From: Alphaproteobacteria bacterium
Lineage (GTDB): Bacteria; Pseudomonadota; Alphaproteobacteria; CAAGCB01; CAG-977
Assembly: GCA_017616015.1 (NCBI GenBank)
Contig: JAFZYY010000009.1
Location: forward strand, 1-64,000
DNA: 64,000 nt
Direction: 5' to 3'
Shown: positions 1 to 64,000 of the stretch, in pieces
Layout of the letters: the number at the start of each line of letters is the position of its first letter
Position numbering within the stretch: position 1 is the first letter of the stretch
The notes under the pieces: generated by a model
Database searches by the model: none
The model's input: only the letters and a program-made list of their open reading frames with translations
What the model was told of the DNA's origin: nothing
Program-made: the position numbers and the translations under genes

Positions 1-145
1 TAGACCTGTCCGACCCGTTTACGGGCAGCAAGTAACAAAATGCGCCTGCCAGACCGTTGTACGCCGTTTAGGCGTCGCTAGTAGCATGAGGGCTACGCCC
101 GTCCTGTGAAGTACCACGCGCTAGGCGCGTGGGTGTCTATTCTAA
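1..145 (+). mobile_element. Probable right end of an IS200/IS605-type (TnpB) element, omegaRNA-like
   Basis: Four compact hairpins follow each other: 14-25 (CCCG/CGGG), 61-75 (ACGCC/GGCGT), 81-96 (GTAGC/GCTAC) and 114-132 (CCACGCG/CGCGTGG with loop CTAGG). No protein frame explains them. Elements of the IS200/IS605 family end in a subterminal hairpin of the last kind, and the RNA spanning the 3' part of tnpB and this right end is the guide RNA scaffold. The TAG at 1-3 could be the stop of a tnpB lying outside the window. I infer the family from shape only, without a match search. A different structured RNA is possible. Confidence 0.42.
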
Positions 146-209
146 TTCCGTATCGGACGTTTTTTTACGTTTTTGCACGCTAAACCGCGTTGACTTTCCA
201 AACGCCCGG

Positions 210-1892
210 TTATTTCCGCACAAGCGGTTTGTATTTCACGCGGTGCGGCTGGTCGGCGTCGGCGCCCAAGCGGCGCTTTTTATCCGCTTCATATTCTTCG
301 TAGTTGCCTTCAAACCATTCGACGTGGCTGTCGCCTTCAAATGCCAGAATGTGCGTCGCGATGCGGTCAAGGAACCAGCGGTCATGCGACGTAACGACGG
401 CGCAACCCGGAAACGCCTGCAACGCCTGTTCCAAAGCCCGGAGCGTGTCGACGTCCAGATCGTTCGTCGGTTCGTCCAGCAGAATGACGTTTGCGCCGGA
501 TTTCAGCATTTTTGCCATGTGAACGCGGTTGCGTTCCCCGCCGGACAGCTGACCGACCTTTTTCTGTTGATCGGAGCCTTTGAAGTTGAACTGTCCGACA
601 TAAGCGCGGGACTGGACTTTGCGCTTGCCTAAAACGATCTCGTCCTGTCCCTGCGAGATTTCTTCCCAAACGGTTTTATTCGGGTCGAGCGCGTCGCGGC
701 TTTGATCGACATAACCCAACTGTACGGTTTCTCCAATTCTGAAGTCGCCGGAATCGGGTGTTTCCTGTCCGGTAATCATACGCATCAAAGTTGTTTTTCC
801 CGCGCCGTTCGGACCAATCACGCCGATAATGCCGCCGGGGGGGAGTTTGAAGGATAAATCGTCAATCAGCAAACGGTCGCCGTAACCTTTGGAAACGTTT
901 TTGGCCTCGATGACCAGATCGCCCAGACGCGGGCAGGGCGGAATAACGATTTGAGCGTTCTGAACGGCCTCTTTATCCGCTTCGTTGACCAAAGCGTCAA
1001 AAGCCTGAATACGGGCTTTGCTTTTCGCCTGACGGGCACGCGGGCTTTGCCGGATCCATTCCAGTTCCTGTTTGATTGTGCGCTGGCGGGCGGATTCTTC
1101 CTTGGCTTCCTGAGCCAGACGTTTTTCCTTCTGTTCCAGCCAGGAGGAGTAGTTGCCCTCATAGGGGATACCTTCGCCGCGGTCAAGCTCTAAAATCCAA
1201 CCGGTAACATTGTCTAAGAAATAACGGTCGTGCGTAACCATGACCACCGTTCCCGGATAGTCATGCAGATGCTGTTGCAACCACGCGACGGATTCCGCGT
1301 CCAGATGGTTCGTCGGTTCGTCCAGCAACAAAAGGTCGGGCTTTGACAGCAACAGACGGCACAAAGCGACGCGGCGCTTTTCGCCACCGGACAGCTTCGT
1401 CACGTCGGCGTCGGCAGGCGGACAGCGCAGGGCGTCCATCGCGATTTCGATCGTGCGTTCCAGATCCCAGCCGTTGCAGGCGTCGATTTTTTCCTGCAAT
1501 TCCGCTTGTTCGGCAATCAAAGAGTTCATTTCATCGTCGGACATTTCCTCGCCGAATTTCATTGAAAGCTCTTCAAACCGTTTCAGCAAATCGCGCGTTT
1601 CGCCGCAGCCGTCCATCACGTTTTCCATAACGGTTTTCTTCGGATCCAACTGCGGTTCCTGCGGCAGGTAGCCGACGCTGGCGCCTTCGGCCGCCCAGGC
1701 TTCGCCGTTGAATTCGGTTTCGATGCCGGCCATGATTTTCAACAGCGTGGATTTTCCCGCGCCGTTTGCGCCCAACACGCCGATTTTCGCCCCCGGAAAG
1801 AAAGACAGCCAGATGTTGTTCAGCACCTGCTTGCCGCCGGGATAGGTTTTCGACAGGTTTTTCATTACGTAGATGTACTGGTATGAAGCCAT
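210..1892 (-). CDS. ettA: Energy-dependent translational throttle protein EttA (ABC-F ATPase)
   Basis: Cytoplasmic ABC-F protein of 560 residues that binds the ribosomal E site and gates the first steps of elongation according to ATP/ADP level. Two ATPase domains are complete. The first has Walker [10 protein letters not shown] at residues 41-49, signature LSGGEKRR and Walker [13 protein letters not shown]. The second has [17 protein letters not shown] and [10 protein letters not shown]. The linker between them is rich in Arg/Lys/Gln, as in the P-site tRNA interaction motif. The length equals that of E. coli EttA (about 555), and the [11 protein letters not shown] stretch is typical of EttA rather than Uup or YheS. 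The ATG at 1892 has an AGGGCG ribosome site. It is transcribed as a single gene after a degenerate lemA/DUF2207 operon. Confidence 0.95.
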
Positions 1893-1964
1893 GATCGCCC
1901 TCGTTAAAATGAATTGAAGTCTTGTTTATATCAGATACGGAAAGCCGTTCAAAGCAAAATCAAC

Positions 1965-2024
1965 GACCGCCGCGGAGGGAAGAAAAAAGAAAACAAGTAA
2001 ACGGGAAACTTTTTCTGTTTTTTC
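1965..2024 (-). pseudogene. 5' relic of a fourth DUF2207 paralogue
   Basis: Read on the minus strand, the sequence just after the ancestral stop of the third DUF2207 copy (TAG at 2026-2024) runs A-rich spacer, then AAAAAGTTT, then a T-rich stretch. It aligns by eye with the first 45 or so bases of the copy starting at 5495 (codons for [12 protein letters not shown]). The start codon is replaced (ACAG where the other junctions have ATG) and homology fades towards 1965. It is therefore the signal-peptide-coding remnant of a gene once placed directly downstream in the operon. No open frame remains. Confidence 0.6.
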
Positions 2025-2045
2025 TAGAGACCGCCTCCGAATAAG

Positions 2046-3740
2046 TCATCGAAAAAGCTTCGGCCTCTTCTTTTCCCCAACTCTATACGGGGGGGGAGGA
2101 GAGCAGGCCAGAGAAAGGATCGTATTCATCTGACTGAGCAGATTCATGGAAAAACGTCCGGCAAACCAATCCGGTTGATAGGCTCTTCCGGTAGTTAATT
2201 TCATTTTTGCTTCCCATTCTTTTTCCAGACCGAGCAAAACGACATAGGGCAACAGTTCTTCCATGCTTTTAAAATTGACTCCTTTGGGCAAAGTCTTGTC
2301 GTCGGATTTTAAGAACATTTTAATTCCGTCCAGACAGGCAATGATGCGCATTCCTTCGTATGTCGGGCGAATGATCAAAAACGAATAAAAAATCAAAGCG
2401 ATGACGGATAGTCCGAAAAACAAAAAGACCGTTTTCAGTTCCGGATCCGTGTGGCAACTGAGAATAGCTTCACTAAGGAAAAGAAAGAAAAAGAAGGAAA
2501 TTCCTCCTAATGACAGGGGAGGAATCTTTTTTGCGGCCAGTCCCTTCAGGAGCCGTTTTCCCGAAGGAAGACCGACATATAACAGAATTCCGAAAAATCC
2601 GGGTTCCCGGGGTTCTATGGGAAGGCTTAAAGCGGTCACCAGTGCCAAAAGCAAAAGGCTGCCTAAAAAAACAAACAGCGTGTTTGAAGTAAAATATTTT
2701 TTCTCCGCCTGTTTTTTAAGATCTTCAGAAAGATTTAGCATGAGACGTTCCGTCTTTGCGGAATACTTATCAACGATAAGCAAAGGAAATGTCAGGGAAT
2801 GCTCAAATGTTATTTCGTCTTCGTTTTGTGCTTCCCGTGCTTTGATGACTTTTATCAATCCGTTGTTAAATTCGAATTTCAAAAAACCGGACAATCCTTT
2901 TTGCAACAGAGAAGCCGCCAGACAGCCTTCTTTGTTATGTCCGTAGGAATATATCCACCCCGCCAATGCCGGCGTTAAACCGGACGGCCCTCGAATTTTA
3001 GGAAGAACGGTTCCTTCCGTCGGATCGCGCCCGAATAAAAACCAGGTGACAAGCATATATGCGACCAGAATCAACGCGGCATACAGCACGGATCGTTCCA
3101 CGGGAAGCCGCGCTGCGGCGATTAAACCTTTATCAAAGCGGACGTCAATAGTTAGTTCTTCGCCTGCTTGCAGATCCGATGACCAGAAAACGCCCGTTTC
3201 GGGATCATAATTGCAGGGCGTTTTTTTGAATCCCTGAATATATCCAGAGTACTTAACCGCTTCAGCGCCTTGAGGCAGGACGATTTTGGCCGCGGCTTGT
3301 TCTATCGGGAAATCCCATTTTCCCGTTACGTTCCAATAAATCTCGTCGTATTTTCTGAAGTTTGAAATAACGTTGTCTGCCCGATACGTTATTTCAAAGG
3401 TATACAGTCCGTCATGCGGCAGATTGATATAAACGTTTAGAAAAGGTATGCAGTGTCTTCTGTATTGATATTTGCAACCTTTTACCACGGAAGACGACGC
3501 TTCTTTGCCGCCGTGTCTGACGGAAATAACCGAATAATCCGTTGTTCTTGTTATGGGCAGACTGCGGTAAAAACGGCCATTGATTTGCCGGCCTTCGCTG
3601 TTGACGGTAATTTTTTCCGTTACGAGGACGGAGCCGTCGGACTGCACGTGAATATCGGAATGGAAATTCTTGATCGTTTCCTCCGCAACGGCCGCGAAAG
3701 GAAGAAAAGAAAAAACAAGTAAAAGAAAAAAATATTTCAT
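2046..3740 (-). CDS. DUF2207 membrane protein, copy C (C-terminus frameshifted)
   Basis: Third tandem DUF2207 protein, 564 residues. It has a signal peptide ending near AVA at 17-19, an extracytoplasmic DUF2207 domain (about 20-210, with the motif [15 protein letters not shown]), a membrane segment near 218-235 and two or three more in 350-460. It is about half identical by eye to the two upstream copies. It lacks their Gly-rich tail: after a C8 tract (plus-strand G8 at 2089-2096) the frame runs into a short basic tail. Removing one C restores a frame ending in FGGGL and a TAG at 2026-2024, which aligns with the stop of the other copies. This indicates a recent frameshift or a switchable C-terminus. 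Molecular function is unknown; family members occur beside LemA proteins. Confidence 0.82.
   Translation of the reverse strand: MKYFFLLLVFSFLPFAAVAEETIKNFHSDIHVQSDGSVLVTEKITVNSEGRQINGRFYRSLPITRTTDYSVISVRHGGKEASSSVVKGCKYQYRRHCIPFLNVYINLPHDGLYTFEITYRADNVISNFRKYDEIYWNVTGKWDFPIEQAAAKIVLPQGAEAVKYSGYIQGFKKTPCNYDPETGVFWSSDLQAGEELTIDVRFDKGLIAAARLPVERSVLYAALILVAYMLVTWFLFGRDPTEGTVLPKIRGPSGLTPALAGWIYSYGHNKEGCLAASLLQKGLSGFLKFEFNNGLIKVIKAREAQNEDEITFEHSLTFPLLIVDKYSAKTERLMLNLSEDLKKQAEKKYFTSNTLFVFLGSLLLLALVTALSLPIEPREPGFFGILLYVGLPSGKRLLKGLAAKKIPPLSLGGISFFFFLFLSEAILSCHTDPELKTVFLFFGLSVIALIFYSFLIIRPTYEGMRIIACLDGIKMFLKSDDKTLPKGVNFKSMEELLPYVVLLGLEKEWEAKMKLTTGRAYQPDWFAGRFSMNLLSQMNTILSLACSPPPPYRVGEKKRPKLFR
2089..2096 (+). 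repeat. G8 homopolymer tract in the 3' end of DUF2207 copy C
   Basis: Eight G on the plus strand (eight C in the coding strand) at exactly the point where the reading frame leaves the ancestral Gly-rich C-terminal frame. Seven C would give an ending FGGGL at 2024. The flank GTATA on the coding strand is shared with the C9 tract at 55476-55484. Confidence 0.75.
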
Positions 3741-3746
3741 CTTTTT

Positions 3747-5495
3747 CTAACGGCCGCCGCCTCCTCCGCCGCCGAAGCCGCCGCCCGAATGTCCGCCGCC
3801 GTCCGATCCGCTGTGCGAACGGCTTGAGCCGTCGGATACATGAGGAGAAGCGCAGGCTTTGGATACGCAGGAATGAATTTTATCGAAACTGCGTGCCGAA
3901 AAATGCTTGTCGTCGTACCAATCCGGCTGATATGTCGCGCCTTCCAGTATCTGTTTCATTTTCGCTTCCCATTGTTTTTTCAGTCCCAGCAGAAAAGCGT
4001 AAGGCAACAGTGATTCCATTTTTTTGAAATCGACTTCTTTGGTTGAAGACGGATCCGTTGCTTTTAAAAACATTTTAATTCCGTCCAGATGAGCGATGAT
4101 TTGCACACCTTCATCGGTCGGACGAATAATCAGACGGGAATAAATCAGCAAAGCGACAAAGGAGAATATATAGAAAAAAGCGATTATTCTTGCTTCCGGA
4201 AAGCTGAGCATGACGCTTATGATCATTGTGCTGAACTGAAAGCAGATAAAACTAAGAATAAGTTTTAAAAAAGAAAATCCGTCTTTTGTATAAAAGGAAA
4301 TAATTCCTTTTCCGGCAGGAATGAAAAGAAGTGTACAAATTCCCGCCAGAAACGCCAAATTCAGTTCGTCGGCCAGAAAGTACAGTCCGACCGTCAGCGC
4401 CAAAGCCAGAACGCCCCCCCGAAAAAACCACGGCGTATTGGTTATGAAATACTGCTCGCCGCGTTGTTTTAATGTGGTTTTAAACAGATCCATGAAGTGA
4501 TGGAGTGTTGAAGAATATCTGTTTGCTAAAGACAGAGGAAACTTCAGATTTTTCTCAAACATTCTTTCTTCGTCGGTTTTGGCTTTGCGTACTTTTTCGA
4601 TTTTCAGGCCTTTTTTTTCTTCTATTTTGAAAAAGCCCGATACGCCACCTTCCAACAAAGAGGCCGCCAGATAATCTTTGTTTCGGCCGTGGAAATAGAT
4701 CCAACACGCCAGAGCGGCTGACAGATTGGGAATTCCGCGGAATCTGGGCATGACAGCGTCTTTTTCGGAAACATGCCCGAACAAATACCATGTGATCAGC
4801 AGATAAGCCCCCATAATTAAAGCGGCATATCTGACGTATTTATCCAAAGGCGGAGGAGAAGGCCGTGTCGCGGTAAAGCCTTTGTCAAAGCCGACGGCAA
4901 CCGTCAATCCTTCGCCGCTGTCCAGATCGGAGGCCGAAAAAACGCCTGTTTCGGGATCATAATCGCTCGGCGTTTCGGATCCGTAAGGACCGACATATCC
5001 CGCATGTTGGACTTCTTTGGCTCCTTCAGGCAGAAAAACTTTGGCAGAGGCGCGCTCTATCGGGAAAATCCATTCGTTGCCCGTGACGTTCCAATAAATT
5101 TCGTCGTAATTATCAAACCCTAAAATGACGTTGGAAGCCTGATAAGTGATTTCAAACGTATACAGTCCGTTTCGGGGCAGGTAATCGTCGTTTCCCGTGT
5201 TAATTCTGAAATAACGTCCGACTCTTTCCGTAAAATAAGACTCTTCTTCTCCGTCGCGTCTGACGGAAACAACCGAATAGCGGACGCCTTTTGTTCTTGG
5301 CAGATCGCGATAGATGCCGCGCCTGATTTTGTTGCCTTCGCGGTTGACGGTGATACTTTCGGTGACAAGAACGGAACCGTCGGTTTGCACCAGAATATCG
5401 GAATGAAAATCTTTAATCGTTTCCGAGGCGAAAACTGCGGAAGGAATTGAAAAAAGAACAAAAAAGAAAATAAGTAAACGAAAAACTTTTTTCAT
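3747..5495 (-). CDS. DUF2207 membrane protein, copy B
   Basis: 582 residues. Signal peptide ([15 protein letters not shown], cut after VFA near 23), a DUF2207 domain of about 190 residues containing the conserved [17 protein letters not shown], a membrane helix near 225-242, further hydrophobic segments at roughly 345-375 and 395-430, and a C-terminal tail rich in Ser/Gly/His ending in seven Gly and Arg. The N-terminal 200 residues are nearly identical to copy A, which implies recent duplication or gene conversion. Spacing to copy A is 6 bases and to copy C 6 bases, so all sit in one lemA operon. The Gly-rich tail is common in DUF2207 proteins, but its role is unknown to me. A coding C7 run lies at 4414-4420. 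Confidence 0.87.
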
Positions 5496-5501
5496 CTTTT
5501 T

Positions 5502-7226
5502 CTAACGGCCGCCGCCGCCCCCGCCGCCGAAGCCGCCGCCCGAAAAGCCCCCGCCGCCCGATCCGGATTTGGACGGACGGGTGCAGGATTTGGATACGGT
5601 CGATTGCATATTGCTGAAACTGCGCGATGAAAAATGACGGCCGCAATACCAGGTCGGTTTGTATACCGCGCCGGCTAAAGCGATTTTCATTTTTGCTTCC
5701 CATTCTTTTTCCAGGCCGAGCAGAAAAGCGTAAGGTAGCAATTCTTCCATTTTGCCTGTATTAACGCCGCTGGGCAAAGTCGGTTCAACGGCTTTTAAAA
5801 ACATTTTGATTCCGTCTATATGGGCGATGACTTGCATGCCTTCGTAAGTGGGGCGAATGATTAAATAGGAATAAACAAGCAAAGAAATACAAGACAAAAT
5901 ATAAAAAATAACGATGACTCTCGTTTCGGGAATTTCTGCCGTAATTCCCATCGTCATTACGCTGAAATGAAAACTGACAAACCCCAAAATAAAAAGAGAG
6001 GAAAAAGGAAACTTTCCGGCTGTTAAACCGGATATCAGCGCTTTGCCGGCGGGAATGAAAAAGAGCAGATAAAAGCCCATTATGCCCGCTAAGGGAAGCT
6101 CTCCCGCCAGGAAACACAAGCCGGCCGTTAACGCCAAAGTCAAAACACACCCCAAAACCAGCCATAGTGTGTTGGACGTGAAATACTGTTCGCCGGCCTT
6201 CTGTTTTAAAAATTTTTCGAAATCGTTCATAAAGCGTTCCATTGCCGGAGAATATTTTTCTTTAAGAGTTAATGGAAAGCTCAGATTATTCTCAAACATC
6301 TTTTCTTCGCCGCTTTTGGCGGGACGTATTTTGTCAATTGTCAATCCGGAATTATCTTTTATCCGAAAGAAACCGGACACGCCGCCTTGCAATAAAGCGG
6401 CGGCCAGGCAACCCGCTCTGTTATGTCCGTAGGAATAAATCCAACCGGCCTGAGCGGCCGTTAAGTTGGTCAGTCCGTGATATCTGGGCATGATCGCGTC
6501 TTTTTCGGGATCGCGTCCGAACAAATACCAGGTAAATAACAGGTAAGCGCCCAATATCAATACGGCATATTCTACATATTTGTTTAAAGGAACGGTTTCC
6601 GCATTTGTTATGGTTACGAACCCCTTGTCAAAGCCGACGGCGACCGTCAGTCCCGATCCGTCGCGCAGATTTGACGCCGAAAAAACACCCGTGTCAAGAT
6701 TGTAATCGCTCGGCGTTTTGGATCCGTAAGAACCGACATATCCGGCACGTTGAATTTCTTTGGCTCCTTCAGGCAGAAAAACTTTGGCGGAAGCGCGCTC
6801 TATCGGAAAAATCCATTCGTTGCCCGTGACGTTCCAATAAATTTCGTCGTAATTATCAAACCCCAAAATAACATTGGAAGCCTGATAAGTGATTTCAAAC
6901 GTATACAGGCCGTTTCGGGGCAGGTAATCGTCGTTTCCCGTGTTAATTCTGAAATAACGTCCGACTCTTTCTGTAAAATAAGGCTCTTTTTCCCCGTCGC
7001 GTCTGACGGAAACAACCGAATAGCGGACGCCTTTTGTTCTTGGCAGGTCGCGATAGATCCCGCGCCGGATTTTGTTGCCTTCGCGGTTGACGGTGATACT
7101 TTCGGTGACAAGAACGGAACCGTCGGTTTGCACCAGAATGTCGGAATGAAAGTTTTTAATCGTTTCCAGTGCAAAAGCCGGCAGGGAAAGAACACAAAAA
7201 ATAAGGAATAAAAAAAGCTTGCGCAT
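5502..7226 (-). CDS. DUF2207 membrane protein, copy A
   Basis: 574 residues, the first DUF2207 gene after lemA. It starts with ATG at 7226, which shares one base with the lemA stop (TAATG), a sign of translational coupling. A signal peptide ends near AFA (17-19). The DUF2207 domain follows (about 20-212), then a membrane segment near 222-240, a soluble stretch, more hydrophobic segments at about 345-375 and 395-440, and a [18 protein letters not shown] tail. LemA with DUF2207 is a recurrent pairing in bacterial envelopes, so a joint cell-envelope role is likely. No catalytic motif is evident. Confidence 0.88.
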
Positions 7227-7777
7227 TAAAACGAGACCTTCACATTTTGTTTTTCGGATTCATCAACTTCGAAGAAGTCTCTTTTGCCGAAACCGTATTT
7301 GGCGGCAATGATGTTTGACGGAAAAGCGTCGATTGCCGTGTTCAGGTCGCGAACGGTGGCATTATAGTACCGTCTGGCGTTTTGCAGGTCGTCCTCGACC
7401 GTGTTCATGGATTGCTGCAATTCAATGAAAGTCGTGTTGGCTTTTAAATCGGGATAGTTTTCGCTTAAAGCAAACAAGGATTTGAGCGTTTGCGCGAATT
7501 CTTTTTCCGCGGCGGCTTTTTCCGCAGGCGTTTGAAGGTTCATTGCCTGATTTCGTTTTTCAATGACTTTGTCAAACGTCGCCTGTTCATGCGCGGCGTA
7601 CCCTTTGACGCAGTTGACCAGATTAGGAATCAAATCGTAACGGCGTTTCAGCTGAACGGAAATGCCGCTCCACCCTTCTTCGGTTTGGTTTTTTAAGCGC
7701 ACTAAACGGTTGTAAATCGAAATCGCGTAAAAAACGGCAAAAATGATGAAAATCAGAACAATGGAAACGGGATTCAT
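7226..7777 (-). CDS. lemA: LemA family protein
   Basis: 183 residues with one N-terminal membrane helix (about 3-19) and then a long helical domain containing the family pattern [19 protein letters not shown]. LemA proteins are membrane-anchored helical-bundle proteins of unclear function. The open frame extends 94 codons further upstream, but that extension has no LemA similarity and runs over the divergent promoter region. The ATG at 7777 has an AAGGA site 8 bases upstream and gives the standard length. First gene of the operon with three DUF2207 genes. Confidence 0.92.
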
Positions 7778-7863
7778 GGATATATCCTTCTCTTTATAAA
7801 GAAATGATGATAAAGCATAACAATCTATTAATAAAAAATAAAGAATTATCGGGGACAGAAAAG

Positions 7864-8526
7864 ATGATACAAACAGACGATTCTTTGCGTGTTTTATCCG
7901 GCGCGGCGTTAGGTGTACTGACCTGCAAAGCCGATGTGTTTGAAAGCTCTGCGGAACAGTTAAAAGAGTTCGACAGCCTGATTTCGGAACTGGAAAAACG
8001 GTATTCCGATTTGCCGTTGGTGGCGCAAAATCCGCATATTGCCGCGACGAGGGCGGCATATAAAGCTCTGGGAAAGGATCCGTCCAAATACCGCAATTCC
8101 GCCGAAGCCATGCTACGCCGCATCGCCAAGAAAAACGGCCTGTATCGCGTTAATAACGCGGTGGACGTCAACAACATGATCTCGGTTGAATCGGGATATT
8201 CCTTAGGCTCTTATGACCTGGCCGCAGTTCAGGGACAAATCGTCTGGAAGCGCTCGCCCGACGGGGAAAAGTATCAGGGCATCGGCAAAGACGTGTTGAA
8301 CATAGAACATCTGCCTGCCTTGTATGACGATAAGGGCGTTTTCGGCAATCCGACCAGCGACAGCCGCCGCACGATGATCGAAAACGGGCGGGACAAACGA
8401 TTGCTTTATGTGATTTACGCTTTCGACGACGCGGAAGGGGTACCGCATTGGCTGGACAAGACGGCGGACTTGCTGGAAAAATTCTGCGCCGCGACGATTG
8501 AAACGACGCAGGTTATAAAAGTGTGA
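7864..8526 (+). CDS. B3/B4 tRNA-binding-domain protein (PheT-like editing domain)
   Basis: 220 residues from the ATG at 7864; a start at 7804 or 7807 would add up to 20 poorly fitting residues. The protein resembles the free-standing B3/B4 domain of phenylalanyl-tRNA synthetase beta chain, seen in the stretch AATRAAYKALGKDPSKYRNS, the following LYRVNNAVDVNN, and VFGNPTSDSRRT near residue 170. Such stand-alone proteins are thought to edit tRNA or bind amino acids, but the substrate is unproven. It is divergent from lemA and convergent with the flavoprotein gene, whose stop abuts it with no gap. Confidence 0.83.
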   Translation: MIQTDDSLRVLSGAALGVLTCKADVFESSAEQLKEFDSLISELEKRYSDLPLVAQNPHIAATRAAYKALGKDPSKYRNSAEAMLRRIAKKNGLYRVNNAVDVNNMISVESGYSLGSYDLAAVQGQIVWKRSPDGEKYQGIGKDVLNIEHLPALYDDKGVFGNPTSDSRRTMIENGRDKRLLYVIYAFDDAEGVPHWLDKTADLLEKFCAATIETTQVIKV

Positions 8527-9807
8527 TTAAGAGGCGGATTCGTCTTTTTCCACGCCTTCGATGACGGTGCAGGATTTCGCTTTGTATGTTACGTTCCGGC
8601 TGATCGGGCAGACGGCTTCCTCGATTTCGCCCGTGATCGCCGCGTGCAGTTCGTTCGCCGCGTTTTTGCCGGAAGCGACCGCTTCGACGATCGTCGATCC
8701 GCCGTGACTGCAATCGCCGGCGTAAAGGACTTTTTCCGCTTCCGTTTTCGGATCCGCGATCGAACCGACCGCCATAATGACATGGGCAAATCCGGGGCGT
8801 TTGATCGTTGTTTCGGGAATGTCTTCCAACTTGGCGCCGTTAAACTGCGTTTTACAGGTGTGAAGCGTGTATGTGTCGTTGATTTTTTCAATCTTTTTGA
8901 CGCGCGTCATGGACGTGATGTCCACCATCTTGTCCAACAGCCACTTTCGTTCTTCCATCGTCAGCTTCATATCGGGAATGCGGCGACGGACAAACATTTC
9001 GACAAATTCCGCGCCGTTGTCCCGCGCCGTGACGGCGCAGTCGACCGCGACCGCTCCGCCGCCTAAGACGGCAATGTTTCCGTTTGTTTTAAACTTTTCG
9101 GGAGCGGCCAGATAATCCATAAAAGAAACGGCCAGTTTTTCCCCTGGAATGCCCATTTTTGCCGAATGAGGTTCACCGATGGCAACGATCACACCGTCAT
9201 AGCCGTCTTTCAGCAAATCCACGGGGTTTGCGATACGGTGGTTCATCTGCCAGGTAATGTCGCCGAAAGTTTTGATATATTCCCAGTCTTTTTCGATGAT
9301 TTCGTAGGGCAGGCGGGCGTCGGGGATCAGTTTCGCCGCGCCGCCGACTTTGTCGGCGCCTTCGAACACAGTGACGCTGTATCCTTTGCGCGCCAGAACC
9401 GCGGCGGCCGCCAGACCGGCGGGGCCTGCACCGACGACGGCGACGTTTTTGTTGTTCGGCGCGACTTTTATCGGCGGTTCCAAAGCGCCGAGAGAGCGTG
9501 CTTTTTCCAGAATCGTCGCCTGTACGGCGGGAATTTTGATAGGCACGTCCAAATGCTGGCGGGAGCAGGCTTTCATGCAGAATTGATCGGGGCAGGTCAG
9601 ACCGCACATCTGCCCTAAAGGATTGGCTTTTAAAATAATCGTCGCCGCTTTGCGATACGCTTCGTCCGTATCCTCTTTCGCCGTCGTGATAAAGTCCGCC
9701 GGAGAGCAATTCGCCGGACACGCTTTCATGCACGGCTTTTCGGCGCAATAAAGACAGCGATCCATTTCGGATTTCAGCTGAGCGGTCGTCAAATATAGCT
9801 TCTTCAT
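8527..9807 (-). CDS. PreT/GltD-like NAD(P)-dependent FAD and Fe-S oxidoreductase
   Basis: 426 residues. The N-terminal domain has two Cys clusters (C18, C21, C26, C30 and C68, C72, C77, C81) for two [4Fe-4S] centres, followed by the FAD dinucleotide fold VVGAGPAGLAAAA near 124-136 and a second nucleotide fold VLGGGAVAVDCA near 245. This is the architecture of the small subunit of glutamate synthase and of PreT, the NADH-oxidising subunit of NAD-dependent dihydropyrimidine dehydrogenase. No PreA or GltB partner is adjacent, so the electron acceptor and pathway are open. PreT-like is my best guess because the N-terminal motif MDRCLYCAEKPCMKACP resembles that family. Confidence 0.8.
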   Translation of the reverse strand: MKKLYLTTAQLKSEMDRCLYCAEKPCMKACPANCSPADFITTAKEDTDEAYRKAATIILKANPLGQMCGLTCPDQFCMKACSRQHLDVPIKIPAVQATILEKARSLGALEPPIKVAPNNKNVAVVGAGPAGLAAAAVLARKGYSVTVFEGADKVGGAAKLIPDARLPYEIIEKDWEYIKTFGDITWQMNHRIANPVDLLKDGYDGVIVAIGEPHSAKMGIPGEKLAVSFMDYLAAPEKFKTNGNIAVLGGGAVAVDCAVTARDNGAEFVEMFVRRRIPDMKLTMEERKWLLDKMVDITSMTRVKKIEKINDTYTLHTCKTQFNGAKLEDIPETTIKRPGFAHVIMAVGSIADPKTEAEKVLYAGDCSHGGSTIVEAVASGKNAANELHAAITGEIEEAVCPISRNVTYKAKSCTVIEGVEKDESAS

Positions 9808-9903
9808 AGGCGTTTTCCCGTTAAATAAAAGCCGGATCAGAACAAAACAGGCGGCAGTTTAGCGAATATTGTTTAAAAAGCAAGAATTAATCGGGGATAA
9901 GCT

Positions 9904-10644
9904 TTATTTCTCAGGCTGATTTGCTTCTTCGGGCGCGTAAGACGTCAGTCCCGCCCAGAATCTGCCTCCGAACGGTTGCAGAATCCTGTCTGCCAAAGCC
10001 GATAAAGGCTTCGTGTCGCCCGCGAAAGCCTGTCTGAAAGCGGCCTCGTATTCCGGCGCCAGATCGGGAAAGGCTTTTTTTATGGCTCTGGTCAGAGCCT
10101 TGGAGCCGCCCGACCAACGACGGTTCGCCCGCAAAAGAAAATCGCCGAGTTTCTGATATAAAACGCTTAAAGTTCCGTATAATTCGGCCGTGTTTTTCGG
10201 GCTTTCCATGTCGTCCAACAGATCGGTCAGTCCGTACCGGCGATTATCGATTTCTTCCCTGCTCAGGGCGGCGGGACCGGCAGCCAGAACGGCTCTGGCT
10301 TTGTTCTGAATGTCGGCGGCGTATTCGTTTCCTTCGGGAACGATAATCCCGTCGGCGATCATGCCGAGCAGGGCAGGCATGCCGCAGGCCTTGTCCTGTT
10401 TCAGAAAATAGGCGAAGGAATTATCATTCTGAACGAACATTTCGATCGGCCATTCCTGAAAGATTGCGCTGGCGCGGTACGCTTTGGGCATAACGGCCGT
10501 GTCGTGAATGATGACCATATCGATGTCGGACGTCGCCGTGGCTTCGTTTCTGACGACGGAGCCGGCAATAAAAGCGCATTTCGCTTTCGGAAATCTTTCG
10601 GCCAGAAAGGATTTCGCCGTTTCCAGATAATCGGTCTTGCTCAT
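9904..10644 (-). CDS. Nucleotidyltransferase-fold protein (aminoglycoside-type NTase)
   Basis: 246 residues. The N-terminus carries the polymerase-beta fold signature GS at 28-29 and SDID at 39-42, with metal-binding Asp residues. The C-terminal half is helical and lacks a motif I can name. Proteins of this type include streptomycin/kanamycin nucleotidyltransferases and housekeeping adenylyl- or uridylyltransferases. The substrate cannot be told from the sequence. It stands alone, divergent from yajC. The ATG at 10644 has a GGAGAAACGC ribosome site. Confidence 0.78.
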   Translation of the reverse strand: MSKTDYLETAKSFLAERFPKAKCAFIAGSVVRNEATATSDIDMVIIHDTAVMPKAYRASAIFQEWPIEMFVQNDNSFAYFLKQDKACGMPALLGMIADGIIVPEGNEYAADIQNKARAVLAAGPAALSREEIDNRRYGLTDLLDDMESPKNTAELYGTLSVLYQKLGDFLLRANRRWSGGSKALTRAIKKAFPDLAPEYEAAFRQAFAGDTKPLSALADRILQPFGGRFWAGLTSYAPEEANQPEK

Positions 10645-10739
10645 TTGCGTTTCTCCTGTGAGTGCGCCTGCCAGTATACAGGCAAAAAATAAAGAAACAA
10701 GGTTGCCCGAAATAAAAGAAAAAGTTTTTTAAAATATGA

Positions 10740-10767
10740 TTGCAATTCGGCAGGATAGCTTTATACT
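10740..10767 (+). promoter_or_regulatory. Probable promoter of yajC-secD-secF
   Basis: A TTGCAA box at 10740-10745 and TATACT at 10762-10767 are separated by 16 bases and lie about 40 bases before the yajC start. This is a good sigma-70 type match in the only intergenic space upstream of the operon. Confidence 0.6.
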
Positions 10768-10808
10768 TCGTTAGCTTTAACTATTTTTTAATAATACGGA
10801 GTTGTCTT

Positions 10809-11231
10809 ATGCTGATCAATCCCGCTTTCGCACAGGAAGCAGCCGCTGTGGCGGCGCCCGCTGTTGATCCGGCCGTTGCGGCCAGTCCAATACGTCTTTT
10901 ATTGCAGTTTTTGGTTATTTTTGCGGTCTTTTATTTTTTCCTGATTCGTCCTCAGCAGAAAAAGTTAAAAGAACATCAGGCCATGCAAAAGAATATTTCC
11001 CGCGGGGATACGATTGTTACCGTCGGAGGCGTCGTGGGTAAAGTAATCCGGTCAAATGCCGACGATCTGTTGGTCGAAATCGCCGACGGCGTTCGCGTCG
11101 TTGTCGTCCGGGATCGTGTTTTGAATCGCAGAACACAGCCTTCCGCCGATTTTACGGAAGAAGAATCCGTTAACGACAATGCCAAAAAAGGCAGCGAAGG
11201 CTTGAAAGACGTTTTAACTAAGAAAAAATAA
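10809..11231 (+). CDS. yajC: Preprotein translocase subunit YajC
   Basis: 140 residues from the ATG at 10809 (GGAG ribosome site at 10797-10800). A short N-terminus is followed by a single membrane helix with the family signature FFLIRPQQKK, then a small cytoplasmic domain including GDTIVTVGGVVGKV. YajC is an accessory subunit of SecDF-YajC, which supports late steps of Sec-dependent export. It is directly followed by secD (10 bases) and secF, the usual alphaproteobacterial order. The TTG at 10740 also opens this frame but overlaps the promoter and is not preferred. Confidence 0.95.
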   Translation: MLINPAFAQEAAAVAAPAVDPAVAASPIRLLLQFLVIFAVFYFFLIRPQQKKLKEHQAMQKNISRGDTIVTVGGVVGKVIRSNADDLLVEIADGVRVVVVRDRVLNRRTQPSADFTEEESVNDNAKKGSEGLKDVLTKKK

Positions 11232-11241
11232 GGATTTTGAG

Positions 11242-12801
11242 ATGTTTAATTATCCGAAATGGAAAATCGCTCTGATCAGTGTTATCGCGCTGACGGGGTT
11301 GTTTTTCTGTGTTCCTAACTTTTTGCCGGCGTCTCAACAGGAAAAATTGCCCGAATGGTGGCAGCCGATGACGTTGGGATTGGATTTGCAGGGCGGATCC
11401 CAGTTGTTGCTTCAGGTTGATTTGGATCAGGTCGTGACAGATCAGTTAAACGGCATTCAGGAAGCGGCTCGCAGTATCCTGCGTGAAAAAAGTATCCGTT
11501 ATACGGGACTGAGCGTTTCAGACGGCGCTTTGAACGTTAATATCGTGAAAAGCGAACAAATCGCCCGGGCAAAGGAACTGTTGCGCAAGATTGACAAAGG
11601 CAATTTGGAAGTGACCGACAACGGCAATCTTCTGACGGTTCGCTTCACGGAGCAGGCTCTGGTGAAAATGAAGTCCGCCGCCGTGGATCAGTCTATTGAA
11701 ATCGTTCGCCGCCGTATCGACCAGTTGGGAACGCGCGAACCTTCCATTATGCGGCAGGGATCCGATCGTATTCAGGTTCAGTTGCCCGGCGTGGAAGATC
11801 CGAACGAAGTCAAAAAACTGTTAGGAAAAACGGCTAAAATGACTTTCCATTTCATTGATGAAAAAACGACATTGGCCGATGCGCGCCGCGGTAAAATTTC
11901 TCCGGAATCAAAAGTCGTTCAGGGCGCGGAAGACGCTGACGCGGCACATTATGTCATTGAACGCAAATCCATTGTCGGCGGCGAACATTTGACCGATGCC
12001 CGCGCGGATTTCTCTGAAGGTCAGCCGGTCGTGGCTTTCCGCTTCAATTCGCACGGCAGCAAACGTTTCGGCGCGGCGACGCGTGACGGCGTAGGGCGTC
12101 GTCTGGCGATTGTTCTGGACGGCAGAGTGCTGACGGCGCCGGAAGTGAAAACGGCGATTACGGGCGGTTCCGGTATTATCACCGGCAACTTTACGGTTCA
12201 GAGCGCGGCGGATTTAGCTTTGATGCTACGTTCCGGCGCTTTACCCGCTCCTTTGGAAGTTGTGGAGGAACGCATCGTCGGTCCCGGTTTGGGAACGGAT
12301 TCAATCGAAGCCGGTAAAAAATCCTGCATTATCGGACTGGCTTTAGTGCTGATTTTCGTGTTGGCGACTTACGGCCTGTTCGGTCTGTTCGCGGACATCG
12401 CTTTGGTGCTGAACCTTGTTTTGTTGTGCGGTCTGATGAGCGCTTTGAACTGCACGCTGACGCTGCCCGGAATTGCCGGTATCGCGTTGACGTTAGGCAT
12501 GGCGGTTGACGCGAATGTGTTGATTTACGAACGCATGCGCGAAGAACAGGCTTTGGGACGATCTGTTTTGAATACCGTGGAAGCGGGCTTTGAAAACGCT
12601 TCTTCGGCGATTTTCGATTCAAACCTGACCAGCTTGTTTGCCGGCGCCATTTTGATTTGGTTGGGCAACGGACCCGTCCGCGGTTTCGGCGTAACGACCT
12701 GTTTGGGTCTGATAACGTCGGTCTTTACCGCAGTCTATGTAACCAAAGTTTTGATTCTGGCATGGATCAAATTCTTTAAACCGAAACAGCTGAACGTGTA
12801 A
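11242..12801 (+). CDS. secD: Protein translocase subunit SecD
   Basis: 519 residues. SecD is an inner-membrane, proton-driven partner of SecYEG that pulls exported proteins into the periplasm. The first membrane helix lies at about 8-26, followed by LGLDLQGGSQLLLQV (conserved motif after TM1), the large periplasmic P1 domain, and five C-terminal helices starting near residue 360 that include GIALTLGMAVDANVLIYERM, the conserved RND-type motif with its Asp. The length is a little under E. coli SecD (615) and typical for alphaproteobacteria. Second gene of the yajC operon. Confidence 0.97.
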   Translation: MFNYPKWKIALISVIALTGLFFCVPNFLPASQQEKLPEWWQPMTLGLDLQGGSQLLLQVDLDQVVTDQLNGIQEAARSILREKSIRYTGLSVSDGALNVNIVKSEQIARAKELLRKIDKGNLEVTDNGNLLTVRFTEQALVKMKSAAVDQSIEIVRRRIDQLGTREPSIMRQGSDRIQVQLPGVEDPNEVKKLLGKTAKMTFHFIDEKTTLADARRGKISPESKVVQGAEDADAAHYVIERKSIVGGEHLTDARADFSEGQPVVAFRFNSHGSKRFGAATRDGVGRRLAIVLDGRVLTAPEVKTAITGGSGIITGNFTVQSAADLALMLRSGALPAPLEVVEERIVGPGLGTDSIEAGKKSCIIGLALVLIFVLATYGLFGLFADIALVLNLVLLCGLMSALNCTLTLPGIAGIALTLGMAVDANVLIYERMREEQALGRSVLNTVEAGFENASSAIFDSNLTSLFAGAILIWLGNGPVRGFGVTTCLGLITSVFTAVYVTKVLILAWIKFFKPKQLNV

Positions 12802-12812
12802 GGAGAACTGAA

Positions 12813-13742
12813 ATGCCCAGACTTATTCATTATTTCATTAAACCCACGCACGTTAATTTCATCGGCGCGCGTAAACCCGCTTTCTTTTTATCACTGCTTT
12901 TATGCATCGTGTCGATCGTTTCCGTCGCGACCAAAGGCATGAACTTCGGCATCGACTTTAAAGGCGGCGTTTTGATGGAAGTGCAGGCCGAAAAACCGAT
13001 CGACATGAAGGAAATGCGCTCAAAGCTGGCAAGCCTGAACGTTGATTTACAGCCGATCGGCGACAAAGGAACAGAAGTGTTGATTACGGCTTTGGGACGC
13101 GGAGACAACGAACAGGAACAGATGAAAATCTCGAACGTGATCCGTCAGGAATTGGGCGAGGATTATTCGTTCCGCAGAATCGAAATGGTTGGTCCCCGCG
13201 TCGGCGCGGAATTGATCCATAACTGTATTTTGGCTCTGATTCTGGCGGGCGTCATGATAACGGTTTACGTTTGGACCCGATTTGAATGGGAATTCGCTTT
13301 GGGAACAATGCTTTCCCTGATTCACGACATTATTATCGCCGTCGGGTTGTTTTCCGTTTTTCAGTTGGATTTCGATATGACGATTATCTCCGGTTTGATG
13401 ACATTGGCAGGTTTTTCGGTGAACGACACGATCGTTTCTTACGACCGTATGCGCGAAAATTTGCATAAATACCGCAAAATGCCGATTGACGAAATGATCA
13501 ACAAGACGACGAACGAAATGTTGCCCCGCACGCTGTTGACGGGTATGTCGACGATTATCATGCTGACCATCATGCTGTTCATGGGCGGTCCCGTTTTGCA
13601 GGGATTTGCTTTGATGATGTTGTGGGGGATTTTGGTCGGAACGTATTCCTCCATTTACGTCGCTATGCCGGTTCTGATGTATCTTGACATACGCAAGACG
13701 ATGGAAAACCGGAACAAAGATGTCAGTCCGAACTTCAATTAA
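12813..13742 (+). CDS. secF: Protein translocase subunit SecF
   Basis: 309 residues. It begins with a membrane helix (about 22-42) followed by the SecF signature FGIDFKGGVLMEV. A periplasmic domain and five helices follow, with TLAGFSVNDTIVSYDRMREN as the conserved TM4 motif. SecF forms the SecDF-YajC complex with the two upstream products. It has an AGGAG ribosome site before the ATG at 12813. The gene ends at a strong shared terminator facing ftsZ. Confidence 0.97.
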   Translation: MPRLIHYFIKPTHVNFIGARKPAFFLSLLLCIVSIVSVATKGMNFGIDFKGGVLMEVQAEKPIDMKEMRSKLASLNVDLQPIGDKGTEVLITALGRGDNEQEQMKISNVIRQELGEDYSFRRIEMVGPRVGAELIHNCILALILAGVMITVYVWTRFEWEFALGTMLSLIHDIIIAVGLFSVFQLDFDMTIISGLMTLAGFSVNDTIVSYDRMRENLHKYRKMPIDEMINKTTNEMLPRTLLTGMSTIIMLTIMLFMGGPVLQGFALMMLWGILVGTYSSIYVAMPVLMYLDIRKTMENRNKDVSPNFN

Positions 13743-13778
13743 AAAAAAGAGCCCCTTATCAAGGGGCTCTTTTTTTTA
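13742..13778. terminator. Bidirectional intrinsic terminator between secF and ftsZ
   Basis: A perfect stem AGAGCCCCTT/AAGGGGCTCT with loop ATC sits between runs of A and T, so it can end transcription from secF on the plus strand and from ftsZ on the minus strand. Confidence 0.93.
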
Positions 13779-13784
13779 ATTGTT

Positions 13785-15428
13785 TCAGTGTTGTCTTAAA
13801 AAGGAGGGAATGTCCGATTCCTCATTTGAAGGAATTTCCGCTTTTTTATCTTCGGCCGCTCTGCGCCCCGTCACGAAATGAAACAAAGAGGGTTTGCTTT
13901 TTTCGGCAGGTTTGATTGCGGGCGGAATAACAGGAGGAGGCGTAACGGAAACAGGTTCGGAGAATAAATCTTCCTGTGTTGCCGGAGCGGGTGCTTCCGG
14001 TGCTTTAACTTCCGCTATCGGCGGAATAACAGGGGCTTCCTGCAATGAAACGGTCGGCTGAGGTCTTTCATTAACGGTCATTTTAGGGGTAAAAGTTTCA
14101 AAAGAAGCCGGCTGTCTGGCGTCTTCCGATCCGAACAACTCATTCGGAGCCGGCATGGCCGGTAAAGCGTTGCTGACCGTCTTGGGTGAAAAAGAAATCG
14201 GCTGACTTGCGACAGTCGGGTGAACAGGAGTCGCGGGAGGGGGGACAACAGTGTCTTCTATGTCCAAAACGTTATCGTTTTCCTCGGGGTTAACAGCTTC
14301 CGGAACAGGTTCCGAAACAGGCGCCGGCGTTTCGGTTACGGTATGCCGGGGAGCCGAAAACGTAGGCGTAAACGGTTTGGACTGAGCCTTCGGTTGTGTG
14401 AAAATGGAAGGCGTTGCCGCTGTTTGCATCATAAACGGATTCTGCGTTTCCGACTGTCTGGAAATGCCTGTGGCAACAACGGAAACACGAATGGATCCTT
14501 CCAAAGAGTCGTCGAAAGAAGCGCCGAAAATAATATTGGCTTCGGGATCGACTTCGCGGCGGATTCTGTTCGCGGCTTCGTCGACTTCGAACAAAGTCAG
14601 ATCCGCGCCGCCGGCGATATTGATCAAGATACCTTTTGCGCCGGTCATGGACGCATCGTCCAGCAAGGGGTTGGCAATCGCTTCTTCCGCCGCTTCCAAA
14701 GCGCGGTTTTCGCCGGAAGCCATACCTGTTCCCATCATGGCGCGTCCCATTTCCGCCATAACTGCGCGAACGTCCGAAAAGTCCAGATTAATAATCCCCG
14801 GCGTTATAATCAGGTCTGTAATGCTGCGCACGCCGCCCTGTAGAACCTGATCGGCCTTTTTGAAGGCTTCGGCAAAAGTCATCTTTTCATCGGCGACAAG
14901 GAATAAGTTCTGATTCGGAATAACAATCAAAGTATCAACGTATTGAGCCAGTTCTTCAATGCCTTGTTCCGCGATGGCCATTCTGTGACGGCCTTCAAAC
15001 GTAAAGGGCTTTGTCACGACACCGACGGTTAAAATATCGCGTTCCCTGGCCATTTTTGCAAACACCGGAGCGGCTCCCGTACCGGTGCCGCCGCCCATGC
15101 CTGCCGTGATAAAGACCATGTTAGCGCCGTCCAAAACGGCTGAAATATCGTCCAGAGCCTCTTCGGCGGATTCTCGTCCGACTTCCGGCCGGGCTCCGGC
15201 ACCTTGTCCGTGCGTTGTTTCAATACCCAACTGGATTTTTGTTTCGGCTAATGACGAATTAAGCGCCTGCGCATCGGTGTTCGCGACGACGAAATTAACG
15301 CCGCCCAACTGCGTCTGGATCATGTTATTAATGGCATTGCCGCCAGCGCCGCCGACTCCGATTACGGTAATTTTGGGGGTTAAAAGAACAATCGGCTGTT
15401 GTTCGGGAACGCTGATGTCTAAAGTCAT
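13785..15428 (-). CDS. ftsZ: Cell division protein FtsZ
   Basis: 547 residues. This is the tubulin-like GTPase that polymerises at midcell. The core (about 15-330) has GVGGAGGNA, the GTP-binding loop GGGTGTG at 112-118 and the T7 loop NLDFSDV near 214-220. The long Pro/Thr/Glu-rich linker (about 330-530) is typical of alphaproteobacteria. The last residues, DIPSFLRQ, match the conserved C-terminal peptide that binds FtsA and other partners. It is the last gene of the dcw cluster, 116 bases after ftsA, a gap long enough for its own promoter. It ends 7 bases before the shared terminator. Confidence 0.98.
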
Positions 15429-15544
15429 GGACTACTCCGTCAGAAAATGGAACGACTCTGAAAAATTGCCGGGAATCCTTTGCTTTTCGTAGTTTTCCCG
15501 ATTTTTAATCAAAGCAATACTTTCCTTTTATAACTTGAAAATCT

Positions 15545-16798
15545 TTAAGAATTATCTAAAAACCAGCGAAAAAATCGCACAATTTTATTTCCGGGAGCCG
15601 ATACGTCCCGCTGATGCGTCGGTGTGTTTAATAAAATATGAGTCGTATAATGCAACAGTCCGATGCAACACATATAACTCTGATAGGTATGCGCGGGAAT
15701 AAATCCTTTTTTATCGAACAAATTAACGGGCTGTCCCGTGCGGACATTGCACTGTAAAACGGCAGCCGCCTTTTCATTGATGCCGTGAAGCAACGCGCCG
15801 CCGCCCGTCAGAACGAAGTTCATGCAAATGTCGTAAAAGCGGTTTTGTTCCAGCAAGTCTTTAATTTTTCTGAACAGTTCTTCAATTTCGGGCACAATTT
15901 CCTGAATAAGCTGAGCGCGGGGAATGCGTATAACGGATACGTTTTCGTCTTCTCCGATTAAAGGGATTTCGACTTCCTCATGCTCATAAGCCAAAGAGGG
16001 CAGGCAGGAGCCTTTGAGCGTTTTTATTTTTTCCGCGTGATTCAAAGACGTTCTGAACGTTTTCGCGATTCTTTGAGTGATTACGTCTCCGCCGGAAGGC
16101 AGTTGAGTTGCGTAAACCAGCTGATCTTCATAGAAAACGCCTATCCCGGTTGTGCCGGCGCCCAAATCAATGACGGCTGTTCCTTGTTTTTTTTCTTCCT
16201 GAGTCAGGCAGGCCAATCCCGCCGCATAGGGAGCCGCCACTTTTTTAGAGCAGGACAAATGGCTTTGTTCCAAAACCGAGTTCATGTCGCGTACGGGGTA
16301 GGGCGGCGTCGTAATCGTGTTTAAAAAAACGGAAAATTTGTTTCCGGTCAGTCCGCGCGGGTCTGCAATCGAATGACGCGAATCCAAACTGTAATCTATG
16401 GGAATGCAATGCAGGATTTCATCGTCCGTAACGGGAATTTTGCCTTGAGCGCCGGAAATCAGGCGGTTAATGTCGCTTTGCGTTACTTCCCGACCGCCTA
16501 AATCCAGATTGTCCTGAATAATTTCGGAAGAAAGGCTCTCGACACAAGCTGTGGCGACGACCGTTTTTATGCGTTCTTTGGTGTATTCTTCCGCGGCGGC
16601 GACAGCGTGGCGCACGGAATCGATAACGGGAGCCAAGGCATCGATTCTGCTTTTTTTTACGCCGGTGTTTTGAAAAGAACCCGCGCCGACAATGACCGCT
16701 TTGTTTTCGTTGACCAGATACGCCAAAACGCAACTTGTTTTTGACGTTCCTATATCCAAAGCTGCAATCAGATTGTTGTCGTTTAAGAACTGTGACAC
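15545..16798 (-). CDS. ftsA: Cell division protein FtsA
   Basis: 417 residues, actin-like ATPase fold. It starts with IAALDIGTSKTSCVLAYL (phosphate 1) and has VIDLGAGTTGIGVFYEDQL (phosphate 2) and FVLTGGGALLHGI (adenosine motif). The C-terminal NKIVRFFRWFLDNS is an amphipathic helix of the kind that ties FtsA, and through it FtsZ filaments, to the membrane. It lies 14 bases downstream of ftsQ in the normal dcw order. Confidence 0.96.
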   Translation of the reverse strand: MSQFLNDNNLIAALDIGTSKTSCVLAYLVNENKAVIVGAGSFQNTGVKKSRIDALAPVIDSVRHAVAAAEEYTKERIKTVVATACVESLSSEIIQDNLDLGGREVTQSDINRLISGAQGKIPVTDDEILHCIPIDYSLDSRHSIADPRGLTGNKFSVFLNTITTPPYPVRDMNSVLEQSHLSCSKKVAAPYAAGLACLTQEEKKQGTAVIDLGAGTTGIGVFYEDQLVYATQLPSGGDVITQRIAKTFRTSLNHAEKIKTLKGSCLPSLAYEHEEVEIPLIGEDENVSVIRIPRAQLIQEIVPEIEELFRKIKDLLEQNRFYDICMNFVLTGGGALLHGINEKAAAVLQCNVRTGQPVNLFDKKGFIPAHTYQSYMCCIGLLHYTTHILLNTPTHQRDVSAPGNKIVRFFRWFLDNS

Positions 16799-16812
16799 GG
16801 ATTTTTCCTTTT

Positions 16813-17652
16813 TCAGGGCTTTTGAATTTCCGCTGCTATGGAAATGGTATCGGCACCGGAAGCTTTCTTTTTGTTCTTTTTGGGCGCGTCTTGCAGACGA
16901 ACAATCAGTTTATCCGGCTGACGCAGATCGACCAACGTGATTTTCCGGTCAAGCAATTTTTCCGTCCGATCCAAATTCGCCAACCGTCCCCAGGCGGAAG
17001 CGGGGTCTTTTTCCGGCAGACGGACGGTGATGCCTTTATCGATGTCGTCCAACAGAATGTCCCAACGACGCTGGCCTTTGCGGACGGCGGCTCTGACGCG
17101 TTTGTTCAACTCGGGCTCCTGAGCCAGAAAAGCCAGCAACTCCGGCGTTTTTTCGGGCGCGTCCGAACCTAAAACCAACGGCAGTCCGTTTAGTTTTTTA
17201 ACGAAGGTTTCAACAGGCTGTCCTTCGGAATCAACGGGACGGTATTTGCCGTTGTTTTGCCAGACGGCGACGGGTGTCCTTTCCGTCAGTCGGACATATA
17301 GAATATGCGGCAGACGGCGTTCGATATGAACCGTTTTAACCCAAGGCAGTCTTTGAATCATTTCCCGCGACTGTTTAATGTCGACGGCCGTAATCGGCAT
17401 ACCGCGTTCAACCCGCAAAGTATCTAATAATTCTTTTTGCGACGTTCTGTTTCGGCCGCGAACGTATACTTCGCTTAAGCGTAAATCAGCCGATAACGCC
17501 GCTCTGTGAACAAAGAAAATAAAGCTTTCTTTCTTTTCGGCGTAAAAAGCGCTGTTCAGGAACCATGCCGTCATCGTCGAAAGAGCCAATACGACGAAAG
17601 CGATCAGAAAAGGACCGGACGGTTTGATGTCTTGAAACTTTATTAAGCGCAT
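16813..17652 (-). CDS. ftsQ: Cell division protein FtsQ
   Basis: 279 residues. One membrane helix (about 15-36) is followed by a periplasmic POTRA domain (about 58-128; SEVYVRGRNRTSQKELLDTL) and the beta domain. FtsQ links early and late divisome proteins through FtsB/FtsL. The ATG at 17652 overlaps the last 10 bases of ddl. The C-terminus is basic and Lys-rich. Divergent like most FtsQ proteins, but position and POTRA pattern make the call firm. Confidence 0.92.
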   Translation of the reverse strand: MRLIKFQDIKPSGPFLIAFVVLALSTMTAWFLNSAFYAEKKESFIFFVHRAALSADLRLSEVYVRGRNRTSQKELLDTLRVERGMPITAVDIKQSREMIQRLPWVKTVHIERRLPHILYVRLTERTPVAVWQNNGKYRPVDSEGQPVETFVKKLNGLPLVLGSDAPEKTPELLAFLAQEPELNKRVRAAVRKGQRRWDILLDDIDKGITVRLPEKDPASAWGRLANLDRTEKLLDRKITLVDLRQPDKLIVRLQDAPKKNKKKASGADTISIAAEIQKP

Positions 17653-18572
17653 GCGGCGTTCTCCACCAGCCAGACAACAATATCTTGGTAAGAGTAACCG
17701 GCGTTTCGTCCGATGTCAGGGACTAAAGAAAGAGATGTCATGCCCGGCTGAGTGTTCGTTTCCAAAATAACGATACGGGGCTTTTCGTTCGCTCTTGTGT
17801 TGTCATAGCGAAGATCCGAACGCGATATGCCCCGACAACCCAAAACTTTGTGCGCTTCAGCGGCGATGCGCAGGATTTCCTCTTTGTCCTTTTCGGGAAT
17901 GTCTGTCGGGACGACATGTCGCGCGCCGCCTTCGGAATATTTGTTCTGATAGTTGTAAAACCCTTTCGCCGGAATGATTTCCAACAGTCCCAAAGGCTTT
18001 CCGTCCATGACGGCGACCGTCAGTTCGCGTCCGGGAATATATTCTTCCGCCAGAATTTCCTCGTCGTCGGCATAGGGGTATTTTTCGCCTTCAAACGGCT
18101 TTTTGCCGGAAGGCTTGTCAAAGATGAACACGCCGACGGAAGAACCGTCGCTGATCGGCTTTAAAACGAACGGATAAGGCATAATATCGCCCGATAAAAT
18201 CTGTTCTTTGGTAACGACGCGTTCGGCGGCGACGGGCAATCCGGCCGACCGGTACATCTTTTTCGCCATGACTTTGTTCATCGCCAAAGCCGACGCCATG
18301 CGCCCCGAATGCGTGTACGGGATACCCATCATGTCAAGCATTCCCTGAATACAACCGTCCTCGCCGTACTTGCCGTGCAAAGCGTTAAAGACAACGTCCG
18401 GTTTTTGTTCGTCCAGTTCGGCGATCAAGGCGCCCAGATTGCGGGAAACGTCAATGCCGAAAGCCTGATATCCCGCTTCATTCAAAGCCTTTAAAACATT
18501 ATCGCCGCTGGCTAAAGAAACTTCCCGTTCAGAAGAACAGCCGCCCATCAATACCGCTACTTTTTTAGTCAA
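17643..18572 (-). CDS. ddl: D-alanine--D-alanine ligase
   Basis: 309 residues, ATP-grasp enzyme that makes D-Ala-D-Ala for the peptidoglycan stem peptide. Visible are GGCSSEREVSLASG at the N-terminus, ALHGKYGEDGCIQGMLD (family signature 1), KPISDGSSVGV and EKPRIVILETNTQPGMT (signature 2, metal ligands). Its start follows the murB stop without a gap (ATG at 18572, murB ends 18573 on the same strand). Length matches DdlB. Confidence 0.97.
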   Translation of the reverse strand: MTKKVAVLMGGCSSEREVSLASGDNVLKALNEAGYQAFGIDVSRNLGALIAELDEQKPDVVFNALHGKYGEDGCIQGMLDMMGIPYTHSGRMASALAMNKVMAKKMYRSAGLPVAAERVVTKEQILSGDIMPYPFVLKPISDGSSVGVFIFDKPSGKKPFEGEKYPYADDEEILAEEYIPGRELTVAVMDGKPLGLLEIIPAKGFYNYQNKYSEGGARHVVPTDIPEKDKEEILRIAAEAHKVLGCRGISRSDLRYDNTRANEKPRIVILETNTQPGMTSLSLVPDIGRNAGYSYQDIVVWLVENAACA

Positions 18573-19529
18573 TTATCTGCCTCCGAAGCTGCTGAAACGC
18601 TTTGTCTTGACGCCGATGCGCCGGACTTCCCATTCCAGCATGATTTCGCTCGTATCAAAAACGCGTTTCTGAACGGTTTCCCCGAGCGTTTCAAAATCCT
18701 GTGCCGTGGCTTTGCCTGTATTGATGAAAAAGTTGCAATGTTTTTCAGAAATCATGGCGCCGCCTTGCTTCAATCCGCGACAACCGGCTTTTTCAATCAG
18801 CTGCCAAGCCTTCAATCCGAGCGGATTCTTAAAGATCGAACCGGCCGTTCTGGTGCCGATCGGTTGAGACTTTTCGCGAATTTGACGGTATTCTGCCATA
18901 CGTTTCTGAATATTTTCTTTATTTTCCGGAGTGCCTTTCAATACGGCGCCTGTAAAAATCCAGTTGTCCGGCAAAGAATTTGTCCGATAATCAAAAGGAA
19001 TTTCAGTTTTCGGCAGAACGATTTTTTTGCCGATGATGTCGAAAGCGGTTAATTCTTCCACGATGTCGGAAGCCGATCTGCCGTTTGCCCCCGCGTTCAT
19101 GCGAATCGATCCGCCGAGCGTGCCGGGAATGCCGCATAAAAATTCAAAACCGGACAGCCCAGCTTCCATTGCGATTCTGGCGATTTCCATGTTTTTGGCG
19201 CCGGCGCCGCAAGTGATTTTATCTCCGTCAACGGCGATGGTGTCGAACGTCTTTCCCAGATGAACGACAACGCCCGGAATGCCTCCGTCCCGAATCAGCA
19301 GATTCGATCCGCCGCCGATCACGGTCAAAGGCGCATTCGGCTGATTGGCTAAAAAGTATTCCAAATCGTCTATGTCGGCCGGCGTGAACAGTACTTCCGC
19401 CGGGCCGCCGACTCCGAGCCAGGTCATTTTGTTTAACGGAGCGTCGGCGACAACTTGTCCGCGGACGGCGGGCATAAGCTCTTCCAATTCCGGTTCGCCC
19501 GTGAAAATGTGTTTAAGAAGTGAAAACAA
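18573..19529 (-). CDS. murB: UDP-N-acetylenolpyruvoylglucosamine reductase MurB
   Basis: 318 residues. FAD enzyme that reduces enolpyruvyl-UDP-GlcNAc to UDP-MurNAc. FAD-binding elements NKMTWLGVGGPAEVLF and GIPGTLGGSIRMNAGANG are clear. RTAGSIFKNP carries the catalytic Ser and KHCNFFINTGKATAQD is conserved near the end. It has the compact type II (roughly 300-residue) form common in alphaproteobacteria. 25 bases separate it from murC. Confidence 0.97.
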   Translation of the reverse strand: MFSLLKHIFTGEPELEELMPAVRGQVVADAPLNKMTWLGVGGPAEVLFTPADIDDLEYFLANQPNAPLTVIGGGSNLLIRDGGIPGVVVHLGKTFDTIAVDGDKITCGAGAKNMEIARIAMEAGLSGFEFLCGIPGTLGGSIRMNAGANGRSASDIVEELTAFDIIGKKIVLPKTEIPFDYRTNSLPDNWIFTGAVLKGTPENKENIQKRMAEYRQIREKSQPIGTRTAGSIFKNPLGLKAWQLIEKAGCRGLKQGGAMISEKHCNFFINTGKATAQDFETLGETVQKRVFDTSEIMLEWEVRRIGVKTKRFSSFGGR

Positions 19530-19554
19530 GTTCCTCTCCTTCGTCTGAATGGTT

Positions 19555-20976
19555 TCAGGCTTTTTGCAATTCTTCCGGCAAAGCTTTTGCCCAGGAGGAA
19601 ATACTGCCGGCGCCCAGGCAAACGACTATGTCGCCGGATTTAGCCTCTTGTCTGATTATATCCGCTAAATCTTCACGTTTGTTTAATGCGATGACGTGAC
19701 GGTGACCGTGCGCGCGCAGTCCTTCGACAAGCGCTTCTTTGTTGGCGGAGGGGATTTCCTGTTCTCCGGCGGCGTAGACGTCGGCGACGATCACGCAGTC
19801 GGCGTCGTTAAAAGCCGTGCAGAACATTTCAAACAGGTTGGCGACGCGCGTATAGCGGTGCGGCTGAAAAACGGCAATCACTTTTTGCGGGGCGACTTCC
19901 CTGGCCGCGCGCAAAGTCGAAGCGATTTCAATCGGGTGATGACCGTAGTCGTCGATGATCGTGATACCGTTTACCTCTCCGGTCTTGGTGAAACGACGCT
20001 GAACGCCCGTAAAACCGGCCAGAGCTTTTTTGATGTTTTCCTCCGATATGCCTAAGCGTAATCCGACGCCGATCGCCGCCAGAGCGTTTAACACGTTGTG
20101 ACGGCCGTAAACCGGCAGGGAAAAGTCGTTCATGCGCATCGGTTCGCCCGTGGGGCTGAGGCTTTCCGCCACAATGACGTCAAACGTAATCAAACCCGGA
20201 ACGGCATGAATGTTCTGCGCGGTCACTTCGGCCTGCGGCGTGAAGCCGTAAGTGATGATCTTGCGGTCGGAAATCTGCGAAATCAGGCGCTGGACTTCGG
20301 GGTGATCGACGCACAGGCACGCAAAGCCGTAGAAAGGAATATTCTGCACAAACGTGCGGTAGGCTTCCTTCATCTTGTCGTATGTGCCGTAATAGTTCAG
20401 ATGTTCGGGATCCATATTCGTGACGACGACCGCCGTTGCCGGCAGTTTTAAAAAGCTGCCGTCCGATTCGTCGGCTTCCGCGACCAGCCAGTCGCCTTTG
20501 CCCAGACGGGCGTTCGTTCCGTAAGCGTTAATAATGCCGCCGTTTGCGACCGTCGGATCCAGTCCCGCCGTCTGCATGATGAAGCCAATCATAGACGTCG
20601 TTGTCGTTTTACCGTGCGTGCCGCCGACCGCGATCGACCATTTCAGCCGCATCAGCTCCGCCAGCATTTCCGCGCGTCGGACGACGGGGATACGGCGCAG
20701 GCGGGCTTCTTTGATTTCAATGTTTTCCAAATTGATCGCCGAAGAAACGACGACAACGTCGGCGCCTTCGATATTTTCGGCTTTATGGCCGATTGTAATC
20801 GGAACACCTAGCGCTTTCAGACGCTTGACGTTTGAATTTTCCGCGATGTCGGAGCCTCTGACACTGTAGCCCAGATTGTGCATCAGTTCGGCAATGCAGC
20901 TCATGCCGCTACCGCCGATGCCGATAAAGTGAAGCGTGCCGATAGGAAAGGGCAGGTTATTGTGCGTCGTCGTCAT
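19555..20976 (-). CDS. murC: UDP-N-acetylmuramate--L-alanine ligase MurC
   Basis: 473 residues, the Mur ligase adding L-Ala to UDP-MurNAc. The N-terminal nucleotide domain has FIGIGGSGMSCIAELM, the ATP loop GTHGKTTTT lies at 119-127, and the central domain has EADESDGSFL and DDYGHHPIEIASTLRAAR, which are MurC-type motifs. It abuts murG (ATG at 20976, murG stop at 20977). Confidence 0.97.
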   Translation of the reverse strand: MTTTHNNLPFPIGTLHFIGIGGSGMSCIAELMHNLGYSVRGSDIAENSNVKRLKALGVPITIGHKAENIEGADVVVVSSAINLENIEIKEARLRRIPVVRRAEMLAELMRLKWSIAVGGTHGKTTTTSMIGFIMQTAGLDPTVANGGIINAYGTNARLGKGDWLVAEADESDGSFLKLPATAVVVTNMDPEHLNYYGTYDKMKEAYRTFVQNIPFYGFACLCVDHPEVQRLISQISDRKIITYGFTPQAEVTAQNIHAVPGLITFDVIVAESLSPTGEPMRMNDFSLPVYGRHNVLNALAAIGVGLRLGISEENIKKALAGFTGVQRRFTKTGEVNGITIIDDYGHHPIEIASTLRAAREVAPQKVIAVFQPHRYTRVANLFEMFCTAFNDADCVIVADVYAAGEQEIPSANKEALVEGLRAHGHRHVIALNKREDLADIIRQEAKSGDIVVCLGAGSISSWAKALPEELQKA

Positions 20977-22065
20977 TTAAGAAGCCTTTGCAGTGTTTAA
21001 AACAGCGTCCGCAAACAGGGAAACGGCGTCAGGCTTGCCGAGTTTTCCGGCATTTTGCGCCGTTTGTTCCAACAGATGCGGATCGTTCATCAGTTCCGCT
21101 ATTTTAGCCGTCAGCCAATCGGGTGTAAAGTCCGGTTCTTCGCATAAAAAAGCCCCTTTATTTTCCGCGATGAAACGGGCGTTTTTCAGCTGATGTGCGT
21201 CAGGAGAGCATAAAATCGGCACGATCAGGGACGGTCTGCCGGCGATGCACAATTCCGCCAGACTGGAAGCGCCGGCGCGGCAAATGACCAGATGCGTTTT
21301 TTCAAAACGGTTGGCAATGTCTGAAAAAAACGAGTTCAGTTCGACGTTTAATCCGGAGTTTTCATAAGCTTTTTGCACTTCCGGCAAGTCGGCGGCGCGG
21401 CATTGCTGCGTGACGTTCAGCCGTTTTTTCAGATCGTCGGGAAGAGCTTTTAAAGCTTCGGGAATGACGCGGCTGAAAATGGACGCGCCTTGCGAACCGC
21501 CGAAAATCAGTAAGTTGAATTGATCTTCAGGCGCCTGATACGGTTTGTTTCTCAATTCCAGTATTTGAGGGCGAACGGGGACGCCCGTATGCGCGGACGC
21601 AATTCCTTCGGGGATTTTTTCGACGTTCGGAAAGGTGGTCGCGATTAAGGAAGCTCTTTTGGCCAGAAATCTGTTCGCGCCGCCCAGAACGGAATTCTGT
21701 TCATGCAAAATCAGGGGAATTTTCAGCAACCCGGCCGCAAAGCTCGCCGGAAAAGCGGCGTATCCGCCAAAGCCGACAACGGCCGCCGGTTTAAGGTCGC
21801 GTAAAATAATCAGGCTTTGCAGGATCCCCAGTCCCATTAAAATCAAAGCCCATATTTTTTTCAGAATCGGTTTGCCGGCATAGGCTCCCGCAAAAATATG
21901 ATATTCTTCCGCGTCCGGGAATTTTCCCGAAAAGAAATAGCCGCGCCTGTCCGTGATAAAGCAGATTTCCGCGCCTTTCGCAGCCAGTTCTTTGGCTAAG
22001 GCTTCCGCCGGAAAAACATGTCCGCCGGTACCGCCGGCCGTTAAAACAATCCGAGTTTTTGTCAT
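20977..22065 (-). CDS. murG: UDP-GlcNAc:lipid I GlcNAc transferase MurG
   Basis: 362 residues, peripheral membrane GT28 enzyme converting lipid I to lipid II. The N-terminal loop GGTGGHVFPAEALA, the central VVGFGGYAAFPA and the donor-site region ICRAGASSLAELCIAGRPSLIVP are all present. It overlaps the ftsW stop by four bases (ATGA). Confidence 0.97.
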   Translation of the reverse strand: MTKTRIVLTAGGTGGHVFPAEALAKELAAKGAEICFITDRRGYFFSGKFPDAEEYHIFAGAYAGKPILKKIWALILMGLGILQSLIILRDLKPAAVVGFGGYAAFPASFAAGLLKIPLILHEQNSVLGGANRFLAKRASLIATTFPNVEKIPEGIASAHTGVPVRPQILELRNKPYQAPEDQFNLLIFGGSQGASIFSRVIPEALKALPDDLKKRLNVTQQCRAADLPEVQKAYENSGLNVELNSFFSDIANRFEKTHLVICRAGASSLAELCIAGRPSLIVPILCSPDAHQLKNARFIAENKGAFLCEEPDFTPDWLTAKIAELMNDPHLLEQTAQNAGKLGKPDAVSLFADAVLNTAKAS

Positions 22066-23192
22066 TTACTTTCCTTTGTCGTATTTGTGCTGCGGGTCAA
22101 AGCTAACACAATTCCCATGCCGAATCCCAGAGAAACCAGAGAAGAACCGCCGTAAGAAATGAACGGTAGCGTCATGCCCTTTGTGGGAATTAAGCTCAGC
22201 GACGAAGCAATATTAATCAACGCCTGCAATCCGAACTGAACCAGCAATCCCGAAACAGCCAGCAGGGTAAACAGATTTTTGTCTTTGAAGATTAAATAAA
22301 ATCCGCGCAAAACGATAATCGCGAACAAAGCGGTCAGAATCAGACAAAAAATTAAACCGTATTCTTCCGCCGCGACGGCCATGATAAAATCCGTGTGCGC
22401 GTCTGGCAAAATGTTTTTGATTTGTCCTTCTCCGGGGCCTCTGCCCAAAAAACCGCCGTTTTTAAAAGCTTCCATAGCCGTACGCACCTGAAACGTATCC
22501 CCCGATTCCGGATTTAAAAACCGGTCGACGCGGGAGTGAACGTGCGGAATTAAAAAATAAGCGCATACACTGCCGACAGCTCCCAATACGCCTAAAACAT
22601 ACATCCAAATCATCGGCAGTCCGCTTAAGAAAAGCTCCGTGCCGAAGATCACGCTGACCGTAACGGTCATGCCGAAATCAGGCTGGCAAATCAGCAGCGC
22701 GCCCAATGACAGATATACGCCCGTCGCAATTAAAGAGCCGTGAAAATGTTCCTGCTGCTTTCCCAAAGAAATCAGCCAGGCCGCCACAACGGCAAAAGCG
22801 GGTTTGGCAATTTCAGACGGCTGAACGGAAATACCGAACAGTCTGATCCAACGCGAAGAACCTTTGATTTCCGAACCGTGCACCAGAACCAGCGCCAGCA
22901 AAACGAAAGCGAAGGCCAGAACAGCGCAGGAAAGACGTCTGATCGTCTGCGGCGTCTGCATCGAAATGCCTAACATGACGGCAATGGAAAGGACTAAGAA
23001 AACGGCTTGATGTTTAATCAGAAAATAAGTGTCCAGTTTCAGTCGTTCGGCAACGGGCGGCGTTGCTGAAAACGACAGAAATAATCCCATACCCATTAAA
23101 ATGAACAGAGCGCTTAACAGAAAATGATCGACGCTCCACCACCAACGTCCCAGGACGCTGTTGTCCGTGCGTGCGATCGATGCTTTCATCAA
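22062..23192 (-). CDS. ftsW: Peptidoglycan glycosyltransferase FtsW
   Basis: 376 residues, SEDS-family polytopic membrane protein that polymerises septal glycan with FtsI. About ten hydrophobic helices are visible. Conserved are GSEIKGSSRWIRL, QPSEIAKPAF, LGRGPGEGQIKN and the C-terminal TKGMTLPFISYGGSSL. It follows mraY by 7 bases. In the usual order murD would lie between them, and it does not here. Confidence 0.96.
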   Translation of the reverse strand: MMKASIARTDNSVLGRWWWSVDHFLLSALFILMGMGLFLSFSATPPVAERLKLDTYFLIKHQAVFLVLSIAVMLGISMQTPQTIRRLSCAVLAFAFVLLALVLVHGSEIKGSSRWIRLFGISVQPSEIAKPAFAVVAAWLISLGKQQEHFHGSLIATGVYLSLGALLICQPDFGMTVTVSVIFGTELFLSGLPMIWMYVLGVLGAVGSVCAYFLIPHVHSRVDRFLNPESGDTFQVRTAMEAFKNGGFLGRGPGEGQIKNILPDAHTDFIMAVAAEEYGLIFCLILTALFAIIVLRGFYLIFKDKNLFTLLAVSGLLVQFGLQALINIASSLSLIPTKGMTLPFISYGGSSLVSLGFGMGIVLALTRSTNTTKESK

Positions 23193-23199
23193 CGGCTCC

Positions 23200-24288
23200 T
23201 TATCTGATTTTTAAGGTGGATAAGGCAATCAATCCCAAAATAATGGCAATAATCCAGAAACGCACGACAACGGTTTGTTCCGACCACCCGAGTTTTTCAA
23301 AGTGGTGATGAATCGGCGCCATTTTGAATATGCGCTTGCCGGTCAGTTTGAAAGAAACGACCTGAATAATAACGGAAACGGTTTCCAGAACGAACAGGCC
23401 GCCGGCGATCGCCATGACGATTTCGTGTTTGGTGATGACGCTGATTGTGCCCAAAGCGCCGCCCAGCATCAAAGAGCCCGTGTCACCCATGAACACTTTC
23501 GCGGGCGGGGCGTTAAACCATAAAAAGCCCAATCCCGCGCCGATCAAAGCGCCGCAGAAAACAGCCAGTTCGCCGGCGCCGGCAATATAAGTGATTTGCA
23601 GATAAGCGGCAAAAGCGGCGTGGCCGGCAACATACGCGATAATCAGAAATACGAAAGCGACGATCATTGTCGGCACGATTGCTAATCCGTCCAGACCGTC
23701 CGTTAAATTGACCGCGTTTGACGTTCCGACAATGACGAACATCGCGAACGGAATGTAAAACAAACACAAATTCAAAGAGAGATTCTTAAAAAACGGGAAG
23801 CTTAACGTCGTCGCGGTCGGTTCGACGGTCGCTTTCGTGATGAACCAGACGGCAATAAAAGCAAAGGCGAATTCAAAGACAAGTTTTAATTTGCCGCGCA
23901 TTCCCTGAGAATTTTTTTTGGAAACTTTTAAATAGTCGTCTCTGAAACCGATTAAAGAAAAGGACAGTGTAATTCCCAGAACAATCCAAATAAACGTGTT
24001 TTTCCAGTCCGCCCACAGAAGAGTGGACAGACAGACGGAAATCAGAATCATCAATCCGCCCATTGTCGGCGTGCCTTGTTTGGTTTTCAGGTGCGATTCG
24101 GGGCCGTCTTCGCGAATCGGCTGACAGGCGTGCTGTTTGTCTTTCAGCCAATGAATAATCATGGGGCCGATTAAAAAGCATATAATCATCGCCGTGAAAA
24201 TCGCGCCGCCCGTTCTGAACGTCAGGTATTTGAAGATATTCAAAACCGAATATTTATCAGACAACGGGAAAAGAAGATTGTAGAGCAT
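23200..24288 (-). CDS. mraY: Phospho-N-acetylmuramoyl-pentapeptide-transferase MraY
   Basis: 362 residues with ten membrane helices. Transfers phospho-MurNAc-pentapeptide to undecaprenyl phosphate, giving lipid I. Motifs visible are [35 protein letters not shown] and [14 protein letters not shown]. It sits between the murE-murF fusion and ftsW. Confidence 0.98.
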
Positions 24289-24306
24289 AGCGTTTATTCC
24301 GGTTGG

Positions 24307-27132
24307 TTAGTTAGAAGTCTTTAAAGCTTCGACGATTTTTGCCATTTTACTGCCAAAAGAGCCTTTGACAAGCACAATATCGCCGTTATGTATTTCCTTT
24401 TTGATGACGGCGGCCAGCTCGTCGGAAACGGGCTTTTTGATTCCCTGCATTCCGGCGGGTAGGGCGTCAAACAAAAATCCGCTGTTTTTGCCGACGGTAT
24501 AGACTTTATCAATTTTATTTTCGATTAAGTCTTTAGCCAGATTTTCATGCAGACGCCGCGCCTGATCTCCCAGCTCAAGCATATCGCCGATGACGGTAAT
24601 CCGCCGTCCGCCGTTTGAGGGAGTCATTGAACCTAATACGCGGATCCCCGCCTGCATCGATTCGGGATTGGCGTTGTATGCGTCGTCTATCAGAGTGAAA
24701 GATCCGTTTCCCACGGGAATTTCAAAGTGCTGTCCGCGTCCCTTAACCGGTTGAAGTTGTCCCAAAGCCTGCAAAGCTGTCGGCATATCGACGTTCAGAG
24801 CGCTTAAAATACCGATAACGCCCAGACTGTTCTGCGCCTGATGCCGTCCGGCCAATCGCAGGGCATAAGTATAACTTTGATCGCTGATTTTAGCGGAAAT
24901 CTGCGTTCCGCCGATATGCAACAAGACGATATTGTTTTGCGCATCTGTGCCGAAAGTGCGAATATCCGTCAGGCCGCATTTTTCCGCTTCTTTTTTCAGT
25001 ACGGGATATTGGTCGTCGTCGGCGTTTAAGAACGCGATGCCGCCGGCGTTCATGCCTTTGAAGATTTCCGCTTTGGCAACGGCCGTATCCGCGCGCGTTT
25101 TAAAAAATTCGCAGTGTGCCGTGCCGATCATCGTGATCATCGCGATATCAGGCTCGGCGATTTTCGTCATTTCCGTCATTTCGCCGGCATGACTGATGCC
25201 CATTTCAATGACGGCAAAATCGGTGTCTTTCGGCATTCTGGCCAAAGTCAACGGCATGCCGATATTGTTGTTTAAATTGCCCAATGTCGTATGCGTTTTG
25301 CCGACCGAAGTCAGAGCCGTTTTCAGCATTTCTTTTGTGCTTGTCTTGCCCGAGCTGCCCGTTATTCCGATGATTTTCGCGGCGCTTCTGTGGCGGGCGG
25401 CATGAGCCATCATTTCCAAAGCTTTCATGGTATCGGCGACGATAACCGCCTGATTTTCGGATACGCCGTCGGGCAGACGGGATACCAGAACACCGGCTGC
25501 GCCTTTGTTCAAAGCTTCGGTCGCATGGTCGTGACCGTCTGATTTTTCGCCCTTTAACGCGATGAACAGGTCGCCTTTTTTAATCGTTCTCGTATCAATG
25601 GAAAGCCCGTAAACGTCAAAGTCGGCCGCGGCTTTTCCTTCCGTCGCCTTCGCGATTTCCTGAGCCGTCCACAGGGGCGTGTCGGCTTCTTTGATGGCTT
25701 TGCGGGCTTCTTCCCGATCGTCAAAGGGGTGCATCACGCCTTTAATCAACTGCCCCGTTTCGTGGCCTTTGCCGGCCAACACCAGAATATCGCCTTCTTC
25801 CAGTCCGGCGACGGCGGTTCTGATCGCTAAAGCGCGGTTGCCGATATTGATTCCTTTCGGGCAGGCGGGCAGGATCGCCGCACGGATTTGCGTCGGATCT
25901 TCGGAACGCGGGTTGTCGTCCGTGACATAAGCGACGTCGGCCAAATCATTGCAGACGGCACCCATCTGCGGACGCTTTCCGGGGTCGCGGTCTCCGCCGC
26001 AGCCAAAGACAATGTGCAGTCTTTTCATCGTGTGCGGGCGCAAAGCGTTTAAAATCGTTTCCAAAGCGTCGGGCGTATGCGCGTAATCGACATAGACGGA
26101 CGCGCCGTTTTTCCTTTTCCCGACAAATTCAAGCCGTCCGGGGGCGCCTTTCAGCGTCGACAGGGCGTCGACGTAATCGGCTACTTTTTCGTCTTTGTCC
26201 GTCGTCGCCAGAGCCAATCCCAGCGAGCACAGCGCGTTCATCGCCTGAAACGTGCCGGCTAATGGCAGATGGACGGAATATTTTTTGCCGAAAACTTCCA
26301 GCTCCAGATGTTGTCCGTCGGTTTCGTGACGGGCTTCAACCAGTTTGATTTTTTCCGCGTTTTTGCCGTAATCCAGAACGGTCAGGCCGCGCTTTAAGCA
26401 AAATTCCCTGATTTGCGGATATTCGGGAATGTCAGCGTTCAAAACGACGGTTTTCGAGGAAAGGGGACGGTCAAACAGCTTCAGTTTGGCTTCCAGATAG
26501 TTTTCCATCGTTTTGTGGTAGTCCAGATGGTCGCGCGTGATGTTGGTGAACGCCGCCGCGGCCAGATGAACGCCGTCAATGCGGTGCTGGTCGAGACCGT
26601 GGGAGGACGCTTCGATTGCCGTGTGGTGGTACCCCTGTTCAAACAGGGAATGCAGTTCTTTGTGCAAGGTGACGGAATCCGGCGTCGTCAAAGAGCCGTA
26701 ATCGATTCCTTTTTCCGTCACGACGCCGAGCGTGCCGATGCAGGCGGCTTTTTTGCCGGCCTTTTCCCAGAGCTGGCGGGTGAAATTCGCGGTGGAGGTC
26801 TTGCCGTTCGTGCCCGTGACGGCAACAACGGTTTCTGGTTGCGGCGCATAAAAAGCGGCCGCCATTTTAGCTAATGTCAAACGCACGTCGTCAACGAAAA
26901 CGCCGATGACGGGCAGGTCGGGGACTTTTGCCGTTTTCGGCAAAATCGCGGCGACGGCACCTTTTTCGGCGGCTTGCGGCAAAAAATCGATGCCGTCGGC
27001 TTTGACGCCGGGCAGGGCGGCAAACAGAAATCCTTTTTCAACTTTTCTGGAATCGGCCGTGATGCCCGTAATTTCGACATCTTCCGAAAAAACAGACAGC
27101 CCGCAGGCTGTCAAAAGCTGATTTAAAAACAC
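24307..27132 (-). CDS. murE-murF: MurE-MurF fusion: UDP-MurNAc-tripeptide and UDP-MurNAc-pentapeptide synthetase
   Basis: 941 residues in one frame. The N-terminal part (1 to about 482) is MurE with SRKVEKGFLFAALPG, ATP loop GTNGKTST at 107-114, and DNPR at 406-409, the motif that selects meso-diaminopimelate. The C-terminal part (about 488-941) is MurF with SIDTRTIKKGDLFIALKG, ATP loop GSSGKTST at 592-599, and IDDAYNANPESM. Both halves keep their catalytic motifs, so the protein should add meso-DAP and then D-Ala-D-Ala. In most alphaproteobacteria these are neighbouring genes, and here the stop/start junction is gone. The short KEADTPLW stretch acts as linker. Since MurD works just before MurE and is absent here, it must be encoded elsewhere. 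Confidence 0.95.
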   Translation of the reverse strand: MFLNQLLTACGLSVFSEDVEITGITADSRKVEKGFLFAALPGVKADGIDFLPQAAEKGAVAAILPKTAKVPDLPVIGVFVDDVRLTLAKMAAAFYAPQPETVVAVTGTNGKTSTANFTRQLWEKAGKKAACIGTLGVVTEKGIDYGSLTTPDSVTLHKELHSLFEQGYHHTAIEASSHGLDQHRIDGVHLAAAAFTNITRDHLDYHKTMENYLEAKLKLFDRPLSSKTVVLNADIPEYPQIREFCLKRGLTVLDYGKNAEKIKLVEARHETDGQHLELEVFGKKYSVHLPLAGTFQAMNALCSLGLALATTDKDEKVADYVDALSTLKGAPGRLEFVGKRKNGASVYVDYAHTPDALETILNALRPHTMKRLHIVFGCGGDRDPGKRPQMGAVCNDLADVAYVTDDNPRSEDPTQIRAAILPACPKGINIGNRALAIRTAVAGLEEGDILVLAGKGHETGQLIKGVMHPFDDREEARKAIKEADTPLWTAQEIAKATEGKAAADFDVYGLSIDTRTIKKGDLFIALKGEKSDGHDHATEALNKGAAGVLVSRLPDGVSENQAVIVADTMKALEMMAHAARHRSAAKIIGITGSSGKTSTKEMLKTALTSVGKTHTTLGNLNNNIGMPLTLARMPKDTDFAVIEMGISHAGEMTEMTKIAEPDIAMITMIGTAHCEFFKTRADTAVAKAEIFKGMNAGGIAFLNADDDQYPVLKKEAEKCGLTDIRTFGTDAQNNIVLLHIGGTQISAKISDQSYTYALRLAGRHQAQNSLGVIGILSALNVDMPTALQALGQLQPVKGRGQHFEIPVGNGSFTLIDDAYNANPESMQAGIRVLGSMTPSNGGRRITVIGDMLELGDQARRLHENLAKDLIENKIDKVYTVGKNSGFLFDALPAGMQGIKKPVSDELAAVIKKEIHNGDIVLVKGSFGSKMAKIVEALKTSN

Positions 27133-27145
27133 GTTATAACCTCCG

Positions 27146-28894
27146 TTAGCGCATGTTTAAAAGGGTCTTGACGTAAGGCGCGGCTTGTTTACTCTCGAAC
27201 GGGCGGGGGGTAATCCCCAACTGCGGAGCGACCGCCGCAATAATCTTTTCCGCTGTCGGAACCGCGTTCCAGGCCGCCGTATTCAGATTGTACGTTTCTT
27301 TGATCCCTTTCGGCGCGTCCAGCATGACCATTAAAACATATTGCGGATTGTCCATCGGAAAGGCGGAAACAAACGACGTGCGCAGGGTGTTTTCAATGTA
27401 TTTCCCGTTGACGATTTTCTGAGCGGAACCCGTTTTCCCGCCGACTTCGTATCCGCGAACGTTTGCTTTGCGTCCCGATCCTTCGGTGACAACCAAACGC
27501 ATCATACCGCGCATTATGTCAGATGTCTTCTTAGAAATGACTCTTTTGCCGGTTATTTCGTGCGAAGCGCGTTTGGAAACAAGAGAAGGCGGATTGTAGA
27601 GGCCTCCGTTAACGATTGCGGCGGTGGCGGCGGCAACGTGGACGGGCGTCAAAGCCACACCGTATCCGTATCCCGCGGTCGCCGTGTTGACTTCGCGCCA
27701 TCTGACGGGCAACAGGGGACGTCCTCTTTCCGGCAGTTCGATGTTCGCGGAATCAAAGAACCCGAAACGACGGAAGTATTCCTTTTGCTTTTCGGCGCCG
27801 ATGGCCAAAGCGATTTTGGCCGAACCGACATTGGAAGAATGAATCAGAATTTCGGGAAGGGTCAGTTCGCGTCTGTTTTTTTCTTCCGGCTCCGTAATGG
27901 TATGCTTTGCCATAACGATCGGCTTACTGGCATCGATTCTGTCGCCGACGGAGACTTTCTTTAAATCAAGACCGATCGCGGCATTGAACAGTTTCATAAT
28001 CGATCCGACTTCGTAAACGCCTAAAGAAGCCGTGTTGAACAGATCGCTTTTTTTGGCTTTTTTCAGATTGTTCGGATCGTAATCGGGCAGGGAAACCATG
28101 GAAACGATTTCGCCGGTTTTAGCGTTCATCAGAACGGCGGCCGCGCCTTCCGCCTGATATTTTGCGATGCTGTCAAGCAAAGCGGAACGCACGGAATCCT
28201 GCACGCCTATATCCAAAGACAGGCGGACGGGTTCTTTTTGATTCGATAAACGGTCGTTGAACGTTTTTTCAAGACCGGCAATGCCGTGATTGTCAATGTC
28301 GGTCGTGCCGACGATATGCGATACCAAAGCTCCTTGCGGATAAATGCGTGTTTCCGCATGTTGGAAATTGAGCTGGGGAAAGCCTAAGCGGTTGACTTCA
28401 TATTGTTCTTTCGGCGTCAGACCGCGTTTGATGTAGATGAAATTTTTTTTGCTTTTCAGCTTTTTTAACAACGGCTTGTACTGCAAATCCGGCAAAGTTT
28501 CGGAAAGAGCGGCCGCGATTGTTTCCGGATTTTTGATTTTTTCGGCGTCAACGTACAAATCGGCGGACGGCAGGCTGGTTGCCAGTAAAACGCCGTTTCT
28601 GTCGACGATGTCCGCGCGGTTCATTTTCAGTTCAAGCGCGTAGGTTTTGTTGTCTTCCTGTTTGACGCGTTCATGCGGCTGCGAGGTCAAAACGGTCATC
28701 AAAACAAATTTGCCGCAAAGCACGTTGAACGCCAGAAAAAATAATCCCATCGTGAACAGCAGTCTGTTTTTGCCGCTTTCGAGACTGTCAGAGCTTTTTT
28801 TGTCGGCACGGCTGATTCTGTCGGGCAGAGGGATCTCCTGTCCTAAAGTGTAAAATATTCCGCTTTTTTTGAAAAAACGGACCATGGCGCTCAC
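27146..28894 (-). CDS. ftsI: Septal peptidoglycan transpeptidase FtsI (PBP3)
   Basis: 582 residues, class B penicillin-binding protein cross-linking septal wall. One membrane helix lies near 45-68. The dimerisation domain starts at the NRADIVDRNGVLLA stretch. The transpeptidase motifs are S298-I-M-K301, S353-S-N355 and K487-T-G489. GSIMKLFN replaces the more usual GSTxK form but keeps Ser and Lys. Its start overlaps the ftsL stop by four bases. Confidence 0.96.
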   Translation of the reverse strand: MSAMVRFFKKSGIFYTLGQEIPLPDRISRADKKSSDSLESGKNRLLFTMGLFFLAFNVLCGKFVLMTVLTSQPHERVKQEDNKTYALELKMNRADIVDRNGVLLATSLPSADLYVDAEKIKNPETIAAALSETLPDLQYKPLLKKLKSKKNFIYIKRGLTPKEQYEVNRLGFPQLNFQHAETRIYPQGALVSHIVGTTDIDNHGIAGLEKTFNDRLSNQKEPVRLSLDIGVQDSVRSALLDSIAKYQAEGAAAVLMNAKTGEIVSMVSLPDYDPNNLKKAKKSDLFNTASLGVYEVGSIMKLFNAAIGLDLKKVSVGDRIDASKPIVMAKHTITEPEEKNRRELTLPEILIHSSNVGSAKIALAIGAEKQKEYFRRFGFFDSANIELPERGRPLLPVRWREVNTATAGYGYGVALTPVHVAAATAAIVNGGLYNPPSLVSKRASHEITGKRVISKKTSDIMRGMMRLVVTEGSGRKANVRGYEVGGKTGSAQKIVNGKYIENTLRTSFVSAFPMDNPQYVLMVMLDAPKGIKETYNLNTAAWNAVPTAEKIIAAVAPQLGITPRPFESKQAAPYVKTLLNMR

Positions 28895-29217
28895 TTTCCG
28901 GCCGGAACGGCATAGGAAACGCGAATGATGTTGTCTTTGCCGGTATGGTCTGTTTTAAACGGAATTGAGGAAAAAGAAATAATCTGTTCGCCGCGCAAAG
29001 GTTTCATGTGAACGTGGTGTTCGGACAAATTGCGTATGCGCGCCGGATCGTTTAAATACGTCCATTCGGCTTTTAATACGTGCAAAGCGTTTTGATCTTC
29101 CTGAATCTTCGCGTTGATGCGTTCCAAGTCGTTTTCTAAAGAAATGACTTTGTTTTTTATAACAAACATGCCCGTCGCCATTACGGCGAATAAAGCAATC
29201 AGAGCTAATCTGGCCAT
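28891..29217 (-). CDS. ftsL: Cell division protein FtsL
   Basis: 108 residues with an N-terminal membrane helix (about 4-22) followed by a coiled-coil stretch (NKVISLENDLERINAKIQED) and the region YLNDPARIRNLSEHHVHM. FtsL forms the FtsQLB complex that activates FtsWI. Sequence identity in this family is low, so the call rests on size, topology and its place between rsmH and ftsI. Confidence 0.9.
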   Translation of the reverse strand: MARLALIALFAVMATGMFVIKNKVISLENDLERINAKIQEDQNALHVLKAEWTYLNDPARIRNLSEHHVHMKPLRGEQIISFSSIPFKTDHTGKDNIIRVSYAVPAGK

Positions 29218-29226
29218 GAGATCCTC

Positions 29227-30150
29227 CTATAAGCGTTCTGCTGATCGAAGGCGGGCAGAGCGGGCTCTCGGATTTTCAAGGCATTCCTGTGAAGAGGGGA
29301 CAATCGGCTTTTTTGTTAAAGGTTTCAGCGTTGCAACCGTTTCCTGAACGTCGGGCAGATAGCGCGACGGTCGGGCGGTTTTGCCGCTTTTTTCCGAAAT
29401 AAAGGTTTTGACGATTCTGTCTTCCAAAGAATGAAATGAAACAACAGCCATTCTTCCGCCATGGTTAAGGAGCGCTTCGGCTCCCGACAAGCCGGAACGC
29501 AGTTGTTCCAACTCGTCATTGACGTAAATGCGCAAAGCCTGAAATGTCCGCGTGGCCGGATCAATATCGTCCTTTTTGTGCGGGACGACCGATCGGATTA
29601 CGTCGGCCAAATCAAGCGTGGTCGAGAACGCGCGTTCCCTGCGCCGGGAAACAATCGCCGCGGCAATGCGCCGCGAATAGCGTTCTTCTCCGTAAAGATA
29701 AATAATGTCGGCAAGCTCTTTTTCGCCGTACTTGTTGACGACGTCCGCCGCGGACAAGCCGTTTTGGCTCATGCGCATATCCAAAGCGCCGTCTTTTTGA
29801 AACGAAAAACCGCGTTCGGCCTGATCGATCTGCATCGAGGAAACGCCGATGTCCAGCATCACGCCGTCGACATGTTCGATTTCTTCATCGTTCAGCAACT
29901 CTTTCATTTTGCCGAACGTGCCATGCAACAACTTTAAACGGCCGTCGAATTCCTCAACTAAAGCCTGACCGTTCGCAATCGCGTCCGGATCGCGGTCTAT
30001 CGCGTAAACTTTGCAGTCCGCCGCTTGCAACGCCGCGCGGGAATAACCGCCCGCGCCGAACGTGCCGTCAACATAAATTCCGCCGTCTTTGGGCGAGATC
30101 TGTTCCATGACTTCTTTTAATAAAACGGGGATATGCGGCGGTTTTTTCAT
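29227..30150 (-). CDS. rsmH: 16S rRNA (cytosine(1402)-N(4))-methyltransferase RsmH
   Basis: 307 residues. SAM-dependent methyltransferase (formerly MraW) acting on C1402 of 16S rRNA in the ribosome decoding site. N-terminal HIPVLLKEVM, SAM loop YVDGTFGAGGYS, LDIGVSSMQIDQAERGFSF and the C-terminal VSFHSLEDRIVK are diagnostic. Its start abuts the mraZ stop. Confidence 0.97.
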   Translation of the reverse strand: MKKPPHIPVLLKEVMEQISPKDGGIYVDGTFGAGGYSRAALQAADCKVYAIDRDPDAIANGQALVEEFDGRLKLLHGTFGKMKELLNDEEIEHVDGVMLDIGVSSMQIDQAERGFSFQKDGALDMRMSQNGLSAADVVNKYGEKELADIIYLYGEERYSRRIAAAIVSRRRERAFSTTLDLADVIRSVVPHKKDDIDPATRTFQALRIYVNDELEQLRSGLSGAEALLNHGGRMAVVSFHSLEDRIVKTFISEKSGKTARPSRYLPDVQETVATLKPLTKKPIVPSSQECLENPRARSARLRSAERL

Positions 30151-30624
30151 TTAAGCCTCCCCGTTTTTGATGTTGAAATGTTTTTCCAAGGCGTTTTGAC
30201 GCATATCGGCTTCTTTGGCCTGATAAGTGTCGGGATTCCAAATCTGGAATGTGCGGCCTTTACCGACGAACAGGGCTTTGTCCGTAATGCCGGCATGCTT
30301 TAACAGCTTTTCGGTTAAAACGATACGACCGGTGGAATCGAACGGAAATTCTTTCGCGTCCGAAAAAATCAAACCCGTCAGGTCGTCCTGTTCGTTGGAA
30401 AAGGCGGAAAAGGAGTTGTCGATGTCGGTTGCCATCTTGTCCATCATTTCGGACGTCCGGCATTCGATGCAGGGCAACGTGAACGATCTGAACGCGACCA
30501 GTTCGGTTTCCTGCTGTTCCAACAAAGCGCGGTAATCCGCCGGAATCGACACACGACCTTTGGCGTCCACCTTGTTCAAGGCGGTGTCAAGAAAAAGAAA
30601 ATGCTTTTTCTGACCTTTTCCCAT
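30151..30624 (-). CDS. mraZ: Transcriptional regulator MraZ
   Basis: 157 residues with two AbrB-like MraZ domains, each with its D-x3-R signature: VDAKGRVSIPADYR (about 19-32) and FDSTGRIVLTEKLL (about 94-107). In E. coli and other bacteria MraZ binds TGGGN direct repeats 10 bp apart ahead of its own gene and represses the dcw cluster. Such an array is present here at 30687-30763. First gene of the cluster, with AAGGAAG ribosome site upstream of the ATG at 30624. Confidence 0.95.
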   Translation of the reverse strand: MGKGQKKHFLFLDTALNKVDAKGRVSIPADYRALLEQQETELVAFRSFTLPCIECRTSEMMDKMATDIDNSFSAFSNEQDDLTGLIFSDAKEFPFDSTGRIVLTEKLLKHAGITDKALFVGKGRTFQIWNPDTYQAKEADMRQNALEKHFNIKNGEA

Positions 30625-30651
30625 GCGTGTTTCTTCCTTTCGCTGTTACGG

Positions 30652-30683
30652 ACGCGCTTTCTGCGCGTTAGGCAAATTTTGCC
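30652..30683 (-). promoter_or_regulatory. Leader hairpin and palindrome upstream of mraZ
   Basis: ACGCGC/GCGCGT with a 5-base loop (30652-30668) and the palindrome GGCAAA-T-TTTGCC (30671-30683) lie between the TGGGA array and the mraZ start. They would fall in or near the 5' leader of the mraZ mRNA. Whether they act in RNA or as protein sites is unknown. Confidence 0.4.
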
Positions 30684-30686
30684 TAT

Positions 30687-30763
30687 TGGACTCTTATGGG
30701 ATAACATGGGATTTTATGGTAGTCAATGGGATAAAATGGGATATTTCATGGGAATATGTGGGA
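30687..30763 (+). promoter_or_regulatory. Array of eight TGGGA-type boxes, predicted MraZ operator
   Basis: Boxes begin at 30687 (TGGAC), 30697, 30707, 30717 (TGGTA), 30727, 30737, 30749 and 30759. Six are exact TGGGA. Spacing is 10 bp except one 12 bp step. TGGGN repeats with 5-base spacers are the known MraZ target in E. coli, where about three occur. The boxes read on the plus strand, opposite to mraZ. Confidence 0.8.
30698..30726 (-). promoter_or_regulatory. Candidate mraZ promoter inside the TGGGA array
   Basis: On the minus strand TTGACT (30726-30721) is followed after 17 bases by TATCCC (30703-30698). The -35 matches well and the -10 poorly. It lies between and over boxes of the array, which fits repression by MraZ occupancy. 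Confidence 0.42.
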
Positions 30764-30999
30764 CGAGATAAGGGTTGAAAACAAGATGTTGTATGTTTTT
30801 GGAGTTTTTTAGGATAGATTTTGATTTTTTTGCAAAACGGAAAAAAGAAGGATTTTTTTTAAAGAGACAAAACGACTCTTGTCTGTACTTTTTTTGTTCT
30901 TGGTTTAAGGGGAGAGCAAAAGGAATCGAAAAAGAATCCGAGTCTTCAGTTTTGCTTGAAAACAAAGGATTTTATATAACACGAATCGATTCGAAAAAA
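30764..30999. other. AT-rich gap between the TGGGA array and rnpB
   Basis: No credible gene. The open frames here are low-complexity Lys/Phe-rich shadows without a ribosome site. The only marked structure is the 12-bp palindrome CGAATCGATTCG at 30982-30993, next to the T-run that ends rnpB. Confidence 0.5.
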
Positions 31000-31378
31000 A
31001 GCGGTGCCGGAGAATCTGTAAGCCGGGTTCTGTAATCGGCGATCATTCATCTGCGGCGTTTGTTGCCAAACGTCTTTAGCGACCTACCTCTGGCGGGGCC
31101 GGAAACGTCCCGCGATACGAAACGAGCGTATGCCTTTCTTGGTCTTGCTTCCGATAGGGCTTGCCGTGCCTTTTCCGTCGCCGGAAAAGCGGTGCGCTCT
31201 TACCGCACCATTTCAACCTTGCCTGCCTTAAAAAGACATCGGCGGAATTTTTTCTGTTGCGCTTTCCCTTGGGTTACCCCAGCCGGACGTTATCCGGTAT
31301 CGTGTTTCCGTGAAGCCCGGACTTTCCTCAGTACGCATTTTGCAGCGCACCGCGATCGCCCGATCTTCCGGCACCGAC
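31000..31378 (-). ncRNA. rnpB: RNase P RNA
   Basis: Read on the minus strand, the 5' region contains GAGGAAAGTCCGGGCTTCAC and the 3' region contains AGAACCCGGCTTACAG, both universal bacterial RNase P RNA signatures. The ends pair as helix P1 (CGGTGCCGGA near 31376-31367 with TCCGGCACCG near 31011-31002). A T7 run follows the 3' strand at once, so P1 sits where a terminator stem would. About 379 nt, bacterial type A length. The exact ends are set from P1 and may shift by a few bases. Confidence 0.93.
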
Positions 31379-31422
31379 GCAAACGGTAAAGGCGGGAATG
31401 TCTAATGTCAATAAATAAAAGA

Positions 31423-32073
31423 TCAGTACAACTTATAAACGGCCGCCAATCTTCTGACAGTGTCGGGCGCGTGATTTAAAATCGCCTCCGGATAAAAGCG
31501 GCGCTGAAAAGCGGTTAAAGCTGCCTGCTCGTCGGTCGTGTCGTAACCGATCGTTTCCAACATCTCTCTGACGCTTTTTTCGGGGGCGGAAAAGTCGTCG
31601 GTCCACAGTCCGATTCCGTTTTCGGCCAGTTTTTTCCACGGAAACAGTTCTCCGGGGTCTGTTTTGCGGTTCGGCGCTATATCTGAGTGCCCGACAATGT
31701 TTTCTGAAAGTATAAAGTTTCGCTTTATTATTTCTTTGGATAAGTGTATAACAGATAGAATTTGTTTTTCAGGGAAAGGACGGTAGCCGAACTCGTGTCC
31801 GGGGTTGACAATCTCGATTCCGACCGACCGGCTGTTGATGTCCGTTTTCCCTTTCCACGACGAAACGCCCGCGTGCCACGCGCGCTTGTCCTCGTCAACC
31901 AGAGAATAAATTTCCCCGTTTTCGTCAATCACGTAATGAGAACTGACTTTCGCTTCGGGGTCGCGCAGGCGGTCAATCGCTTCCCGAGCCGTTTTCATGC
32001 CCGTATAGTGCAGAACAAGCATTTCAAGCGGCTCTTTGCGGTCGTTAAAATTAGGGGAGGGAAGGCGTATCAT
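31423..32073 (-). CDS. N-acetylmuramoyl-L-alanine amidase, AmpD type (Amidase_2)
   Basis: 216 residues from the ATG at 32073; the frame continues upstream but only over the nitroreductase gene. Zinc ligands H22 (LVLHYTG), H129 (VGHSDIAP) and D139 with K137 (KTDPG) match AmpD. The C-terminal region (about 165-216) resembles a short helical peptidoglycan-binding domain. No signal peptide is seen, so it is probably a cytoplasmic anhydro-muropeptide recycling enzyme. A phage-type lysin is an alternative because a terminase gene lies 1.5 kb away. It follows the nitroreductase stop by 4 bases. Confidence 0.87.
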   Translation of the reverse strand: MIRLPSPNFNDRKEPLEMLVLHYTGMKTAREAIDRLRDPEAKVSSHYVIDENGEIYSLVDEDKRAWHAGVSSWKGKTDINSRSVGIEIVNPGHEFGYRPFPEKQILSVIHLSKEIIKRNFILSENIVGHSDIAPNRKTDPGELFPWKKLAENGIGLWTDDFSAPEKSVREMLETIGYDTTDEQAALTAFQRRFYPEAILNHAPDTVRRLAAVYKLY

Positions 32074-32077
32074 CGTT

Positions 32078-32605
32078 TTACCGGACGTAGCGGACTCTGT
32101 TTTCCTTGCGTTCCGCGGCTTCGCCGGCATCGGTATCGGGATAGCCCAAAACGCAATGGCCGATGCCTTCGTATTCTCCGTCAAATCCCAAAGTCTTTAA
32201 AAGCTCTTTGTATTCGGGCATTTCGAATTCCTCTTTCGCGCGGTGAACCCAGCAGCTGCCTATGCCCAGAGAGTGCGCCGCCAACATCATGTTGCCCATT
32301 GTCAAAGCGCCGTCGTAAACGTAGGTGTGCGCGCTTTTGTCCGCCAACACGACCAACACGACGGGGGCGCCGAAGAACGGGTCGAAGCCTTCCTGCCAGC
32401 CGCCGATTTTGCAATTTGTCGCCGCCAGTTTGTCGCGCAGTTCCTTGTTTTTCACTGCGATGATGATCGGCGCCTGTTTGCCGCGGCCGCTGGCGGCGTA
32501 AAGACCGGCTTCGATGATCTGGTCAAGGATTTCGTCGGGAATCATGTCGGGTTTGTATTTGCGGATACTGCGGCGTTCTTTGATCGCTTTGATGACTTCG
32601 TTCAT
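32078..32605 (-). CDS. Nitroreductase family protein
   Basis: 175 residues, FMN-dependent oxidoreductase fold. Visible are the N-terminal RRSIRKYKPD, AASGRGKQAP (phosphate contact region), NMMLAAHSLGIGSCWVHRA and GHCVLGYPD near the C-terminus. Small nitroreductases of this kind reduce quinones, flavins or nitro compounds with NAD(P)H. The natural substrate is unknown. ATG at 32605 with a GGAGAATCCC site. In operon with the amidase gene. Confidence 0.88.
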   Translation of the reverse strand: MNEVIKAIKERRSIRKYKPDMIPDEILDQIIEAGLYAASGRGKQAPIIIAVKNKELRDKLAATNCKIGGWQEGFDPFFGAPVVLVVLADKSAHTYVYDGALTMGNMMLAAHSLGIGSCWVHRAKEEFEMPEYKELLKTLGFDGEYEGIGHCVLGYPDTDAGEAAERKENRVRYVR

Positions 32606-32722
32606 GGGATTCTCCTTTGTTTCGATTATTGAAAAGGTAGCAAATCCCGTTTCAAAAATAAAGCTGTAACAAAGGCTGATTTGATTTATAAATTATAGAT
32701 GACAAAACGAAAGGAGCAGACC

Positions 32723-33235
32723 ATGACCGAACAAATGCCGACATCGCCCGAAGAATTGTTGGATTACCTGACAAAATTGGGAATCAGCTATAAGAATACG
32801 CCGCACCCGCCCGTCTTTACGGCGGAAGAGGGCGAAAAATACTGGAAAGGCATTGCCGGTATGCACTGCAAGAACCTGTTTTGCAAAGACGCCAAAGGCA
32901 AGCTGTGGCTGATCGTCGCGCCGGCGATGAAACGCGTCAGCCTGAAATCCCTGCCGGCCGTTTTAGGCTCGAAGCGTCTGTCTTTTGCAAACGAAGAACT
33001 GTTGTTTGAGGTGTTAGGGGTTCACGGCGGCTCCATCACGCCGTTTGCCGTGATCAACGATAAAGACTGTCGGGCGCAGGTCGTTCTGGACAAGGAAATG
33101 ATGGAACAGGAATTGATCAACTACCACCCCTTGACGAACACGGCGACGACGACGATCACCCCCGCCGATTTGATGAAATTCATGCGCGCGACACATCACG
33201 AACCGATGATCGTTCCCGTAACGGAAGCGGAATAG
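32723..33235 (+). CDS. Prolyl-tRNA editing protein (YbaK/ProXp-ala family)
   Basis: 170 residues from the ATG at 32723, which has an AAGGAG site; an ATG at 32699 is less well placed. The YbaK/EbsC fold is recognised by YKNTPHPPVFTAEEGE, NLFCKDAKGKLWLIV and HGGSITPFAVINDKDCRAQVVLD. The closest described group is ProXp-ala (PrdX), which deacylates Ala-tRNA(Pro). That substrate is inferred from family resemblance. Single gene, divergent from the nitroreductase. Confidence 0.87.
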   Translation: MTEQMPTSPEELLDYLTKLGISYKNTPHPPVFTAEEGEKYWKGIAGMHCKNLFCKDAKGKLWLIVAPAMKRVSLKSLPAVLGSKRLSFANEELLFEVLGVHGGSITPFAVINDKDCRAQVVLDKEMMEQELINYHPLTNTATTTITPADLMKFMRATHHEPMIVPVTEAE

Positions 33236-33299
33236 CAAGCGTATCTGTTCAGAGCCAGAAACAGATAAAATTTGTTGTAAATATACGCGGATAAGGTGC

Positions 33300-33405
33300 G
33301 GAGAAAACAGAAAAACCGATACAATCCCCTGTCAACCTTGCCGCAGTATCCAGAGATACTCCTGATTTCCTTTCCCTTCGGAATAACCAGAGTGTATCGG
33401 TTTCT
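33300..33405 (-). ncRNA. Unidentified structured small RNA with closing stem and apical hairpins
   Basis: An 11-bp perfect closing stem (33313-33323 with 33393-33403) encloses two hairpins, AGTATC/GATACT (33345-33360) and TTCC/GGAA (33372-33383). On the minus strand the stem is followed by TTTTT and a T-rich tail (terminator-like), and a TTGACC box with an AT-rich -10 region lies just upstream (33432-33405). The predicted RNA is about 100 nt. The stretch TCAGG-hairpin-GCGGCAAGG recalls the tip of small bacterial SRP RNA, but the near-invariant GGAA loop and AGCAG are missing. I therefore leave it unnamed. Confidence 0.5.
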
Positions 33406-33489
33406 GATAATAATATAGCATCGCAAGGTCAAAACGTCCAGTCGGTAAGTATTAACGATTACCGAATTACAAAGTGATATAAAAGATTA
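33406..33489. other. Gap upstream of the small RNA
   Basis: Apart from the candidate promoter of the minus-strand RNA, only a dyad CGGTAA/TTACCG (about 33443-33464) stands out. No gene is seen; frames on either strand here are short and lack ribosome sites. Confidence 0.4.
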
Positions 33490-33528
33490 GAAGTTCCTGA
33501 GACAGAATAGGAACTTCTTGACTTTTTT
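33490..33528 (+). terminator. Hairpin with delayed T-run
   Basis: GAAGTTCCT (33490-33498) pairs perfectly with AGGAACTTC (33509-33517), followed by TTGAC and six T. It may end plus-strand transcripts from the tRNA-editing gene. The T-run starts late, so efficiency is uncertain. Confidence 0.45.
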
Positions 33529-33550
33529 GAAAAAATATAACAAAATGTGA
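33518..33550 (+). promoter_or_regulatory. Shared AT-rich element, copy 1 (upstream of terminase large subunit)
   Basis: Begins TTGACTTTTTTG and continues A6-TAT-AACAAAATGT. With one 1-base gap it matches the element at 62298-62330 ahead of the small-terminase-like gene at roughly four of five positions. It could be a promoter (TTGACT) with an operator-like dyad around ACA-N-AATGT. Confidence 0.5.
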
Positions 33551-33565
33551 TGTAGTGTTCTTTCG

Positions 33566-33597
33566 GGTCTTCGGAAATTGTTTCCGAAGGCCTTTTT
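33566..33597 (+). terminator. Intrinsic terminator or attenuator in the terminase leader
   Basis: CTTCGGAAA (33569-33577) and TTTCCGAAG (33581-33589) form a 9-bp stem with loop TTG, followed by GCC and TTTTT (33593-33597). It lies 16 bases before the terminase ATG and downstream of the shared AT-rich element. It either insulates the gene from upstream transcripts or attenuates it. Confidence 0.75.
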
Positions 33598-33613
33598 GAT
33601 TCGGAGAAAAAAG

Positions 33614-34924
33614 ATGGTCAATATCAAAATCCCTTATAAATGGAAGCCTCGCAAGTATCAGATGAAATTGTGGAACTATCTGGAAAACGGCGGCAAAAGA
33701 GCGGTCGCGGTCTGGCATCGGCGCGCGGGAAAAGACAGTCTGTCTTTGAACTGGACGGCGGTGGCGGCGATGCAAAGGGTCGGCGTTTACTGGCATATGT
33801 TGCCATTGCAGACTCAAGCGCGCAAAGTCGTTTGGGACGCAATCGACAAGCAGGGCAGGCGCGTCATCGACCAGGTGTTTCCGAAGGCTTTGCGCAAATC
33901 GGCAAACGCTCAGGAAATGAAAATCGAACTTTTGAACGGTTCGATTTGGCAATGCGTCGGCTCTGACAGCTACAACTCTTTGGTCGGCGCCAATCCGGTC
34001 GGCGTCGTTTTTTCGGAATATTCGATCGCAGATCCGGCGGCGTGGGACTTTATCCGTCCGATTTTGGCGGAAAACGACGGCTGGGCGCTGTTCATCTATA
34101 CGCCAAGAGGCCGCAACCACGGCCTGACCTTGTTTGAAACCGCCGAAGCCGCCGAAGGGTGGTTCGCGCAAAAGCTGGGCGTTTCGGAAACGCGCGCGAT
34201 TCCGAAAGCGGCCGTCGAAGCGGAGCGGCAGGCGGGCATGGACGAAAGCATCATTCAGCAGGAATTTTACTGTTCTTTCGACGCGGCGTTGAAAGGCAGT
34301 TATTACGGCGCGTTGCTGAACGATTTGGAAAATAACGGAAAAATCGGCTCCGTGCCGTACGATCCCGCTTTGCCCGTGACGACGGCGTGGGACTTGGGCG
34401 TCGGGGACAGCACGGCGATCTGGTTTTTCCAGACAAACGGCGCGGAAGTGTTCATTATCGATTATTACGAGGCAAGCGGCGTCGGCTTGGATCACTATGT
34501 CAAGGTGTTAAAGGATAAACCCTACGTTTATACTGATGACAATATTTTTCCGCATGACATCGGCGTGCATGAGCTTTCAAGCGGCAAGAGCCGTCTGGAC
34601 TTGCTGGCGGGATTGGGCGTGCGCGGCCTTGTTTTGCCGAGGGCGGGCGTTGACAGCGGTATCGCCGCCGTGCGCCTGTTATTGCCTCGCTGCCGCTTTG
34701 ACAAGGAAAAATGCGCCAAAGGATTGGAAGCGTTGCGTCAGTATCAGCGCGCATGGGACGATCAGCGCAAGGACTTTCAGCCGAAGCCTTTGCACGATTG
34801 GACTAGTCACGCGGCGGACGCTTTCCGTTATCTGGCGTGCGGCATCAAAGAAAAAAGAAGCCGTCAGGAACGCCCGTTTACGCAGGCGCAATCGTCTTAT
34901 CGGGACTATGATCCGTTGGCTTAA
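33614..34924 (+). CDS. terL: Phage-type terminase large subunit, isolated
   Basis: 436 residues from the ATG at 33614 (GGAG at 33603-33606). The packaging ATPase has Walker A WHRRAGKDS at 34-42, a Walker B-like VVFSEYS with Glu at 131-137, and coupling motif YTPRGRNHG at 162-170. The RNase H-like nuclease domain starts at AWDLGVGDST (D260) and ends with HAADAFRYL, giving acidic residues for two metals. All parts look intact. No portal, capsid, protease or integrase gene is nearby: neighbours are a tRNA-editing gene and an RND efflux operon, whose last gene overlaps it by 4 bases. This suggests a domesticated or dispersed packaging gene rather than a whole prophage. Confidence 0.9.
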   Translation: MVNIKIPYKWKPRKYQMKLWNYLENGGKRAVAVWHRRAGKDSLSLNWTAVAAMQRVGVYWHMLPLQTQARKVVWDAIDKQGRRVIDQVFPKALRKSANAQEMKIELLNGSIWQCVGSDSYNSLVGANPVGVVFSEYSIADPAAWDFIRPILAENDGWALFIYTPRGRNHGLTLFETAEAAEGWFAQKLGVSETRAIPKAAVEAERQAGMDESIIQQEFYCSFDAALKGSYYGALLNDLENNGKIGSVPYDPALPVTTAWDLGVGDSTAIWFFQTNGAEVFIIDYYEASGVGLDHYVKVLKDKPYVYTDDNIFPHDIGVHELSSGKSRLDLLAGLGVRGLVLPRAGVDSGIAAVRLLLPRCRFDKEKCAKGLEALRQYQRAWDDQRKDFQPKPLHDWTSHAADAFRYLACGIKEKRSRQERPFTQAQSSYRDYDPLA

Positions 34925-36306
34925 TACCCGATTGATTTATAGAACCCGACGACCGCCTGATAAAATGCGCCTTTGCTTTGAATGACGGCGGTTTTCGCTT
35001 TCAGTACGTCCTGCATGACGCTTAATGTGCTGTCCAGCGGAATCAATCCCGAATCATATTGTGCCAAAGTCAGGGCGGAGATGTTTCTCATCTTGTCCAA
35101 AGCCCGCGTATTCGTTTCGGTTTGAACGATTTGTTCAGAAACCGAAACAATCGCGTTTTTGACTTCCGAAGCGGCATTTAAGACTGCTTTCTGATAAGCG
35201 GAAGCGGCTTCTTTCGTCGCCGATTTTTCCAGATCGACCTGTTTGAACAGCGCGCCCCAGTGGAACAAAGGCATTTTTATCCCCGGCGCAAGCGAAAACA
35301 TATCGCTGCTTTTTCTGGCCAAACGGTTGAGGTGATCGGCCTGAAATCCGAAAAATCCGCTGAAAGACACGGTCGGAAACAGGTTTGCAATCGCGTTTCC
35401 GATCAGGGCGTTTTGCGCAACAAGCGCCTGCTCCGCCGCTCTGACGTCCGGGCGGGTGCGCAAAGCGTCCGCGGGAATCTGCGCCAAAGCGGAGGGATTA
35501 TAGATAAATCCGTCCCGTATGATGTTTTGCGCCGTATCGTTCAGCAGACTGTTCAGCTGTTCGGGCAGTTTTCCCGTTAAAAGCGTCAGATTGTTCTTAT
35601 AAAGAGAAATCGCCGTTTTAACGGACGGAATCTGCGCCTTAATTGAATCAACGGCATAGCGCGCGCGCACCAAATCGGTTTGACTGATTAGCCCGGATTT
35701 CGCTTTGTCGGCGGAGAGCCGCGCGATTTTGTTTTGCAGTTTCAGCGTTCTGTTCAACAAACGCAGTTGTTCCTGCGCCTGGCGCAGACTGATGTAATTG
35801 TTGATGATTTCGGCTTTTAAGGTCAGGCGCACGTCATCGAGGCTGGCGGCGGCGGCGTTGGCCGCGGCTTGGGCGTTTTCGGTCAGACGGCGTCCGGCAC
35901 CCCATAAATCAAGCTCCCAACTTGCGTCCAATCCCGCCTGATAATAGCTTTCTTTTGCAGCGCCAAAGACGTTTTTTGACGGTTTCAGCTTGGTATAACC
36001 GCCCGATAAATCAAAGGTCGGGTAATATTGCACGCCTTGGATTTCCAAAGCGATCCGCGCCTGTTTTAATTTTTCGATCGCTGCGTTGACGTCGGGATTG
36101 TCCGATAAAGCCAAATCGATTAAGTCGTTCAGTTTTGAATCTCCGAAAGACTTGTGCCATTGACGGTCGACCGTCACACAGTCGTCGGCGATATTCAGCG
36201 CCGCTTTGATTTGCGCGTCCGAAACGGTGTCGGGGCGTTTGTAATCAGGCCCGAGCGTACAGCCGCAAAGCGTCGCCAATCCTAAAAGTAAAATCCGTTT
36301 ATTCAT
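34921..36306 (-). CDS. RND efflux outer-membrane lipoprotein, NodT/OprM family
   Basis: 461 residues from the ATG at 36306. N-terminal lipobox ending at C16 ([14 protein letters not shown]), the standard start of OprM/NodT factors. Two outer-membrane efflux repeats follow, rich in Ala/Gln/Leu coiled coil, with [13 protein letters not shown] and the second-repeat [16 protein letters not shown]. Forms the outer-membrane duct of the tripartite pump encoded with the next two genes. The start overlaps the RND gene stop by 8 bases. It converges on terL. Confidence 0.94.
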
Positions 36307-39300
36307 GGTTTCCTCCCGCCGCTTTTTCCTTAATCGTTTCAAACAGGGCAAACAGCGCGGGAATGAAGAATATCCCGACGAAAGTCGCCGCGATCATGCC
36401 GAAAAAGACGCTTGTTCCGATGGCAATCTGGCTTGCCGCGCCGGCGCCGGTCGCAACGATCATCGGGAACACGCCCAGAATGAACGTCAACGCCGTCATT
36501 AAAACCGCCCGGAATCGTTCTTCAGCGCCTTTTTGGGACGCTTCCAGAATGCTCGCGCCTTTTTCGCGGTAGTCTTTCGTAAACTCGACAATCAGAATTG
36601 CGTTTTTTGCCGCCAGACCGATCAGCATGACCAAGCCCAACTGCGCGTAAATGCTTAAAGTCTGTCCCATCAGATGCAGTCCCGCCAACGCGCCCAAAAC
36701 GGCGAATACGGTCGAAAACATTACCGCAAACGCCAGCATCCAGCTTTCATACAAAGCGACCAGAAACAGATAGCAGAACACCAACGCCAGCATAATCAGG
36801 AAAACGGCCAGTCCGGACGCTTCGATTTCCTGCAGGCTCAAGCCCGTCCAGGCGATATTATATCCTTTCGGCAAATCGCTTTTTGCCGCTTTCACGACCG
36901 CGTCAATCGCGCTACCCGTGCTGACGCCTTCAGCCGCCTGCGCGATGACCGAGGCTTCGGTGTACTGGTTGTAGCGATAGATGATTTTCGGCGCCATAAC
37001 CGTGCGGACGGTCGCAAAGCTCTTAACCTGAATCATCTGTCCCGTTGAGGATTGAACGTACATATCCTCTAAATTCTTCAGATTTTTACGATACGGCGCG
37101 TCCGCCTGCAAAATTACGCGATTGACCTGACCGTTCAACGTGATGTTGTTGATGTACGAAGAGCCTAAAGAACTCTGTAAGGTGGAAAACAGCGTGCCGA
37201 CGGGGATTTTGAACGCTTCGAGCTTCGTTCTGTCGATGTCGAGGAAAATGCTCGGCGAATTGACGTCAAACGTCGAAAAGGCATAGGCGACTTCCGGTAA
37301 AGCGTCCAGTTTGGAAAGAAATTTTCCCATGATTTTATAGAGGTCCTCCGGCGTTTTCGCTCCGTCCGTCGCCAACAGTTCCAAAGACAATCCGCTGCTT
37401 TTGCCGACGCCGGGGATTGAGGGAAGGGCGAAAAATTCGATTTCCGCTTCCGTATTGCCCGCAAATTCTTTTGTCAGCTTTTCGGTCAGAGTTTCCAAAG
37501 ACAGGTCTTTGGTCGTTCTTTTGCTCCAGTCCTCCAGACCGACCACGCCGAAAGCCGTGTTTTCGCCGGAGGCGCTCAACATACTGTAACCCGCAACGCC
37601 GATGAAGTATTTAACGCCTTTTGTTTTCAGAACGGTCTTGCCGATTTTATCCAGAAACTCCTGCGTCGTTTTGACGGGCGTCGTGCTGGGCAGTTGGAAG
37701 TTTGCCAAAATCAGACCCTGATCTTCTTCCGGTAAAAATGATGTCGCCGTCCTGTCAAACCCGACCGCGGCAACCGCTATGGCGATGATTAACAGAATGC
37801 TTGTCAAAACAAGACCGGACGACAATTTTCCAACGACAAAGCTGTATTTTTCTTTGCAAAAGTCAATAAAGCGGTTGAAGTATTTGAAAAAGCCTTTTGC
37901 TTCCTCCTGCTTGTCGTTCTTTAAGAAAATCGCGCACAAGGCGGGACTGAGCGTCAATGCGTTAAAGGCCGAAAACACGACGGAAGTCGCAATCGTGACG
38001 GCGAACTGCTGATAGATTTTTCCCGTAATGCCCGCCATCAATCCGACGGGCACGAAAATCGCCAGCAAAACGAACGTGGTCGCGATGACCGCGCTGCCGA
38101 TTTGTTGCATCGCTTTGATCGACGCGTCAAAAGAGTTGAGCTTTTCCTCCGCCATTAAGTATTCCACGCGCTCGACAACGATAATCGCGTCGTCAACGAC
38201 CAGACCGATGGCTAAAATCATCGCGAATAAGGTCAGAATGTTGATGTCGAAACCGAGCAGATAAATCACGGCAAACGTCGCAATCAGAGAAACGGGAATC
38301 GTAATCAGCGGAATCAGTGTCGTTTTTACTTTTTGCAGGAAAACGAACGTCACCAGAACAACCAGAGAAAACGTGATGACCAGCGTTTCGATGATGCTTT
38401 CGATGCTTGCTTTGACAAATTTTGTCGAATCGTAAGCAATTTCAAATTCGATGTCGTCCGGGAAGCCTTCTTTTAACGAAGCCATTTCCTTTTCGACGGC
38501 TTTCATAATGGAAAGCGAGTTGGAATTCGGCGTCTGGCTTAACATCATAATCACGGCTGGCGAGTTGTCATACGTCGCGTTCATCGTGTACGTTTCGGCG
38601 CCAAGCTCGACACGGGCGACGTCTTTCAAGCGCACGATGCCGCCTGCAGGCGACGTCGTGATGACGATTTCCTCAAAGTCCTTGACGGACTCAAGCAAGC
38701 CTTTCGCTGTCAGGGACAGCATTACGGTCGCGCCGTCGGGAGTGGGGGCGGAGGCGATTTCTCCGATGGACGCTTGCGTGTTCTGCGATTGCACGGCGTT
38801 GATAATATCGTTGTTCGTAATGCCCAGAGCGGACGCTTTTTCCGTATTCACCCACAGGCGCATGCTGTATTTCGGGGAATAAATTGTCACGTCGCCGACG
38901 CCGTTGATGCGCGCCATCGCGTTCTGAATGTTCTGATAAGCGAAGTTGCTTAAATACAAATCGGAATAGGTGTGTTTCGGCGAGCGCAAAGCCAGCATCG
39001 CCAACATGTTGGACGTCTGCGTTTTAACGGTAATGCCTTCCGCGTTGACGATGGCGGGCAGCTGGGAAGTCACCTGCTGCAAACGGTTTTCGACTTTGAC
39101 CTGCGCGATGTCCGGATCCGTGCCGATGTTAAAAGTGATTGTCAGCGTGTATTGCCCCGTGTCTGTCGACGTCGAGGACATATACAGCATGTTTTCAACG
39201 CCGTTGATTTGATTTTCGATCGGCACGGCGACCGTGTCGACCAACACTTTGGCGTTGGCGCCGGGGTAGTTCGCTTCGACGACGATTTGCGGCGGCGTGA

Positions 39301-39415
39301 TGTCGGGATATTGGGAAACCGGCAAAACAACGATTGCCAGTAATCCTAAAATGACCATCACGATGGAAATGACTCCGGCGAAACGGGGACGGTGAATGAA
39401 AAAGGACGAAAACAT
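36299..39415 (-). CDS. RND multidrug efflux permease, AcrB/MexB (HAE1) family
   Basis: 1038 residues with 12 membrane helices and two large periplasmic loops, the HAE1 size. N-terminus [17 protein letters not shown] and [14 protein letters not shown] are typical. The proton-relay Asp pair lies in [17 protein letters not shown] (TM4), and the C-terminal half has [13 protein letters not shown] with the conserved Lys. It exports hydrophobic drugs, bile salts or similar using proton motive force. Substrate range cannot be inferred. Follows the adaptor gene by 6 bases. Confidence 0.96.
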
Positions 39416-39421
39416 GGCGTT

Positions 39422-40594
39422 TTACTCCGCGTTGTCGGACAGAATGTTCAGCTTGAACGGTTCGTTTTCTTTTAAGGCTGGCGGACGTCCTTTCACCAGA
39501 TAGGTCTGCGGGGCAAACGTGTTTTTAACGATGTAGTTTTCACCCTGCGTGTCGATAATGTCGATTTTCTGTTTGTGAAAGCCGTTCTTGTCCGCCGTGG
39601 GGATAAAGTTGCCCGCGGGCGTCATTGTGACTTGGTTTTGAGGAACGGCGACGACGTTCTGATATGTCTGCTCCAGATAAACGGTAACGTAGGTGTTCGG
39701 AAGCAGGATATTGTTTTTATTGTCAAAAGCGACATAGACGGCGACCGAATTCGTCCCTTTGTCCAAAGCGTTTTCAGTGTATTGATAGACGCCTTCAAAC
39801 GGATAAAACTTCCCGTCCGGCAGTTGAAGCCGGATTTTGTTTCCTTTCAATAAATCGGACAAGCCGTTTGTCGAGACGTTTCGGATATAGTCTTTGTCGG
39901 TTAAGGAAAAAACGACTTTGACGGGCGTCACCTGCATAATCGTCATTAACGGCTGACCCGCGGGGGAGACGTAATCACCTTTTGTCGGTCCGACCGTGCC
40001 GATGATGCCGGAAATCGGCGCACGGATAATTGTGTAATTATAGTTGACCTCTGCCGCGGAAAGCTGCGCCTGCGCCTGAGCGAACGCCGCCTTTGCCGAT
40101 AAAAAATCCGCCAGAGCTTTGTCGCGGTCGGCTTGGGCTATGGCTTTTTTGCCGGCGGCCTTGATGCGTTTATAATAAGCGGCGGCATTTTGGTAGTTCG
40201 CATTCGCCTGCATTACGGCGGCGCGGGCGGTTTGAAGGTCAGCTTTGTAAGCGCCTTGCTCCAAAATAGCCAAAAGCTGCCCGGCGCGAACAAACTGTCC
40301 GTTGCACACATGGACGCTTTCGATAAAGCCGCTGATGAACGGCAGGACGGAAACCGAATGAACGGGCTCCACATAACCGATATAATGTTTGGAAAGCGTG
40401 ACGTTTTCAGGCGCCAGCGGCACGACGTCAATCGAAACGGTTTCGGGGGACGGGACGGGGGAAACGGGGGCGGATTTTTGTTCCTTTTTTAACGCAAAAA
40501 TTTCGTATCCCAGACCGACGATCAATACAATCAAAAAAATCACGACAAAGGAATGTTTCCCCGACGGTTTGTTTTCAGCAGCTTTTTTTTCCAT
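39422..40594 (-). CDS. RND efflux periplasmic adaptor (membrane fusion protein)
   Basis: 390 residues from the ATG at 40594; the longer frame start at 40651 adds an unlikely hydrophobic leader. It has an N-terminal membrane helix (about 14-34), a lipoyl half-motif near SVLPFISGFIESVHVCNGQFVRAGQLLA, a helical hairpin (about 110-175), a second lipoyl half RAPISGIIGTVGPTKGDYV, and beta-barrel and membrane-proximal domains. AcrA/MexA type, but with an uncleaved anchor rather than a lipobox. First gene of the pump operon. No regulator gene is adjacent. Confidence 0.94.
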   Translation of the reverse strand: MEKKAAENKPSGKHSFVVIFLIVLIVGLGYEIFALKKEQKSAPVSPVPSPETVSIDVVPLAPENVTLSKHYIGYVEPVHSVSVLPFISGFIESVHVCNGQFVRAGQLLAILEQGAYKADLQTARAAVMQANANYQNAAAYYKRIKAAGKKAIAQADRDKALADFLSAKAAFAQAQAQLSAAEVNYNYTIIRAPISGIIGTVGPTKGDYVSPAGQPLMTIMQVTPVKVVFSLTDKDYIRNVSTNGLSDLLKGNKIRLQLPDGKFYPFEGVYQYTENALDKGTNSVAVYVAFDNKNNILLPNTYVTVYLEQTYQNVVAVPQNQVTMTPAGNFIPTADKNGFHKQKIDIIDTQGENYIVKNTFAPQTYLVKGRPPALKENEPFKLNILSDNAE

Positions 40595-40706
40595 GGCATA
40601 TATCCGTTCAAAATAAAAAAACGGACTCAAGCATGGAACTTCGCCCCACAAAAAATAAGCTGTGTTTTAGGCGATAAAGGAACGGTAAAAAGGATAGAAA
40701 AACGGT

Positions 40707-42071
40707 TTACGCGGTGCGGTCTTTATTTTCTTCCGGCGGCCTGTCTTTCATTGATAACAACGGGGTGTATTCGAAAATAATCCCTTTTTTTAACAACTGT
40801 TTCGACAAACGCTTGTGCAGTTTACAGGCAAAAGGGGAGGCGTATTTTTGTTCGCTCAGATATTTCCAGAGCTTGTAACGCAACCTGTATTTCAGCGAAA
40901 AAAGTGTCAGATCAACGGTAAAGACGGGTTTGCATACGGGGGCGACTCCTTCTTTTGCGTTGTTTACCAGCGGAATATGAATGTTTTCTTCAATGATTTT
41001 CAGCAGATGAACGGGGCGCTGATTCAAATCGTCGATCGCTTTCTGACAGCCTTTGACAATGTCTTTGCGCCAAACATCGTCTTTTAAAAGTTTTTGGCAC
41101 AATTCCCGGCATTCGGCGGGGGATTCAAAGGTCGGAATGTCGATATACGGCGACATACGTTTCAAATCCGGTTTCGGCGGGGAAATCAGACAGGCGTTTG
41201 AAGCCATCACGTCCGCGACGCGCCACGAAAGCCCGATCGGCGCCTGATAATTGTATAAGTGCGGAGAAATCAGGGAGGAATTTAAAACATCTTCCATCGT
41301 CTGCAGGGTTACGACGGGATCGAAATTAAAGCATTTCAGCAAATCCCACGAATAAGCACCGCAAAACCTGAAATTGTTCGGAATGCCGAAACATTCCAGT
41401 CCCAAGTCGACCAAAGCGTCCAAAGTTTTGATTCTGATGTTTGACGTTTTAAGCTGCGTGTATTCTATGGACAGGATTCCTTTTTCTTCCGCCTCCCGTA
41501 TTTTACGGCGGAAAGTTTCATTGTCGCGGACTTCGTTCATAAAGATGTAAGTGTAATCGACTCCCCAGCCGACGAAGCCGACAAAGCCGATATTTCTTTT
41601 AATAGGCATTTCTTTGGCCCGGATTGCCGTCATGTATCCGGTATAGAAATTCCGTTCCGCCCGTATGCCGAAATCTTTTGCCAGCAATTCGGGAAAGATG
41701 TTTTCCCAGCCGCTGTGCATAAAGAAATAGCGTTCCGGATTTTTACGGATATAGTCCTGATTTTGCATATACATCGGAGAATCCGCCGTATAAACGACAA
41801 CGGGACAGTCCGTGTTTTCCAGAAAAAGCAGCGGGATATCATGGTTCGGCGTTATAATCAGCTCGGGGCGGAACCGCTTGATTTTTTTGAGCAGAATCTT
41901 TTCCGCTTTCGGATTATGACGCGGATAGCCGGGAATATCGTTGACTTTCAATAAAAAGACGTCGTTCCCGTTTTCCGCCAGACAATCAACGATGCTTTGG
42001 AAAAAGATATCCAGTTTTCCCGAAACGATCTGATGCACGTTTGAAAGGACTGAAAAAAGGATCCTACTCAT
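40707..42071 (-). CDS. CgeB-like glycosyltransferase, last gene of the glycan cluster
   Basis: 454 residues, GT-B-like. The N-terminal half has VVVYTADSPMYMQNQ and GFVGFVGWGVDYTYIF; the C-terminal half has NYQAPIGLSWRVADVMASNACLISPP, the region that in CgeB/GT1-like enzymes binds the nucleotide sugar. The tail contains YKLWKYLSEQ, similar to a repeated motif in the sulfotransferase-like protein of this cluster. Donor and acceptor sugars are unknown. The gene lies 2 bases after the methyltransferase gene and is the distal end of the minus-strand cluster. Confidence 0.75.
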   Translation of the reverse strand: MSRILFSVLSNVHQIVSGKLDIFFQSIVDCLAENGNDVFLLKVNDIPGYPRHNPKAEKILLKKIKRFRPELIITPNHDIPLLFLENTDCPVVVYTADSPMYMQNQDYIRKNPERYFFMHSGWENIFPELLAKDFGIRAERNFYTGYMTAIRAKEMPIKRNIGFVGFVGWGVDYTYIFMNEVRDNETFRRKIREAEEKGILSIEYTQLKTSNIRIKTLDALVDLGLECFGIPNNFRFCGAYSWDLLKCFNFDPVVTLQTMEDVLNSSLISPHLYNYQAPIGLSWRVADVMASNACLISPPKPDLKRMSPYIDIPTFESPAECRELCQKLLKDDVWRKDIVKGCQKAIDDLNQRPVHLLKIIEENIHIPLVNNAKEGVAPVCKPVFTVDLTLFSLKYRLRYKLWKYLSEQKYASPFACKLHKRLSKQLLKKGIIFEYTPLLSMKDRPPEENKDRTA

Positions 42072-42073
42072 CG

Positions 42074-42823
42074 TTACACCTGTTTTAATTTACAGTTCAC
42101 AAAGATTTCGCATCCGGCTTGCGGAAAATACTTTGTCATCGCGTACAGTCCGTCAAGCAGATTGTCGTCTATCAGTTTGGAATCCAGCAGTTTTTGCATT
42201 TTCGGGTGATCGAACGGTTTGATGAAATAAGATCCTTTGTCGCAGATTTCCAGACCGTGCCGTTCAACGAATTCCGACAGGGAGTCCGTGTTGAACGTGC
42301 TGTGCCGCTGAAATTTTTTAGCGGAATCGGTTAATTCGTTTATGTCTTTTATCAGTCCGGCTTCATACGCCCACAACAGGAGGAAGGATCTTGAATTCGG
42401 GACGTTGATAAGCAGAACCGTGTCGTTGTTCAGCAAAGAAACGATTTTTTTCATTTCCGCGTCGGGATCGTTAAATTCGTGCAGCAAAGAGCTTAAGATG
42501 ACGAAATCGAACGGGACTTTTTTCAGTTCGTCGATTTTATTTTCGATGAAGTCTTTATACACGGTTATTTTTTCGTTTTTATTTTTAACGGCGGTATCGG
42601 CGAAAAATTCCGAAGGCTCGACGATAACGGCCCGGTCGTAGTCCTGATAATAGTTGAAGATGCTGTCCGTGCCGCAACCGATTTCCAAAACGCGCCGCGG
42701 TTTGTATTCGCCTAAGATTCCGAGAATGTTCTTTTTGCGAAATTTTGCGAGGACTTCTTCAAAAGAATAGCTTTTATCGCAGTAATCCTTTTGGTATCTG
42801 TCAATATCCCTTTGTTCGTTCAT
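42074..42823 (-). CDS. SAM-dependent methyltransferase
   Basis: 249 residues from the ATG at 42823. Class I fold with motif I RRVLEIGCGTDSIF near residue 43, acidic loop in VIVEPSEFF, and FVILSSLLHEFNDPD as motif post II. The substrate is not evident. In a cluster with phosphoramidate-type enzymes an O-methylation of the phosphoramidate or of a sugar is plausible, as C. jejuni needs methyltransferases for its O-methyl phosphoramidate. That link is inference. Start lies 5 bases after the beta-propeller gene. Confidence 0.85.
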   Translation of the reverse strand: MNEQRDIDRYQKDYCDKSYSFEEVLAKFRKKNILGILGEYKPRRVLEIGCGTDSIFNYYQDYDRAVIVEPSEFFADTAVKNKNEKITVYKDFIENKIDELKKVPFDFVILSSLLHEFNDPDAEMKKIVSLLNNDTVLLINVPNSRSFLLLWAYEAGLIKDINELTDSAKKFQRHSTFNTDSLSEFVERHGLEICDKGSYFIKPFDHPKMQKLLDSKLIDDNLLDGLYAMTKYFPQAGCEIFVNCKLKQV

Positions 42824-42828
42824 CTTTT

Positions 42829-43752
42829 TTATTCCCTTACCAATTCCGCGTAACCGAAGCCGGTTTTGCCGCAACCGTTGCCGTTGTAGAACAGATACGT
42901 TTTATCACCGTAAACGAAACGGTAGCCGTAACTGACGTTTTCGCTGTCCCACCCCGTTTCGGACAGACCGATGCCGACTTCGTCGTCTTTTCTGGTCCAA
43001 TGAACGCCGTCGTCCGATTCCGCATAGCCCAGATAATAGCCGCGGGAATACGTCCGTATCGAATAAATCATTTTGTATTTTCCGCCGTCTTTCCAGACGT
43101 GCGGGCGACCGAAGCCGTGTTCGTCCGCGCTTGCGTAATCCATGCACTGAACCGGCTCTTTGTTCCATTGAATGCCGTCGTCGGATTCCGTATACATCAT
43201 TGTGTAAAGCGGCTTTAATTTGCCTTGCGCCGTCGTCCAGCCGTCTTTGAACGATCCGACATACCACATTTTAATTTTGCCGTTATCGTTCAGCACCTGT
43301 ATGCCGCAACGGGCGTAAATTTCGTTGCCGCGACGGTCCAGCACGGGCGACTGCGAATACCGTTTGAAAGTGCGACCGCCGTCTTTGCTGACCGCCAGTC
43401 CGCCGAACATGTAATAAGGAACGTTGACGCCTTGCTGGAAGCCGACGTAATACATATAAAGTTTGTTTTCGACTTTCAGCAAATCAAGCGCGACGCAACC
43501 GTGATCGTCAAAGGCGCCTGCTCGTCCGACGTCCAGAACGGGGAGCTCGGAAACGGCGTAAATTTCAGACGGATTTTCCGGATTGACATCGACATAACCA
43601 ACGCGGCCGACAAGCTCTTTGTCACAGATATTTACGAAAATCCGCAGAGTACCGTTTTTCTGCAGGAAGGGGATCGGACAAAGCGCAAATTGATGCCGCC
43701 AGCCGTTTTCGCCGTTTGGCGCATAAATCAGGCCTTTTTTTATCCATTTCAT
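42829..43752 (-). CDS. Five-bladed beta-propeller glycosidase-like protein (GH32/43/130-like)
   Basis: 307 residues from the ATG at 43752, which shares a base with the stop of the NeuD-like gene (TAATG). Repeated blades contain AVSKDGGRTFKRYSQSPVLD, MYTESDDGIQWNKEPV and YAESDDGVHWTRK, and GRPHVWKDGGKYKMIYS, typical of GH43/GH32/GH130-like proteins found in O-antigen clusters. No signal peptide is seen. Whether it is hydrolytic, phosphorolytic or only binds sugar is unclear. Confidence 0.78.
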   Translation of the reverse strand: MKWIKKGLIYAPNGENGWRHQFALCPIPFLQKNGTLRIFVNICDKELVGRVGYVDVNPENPSEIYAVSELPVLDVGRAGAFDDHGCVALDLLKVENKLYMYYVGFQQGVNVPYYMFGGLAVSKDGGRTFKRYSQSPVLDRRGNEIYARCGIQVLNDNGKIKMWYVGSFKDGWTTAQGKLKPLYTMMYTESDDGIQWNKEPVQCMDYASADEHGFGRPHVWKDGGKYKMIYSIRTYSRGYYLGYAESDDGVHWTRKDDEVGIGLSETGWDSENVSYGYRFVYGDKTYLFYNGNGCGKTGFGYAELVRE

Positions 43753-44450
43753 TATTCCGTTTCCCCCAGTACGCCGCAAAAAGCCTTCGCGCTGACAATT
43801 TTATTTCGTTGTGCCGGATTTCCCCGATAAACGCTGTTTGGTTGTGTTTTTTTGCTGACAACCGCCCCCATCGCCAGATAATTATCTTCGGCGACTTTCA
43901 CGTTGTCTGCTATCGATGAGTTAACTCCGATATAAGTATTTTCGCCGATTTCACAAAAACCGGAAATCACGACATGGGAAGTGATAAAACAGTTGTCTTT
44001 GATGACGGAACGATGTCCCAAGTGATTCCCACTCCACATGACGACATTGTTGCCGATTTTTGTAAAAGGTTGCAGGGTGTTGTTTTCAAAGATAAAACAG
44101 TTTTCGCCGATTTCAACATTGTGCCAGACAAACGCTCGGGAACTGACGTACGACGCTAATACGTATCCTTTTTCTTTCATCTGACGATATACGCGCGTTC
44201 TTTGGCGGTTTAGTTGTCCGCCTGCTATCGCAACAAAAGCGTTATACTTTTCGGGCGAATAATATTCTTCTATTTTTTCAAAAGCGACGACAGGCAGTCC
44301 CTGAAATTCTTTTTCGGTCAGATAACCTTCGTTAACGGAAAACGCGGCAACTTCGTATTCGGAATCGTGCGTAAAATATTCATAAGCTAAAGTTGCCGTT
44401 TCCCCTAAACCGAAAATGACCAGCTTTTTGGTTTTATTCAAATTTTTCAT
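43752..44450 (-). CDS. NeuD-like sugar O/N-acyltransferase (left-handed beta-helix)
   Basis: 232 residues. The N-terminal Rossmann-like domain (KLVIFGLGETATLAYEYF) is followed by hexapeptide repeats (EIGENCFIFENNTLQPF, NHLGHRSVIKDNCFIT, GENTYIGVNSSIADNV), the NeuD/PglD arrangement. The catalytic His is probably in NHLGHRS. Such enzymes acylate amino sugars with acetyl-CoA. With an ACP gene overlapping its 5' end by 17 bases, an acyl-ACP donor is also conceivable. Confidence 0.86.
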   Translation of the reverse strand: MKNLNKTKKLVIFGLGETATLAYEYFTHDSEYEVAAFSVNEGYLTEKEFQGLPVVAFEKIEEYYSPEKYNAFVAIAGGQLNRQRTRVYRQMKEKGYVLASYVSSRAFVWHNVEIGENCFIFENNTLQPFTKIGNNVVMWSGNHLGHRSVIKDNCFITSHVVISGFCEIGENTYIGVNSSIADNVKVAEDNYLAMGAVVSKKTQPNSVYRGNPAQRNKIVSAKAFCGVLGETE

Positions 44451-44658
44451 TGCCTATATCCAACAGGTCGGCAACCGTTTTACAATCGCGGATTTTCTGA
44501 ATGTCGGGGAACAGATTTAACGCTTTGCCGAACGTCAGCAAAGCTGTCGTTTCCGCCAGAGAATCCCATTCGTCCAAATCGGCCAAAACGTCGTTTTCGT
44601 GCAATTCTTCCGCCTGAATGGCCTGAGCAATTTCTTTTAAAAGCTCTTCGCGTTTCAT
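44434..44658 (-). CDS. Acyl carrier protein
   Basis: 74 residues, acidic, helical. The phosphopantetheine site is S33 in DEWDSLAETT, which differs from the DSLxxVE form of fatty-acid AcpP and fits carriers of dedicated pathways. It overlaps the NeuD-like gene. Together with the KAS III gene at 49869-50921 it implies an acyl group built on this carrier and moved onto a sugar of the surface glycan. Confidence 0.88.
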   Translation of the reverse strand: MKREELLKEIAQAIQAEELHENDVLADLDEWDSLAETTALLTFGKALNLFPDIQKIRDCKTVADLLDIGNEKFE

Positions 44659-44808
44659 TTGATTTTCCCTTGCCGTTTATTTGTCAGTCCGCCGACACTC
44701 TTTTATTAAAAGCATTTACCTCTTTTGTCAATTTAATTTCTGCGTCAAAGCGCCCGACGCCGTAATGCGGTCGGCATTACGGGCGGGAAATAAAAACAAC
44801 GGTTTTAA
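44659..44808. other. Intergenic hairpin within the glycan cluster
   Basis: CCGTAATGC (44760-44768) pairs with GCATTACGG (44774-44782), extended by CCCG/CGGG outside. On the minus strand it follows the first sulfatase-fold gene but lacks a T-run, so it may be a weak terminator or an mRNA processing hairpin that uncouples the ACP end of the cluster from the upstream genes. Confidence 0.45.
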
Positions 44809-46854
44809 TTATTTGCCGGGCGTCTTGTCGTCAAAGACGAATTTTATTTTTTTATCGATCGCGACCTCTTTTATACCCGTTTCCAGACTGTAAAAGGTTC
44901 CGTTGTCCTCTACCAGAAATTTCAAATCGTATTTTCCGGTGGGGACGTCTTTCGCGATAAAATTGAATCCGAAGAAATACACGCCGCTGTCGAGGACGAG
45001 GAACGGAACGTCCCGTGTGACAAGGTATGTCCCTTTCTTATTCGTAAGTATGAAATACGTTTTCACGGGTTTCTTGTTTATGCCGTCGGGCGCGTTTCCT
45101 TCTCCGGAAACGGTCAGCATTCCGTTTTTGCCGTTTAGCGTGTAGTAATATATTCTGACTTTCAGCGGTTTTGCGGCCGTGATGTTTTTTTTGTCGAACC
45201 GGCTTTTTTTCAGATAAGCGGTTTTTATTTCGTTCAATTTGTTCAGGCGAAATTCCTCAAGGATTTTTTTGTTGTTTTCCTCTTCGGGGATATCGAGCTT
45301 TTTATCGGTGATGCCGGCCGAATAAAAAATCAAATCGGATACGTCGGAAACGTCGGGATAAATGTCCTCGATAATCTTCATTTCCTTTTGTTCCTGATTG
45401 AAGTTTTTATACATCAGCAGGGGATTCGCCACGTTTTCCCGTCCTCTCTGCAGAGGGGAAAGCAGCCGGTTCATTCCGTGATCGCTCATGAAAATAACGG
45501 CCGTTTTGTCGTAGATTCCGGCTTTTTTCAGGCTGTTGAGGTAGTTTTTCAGCATCGTCATGTATAATTTCGCCGTCAGTTCGACGGGATCGTCTTTTCC
45601 TTCGCTGATATTTTCGACCTCGAAGCGCTCGTTGAGCATATAAGGTTCGTGCAGTCCGTGCAGGTGGTAATACTTAAAGACTTTCTTTTCGTTATCCGTC
45701 GAAATTTTATCCCTGAATTTGTTATAGAAATCGTCCTCTACGTAAAAAGGTTTCGCAAAAGGCAGAAATTTCTGAGTCTTGGCAAGGGTTATATGTGTCA
45801 GGAACTTGTGCGGCGATTTTTTGCGTATGACGGGAAAGGCGTGAAAGGCGACGACTTTCTTTATCAGTTTTCTGTACAGCTTATTCGATTTTCCCTGACT
45901 GTTTCGCGGTTTTAAAACAAGATTGTCCATAACGGAAGGGGACAGATACATAATGTTTGACAGCCACGGATAAATATAGTTTGTCCAGCCGTTTTTCTTT
46001 AAAACCGGCAACAAAGCCGTGTCGGCGGAATAAATCTTTTTCAGAGTGGCGTAATACTGTTCGTTGTGTTGAATGCTCCCATCAAGATTGATGCTCGTGA
46101 ACAGCGCGGGAATCGCGGCTGATGTTCCTTGGCTCCCGCGGGAGCTGACGGCGTTTTTGTAAAACTCGAAATCCTTGAATATTTCCGCGTATTCGGGATA
46201 TTTTTTCAACAATTCTTCAAAAACGCCCTGTCCGAAACCGTCCATCAGAACAACCGCAATGTTTTCGTTTTTCGAATAGACGTTGTATTCGGCTAAATCG
46301 AAACCGTAATACTTGAAAGAATAAATTCCGTTCTGTTCCTGATTTGCTTCAAAATTGTAAACGGACGGGGTTGTCGCAAAAACGATTGTCTGCATCACGA
46401 CGAGAAGCAGGCTTGCCTTGCGCAGAAACGGCAGAAAAGCCTCTTTTTTGAAGAAAACAACGGCGGTGATAATCGACACAAGCAGAAAGACAATGTCTGC
46501 GACGGCCGCTCCGATATGATTTTTCACGTTAAACGGCTCCCCGTTTAACAGTCCGACCTGCGGCATGATGAACAGATATTCGAAAAAGACGAATACGCCG
46601 GCGATGAACAAAAGGGACTGAACGCCCTTGTTCAGCTTTTCGTTTATGAAAAAAGAGGCGACGGACGCGGCAAGGGAAACAAGCAAAGCGACGGCCGCCG
46701 TCGTTATCACTTTCCGGATTAAAACGGAATAATCAACGGACAGTTCGGAATAATTCGCGATAAAGAAATTGAGAGGAATAAACAGAAAAACGGTCAGCGC
46801 GAAAAACAGGCTGACGGGTAATTGCCGGACGGTTAGTTTAATATTGTTGCTCAT
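44809..46854 (-). CDS. Membrane alkaline-phosphatase-superfamily transferase, copy 1 (LTA synthase/EptA-like)
   Basis: 681 residues from the ATG at 46854 (AAGGA site). Four or five membrane helices at the N-terminus (to about 190) are followed by a periplasmic sulfatase-fold domain: metal Asp in VVLMDGFGQG, probable nucleophile Thr in GTSAAIPALF, metal ligands in FMSDHGMNR. The C-terminal 150 residues look like a beta domain. LtaS, OpgB and EptA of this superfamily move phosphoglycerol or phosphoethanolamine from lipids to glycans. Here a similar phospho-decoration of the surface polymer is likely. It is a tandem duplicate of the next gene; identity is high over the whole length except the nucleophile loop and C-terminal domain. 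Confidence 0.8.
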   Translation of the reverse strand: MSNNIKLTVRQLPVSLFFALTVFLFIPLNFFIANYSELSVDYSVLIRKVITTAAVALLVSLAASVASFFINEKLNKGVQSLLFIAGVFVFFEYLFIMPQVGLLNGEPFNVKNHIGAAVADIVFLLVSIITAVVFFKKEAFLPFLRKASLLLVVMQTIVFATTPSVYNFEANQEQNGIYSFKYYGFDLAEYNVYSKNENIAVVLMDGFGQGVFEELLKKYPEYAEIFKDFEFYKNAVSSRGSQGTSAAIPALFTSINLDGSIQHNEQYYATLKKIYSADTALLPVLKKNGWTNYIYPWLSNIMYLSPSVMDNLVLKPRNSQGKSNKLYRKLIKKVVAFHAFPVIRKKSPHKFLTHITLAKTQKFLPFAKPFYVEDDFYNKFRDKISTDNEKKVFKYYHLHGLHEPYMLNERFEVENISEGKDDPVELTAKLYMTMLKNYLNSLKKAGIYDKTAVIFMSDHGMNRLLSPLQRGRENVANPLLMYKNFNQEQKEMKIIEDIYPDVSDVSDLIFYSAGITDKKLDIPEEENNKKILEEFRLNKLNEIKTAYLKKSRFDKKNITAAKPLKVRIYYYTLNGKNGMLTVSGEGNAPDGINKKPVKTYFILTNKKGTYLVTRDVPFLVLDSGVYFFGFNFIAKDVPTGKYDLKFLVEDNGTFYSLETGIKEVAIDKKIKFVFDDKTPGK

Positions 46855-46898
46855 AGAGGGTATCCTTTCATGCAGGTAAAAGATTTTTGCCGCGTTTG

Positions 46899-48926
46899 TC
46901 AATTATTTGGTTTCTTATCGTCAAAAATAAAGTTTATTTTTTTATCGACCGTAACCTCTTTTATGTTCGTTTCCAGATTGTAAAAGATTCCGTCGTCCTC
47001 GACCAGAAATTTCAGGTCGTATTTTCCGGCGGGGACGTCTTTCGCGATAAAGTTGAATATGAAATAAACGGTATCGTCCGTTCCTCTGCTGAACAGGGGC
47101 TTTTGATTCAAAACATAGGAGTCTTTTTGATTTCTGACAAGAAGATGCGTTTTTCCCCCGCCGTTTTTAAGGTTGCCGGAAAGAGGCAGTTTTGTTGAAA
47201 CGGTTATCGTTCCGTTTTTGCCGTTTAACGTGTAACTGTATATTTGCGCGGGCAAATCCGATGATACGATTTTATTGAACCGGTCCCGTTTCAGATAAGC
47301 GTTTTTGATTTCCCGGCTTCGGTTCAGGCGGCTTTGCGCAAGACGGTTTTTATTAAATTCCTCATTTGAAATGTCGAGCTTTTTATCGGTGATGCCGGCC
47401 GAATAAAAAATCAAATCGGAAATGTCGGCAATACCGGGATAGATGTCCTCGATGACCTTCATTTCCTTTTGTTTCTGATTGAAATTTTTATACATCAGCA
47501 AAGGATTGACCCCTGTTTCCCTTCCTCTTTGCAAAGGCGAAAGCAGACGGCTTGTTCCGTGGTCGCCCATGAAAATAACGGCCGTTTTGTCGTAGATTCC
47601 GGCTTTTTTCAGGCTGTCGAGGTAGTTTTTCAGCATCGTCATGTATAATTTCGCCGTCAGTTCAACGGGATCGTCTTTTCCGTCGCTGATGTCAGTGATT
47701 TCAAAGCGCTCGTTGAGCATGTAAGGTTCATGCAACCCACGCAGGTGATAGAATTTAAAGACTTTTCTTTCGCCGTTTGTCGGAATTTTATCCCTGAATT
47801 TATTATAGAAATCGTCCTCATGGTAGAAAGGCTTTATCAGGGGCAGAAAATATGATGCCTTGGCAAGGGTTATATGCGTCAGAAACTTGTGCGGCGATTT
47901 TTTGCGTATGACGGGAAAGGCGTGAAAGGCGACGACTTTTTTTATCAGCTTTCTGTAAAGTTTGTTCGACTTTCCCAGGTTTTCTTTTGCGCTTAAAACC
48001 AGATTGTCCATAACGGAAGGGGATAGATACATGACGTTTGACAACCACGGATAAATATGGTTCGTCCAACCGTTTTTCTTTAACACGGGCAACAAAGCCG
48101 TGTCGGCGGAAAAATTCTTTTTCAGAACGGTGTAATACTGTTCGTTATGAGCGGCGGTTTCGGGCCTGATTCCCGAAAAAAGTTCGGGGACGGCAAATGA
48201 TGTCGCTCCGCCGGCGCTGAGGGCGTCTTTGTAAAATTCGAAATCTTTGAATATTTCCGCGTATTCGGGATATTTTTTCAACAATTCTTCAAAAACGCCC
48301 TGACCGAAACCGTCCATCAGGACGACCGCGATGTTTTCGTTTTTCGAATAGACGTTGTATTCGGCTAAATCGAAACCGTAATACTTGAAAGAATAAATTC
48401 CGTTTTGTTCCTGATTCTCCTGAAAATTGTAAACGGACGGATTTGTCGCAAAAACGATTGTCTGCATCGCGACGAGAATCAAACTTGCCTTGCGCAGAAA
48501 CGGCAGGAAATTCTCTTTTTTGAAGAAAACAACGACGGCGATAATCAAAGCAAGCAAAAAGACAATGTCCGCGACGGCCAAACCCGCGTGATTTTTTATG
48601 TTAAACGGTTCGCCGTTTAACAGTCCGACTTGCGGCATGACGAACAGATATTCGAAAAAAACGAACACGCCGGCGATGAACAAAAAGGACTGAACGCCCT
48701 TGTTCAGCTTTTCGTTTGCGAAAAAGGAGGCAACGGATGCGGCAAAGGCAATAAGCAAAGCGACAACCGCTCCTGTTATCACGTTTCTGATTAAAACGGA
48801 AAAGTCGACATTAAGTTCGGAATAATTCGCGATAAAGAAATTGAGCGGAATAAACAGAAAAACGGTCAGTGCGAAAAACAGGCTGACGGGTAACTGCCGG
48901 ACGGTCAGCTTGATGTTGTCGTTCAT
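46899..48926 (-). CDS. Membrane alkaline-phosphatase-superfamily transferase, copy 2
   Basis: 675 residues from the ATG at 48926, which overlaps the stop of the FemAB-like gene by 4 bases; an ATG at 48941 is possible. Same topology as copy 1: N-terminal membrane bundle, VVLMDGFGQG, ATSFAVPELF as the nucleophile loop (Thr kept) and FMGDHGTSR. The bundle and the middle are nearly identical to copy 1, but the loop after the nucleophile (PETAAHNE) and the last 150 residues differ, suggesting different acceptors or donors. Confidence 0.8.
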   Translation of the reverse strand: MNDNIKLTVRQLPVSLFFALTVFLFIPLNFFIANYSELNVDFSVLIRNVITGAVVALLIAFAASVASFFANEKLNKGVQSFLFIAGVFVFFEYLFVMPQVGLLNGEPFNIKNHAGLAVADIVFLLALIIAVVVFFKKENFLPFLRKASLILVAMQTIVFATNPSVYNFQENQEQNGIYSFKYYGFDLAEYNVYSKNENIAVVLMDGFGQGVFEELLKKYPEYAEIFKDFEFYKDALSAGGATSFAVPELFSGIRPETAAHNEQYYTVLKKNFSADTALLPVLKKNGWTNHIYPWLSNVMYLSPSVMDNLVLSAKENLGKSNKLYRKLIKKVVAFHAFPVIRKKSPHKFLTHITLAKASYFLPLIKPFYHEDDFYNKFRDKIPTNGERKVFKFYHLRGLHEPYMLNERFEITDISDGKDDPVELTAKLYMTMLKNYLDSLKKAGIYDKTAVIFMGDHGTSRLLSPLQRGRETGVNPLLMYKNFNQKQKEMKVIEDIYPGIADISDLIFYSAGITDKKLDISNEEFNKNRLAQSRLNRSREIKNAYLKRDRFNKIVSSDLPAQIYSYTLNGKNGTITVSTKLPLSGNLKNGGGKTHLLVRNQKDSYVLNQKPLFSRGTDDTVYFIFNFIAKDVPAGKYDLKFLVEDDGIFYNLETNIKEVTVDKKINFIFDDKKPNN

Positions 48927-49864
48927 AGAGTTATGTTCCATTCATAAAAATCATAAGCGACGCCACGGCCGCCGAACATTTCCTTTTGACCGATCAGACC
49001 GCGGTTCAAAACGGTTCCGCTTTCTTCCGTGGAAATGCCGAAGTCAAAGTAGGTTTTCCCTGCGCAATAAGTGTTAATCAGGTAGTCCGTGACCAAATCC
49101 AAAGCGCCGATATCGCGTCCTTCCTCCGAATTGGCGATGTACTGCGCGTGAACCGTTTGCGGCGTGTCGAAAATCAAAACGCCGGCCATCATTTCTTCGC
49201 CGCGGTAAGCGCAATACAGCTTGATGTTGTCCGGAAAATGTCCGGCCAGAAGAGCCAGCTCCGCGCCCGTGTGGACGGGTTTCGTACCGTGATGAACGGA
49301 CAAAACCTCCGTCAGCAAAGAAATATAGCCGTCGTAATCCGTGCTTGGGCGCACTTCCAGACCGCTTTTAACCGCTTTCTTTACTCCGCGTCGGCGCAAT
49401 TCCGAAAACCTGATTTTGTCGGGCAGGTAAACCGCCGTCGAAATGTCGCGGCGGACAAGCGTCGCGCCGTTTCTGAACAAAACGTACAAATCCTCGTCCG
49501 ACGGATAGGTGAAATAGACGGACGGCACGCGTTTGTAAAGCAGCTTTTTAACGCCTTTTTCCGCTAAAAAGGCTTTCAGCGCGTCAAAGACGTCCAACAT
49601 TTCCGGCGTTGTCATTTTGCGGTCGGAAATGATGCCGCCGTACGTCAGTCCGCCGTGAGAACGAACCTCTTCGCCGTGCAGGGAAGCGGGCAGGACGGCG
49701 ATGAGTTTGCCGTCTTTGTAAAACATCAGCGAAAAATCCGTAAAGCGGTCGGCGTGATATTCGACGTAGCCGCGTTTAAGCATAAACGTCCCGTTTTTCG
49801 ACGCGTCGATGAATGCGTCCCATTCCTGCCGCTTTTCAGAATTGTACGGGAGTACGTCAATCAT
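48923..49864 (-). CDS. FemAB/GNAT-like acyltransferase
   Basis: 313 residues with two GNAT-like halves. LRRRGVKKAVKSGLEVRP is the typical basic helix before the second domain and DIGALDLVTDYLINTY plus FDFGISTEESGTVLNRGL resemble FemAB/BioF2-like proteins of polysaccharide clusters. Such enzymes transfer aminoacyl or acyl groups. Next to KAS III and ACP genes it is a candidate for moving the ACP-built acyl chain to the amino sugar. Follows the KAS III gene by 4 bases. Confidence 0.75.
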   Translation of the reverse strand: MIDVLPYNSEKRQEWDAFIDASKNGTFMLKRGYVEYHADRFTDFSLMFYKDGKLIAVLPASLHGEEVRSHGGLTYGGIISDRKMTTPEMLDVFDALKAFLAEKGVKKLLYKRVPSVYFTYPSDEDLYVLFRNGATLVRRDISTAVYLPDKIRFSELRRRGVKKAVKSGLEVRPSTDYDGYISLLTEVLSVHHGTKPVHTGAELALLAGHFPDNIKLYCAYRGEEMMAGVLIFDTPQTVHAQYIANSEEGRDIGALDLVTDYLINTYCAGKTYFDFGISTEESGTVLNRGLIGQKEMFGGRGVAYDFYEWNITL

Positions 49865-49868
49865 GCTT

Positions 49869-50921
49869 TTATCCCTTGTAATTTGTCAGAAGGGAGCAAT
49901 ACGGTTTCCGCGTTTTTATAAGAGCCGAAGCCCAGCTTAACCCGACGCCGAACCCGCACAGCATCAGCGTCATGTCTTTCGACTGCAAATCTGCGCGAAA
50001 AGAATCCGACAGACAACACGGAATGGACGCGCCGCACTGATTGCCGTACTCGGTCAGCGTCCCGATAGGGGCTTTTTCCACCGGAATGTCCAGAAATTGC
50101 GCGATGCTCTGAACGATATATTTGTTTGCCTGATGAAAAACGAAACCGTCGATTTTTTCTTTGTCGATATTCGCAAACGCGAATAGTTCTTTGATATGCG
50201 GCGCAATTTCTTTGATTGTGAATTCAAAGATGCGGCCGCCGTCCATGGAGGCTTCGTATTTGAAAGTCCCGTCGTCGTAAAACATATCGGGTTTCGGCGG
50301 GTTTCTGAAACCGCCGTTTTTGCACATCAGGGCGTCGTAATCTTTTCCGTTCGAACAAATGTTGAAATAAACGGGATCGGCCGTTTCGTCGTATTCGACG
50401 ACGCTCGCGCTTCCCGCGTCGCCGAACACCGGCGCCGTATGGTTGCGGAACATGTCGGAAAACTTGCCGAACGCGTCGCCGACCAGCAGTAAAACCTTTT
50501 TGCAACCGCCGTTCAGCAACATCGCCGATTGATAAAGCCCGAGCACGTATCCCGAACACGCCTGCGGTATGTCCATGACGACACAGTCGTTTTTCAGGCC
50601 AAGCCGTTTGTGCAGGACATAGGCGGTCGCCGGCATCAGATAGTCCGGCGTGTAGCTGACGAATAAAAGGGCATCTATGTCGTCGCGTTTCATTCCCGTG
50701 TCGCGGAACAGGTTTTCGGCTGCTTCAAAGCATAAATCCGATGACGTGACGTCGCTTTCCGTGACGCGTCTGTTCAAAAAGCCCGAAGAGTCTATCACGC
50801 GCCGGATTTTCTTTTCGTTTCCGTCATACAGTAACGGATCGTCCGTCAGGCAAATGCTTTTTTCCGGAACGACCGTCGATATCGCGGTTATTTTCACGTT
50901 GTTGAAAACGGCTTTAACCAT
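49869..50921 (-). CDS. 3-oxoacyl-ACP synthase III-like ketosynthase
   Basis: 350 residues, thiolase fold. The FabH triad is complete: C122 (DIPQACSGYVLGL), H263 (VFHQANKY) and N294 (YGNQCGASIP). FabH condenses an acyl-CoA with malonyl-ACP. In sugar clusters such enzymes make short chains, for example a 3-hydroxybutyryl group, for amino-sugar acylation. The separate ACP gene of this cluster would be the partner. Overlaps the FdtA-like gene by 8 bases. Confidence 0.88.
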   Translation of the reverse strand: MVKAVFNNVKITAISTVVPEKSICLTDDPLLYDGNEKKIRRVIDSSGFLNRRVTESDVTSSDLCFEAAENLFRDTGMKRDDIDALLFVSYTPDYLMPATAYVLHKRLGLKNDCVVMDIPQACSGYVLGLYQSAMLLNGGCKKVLLLVGDAFGKFSDMFRNHTAPVFGDAGSASVVEYDETADPVYFNICSNGKDYDALMCKNGGFRNPPKPDMFYDDGTFKYEASMDGGRIFEFTIKEIAPHIKELFAFANIDKEKIDGFVFHQANKYIVQSIAQFLDIPVEKAPIGTLTEYGNQCGASIPCCLSDSFRADLQSKDMTLMLCGFGVGLSWASALIKTRKPYCSLLTNYKG

Positions 50922-51321
50922 TCCCGTTTTCCTTTAAAAAGGTCTGATAATCCCGAATGTAATCGTTTTCGTTGTAGTATTCGTCCGCCAGAACCATCAG
51001 GACGCAGTCGGGCGAAAAGTCGCTCATCACCCGCCACACGAGCCCTTCGATCAGCAATCCCTGATCGGGGCGGTCAAGCGTGTATTCTTTTTTCTGCTCG
51101 CCGTATTCGCAGCTTACCGTTACGCTGCCCGACACGGCGATCAGCATTTGTTTCAGTTTTTTATGGGCGTGAAAACCGCGGGAAACGCCTTCTTTCGTGC
51201 CATAGATGTAATAAACGCGCTTGATGTCGAAAGGCAGATTGATCCCGTTTTCCATCGCGATTAAAGAACCGCGGTTGTCGCCGTGAATCTGCAAGGGAAT
51301 TAAAGTCGTGTTTGCCGTCAT
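50914..51321 (-). CDS. Cupin sugar isomerase, FdtA/QdtA type
   Basis: 135 residues from the ATG at 51321; the frame extends further only over the GT2 gene. A WxcM-like cupin with DNRGSLIAME, RVYYIYGTKEGVSRGFHAHKK and the C-terminal LMVLADEYYNENDYIRDY. FdtA and QdtA convert dTDP-4-keto-6-deoxyglucose to the 3-keto form, which a DegT aminotransferase then aminates. Such an aminotransferase gene lies two genes upstream. Overlaps the GT2 stop by 4 bases (ATGA). Confidence 0.86.
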   Translation of the reverse strand: MTANTTLIPLQIHGDNRGSLIAMENGINLPFDIKRVYYIYGTKEGVSRGFHAHKKLKQMLIAVSGSVTVSCEYGEQKKEYTLDRPDQGLLIEGLVWRVMSDFSPDCVLMVLADEYYNENDYIRDYQTFLKENGNG

Positions 51322-52211
51322 TTTTTCCCCCTGACGAAATTTCTCAGTTTTTTCCATTTCGCGCGCCAGCCGCACTTTTTGCACCACAAGCGTTTCCAAA
51401 GTTTGTCGTATCCGTGCGCAAAGCAGTATTCTTTTTCGTTTTCATAAATCTGACGATAATTTTTCAAAGAACTTGCCTTAAACTCGGGCGTCGAAATCGT
51501 GTTTTTGTCGTACCAGCGGTAAGAAAACAGAATTTCGGGGATATATTTGAATTTTCCGATTTTCGCCAGCTGCAGGTTTATATACCAATCTTCCAGAGTG
51601 ATCTCTTGTTTGTATTTTCCCGCGTCGATCATTGCCTGACGCGAATATAAAAATCCGTTCGGAACGTAATTGTCTTTCAGCAAATCCGCGTAGTCGCCGA
51701 AATCCGGGTGTTTGTTGTTCGGTTCGTTCAGGTTCAGATCCTCGCCGACCGTCTTGTAAAGAGCTTCAGCTTCAGGCAGGACTTGCCGCTTTTTTCCCCA
51801 GTAAATCCTTTCCGAATCACCGTTGATGATTTCATTGTCCCCGACAGCAAGAACATAATCGGGATTTTCGGATAAAAAGGAATGCAACACCTCTATCGCC
51901 TGCGGTTTCGTCACATCGTCGGACGTCGAAGAATAAACATATTTTCCGCTGGTTTTATCCAACAGGCTGTTGAGAGTGAATCTCAATCCCCGGTTTTCCT
52001 GCGTTTCCATGACGACGCGCGCGAACCGCTTTTCGCATTCGGGCTTCAATTCCTGCAACTTCGCGAAAGTCCCGTCCGTCGAACCGTCGTCTATAACCAC
52101 CAGTTCAAGGTTCTGATAGGTCTGCGCCATAATGGAACGGACGCATTCCTCAATGTAGCGTTCGTGATTGTAAGCGGGAATGATGACGGAAATCAAATCA
52201 TCGGTAGGCAT
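51318..52211 (-). CDS. Family 2 glycosyltransferase
   Basis: 297 residues from the ATG at 52211. GT-A fold with [28 protein letters not shown] and the probable metal motif SSTSDDV near residue 100. The rest contains [17 protein letters not shown], conserved in polysaccharide GT2 enzymes. No membrane segment. Transfers a sugar during repeat-unit assembly; donor unknown. Overlaps the end of the aminotransferase gene by 14 bases. Confidence 0.9.
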
Positions 52212-53286
52212 TGACGACCTCCGTGACCTGCCGGACTTCATCGTCGGTCAGAACGGGCGATATGGGCAGGGAAACGATGGTTCCGTGAATTTCTTCCGCA
52301 ACCGGATAAGACCTGTCGTTTAATTCCGCGTACGCCAGCTGTTTGTGCGGCGGTGTGGGATAGTGGATAATCGTCTGTATTCCGTTGTCCGCCAGATATC
52401 TCTGAAAGCGGTCGCGCTCCTGTGTCCTGACCGCGAAAACGTGCCATACCGCCGCATCCTCGCTGTACGTTTCAGGCAGGATAATCAGCGGGTTCGTGAT
52501 GTTTTTCCGGTAATACGATGCGATTTCGCGCCGGCGGGCGTTGTCCGCGTCCAAATGAGGCAACTTTACGTCCAGAACCGCCGCCTGTAATTCGTCCAGA
52601 CGACTGTTCACGCCTTTGTAAATATGATGATACTTGCGGTCGGAACCGTAGTTTGCTAACGCTTTGATTTTTAAGTATAATTCCTCGTCGTTTGTCACGA
52701 CTGCGCCACCGTCGCCCAACGCCCCGAGGTTTTTCCCCGGATAAAACGAAAAAGCCCCCGCGTCCGACAGATTGCCGACGCGCTTTCCCTGATACAAAGC
52801 CCCGTGCGCCTGCGCGCAATCCTCAAACACTTTCAGACCGTGCTTTTTCGCAATATCCCACACTTTTTGCATCTGAACAGCCTGACCGTACAGATGGACG
52901 ACCATGATCGCCTTTGTTTTCGGCGTGATTGCCGCTTCGATTTTGTCGGGGGCGATATTGTACGTATGAATGTCCGGCTCGACAAAAACGGGTGTGCAAC
53001 CGTTTTCCGATACGGCTAAAACCGTCGCGATATACGTATTCGACGGAACGATGATTTCATCGCCGTCGCCGAACCCGTGCGCGCGGATAATCAAATTTAA
53101 CGCGTCCAGTCCGTTTGCAACGCCCAAAGCGTATTTCGTTCCGCAATATTCGGCAAAATGTTTGGAAAAGCGTTCGTTTTCTTCGCCCTGCAAATATCGT
53201 CCGTTATCCAGAATACGGGCAAAACGGGCGTCGATTTCGGAGCGAAAGCGGCCGTTTACTTTTGCCAAATCAAGAAAAGGAATCAT
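52198..53286 (-). CDS. DegT/DnrJ/EryC1 sugar aminotransferase (FdtB/QdtB-like)
   Basis: 362 residues, PLP enzyme. K185 in [18 protein letters not shown] is the Schiff-base lysine, with [11 protein letters not shown] upstream. Following the FdtA-like isomerase logic, it should install the 3-amino group of dTDP-Fuc3N or dTDP-Qui3N. rmlA/rmlB for the dTDP-sugar precursor are not in the window. Confidence 0.9.
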
Positions 53287-53469
53287 AATAAATATTTTCC
53301 GAATGCACTCTTTTGTTTTAAAAGCGATTTATAGCTTAATTTTTTTCCCAATTCAATCTTCATTTTGATAAATAAACTCCGAAATGATAATTTCGGCCGC
53401 AATTTTATAAAGAATTCGGGCGGATAATTAAAAAAAGATACGTTATATCTGATTTTATCGAACGCTTTT
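53287..53469. other. Gap with a weak terminator-like hairpin
   Basis: AT-rich. CCGAAAT (53379-53385) pairs with ATTTCGG (53390-53396) and, read on the minus strand, is followed by AGTTTATTT, a weak terminator shape. No gene seen. It may separate the YidC-like and upstream genes from the aminotransferase block. Confidence 0.4.
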
Positions 53470-54138
53470 TCACTTTGCCGCGGATCGAAATTCTTTAACG
53501 AATTTGACGTTTTCCAACAGATATAAAATATTGTTGCACGTCCAATAAATCAGCAGAGCGGACGGAGCGGAATACAGCAACACCAAAAACAGCAAAGCGA
53601 TAACGATGGCCTGAATTCTGTCTTTCGGCCGCATGTCTTTCGTCGTGAACGTCGTCGCAAAATTAATCAGCGTCATTAAAATCGGCAACAGGTTCAGGCC
53701 GAACAAAAGCCCGTCCGGTTCGCTTAAGTCTCTGATAAACAGAAAAGACTGACCTTCCAGTCCTTTCAGATTGCAGATCATATAGTAAGCCGCCATCAAA
53801 AACGGTATTTGCAACATCGCGCCCACGGCGGAACGAACCGCCATGACCGGATTATAGCCGTAGCGTTTATACAGTTTTGAAATTCTTTCCTGCCTTTCCC
53901 CGCCCGTTGATTCCGATTTTATCTTGGCAATCTGAGGCGCCATCATGTCCTGAATGTCGCGTTCTTTGTCAGCCGCTTTTTTCGCCCATTTTTTCAACGG
54001 CACAAAGACGGCGAACGTCAGAAAAGACATCACGACCAATCCGGCGCCGTAACTGCCGACACAGGAAACGCACGCCAGATAAACGTACCTGTAAATCAGT
54101 TCCAGCGGGTAAATGGTGCACATATACGGGAAAGACAT
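53470..54138 (-). CDS. YidC/Oxa1-like membrane insertase paralogue
   Basis: 222 residues with about five membrane helices: 25-45, 110-128, 145-165 and two in 180-212. The cytoplasmic loop KKAADKERDIQDMMAPQIAKIKSESTGGERQERISKLYKRYGYNP is the charged coiled region of the family (described in parts; residues about 52-97), and LLIYWTCNNILYLLENV is the last helix. It lacks the large periplasmic P1 domain of proteobacterial YidC, so it is a short paralogue. A copy inside a glycan cluster suggests a dedicated role in membrane assembly of a cluster product, but the role is unknown. Confidence 0.85.
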   Translation of the reverse strand: MSFPYMCTIYPLELIYRYVYLACVSCVGSYGAGLVVMSFLTFAVFVPLKKWAKKAADKERDIQDMMAPQIAKIKSESTGGERQERISKLYKRYGYNPVMAVRSAVGAMLQIPFLMAAYYMICNLKGLEGQSFLFIRDLSEPDGLLFGLNLLPILMTLINFATTFTTKDMRPKDRIQAIVIALLFLVLLYSAPSALLIYWTCNNILYLLENVKFVKEFRSAAK

Positions 54139-54149
54139 AGGAAAATTCC

Positions 54150-55508
54150 CTACTTGTTTAATTCGGAAATCAGATAATCTGCGACCGCTTCGCCGGCATG
54201 ACCGAAATTCACGGCATACTTTGCCGTCAGAGCGTCAAAATCACGCGCGGCCGTTGACGACAGCGCCGCTTTGACGCGTTCGACAATCTGTCCTATATCT
54301 TCTTTTGACACTTTATCGCCAATATCGGTTTCCATCGTGCTTTGCGCCAGCAAATCCTTCAAATCTTCGTATTCATAGGACGACGTGTCGGAAACGGGCA
54401 TTTCCAACGTGATGACGGGGCGTTTATACAGCGCGAAGAAATCCATGCGGACGCTTGAAGTATCCGAAATCATCAAGTCGGATTTCGCCATGCTGACGCT
54501 GCCGTTGACCTCTTCGTCCCAAACGACGTTGGAAAATTCACTCAATTCCCGCTTAAAGCCGTCGAATTTTTCCTTTTCGACCTTCAACGACTGCGGGTGG
54601 GGACGAATAATCACGTTGAATCCCGCTTTTGCCAAATCCCGCACGAAATCTATGCCGTAAACCGTCAGACAGCCTTTCGTCCCCCACGACGGCGCGATCA
54701 GAATCGTCTTGCCGTCCGTGTCGGCGTTCATTCCTTCGCGTTCTTTTGCCAGCTCGTCCAGATACGGCACGCCGACGGGGACGAGTTTCTTTTCCTTCAG
54801 TCCGCGTTTTTGCTCTATCAGCCGGATTTGCGGATTCATATACTCGCCCGCGGTCAGGACTTCGTCATAGTGATCCAGCGATCCGTGATGATACCAGGCG
54901 TAAGTGTAATCCCCGAACGAATGCCAGATATGAATTAAGGAACGAACCTTTCCGGATTTCTTTATCGGATAGTTTTCCGTGCCGATATTCGGCGTCGTCG
55001 ACAGCAGAATATCCGCTTCCAGATTGTTCATTTTGGCGAACGCCATCGTTCCGTCGCCGATATACTTTGCCTCCATCAGATCGTTTTCGATCGTCAGAGC
55101 CGGATCGTGAACGTCCATCGAATAATAGGCAAACGGCTGTTTTCTGGCGATTAGAGCTTCAATGACGGGCTTAAAGGTTCCCCAATAGTTTTTGCCTTCG
55201 CTGAAAATCACCAAAGTTTTGCCGTTTCCCCGTTCGAAAGAAGAATCCTTCTTTTTGCGCAAAATCTTGTAAAAAAGATTTTTAGCGGCATAAACGACAG
55301 CGCCGATCAGACTGATAACGACATAAATCAACGCATTGCCGGTGCCGGGATCAAGATAGGCATGAGCATTTTCAGCGCTGACGATTAAAAAGCAAAAACT
55401 TAAAAACCATAATCTGTAATCAAGAATAAACCGTTGACAGAATTTACGGTGTGGCAGGCTTAATGATTTGTATACGGGGGGGGGTATCAGTCTATTGGCG
55501 TTATTCAT
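54150..55508 (-). CDS. CDP-glycerol:glycerophosphotransferase-like protein with poly-C start region
   Basis: 452 residues. Two N-terminal hydrophobic segments, LWFLSFCFLIVS (about 33-45) and ALIYVVISLIGAVVY (about 58-73), flank an AYLDPGTG motif. The remainder resembles TagB/TagF transferases: LIHIWHSFGDYTYAWYH, APSWGTKGCL, IIRPHPQSLK and ISDTSSVRMDFFAL, the conserved HxxG and DTSS type motifs. Such enzymes transfer glycerol phosphate from CDP-glycerol. Here another CDP-linked phospho-group is possible. Codons 9-11 are a C9 run, so any single-base slip removes the N-terminus from frame; I see no in-frame ATG until well into the catalytic region. Confidence 0.82.
   Translation of the reverse strand: MNNANRLIPPPVYKSLSLPHRKFCQRFILDYRLWFLSFCFLIVSAENAHAYLDPGTGNALIYVVISLIGAVVYAAKNLFYKILRKKKDSSFERGNGKTLVIFSEGKNYWGTFKPVIEALIARKQPFAYYSMDVHDPALTIENDLMEAKYIGDGTMAFAKMNNLEADILLSTTPNIGTENYPIKKSGKVRSLIHIWHSFGDYTYAWYHHGSLDHYDEVLTAGEYMNPQIRLIEQKRGLKEKKLVPVGVPYLDELAKEREGMNADTDGKTILIAPSWGTKGCLTVYGIDFVRDLAKAGFNVIIRPHPQSLKVEKEKFDGFKRELSEFSNVVWDEEVNGSVSMAKSDLMISDTSSVRMDFFALYKRPVITLEMPVSDTSSYEYEDLKDLLAQSTMETDIGDKVSKEDIGQIVERVKAALSSTAARDFDALTAKYAVNFGHAGEAVADYLISELNK
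55476..55484 (+). repeat. G9 homopolymer tract near the start of the CDP-glycerol transferase-like gene
   Basis: Nine G on the plus strand (C9 in the coding strand) eight codons after the ATG at 55508. Slippage would switch the gene off or on. It is the longest homopolymer G/C run I noticed in the window. Confidence 0.85.
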
Positions 55509-55512
55509 TATT

Positions 55513-56295
55513 TTATTCCTTAACCATCAGATTTTGCGTCAGTTTGCCGTTTTTCAAGGCTTCGGACAGGCGTTCGTAGTCCTGCGCCGTGTCAAATTCC
55601 GCCCAGCCGCCCGCGGAAACGATCGCTTTGACCGCCATTCCCGAACGAATTAATTCGGAGAGCAGGTCTGTCATATAGCCTTTCTTAAATTCTTTGCCCG
55701 ACTGCGGCCACGGCGCGTTTTCCTTTTTGCGCGTGCCATAAATGTCAAAAGCGGATTTTAAACCGACTTTCGAAAATTTGATCAATCCGATATAGCGGTA
55801 GTCTAACCCTTCGGAGGAATTCGTTTCACGGCCTAAATCCGTGATATTGCCGTTTTCATCGACGAACAGCGTTTCCAAATCGAAATCGACCGTATCGTAG
55901 CGCAACTTCCAAAGTTTTTTCCAATCCTTGTCAACGGCGACGCCTATATCGGCTTTTGCTTCGACGCATTTTTTCGCTAATTCCGGCGTATACATAATGT
56001 CGGAATAGGCAATCAACACGTCGTCGTTCAGAAAAGCTTTGGCGCACATAATCGTTTCCAACATATTCGTCGTCGCGTATTCGGCGTTATGGTAATATTT
56101 CACGCCGGCATACGCTATTTTCTCGCTCTTATATCCGGTCGCAACGGCAATATCGCCGATCCCCGCCGCGCGCAGCGTTTCAATCTGACGCTCAATCAGC
56201 GTCCTGCCGTTTACGTTCAGCATTCCCTTCGGAAGGTTTTCGGTATACTTTCCCATGCGCGTGCCGCTACCCGCCGCCAAAATCAACGCCTTCAT
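55513..56295 (-). CDS. Nucleotidyltransferase, Cj1416-like (CTP:phosphoglutamine cytidylyltransferase candidate)
   Basis: 260 residues, GT-A-like nucleotidyltransferase. LILAAGSGTRMGKYTENLPK (residues 4-23) is the nucleotide loop with its Lys, followed by TNMLETIMCAKAF and IAYSDIMY with a metal Asp. Length and motifs fit LicC-type cytidylyltransferases and C. jejuni Cj1416, which makes CDP-L-glutamine from L-glutamine phosphate and CTP. It overlaps by 4 bases with the amidotransferase gene, as would suit consecutive steps. A sugar-1-phosphate substrate cannot be ruled out on sequence alone. Confidence 0.78.
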   Translation of the reverse strand: MKALILAAGSGTRMGKYTENLPKGMLNVNGRTLIERQIETLRAAGIGDIAVATGYKSEKIAYAGVKYYHNAEYATTNMLETIMCAKAFLNDDVLIAYSDIMYTPELAKKCVEAKADIGVAVDKDWKKLWKLRYDTVDFDLETLFVDENGNITDLGRETNSSEGLDYRYIGLIKFSKVGLKSAFDIYGTRKKENAPWPQSGKEFKKGYMTDLLSELIRSGMAVKAIVSAGGWAEFDTAQDYERLSEALKNGKLTQNLMVKE

Positions 56296-56951
56296 AAAAG
56301 TAATCCTTTATTGTCGATAAAAGTCCGTATCATTTTCCGCGTTTTCAAATACGCTTCCCCGTCCGAAAAACGACGTTCCGGGTGATACTGAAACGCCAGA
56401 ATTTTCTTTTCGGGACAAACAAAAATTTCGACAGTTCCGTTTTCCCCGTCAAAGAACAACGGCGTCAGCTCTTTCGCCAGATTTTCCGTTTTGATAAAAT
56501 CGTTGTGATAGTGATTGACGCTCAGCGTTTCCGTTTCGGATTTGATCGTATGGTCGGTTCCGCAGGTTCGCTTTTCTTTGCAGACAAAGTTTTTAACCGT
56601 TTTTCCGCCGAAAAAAGCGTTGATGAACTGCATGCCGCGGCAAATGCCCAAAACGGGGATTTGATGCTTCAGAGCGTATTCGAACAAAAAGCGCTCCGTT
56701 TCGTCGCGCGCCGGCTGCGGGCTGACGGAAACGGTTTCCGTATAACATTCCGCGGACAGGTCTCCGCCGCCGGTCAGAATAAGCAGTTCCGCCTGTTTTA
56801 AAACGCTTTCGTCGGGACGCGCGAAATTGGAAACGGGGACAAGCGAAACGCTCATTTCCGTAAAATAATCGACATAACTTTTTTCCAGACAGTCGCAGGG
56901 AACGCCGTAAGCGTCCTTTATTTCCCGCTGTGTGATCAAAGCCCGCGTCAT
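56292..56951 (-). CDS. Class I glutamine amidotransferase, Cj1417-like (gamma-glutamyl-CDP-amidate hydrolase candidate)
   Basis: 219 residues, stand-alone GATase1 fold of the gamma-glutamyl hydrolase (PuuD-like) group. The triad is C104 (LGICRGMQF), H190 and E192 (FQYHPERR). In C. jejuni, Cj1417 of this fold cuts CDP-L-glutamine into cytidine diphosphoramidate and glutamate. Placement between the Cj1416-like gene and the PEP-synthase-like kinase supports the same role. PuuD-like polyamine breakdown is an alternative with no supporting neighbours. Confidence 0.78.
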   Translation of the reverse strand: MTRALITQREIKDAYGVPCDCLEKSYVDYFTEMSVSLVPVSNFARPDESVLKQAELLILTGGGDLSAECYTETVSVSPQPARDETERFLFEYALKHQIPVLGICRGMQFINAFFGGKTVKNFVCKEKRTCGTDHTIKSETETLSVNHYHNDFIKTENLAKELTPLFFDGENGTVEIFVCPEKKILAFQYHPERRFSDGEAYLKTRKMIRTFIDNKGLLL

Positions 56952-56981
56952 TTCTCTCCCTGTTTTCGGAATAAGAGTATT

Positions 56982-58310
56982 TTATAAAGCAAAATTATTC
57001 GTTTTCAACAAATTCCACGCTTCATCGGACAAATTTTCCTTTTCGGGATAATAGCAGTATTCGCCCGCTCGCTCTTCAATCTGACGGATAAAGTCCTGAT
57101 CCTCGAAATACCGGTACGCCCCTATGTTCGCCGCGGAAACCGACGGATCGAAAATCGATTTCGGATTGACGTGACGGGAAGCGTCCATGCCGATAAAATT
57201 CATAATCTTCTTCGTCGTTTCGTCATATTTCAAAACAAGATCCTCGAACCGAACCAGCAGAGTGTCCGGATCCGGATTTTCAAAAGCGTATTTGATATGA
57301 TACGTCGAAAAAGTCACGTATTTGTCTATGGTTACCGGCAAAAGGGATATGTCCTGACGGAAAGCGGACACAAACTGATCTCTCGGGTCCCGCCAAACGA
57401 TAATCCGTTTAATCGGCTTATCCATAAAAGAATTAAGTCTGTTCAATACGTAAGTGGGCGCCAGCGCCAAAAAACAGTAAAATTCTTTGCTGGACTGCAA
57501 ACGGAATAAAGAACGGATGTAGTCCTTCGCGTGATTATTAAAAGCGTCCGGACTCATTTCCTTGTATCTGTAAAAAACATACTGCCCGACGCCCTGATGA
57601 CGCAGAAAGGAACATTTATCAAACGTGTCCTCTTTTACTCTGCGCACGGGATATTGCTTATCCCGCATAAACGCCCGTGTGTAATCGTCCAAATCAAGGA
57701 CGCTCGTTATAAACTTTATTGAATTATCCAAAAATTTCCGATTATAAAAATCAGGATCGCTTTTATCGTTCGAATACCGGTAAATCAAAGAAATAAAGCC
57801 TTTTATCGCGCGATCTTTTTCCAAAAGGGTTCCCGAAGAAAACTTATCCATAAAATCAAAAAACGACGGTTCCTGAAACAACGACATCTCGGCTCTGTTT
57901 AAGGGCTTCAGAGGGGTATGTCCGAAAACGGTCGTATTATCGAATTCCTTAAAAAAATCCGAAAGCGCCGAAGCGCCGGAAATGTAAAGACCGTTAACGG
58001 AAACGATTTGTTTATAGTTTGAAACAACCGGCTTTTCTTCATCTTTTTCAATAATTGGCAAAGGAGGATCTTTGGCGGGACACGCCCTTATCGACCGGAT
58101 TTCTTTCAGTAAAACGCCTGTTATCCCGAACGTCAGCATTTCCTGAATCCGTTTTTCAAGCTCTTCGTCTTTTTTATTCAGCTGCTTTGAAAGATGCTTC
58201 CAGACTTTGTATTCTTTTTTCGATAAAAACGTCTTTTCGCCCGTAGCGGCCAAATATTCCATTTTTTTATTCAAATGTTTCCATATCTTATATTTTGCTT
58301 TTTCGAACAT
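56982..58310 (-). CDS. Sulfotransferase-fold protein
   Basis: 442 residues from the ATG at 58310 (GGAGAAGAAC site). The first 55 residues are basic and hold two copies of a YKxWKHL motif (7-13 and 34-40). The sulfotransferase core has a divergent 5'-phosphosulfate loop VNGLYISGASALSDFF (105-120) and a good 3'-phosphate motif RIIVWRDPRDQFVSAF (302-317), then LVRFEDLV. These folds use PAPS, a 3'-phosphonucleotide. Since the C. jejuni pathway makes a 3'-phospho form of cytidine diphosphoramidate, this protein could use such a donor. That is inference; ordinary sulfation of the glycan is the alternative. Confidence 0.75.
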   Translation of the reverse strand: MFEKAKYKIWKHLNKKMEYLAATGEKTFLSKKEYKVWKHLSKQLNKKDEELEKRIQEMLTFGITGVLLKEIRSIRACPAKDPPLPIIEKDEEKPVVSNYKQIVSVNGLYISGASALSDFFKEFDNTTVFGHTPLKPLNRAEMSLFQEPSFFDFMDKFSSGTLLEKDRAIKGFISLIYRYSNDKSDPDFYNRKFLDNSIKFITSVLDLDDYTRAFMRDKQYPVRRVKEDTFDKCSFLRHQGVGQYVFYRYKEMSPDAFNNHAKDYIRSLFRLQSSKEFYCFLALAPTYVLNRLNSFMDKPIKRIIVWRDPRDQFVSAFRQDISLLPVTIDKYVTFSTYHIKYAFENPDPDTLLVRFEDLVLKYDETTKKIMNFIGMDASRHVNPKSIFDPSVSAANIGAYRYFEDQDFIRQIEERAGEYCYYPEKENLSDEAWNLLKTNNFAL

Positions 58311-58350
58311 GTTCTTCTCCTTTAATCTGCCTTTTCGAAGCCGAAAACAT

Positions 58351-61164
58351 TTACAGGCTGTCCTTGCGGACGATGCCGTTTTTGCAGTCCAGGACGCACG
58401 ATTTCGCGCCGGCAAGAGAAGAATAAATATGCTCTCCGCAGCCGATCGCGGCGGGCAGGCCGAATTCGGCGCATCGGATTGCCATGTGCGAAGCGACGCC
58501 GCCGTATTTTGTAATCAATCCTTTGATCTTTTTGGAAAAGATCCAGTCAAAGCCGGGGTCGGCTCTTGTCACGCAAACGATTTTTCCGTCAATGTCCATT
58601 GTCTTTTCGTCTTCCAGAAAGACGACTTCGCCGCTTGTCGTTTTTTCCGTAATGAAATTCGGCCTCATGCTGGCAATGCGAATGACGTCCAAACTGTCCG
58701 CGTTCAAAATAACGTCGGGCAGAACGAACAAAGACGCTTTTTCAAAGGCGATTTTTCTCGAATCTCTCAACGTTCTGATAAAATCGGCGCGCTCCCAATC
58801 GTTTTCATAAAAAGACAAAGCGGAAATATCGCGAATGTCCAGATAAGCCATATCCTCGCGCGTAAAGCCCAGTTTTTCGCCCAGCTTTGCCAGACATTCG
58901 ATTGCGAGGGATAGGATTTTCGTGAATTCGAACTTGAACCATTCCCGCATTTCAAACGCGGTTTTCATGAACGACTGGAAATATTCCGCCGTAAAATCCA
59001 GACCGTATGCGTCAAGAACCGCTTGCAGCCGTTTGTTGTCAAGGCTCTTCGCGGCGGATTTCGGCATATCCTTTTCTTTTACGGCGGCGGATTTCGTGAA
59101 GTCCATTTTGTCGTAGCGTTCTGTCGTGATGTCGTACGTTCCCGAACGCAAATGCCCGTATTTCAGATTAAACTCGTCCGTCGTCATGCGCTTGTTCAAA
59201 AACGCGTTCATGTCGCGCTGAAAATCGGAAGCAACCGTTTGCACCGTCAGCATGAACCGTTCCGTTTCGTCCTGCGTGAAGAATCCTTTTTCGGCCAGAG
59301 TGCGCAAAAACGATTTTGCGATGAAAGCGAAACGCGCCTGTCTGGAAAAATGCGGCGTCGCGTTCAGCTTTAATTCGCGCAGTAAAATTTGAATATAGGA
59401 AATCAACTGTTTGACCGTTACGCTTTCGCACGCGCATTCTTTTTCGATTTCCGCGCGCACCGTTTCCGCCTGCAGCAAATCTTTTTTATCTTCGCGCAGA
59501 ATGTCGAAGAAACGGGAAACGGAATCCTTTGTCAATCCGAATAAAGCGTTCCGGAACGATTGGATTTCTTCGTCGGAAAAAGAATTGTCCTTCAGTTCTT
59601 TCAAAGCCTCGTCCGTTTTGAAGTCAAAGCAGCTGAACACTATTTCGAATTCGATTTTATCATGCGCCGTCAGGTTCTTTTCCAATTTCGAGCGATAATA
59701 AGCAACCAGTTTTTTTGTCAGCGTTTCGCTCAATGGAGCCGGAATCAGGCTTCTGAACGAATATTCAAGAGAAATATAAGGCTTGTTGCCGATCTGATAC
59801 ATCAGGTTGTGCGGCACGCTTTTGTATCCCAGCGGTACAAGCCCTTCGTTCCACGCGCGCGCCGTGATGATGTCCTTGTATAAGGAAAAAGCGAGTTCTT
59901 TCGGATTTGATCCGATAATTTCCGCCGGATTCCAAAACGCCATGTCCGACAGCATCATTGTTACGCCGCTGTACGCGTCTTTAAAGTCGGCATAGCGCTG
60001 TTTTTCTCTGTCCAGTTCCGCAAAAAAATCCTCGTCATTGAGGTTCTTTTTGAATTTGTATGCCGCAGCTAACGGACGGACTTGAAAAATCACGACGCTG
60101 CCATCGTTTAAAACGGCGAACTCAATGTCCAAAATCATGCCGGCCAAGACGGATTGTATTTCTTTGATGGCCGTTAAGAGATTCCGCCATCGATCCGGCA
60201 GTTTTGAAATATCCGCCTTATGCGAAATCCTCAACGATACGCCGCCGCGTCCGGCGGTTACGCTGTCGCTTAATCCGTCGTCTTCGTAATTGATCAGATA
60301 ATACGGGCGGTTTTTGTTGATGTCGCGCGTAAAAAGAACGCCGCAGACGGCAATATTTTCCGTTTGTGTCTGAATTAAAATCTGCTCGTCCGAATTGTCA
60401 AAGTCCGGATTGGCTTTCAGATAAGAGTTTCCGACGGTCTTAACGGCGTTCAGGACGGCTTCTCTGTCAGAAACGTCAACATTTAGAACGGATTCATAAA
60501 AACCGGCGTTTGATTTGTCGTATCCGTCTTCCTGCGAACAAGACGATCGGACAACGATTTTTCCGGCGCCGAACGTTGTTTTTATCTTTTCGTACAAAGC
60601 CGACGCAGAATCCGCAAGCTCCCGCGGCGTAACGACTAAAATCTTTTCGATTTTCGACTTTGTCAGCAGTTCCTTTAACGCCAGCAGCGTGTTTGCCTTT
60701 GTCGAAACAAGCGTGTTCCGCGTATTAACAACCTTGGCCTGCTTGTTCAAAGTTTCAAGAATATTCTCTAAAGACAACTTTTCGTAATACGGCAAAAAAG
60801 AAACTTCGATGTTCAGATCTTTCAAAGCGCTTGATGAAATCAAATGCTCCCAGTTTTTGCTGGCATACAACGTTATCGCATCATTCGGGTATTTTAAGCG
60901 CAGTTCCTTTAAATTCGCTGTCGGATCAAAGCCGGTTTGCCTGATGACTTTATCTATGCTTTTGATATTTAAAAGCGTTTCTTTGCGTTCCTGAAAAGTC
61001 GATAAAATCTGCCCGAACCAAGCTTCGGCCGATTTGTCGTCAATCAGTCCGAAAATTAACAAATCCGCTTCGGATTTCGCTTTTTCGAAAGCCTGCATGT
61101 GCCCGATATGCAAAAGATCCGCAACCCCGAAACTGTAGGAGATTTTTTTTATGTTTTTTTTCAT
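58351..61164 (-). CDS. Cytidylyltransferase / PEP-synthase-like kinase fusion (Cj1418-like glutamine kinase candidate)
   Basis: 937 residues from the ATG at 61164; starts at 61188 or 61233 would add 8 or 23 residues. Residues about 1-145 are a TagD/RfaE-type nucleotidyltransferase: FGVADLLHIGH with HIGH at 19-22. Residues about 170-367 are a PPDK-type ATP-grasp domain: VRSSCSQEDG (205-214), GVLFTRDI, and DIEF to FQVRP (360-364). A long central domain follows, then the phosphohistidine domain GGVASHMAIRCAEFG with His near 893. C. jejuni Cj1418, L-glutamine kinase, has the ATP-grasp and His domains but to my knowledge no such N-terminal domain. First gene of the cluster. Rifampin-phosphotransferase-like activity on another small molecule is the alternative. 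Confidence 0.8.
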   Translation of the reverse strand: MKKNIKKISYSFGVADLLHIGHMQAFEKAKSEADLLIFGLIDDKSAEAWFGQILSTFQERKETLLNIKSIDKVIRQTGFDPTANLKELRLKYPNDAITLYASKNWEHLISSSALKDLNIEVSFLPYYEKLSLENILETLNKQAKVVNTRNTLVSTKANTLLALKELLTKSKIEKILVVTPRELADSASALYEKIKTTFGAGKIVVRSSCSQEDGYDKSNAGFYESVLNVDVSDREAVLNAVKTVGNSYLKANPDFDNSDEQILIQTQTENIAVCGVLFTRDINKNRPYYLINYEDDGLSDSVTAGRGGVSLRISHKADISKLPDRWRNLLTAIKEIQSVLAGMILDIEFAVLNDGSVVIFQVRPLAAAYKFKKNLNDEDFFAELDREKQRYADFKDAYSGVTMMLSDMAFWNPAEIIGSNPKELAFSLYKDIITARAWNEGLVPLGYKSVPHNLMYQIGNKPYISLEYSFRSLIPAPLSETLTKKLVAYYRSKLEKNLTAHDKIEFEIVFSCFDFKTDEALKELKDNSFSDEEIQSFRNALFGLTKDSVSRFFDILREDKKDLLQAETVRAEIEKECACESVTVKQLISYIQILLRELKLNATPHFSRQARFAFIAKSFLRTLAEKGFFTQDETERFMLTVQTVASDFQRDMNAFLNKRMTTDEFNLKYGHLRSGTYDITTERYDKMDFTKSAAVKEKDMPKSAAKSLDNKRLQAVLDAYGLDFTAEYFQSFMKTAFEMREWFKFEFTKILSLAIECLAKLGEKLGFTREDMAYLDIRDISALSFYENDWERADFIRTLRDSRKIAFEKASLFVLPDVILNADSLDVIRIASMRPNFITEKTTSGEVVFLEDEKTMDIDGKIVCVTRADPGFDWIFSKKIKGLITKYGGVASHMAIRCAEFGLPAAIGCGEHIYSSLAGAKSCVLDCKNGIVRKDSL

Positions 61165-61325
61165 GTCGTATTCCGTCTTTTTTTTCATATTAAAATACAG
61201 TTCTCCATATATTAAATCGGAATTTGCTTTCATCAGGAATCAACTATTTCAAAGCTTTTTCAAACGCTTTCATCTTCCCGATTATGCGCAAGGAATTTTC
61301 AGGTTTTCCTTTTTTACGGATTAAA

Positions 61326-61354
61326 AATATAACTATATCTAATATATCAAGCAA
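61326..61354 (-). promoter_or_regulatory. Candidate promoter of the glycan cluster
   Basis: On the minus strand TTGCTT (61354-61349) is followed after 17 bases by TATATT (61331-61326) in the otherwise empty 281-base gap between rlmJ and the first cluster gene. The gap is strongly AT-rich and contains no open frame of note. Confidence 0.5.
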
Positions 61355-61445
61355 AATGTTTTAGCAATATTTTTATCGGAAACAAGCGCTTTTCCGCTTT
61401 ATGTTTTCGGGGTTTCTCTGATTGTTCGGCGCGCGGGGAAACCGG

Positions 61446-62216
61446 CTATGAAAACCACCCGGTGATCCGGTTTAATTCTTCTTCGCTTTGATAAGGCGCG
61501 TTGATAATGACGATGCCGCTGCCAAGCATGCCTTCGCGCGTGTCGGGGAAGAGGATTTCGCTTTGATAAAATTTAGGCAAGTCGGCTTCTTTTAATTTGG
61601 CGAGCATCGGTAAATGAAGGTTTTCTTTTAAGACCGGATACCACAGAAACAAAACGCCTTCCGCCCATTTTTTGTGAAGCTTCAGAAGGAAATCCGCTAC
61701 CTTGTCGTATTCCGTTTTGACTTCATAGCTCGGGTCGATGACTAAAATTCCGCGTCGGGGGCGGGGAGGGCAGAGCGCTAATCCGCCTTCGTATCCGTCG
61801 CGATGATGCAGGTGCGTGTTCGGATAGCGCATCAGTCCGTACAGCGCCTGATATTCCTGCGGGTGCAGTTCCATGAGATGCAACGTGTCCGTCGGCCGTA
61901 ATAACGCTTCGGCGATAAAGGGCGAGCCGGCGTAAAGGTTCTTTCCGACTTCTGTTTGAATGAGGCGTTGCAATTCAAAATAAGGGTGGTCTTGCAACCG
62001 TTTGTTTTTTGAAAGTTTCAGATAGCCTTTTGCCGCTTCGCCCGTTTTCATCGCTTCGGCACAAGCCAAATCGTAAACGCCCCGTCCGGCATGCGTTTCA
62101 ATGTAGGTCAACGGTTTGTCCTTTTGCGTCAGATGCTTCAGCACAACGCACAAAGCGGCGTGCTTGTGAACGTCCGCCGCGTTTCCGGCATGATAAATGT
62201 GTTGGTATGACAGCAT
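61446..62216 (-). CDS. rlmJ: 23S rRNA (adenine(2030)-N(6))-methyltransferase RlmJ
   Basis: 256 residues. N-terminal YQHIYHAGNAADVHKHAALC is the family signature, followed by YIETHAGRGVYDL (SAM site) and LVIDPSYEVKTEYD, the DPPY-type catalytic motif in its DPSY form. Modifies A2030 of 23S rRNA. Slightly shorter than E. coli RlmJ (280). Single gene, divergent from the terminase-small-like gene. Confidence 0.95.
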   Translation of the reverse strand: MLSYQHIYHAGNAADVHKHAALCVVLKHLTQKDKPLTYIETHAGRGVYDLACAEAMKTGEAAKGYLKLSKNKRLQDHPYFELQRLIQTEVGKNLYAGSPFIAEALLRPTDTLHLMELHPQEYQALYGLMRYPNTHLHHRDGYEGGLALCPPRPRRGILVIDPSYEVKTEYDKVADFLLKLHKKWAEGVLFLWYPVLKENLHLPMLAKLKEADLPKFYQSEILFPDTREGMLGSGIVIINAPYQSEEELNRITGWFS

Positions 62217-62297
62217 TTAACCTCTCCTGTTTACGGGCGCTATTATAGGAATAAAAGGGTCGTTATGCTACAGCTATCCGTGGAAATCACAAAATGA

Positions 62298-62330
62298 TTG
62301 ATTTTTGTAAAAAATATTACATAATGTTAT
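62298..62330 (+). promoter_or_regulatory. Shared AT-rich element, copy 2 (upstream of terminase-small-like gene)
   Basis: Begins TTGATTTTTGT and continues A6-TATTACATAATGT. Closely resembles 33518-33550 ahead of terL (TTGA, T-run, A6-TAT, AC-A, AATGT in the same order). The ATG follows 51 bases after the element start. ATTACAT/AATGTTAT forms a rough dyad. Confidence 0.5.
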
Positions 62331-62348
62331 TATTTGAAGGAGAAATCA

Positions 62349-62660
62349 ATGCCGGTCAAAAAAAACGCGAAGAAAAAAACGGAAACATTTTCACAGCAGG
62401 AAATGAGCGATTATCTGATTTCAACGGTCAGGGAAGTCATAGAGGTATCGCGCAAACCGACGCCCGTTTTAGATAAAAACGGTGCGCCGACGGGGGCGAC
62501 GGAATATCAGGCCGCGACGGTTTTAAAGGCATGCGAGCTGATGGCCAAATTGATGGGGTCGATCAGGGAAACGGATTCAAAAGGCGTTTCCGTGCAAATT
62601 GTATCTTATCGGGATATGGCGGAATCCGACGAAGCAAGTGCTTCTTCCGCCGGTGTTTAA
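62349..62660 (+). CDS. Terminase small subunit-like protein, isolated
   Basis: 103 residues from the ATG at 62349, with an AAGGAG site at exact spacing. Lys-rich N-terminus, then helical segments. ATVLKACELMAKLMGSIRETDSKG resembles the C-terminal oligomerisation segment of small terminases (KAAELLGKxxG type). A helix-turn-helix is not clear, so it may be a shortened form or only the core. Alone among housekeeping genes; its stop overlaps that of the ankyrin gene by 4 bases. The shared upstream element with terL supports a common regulon. The assignment is tentative. Confidence 0.55.
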   Translation: MPVKKNAKKKTETFSQQEMSDYLISTVREVIEVSRKPTPVLDKNGAPTGATEYQAATVLKACELMAKLMGSIRETDSKGVSVQIVSYRDMAESDEASASSAGV

Positions 62661-63115
62661 TGTTCCTGAAGCAATAAACGTGTCGGACTGTCTTTCAGTT
62701 TGGGATTTCTTTCGGCGTAATCGTAAGCTGTGCGTCCGAAGACGTCTTTAGCGGTTCGATCCGCGCCGCTGCTCAGCAAAGTGCGGACGACTTCCGGATT
62801 TTGATTATATTGTGCCGCAAAAAACAAAGCTGTTTGTCCTGTGTCCGGCGTTCTGGCGTTTACTTCTGCTCCGCCTTCGATTAAAAAAACAAAGGCTATC
62901 GGATCGGAAAGATATATGGACGCCAGCATCAGTACGGTGCGTCCCTGTTCGTCTCTTTCGTTCACGCGTCCGCCTTTTTTGATCAGCGTTTCGATCGCGT
63001 AAGCCGAAGTGTTTTCCGTTGTAACGGCTTCGACTAAAGGGGTGAACGCGTTATATTCGGCGGCTGAAGCAGACTGAATACATAAGAGCGATACTAAAAT
63101 GACAAAGAATTTCAT
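62657..63115 (-). CDS. Secreted ankyrin-repeat protein
   Basis: 152 residues. A signal peptide (MKFFVILVSLLCIQSASA) is followed by about four ankyrin repeats: AFTPLVEAVTTEN, DEQGRTVLMLASIYLSDP, DTGQTALFFAAQYNQNP and DVFGRTAYDYAERNP. Periplasmic protein-binding role likely; partner unknown. The ATG at 63115 is preferred over the TTG one codon earlier. Downstream of rpmG but beyond its terminator. Confidence 0.88.
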   Translation of the reverse strand: MKFFVILVSLLCIQSASAAEYNAFTPLVEAVTTENTSAYAIETLIKKGGRVNERDEQGRTVLMLASIYLSDPIAFVFLIEGGAEVNARTPDTGQTALFFAAQYNQNPEVVRTLLSSGADRTAKDVFGRTAYDYAERNPKLKDSPTRLLLQEH

Positions 63116-63130
63116 CAACGGAATCCACTA

Positions 63131-63160
63131 ATAAAAAAGCCCGACACTCAAGCGGGCTTA
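63131..63160 (-). terminator. Intrinsic terminator of rpmG
   Basis: AAGCCCG (63137-63143) and CGGGCTT (63153-63159) pair around a 9-base loop. On the minus strand a T6 run follows, 23 bases after the rpmG stop. Confidence 0.85.
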
Positions 63161-63182
63161 ATTCTGTTAAAAGCATGGCGGA

Positions 63183-63350
63183 TTAGCGCATTTTCGTTTC
63201 TTTGAAAATAACGTGTTTGCGCGCCTTCGGGTCATATTTTTTCAACTGCAATTTTTCCGTTTTTGTACGGGGATTTTTCTTTGTTGTGTAAAAATATCCC
63301 GTTCCTTCCGTGCTTTCCAGTTTAATCTGTACTGTTGCGGACTTTGCCAT
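63183..63350 (-). CDS. rpmG: 50S ribosomal protein L33
   Basis: 55 residues from the ATG at 63350. [27 protein letters not shown] and [19 protein letters not shown] are the L33 pattern. There is no CxxC zinc pair, so it is the zinc-independent form. Five residues of upstream frame are not part of the protein. Confidence 0.97.
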
Positions 63351-63400
63351 GATGAACCCCACCAATCAAAAAAATCAAAAAGAGATACTGCAAAAATACG

Positions 63401-64000
63401 CTAATTTTGCATGGTGTCAAGCGAAAAATAGCTTAAAGCGTTTTCATACCGTTCCTGATCCAATAAAAACAGGCGAGCCGTTTCGTTTTCCAACGGATTG
63501 TCCTTGCGCGTTTGCCGCGGGCAGATTTCCAGTCCTTTCTGTCTTTCGGCCTCTGTTCCTTTTCGCCAAGGCTCGATGTTCGTTTGAACAATCAGTCTGT
63601 CTATGTCCCTTAAGGTTCTGTTTGAAGTGCAAATATTCGGGTAAATGCCGTAACCCTGCGGCGAAAAACCGGACGGCAAATAATACTGCGCCCATGTCAG
63701 ATATATTTCTCCGCCGCTGGGAAGCGTTTCATTCGCCTGAATAACGCTTTTGCCGTAAGAAGGCGTGCCGATGACGATCGCGTGTCTGTATTCCTGCAAA
63801 ACGCCCGCGAAAAATTCGGCGCTGGAAGCCGTCTGAGCGTCGATTAAAACGGCAATCGGATAAACGGGGCGTCTTTTTTGGAACGTTGAAATATACTGAT
63901 GTTGCGTATCTTTATGCCGTCCTGCCGTTTTGATAATTAACAAATCTTCGGGCAGGAACATATCCGCCGCCAAAACGGCTTCTTTTAACAGCCCGCCGGT
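63401..64000 (-). CDS. S41 (CtpA-type) C-terminal processing peptidase, 3' part, cut by window edge
   Basis: The frame stays open to the window end and enters with TGGLLKEAVLAADMFLPED, the typical S41 core. The catalytic Ser lies in TASSAEFFAGVLQ and the Lys in GTPSYGKSVIQA. The following region, ending in QGYGIYPNI, fits the end of the protease domain, and the last 80 residues are a C-terminal extension. S41 enzymes cut periplasmic or envelope proteins. The PDZ domain and start lie outside the window. Confidence 0.9.
   Translation of the reverse strand, partial: TGGLLKEAVLAADMFLPEDLLIIKTAGRHKDTQHQYISTFQKRRPVYPIAVLIDAQTASSAEFFAGVLQEYRHAIVIGTPSYGKSVIQANETLPSGGEIYLTWAQYYLPSGFSPQGYGIYPNICTSNRTLRDIDRLIVQTNIEPWRKGTEAERQKGLEICPRQTRKDNPLENETARLFLLDQERYENALSYFSLDTMQN

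Follow-up and report, generated by a model that had tools for sequence, protein, structure and literature searches.

Phosphoramidate decoration of glycans has been demonstrated solely in Campylobacter, where it influences resistance to serum, invasion and recognition by phages (PMC6429109, PMC3907429). The reactions of the C. jejuni pathway have been reported (PMC6429109, PMC10971088), as have the four genes needed for O-methyl phosphoramidate (MeOPN) and the species distribution (PMC3907429); no paper on a phosphoramidate pathway outside this genus was found in the open-access literature. The window analysed here, a stretch of 64,000 nucleotides from contig JAFZYY010000009.1 of a bacterium placed among the Alphaproteobacteria by its GTDB lineage, raises the question of whether an unrelated bacterium encodes such a pathway. 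A 16S signature for that class gave no match in a test in which the 16S gene itself was not located, and which is therefore uninformative on the lineage. A sequence-only reading had placed three MeOPN-type enzymes within four consecutive genes, and the analysis bore this out: a kinase, a sulfotransferase-like protein, an amidotransferase and a LicC-like protein are encoded in succession on the minus strand, and all three enzyme types of the trio are intact. The following features were assigned.

58351..61164, minus strand: kinase, a fused protein, with its ATG at 61164
60718..61164, minus strand: N-terminal CTP_transf_like (TagD/CCT-like) domain of the kinase (PF01467)
58369..60720, minus strand: glutamine-kinase region, with PPDK_N ATP-binding and C-terminal PEP-utiliser phosphohistidine domains (genome match to NF004508)
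codon 58486-58488, minus strand: predicted catalytic His (H916) of the kinase
56982..58310, minus strand: sulfotransferase-like protein of 442 amino acids (PF00685)
56292..56951, minus strand: class I amidotransferase, a predicted gamma-glutamyl-CDP-amidate hydrolase of the Cj1417 type (best NCBIfam model NF045546)
55513..56295, minus strand: LicC-like nucleotidyltransferase, a predicted CTP:phosphoglutamine cytidylyltransferase of the Cj1416 type
54150..55508, minus strand: CDP-glycerol glycerophosphotransferase-family protein (PF04464, 42.5 bits; cut-off 22.1)

The kinase gene is followed after about 40 bases by the sulfotransferase-like gene and this, after about 30 bases, by the amidotransferase gene, which overlaps the LicC-like gene by 4 bases; the glycerophosphotransferase-family gene lies 4 bases further downstream. 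The methyltransferase gene that had also been named in the cluster of the window is probably that at 42074-42874.

In an NCBIfam profile search, the kinase scored 757 bits against NF004508, the family also known as PRK05849 (curated cut-off, 501; C. jejuni 414 kinase, 1162-1164 bits), whereas the models for PEP synthase and Rph gave just 29-61 bits, far under their own cut-offs, and both PEP synthase and rifampin phosphotransferase were rejected as identities for this protein. Alignment with the C. jejuni 414 kinase (34% identity over 802 columns) matched H916 to H737, the predicted catalytic histidine of the swivelling domain, an assignment in keeping with known mutants, and this residue is invariant in 16 kinases. 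Of 100 columns that hardly vary in the family, the window kinase keeps 97, H916 among them; at F433, L465 and N483 it departs from positions that are nearly invariant in other members. These results support assignment of the 960-residue protein to the L-glutamine kinase (Cj1418) family, with a predicted role in phosphorylating the amide nitrogen of glutamine with ATP. In the kinase tree it pairs with the kinase of another genome, G358, on a long stem branch far from the Campylobacter clade, and recent transfer from Campylobacter was rejected on the basis of this placement.

The extra domain at the kinase N-terminus (residues about 24-172; PF01467, 31.8 bits) resembles a cytidylyltransferase, retains the HIGH motif, has a degenerate ISTT-type motif, and matches choline-phosphate and glycerol-3-phosphate cytidylyltransferases in the PDB. 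Fusion of the kinase with a CTP_transf_like domain is common to G009 and G358, whereas the kinases of Vibrio and of G219 carry a degenerate LicC-like domain in place of this TagD-like one. A similar N-terminal CTP_transf_like domain is found in the Fom1/PntC-type bifunctional cytidylyltransferase/PEP mutases of phosphonate operons, although that system concerns P-C rather than P-N chemistry.

The amidotransferase is diverged (about 31-33% identity). NF045546, the gamma-glutamyl-CDP-amidate hydrolase model, is its best NCBIfam match at 70 bits, under the cut-off of 250 and compared with 327 bits for the C. jejuni 414 protein. Residues C104, H190 and E192, described as intact in the sequence-only reading, are invariant across 15 aligned cluster amidotransferases, Campylobacter included, as are nine further positions; of these 12, E. 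coli PuuD lacks G62, E86 and R193. When a profile of the cluster amidotransferases was built without the window protein, the latter scored 125 bits and PuuD 75, and identity as PuuD was rejected. The LicC-like protein aligns with its C. jejuni 414 counterpart at 35% identity over 250 columns (141-150 bits) and has 30 invariant columns in common with Cj1416-type proteins; its best PDB match is LicC itself at just 62 bits, and LicC was likewise rejected as its identity. Both proteins thus align with the Cj1417- and Cj1416-type enzymes at all catalytic or signature positions, which supports their predicted functions.

Retrieval through the kinase alone resulted in 25 loci, in 24 of which kinase, amidotransferase and cytidylyltransferase genes occur together; an APS-kinase-like gene is present in 19 and a methyltransferase gene in 16. 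Trio loci were found in Campylobacter, Azospirillum, Agrobacterium vitis, Vibrio, a deltaproteobacterium, and 4% of the species sampled in the class of the window organism. Azospirillum lipoferum 4B, A. vitis, Vibrio alfacsensis and deltaproteobacterium Smac51 share the order kinase, amidotransferase, LicC-like protein, with varying partner genes. The arrangement is beyond chance, given that the window kinase exceeds a curated family cut-off and that 24 of 25 independent loci have the same trio. The proposal that the three proteins are counterparts of Cj1418, Cj1417 and Cj1416 was therefore largely right at the level of family scores and conserved active sites, and in the profile searches the best matches were not to sugar nucleotidylyltransferases, PuuD or rifampin phosphotransferase. 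Its suggestion that P-N chemistry is extended to this lineage also holds at that level, but not as a special case: the kinase family is widespread in other bacteria, and the window lineage is therefore one of many.

A kinase of the Cj1415 type had been considered missing. It is not encoded beside the trio, but contig C8 of the same genome carries a Cj1415-like gene, in an operon with genes for a glycerophosphotransferase-like protein, a methyltransferase and CysQ:

C8:15086-15607: APS-kinase-like (Cj1415-like) protein (best NCBIfam model PRK05541)
C8:15600-16778: glycerophosphotransferase-like protein

The best model for the APS-kinase-like protein is the same as in Campylobacter, with a score of 124.9 bits, just under the cut-off of 127. 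The protein is 37.5% identical to that of C. volucris and 30% identical to E. coli CysC, and its position in the tree was left unplaced because of long branches. The methyltransferase shares 52% identity with one encoded in the MeOPN cluster of C. jejuni, and CysQ exceeds the TIGR01331 cut-off. A search for ATP sulfurylase in this 98% complete genome, which covered the Sat type (PF01747) and CysD, found neither, and the single match to the PAPS_reduct family is DndC-like; a normal supply of APS or PAPS is thus not expected. An APS-kinase-family gene therefore occurs in a genome that has the trio, without detected sulfate activation. Neither this gene nor a full-length glutamine kinase is present in the other 11 genomes of the organism's family.

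The sulfotransferase-like protein matches PF00685 (Sulfotransfer_1) at 27.4 bits (cut-off, 22) over part of the profile, positions 31-185 of 255. A second copy with 73% identity is encoded on contig C15, and the sole clear relative outside this genome (42% identity) is encoded within a phosphonate operon in genome G210, where it adjoins a Fom1/PntC-type bifunctional enzyme. The C. jejuni transferases Cj1421 and Cj1422 (NF058596) belong instead to DUF2972; they resemble the window protein in a predicted role in glycan transfer, in occurring as two copies per genome and in an RDP motif. No match to DUF2972 (PF11186) was found in the genome by a search in which the control genomes also gave none, even though Pfam finds the domain in Campylobacter proteins. 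Since comparison of the two families by profile gave a probability of 5%, with a single RDP motif aligned, we do not claim homology. Single-sequence structure prediction of the window protein gave a pLDDT of 37, too low for use.

Taken together, the genes point to a pathway for phosphoramidate decoration, of the same kind as that for MeOPN in Campylobacter, divided between two genomic places on different contigs, a reading to which we assign a probability of roughly 0.8. In the predicted pathway, the Cj1418-type kinase would form phosphoglutamine, the LicC-like enzyme would join this with CTP to give CDP-L-glutamine, and the amidotransferase would split the latter into glutamate and cytidine diphosphoramidate; the evidence for these three steps is that the proteins belong to the respective families and that their active sites are conserved. 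From family and context, the APS-kinase-like enzyme would then add a 3'-phosphate, yielding a PAPS-like donor. Chemistry and gene context suggest that the sulfotransferase-like enzyme, like its C15 paralogue, would move the phosphoramidate from the 3'-phospho-CDP donor to a hydroxyl of a glycan or lipid, and that CysQ would strip the 3'-phosphate from the released nucleotide. The C8 methyltransferase, given its identity to the C. jejuni cluster enzyme, may O-methylate the phosphoramidate.

The genome thus has homologues, with catalytic positions kept, of Cj1415-Cj1418 and of the methyltransferases beside Cj1418 in C. jejuni. It differs from the C. jejuni system in the split of the gene set, the deep divergence of the trio (31-35% identity), the kinase fusion, the sulfotransferase-like gene within the operon, and the separate CysQ next to the Cj1415-like kinase. 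The fused cytidylyltransferase-like domain and a candidate transferase unlike those of Campylobacter appear to be new here. The protein types (APS-kinase family, sulfotransferase-like, CysQ) also parallel sulfate activation and transfer by CysND, CysC, sulfotransferase and CysQ; the absence of a detected ATP sulfurylase, and so of APS, sets the window genome apart, and the donor proposed is CDP-phosphoramidate. Tentatively, the sulfotransferase-like gene and its paralogue may found a new class of transferases for unusual phosphorus groups, phosphoramidate here and phosphonate in G210, using a cytidine donor that for phosphoramidate would be 3'-phosphorylated, PAPS-like and recycled by CysQ.

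The transfer step could be explained otherwise. Enzymes of the PF04464 family act on CDP donors by attack at the beta-phosphorus, which releases CMP, and a glycerophosphotransferase-type enzyme (54150-55508 or C8:15600-16778) might transfer the group directly from cytidine diphosphoramidate made by the trio, the sulfotransferase-like gene doing something else. The close spacing of the window gene to the LicC-like gene favours this, as do a relative of GPT1 encoded close to the G358 trio and a PF04464 gene directly after the trio of V. alfacsensis (locus L041), where no APS-kinase-like gene was found. It would, however, leave the APS-kinase-like/methyltransferase/CysQ operon without a role, although among the genomes of the organism's family this operon and the kinase occur together only here; the PF04464 family is also common in the synthesis of teichoic-acid-like polymers, and so may merely build the acceptor. 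We consider direct transfer possible but doubtful, and the gene at 54150-55508 may encode either an alternative transferase or part of acceptor polymer synthesis. The sulfotransferase-like protein is unlikely to be a conventional PAPS-dependent enzyme in a cluster that makes a sulfated glycan, with the phosphoramidate genes acting separately. Its above-cut-off Pfam match, the APS-kinase-family protein, and the cysN and cysD genes adjoining the kinase operon in V. alfacsensis would fit, but the lack of a detected Sat-type ATP sulfurylase or CysD, the DndC-like nature of the sole PAPS_reduct match, and the phosphonate context of the only clear outside relative argue against it.

Other alternatives concern the trio itself. 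One is that the kinase has moved to a different substrate, for example another amide or amino acid, and that phosphocholine or some other phosphoalcohol is what the LicC-like protein activates, so that the pathway ends in something other than a phosphoramidate. The long stem branch shared with G358, the three unusual kinase substitutions, the additional nucleotidyltransferase-like domain and the PDB match to LicC could be read in this way; we judge it improbable, as the trio genes remain together with family signatures kept, and the C8 operon of the genome adds the Cj1415-like kinase as well as a methyltransferase that closely resembles the C. jejuni cluster enzyme. That the genes were simply misread, and encode a PEP synthase or rifampin phosphotransferase, PuuD and a sugar nucleotidylyltransferase, would agree with the generic domains that are all Pfam assigns (PPDK_N, Peptidase_C26, NTP_transf_3), but family-specific scores, leave-one-out profiles and the conserved trio make this hardly credible.

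In the preferred reading, a pathway of the MeOPN kind, a gut-type bacterium unrelated to Campylobacter looks to have an apparently complete gene set for placing phosphoramidate on its surface sugars. With trio genes in several proteobacterial groups, the origin of phosphoramidate chemistry probably lies further back, and its occurrence is probably wider, than has been assumed; trio-bearing bacteria outside Campylobacter offer non-pathogenic sources of its enzymes. The sulfotransferase-like proteins open the missing link of the pathway, namely the use of the 3'-phosphorylated donor and the fold that does the transfer; if they do form a new transferase class, the old machinery for activating sulfate would have found a second use, in decoration by P-N and P-C chemistry.

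The putative phosphoramidate genes lie in a compact five-gene run on the minus strand (54150-61164), in which neighbors are separated by gaps of about 40, about 30, and 4 bases or, at one junction, overlap by 4 bases:

58351-61164, minus strand, fused kinase
56982-58310, minus strand, sulfotransferase-like gene
56292-56951, minus strand, class I amidotransferase
55513-56295, minus strand, LicC-like nucleotidyltransferase
54150-55508, minus strand, CDP-glycerol glycerophosphotransferase-family gene

Downstream are genes for a YidC-like protein, an FdtA-like isomerase, a FabH-like protein, an Acetyltransf_6 protein, a DegT-type aminotransferase and a GT2 (both types our own reading, the former backed by a further search), along with a pair of similar sulfatase-superfamily membrane proteins; this is the content of a glycan-type locus. 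The two membrane protein genes (44809-48941) are adjacent, apparently through tandem duplication.

The window kinase matched NF004508 with 757 bits (cut-off 501), and models for PEP synthase and rifamycin phosphotransferase, which gave just 29–61 bits, were rejected. To establish what NF004508 is, named Campylobacter genomes were obtained via a 16S primer pattern. The cut-off was passed in 7 of 12 such genomes (1164 bits in C. jejuni 414). The C. jejuni protein adjoins an amidotransferase that exceeds the NF045546 cut-off (gamma-glutamyl-CDP-amidate hydrolase, 327 bits), and both C. volucris and C. jejuni W1 have cluster neighbors passing NF058596 (O-methyl phosphoramidate transferase). As these neighbors constitute the known O-methyl phosphoramidate cluster, NF004508 is the family of Cj1418, a demonstrated L-glutamine kinase (PMC10971088). 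Over 802 columns, the window and C. jejuni kinases share 34% identity. Of 100 nearly invariant family columns, the window kinase retains 97, among them H916, which aligns with H737 of C. jejuni. The LicC-like protein shares 35% identity with its C. jejuni counterpart over 250 columns. The amidotransferase (31–33% identical) scores under the NCBIfam cut-off; it keeps all 12 positions invariant across 15 cluster amidotransferases, and a profile of these made without it gave 125 bits, versus 75 for PuuD. The best matches are thus not PEP synthase, rifamycin phosphotransferase, or PuuD.

Using the kinase alone, 25 loci were retrieved from plasmids, the window's class, and Campylobacter. Amidotransferase and LicC-like genes were present in 24, an APS-kinase-like gene in 19, and a methyltransferase akin to the Campylobacter ones in 16; loci with the trio include those of Azospirillum lipoferum, Agrobacterium vitis, Vibrio alfacsensis, and a cockroach-gut deltaproteobacterium. 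The NF004508 score, the kept family positions, and this recurrence support, at the sequence level, the proposal of the sequence-only reading that the trio would produce cytidine diphosphoramidate. On the A. vitis plasmid (L043:7905-12994), asparaginase, TauD, and tRNA-ligase-like genes precede the trio and LysE and CDP-alcohol phosphatidyltransferase genes follow it, a locus perhaps for a secreted phosphoramidate small molecule. On the V. alfacsensis plasmid, cysN and cysD (L041:4487-6892) adjoin the kinase operon, and no APS-kinase-like gene was found at this locus.

The Cj1415-type kinase, previously reported as not seen, has a likely counterpart elsewhere in the same genome (2.09 Mb, 98% complete), where contig C8 carries the one clear APS-kinase-family gene in an operon with a glycerophosphotransferase-like protein (our reading, without a Pfam match), a methyltransferase, and CysQ. 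PRK05541 is the top NCBIfam model for both the C8 kinase (124.9 bits) and the Campylobacter protein (275 bits), and the C8 and trio-linked kinases share a TIS-M/L motif where E. coli CysC has FISP. The methyltransferase is 52% identical (278 bits) to one from the C. jejuni cluster. APS supply looks absent, since no Sat-type ATP sulfurylase was found in this 98% complete genome and its sole PAPS_reduct-family match is DndC-like. That protein pairs with a DGQHR-type one on contig C15 (L022:585-3230), suggesting a DNA phosphorothioation system. Among the family's 12 genomes, both the APS-kinase-like gene and the full kinase occur in this one only.

For the transfer step, C. jejuni has two transferases, and the paper describing them remarked that low-similarity transferases might exist (PMC3907429). 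Campylobacter uses DUF2972 transferases, whereas the window operon encodes a Sulfotransfer_1 protein; no DUF2972 transferase was found in its genome. The Sulfotransfer_1 protein has a paralogue on contig C15 (73% identity), so that the copy number is two, as for the C. jejuni transferases. In Azospirillum and three further genomes (G206, G219, G097), the trio likewise has sulfotransferase-domain proteins nearby. The window protein's sole clear outside relative (42% identity, in genome G210) directly precedes a cytidylyltransferase-PEP mutase fusion and phosphonopyruvate decarboxylase, heading a phosphonate operon that also encodes an iron-type alcohol dehydrogenase (L109:2075-6613). Profile comparison with DUF2972 was weak. 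We infer that the sulfotransferase-like protein moves a phosphorus group from a cytidine donor; in this genome, the C8 kinase would supply that donor as a PAPS-like product bearing a 3'-phosphate, and CysQ would remove the 3'-phosphate. Transfer by the glycerophosphotransferase-family proteins instead is a real alternative.

The N-terminal domain of the window kinase is TagD/CCT-like, with HIGH kept and the ISTT-type motif altered, a fusion shared with genomes G009 and G358. The kinases of V. alfacsensis and G219 (L041:7341-10349, L092:8268-11297) carry in parallel a degenerate LicC-like domain at this site. Two unrelated nucleotidyltransferase-like folds at the same kinase end suggest a shared need; speculatively, the fused domain perhaps hands N-phosphoglutamine to the cytidylyltransferase.

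In the kinase tree, the window and G358 pair (100/100) apart from the Campylobacter clade, ruling out a recent gift from Campylobacter. The G358 trio is the nearest found; in that reduced genome (0.9 Mb), the kinase is split in two frames (L111:8993-11802), followed by intact amidotransferase and LicC-like genes. In G009, of another genus in the same family, a 291-codon frame (L021:1158-2033) matching the fused kinase start (83% identity to the window) is a relic of the pathway; it adjoins a NeuB-type glycan cluster.

The kinase exceeded the cut-off in 16 of 385 sampled genomes of the window's class, and, with the named trio loci, this means that the lineage is not alone in carrying it. The alphaproteobacterial placement, taken from the sequence-only reading, agrees only loosely with the relatives in Azospirillum and Agrobacterium. 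The suggested extension of rare P-N chemistry to this lineage holds for the trio at the level of sequence, and not as a feature of this lineage alone. The end product is likely methylated by the C8 methyltransferase, and we assume that the phosphoramidate is displayed at the surface on a glycan acceptor.
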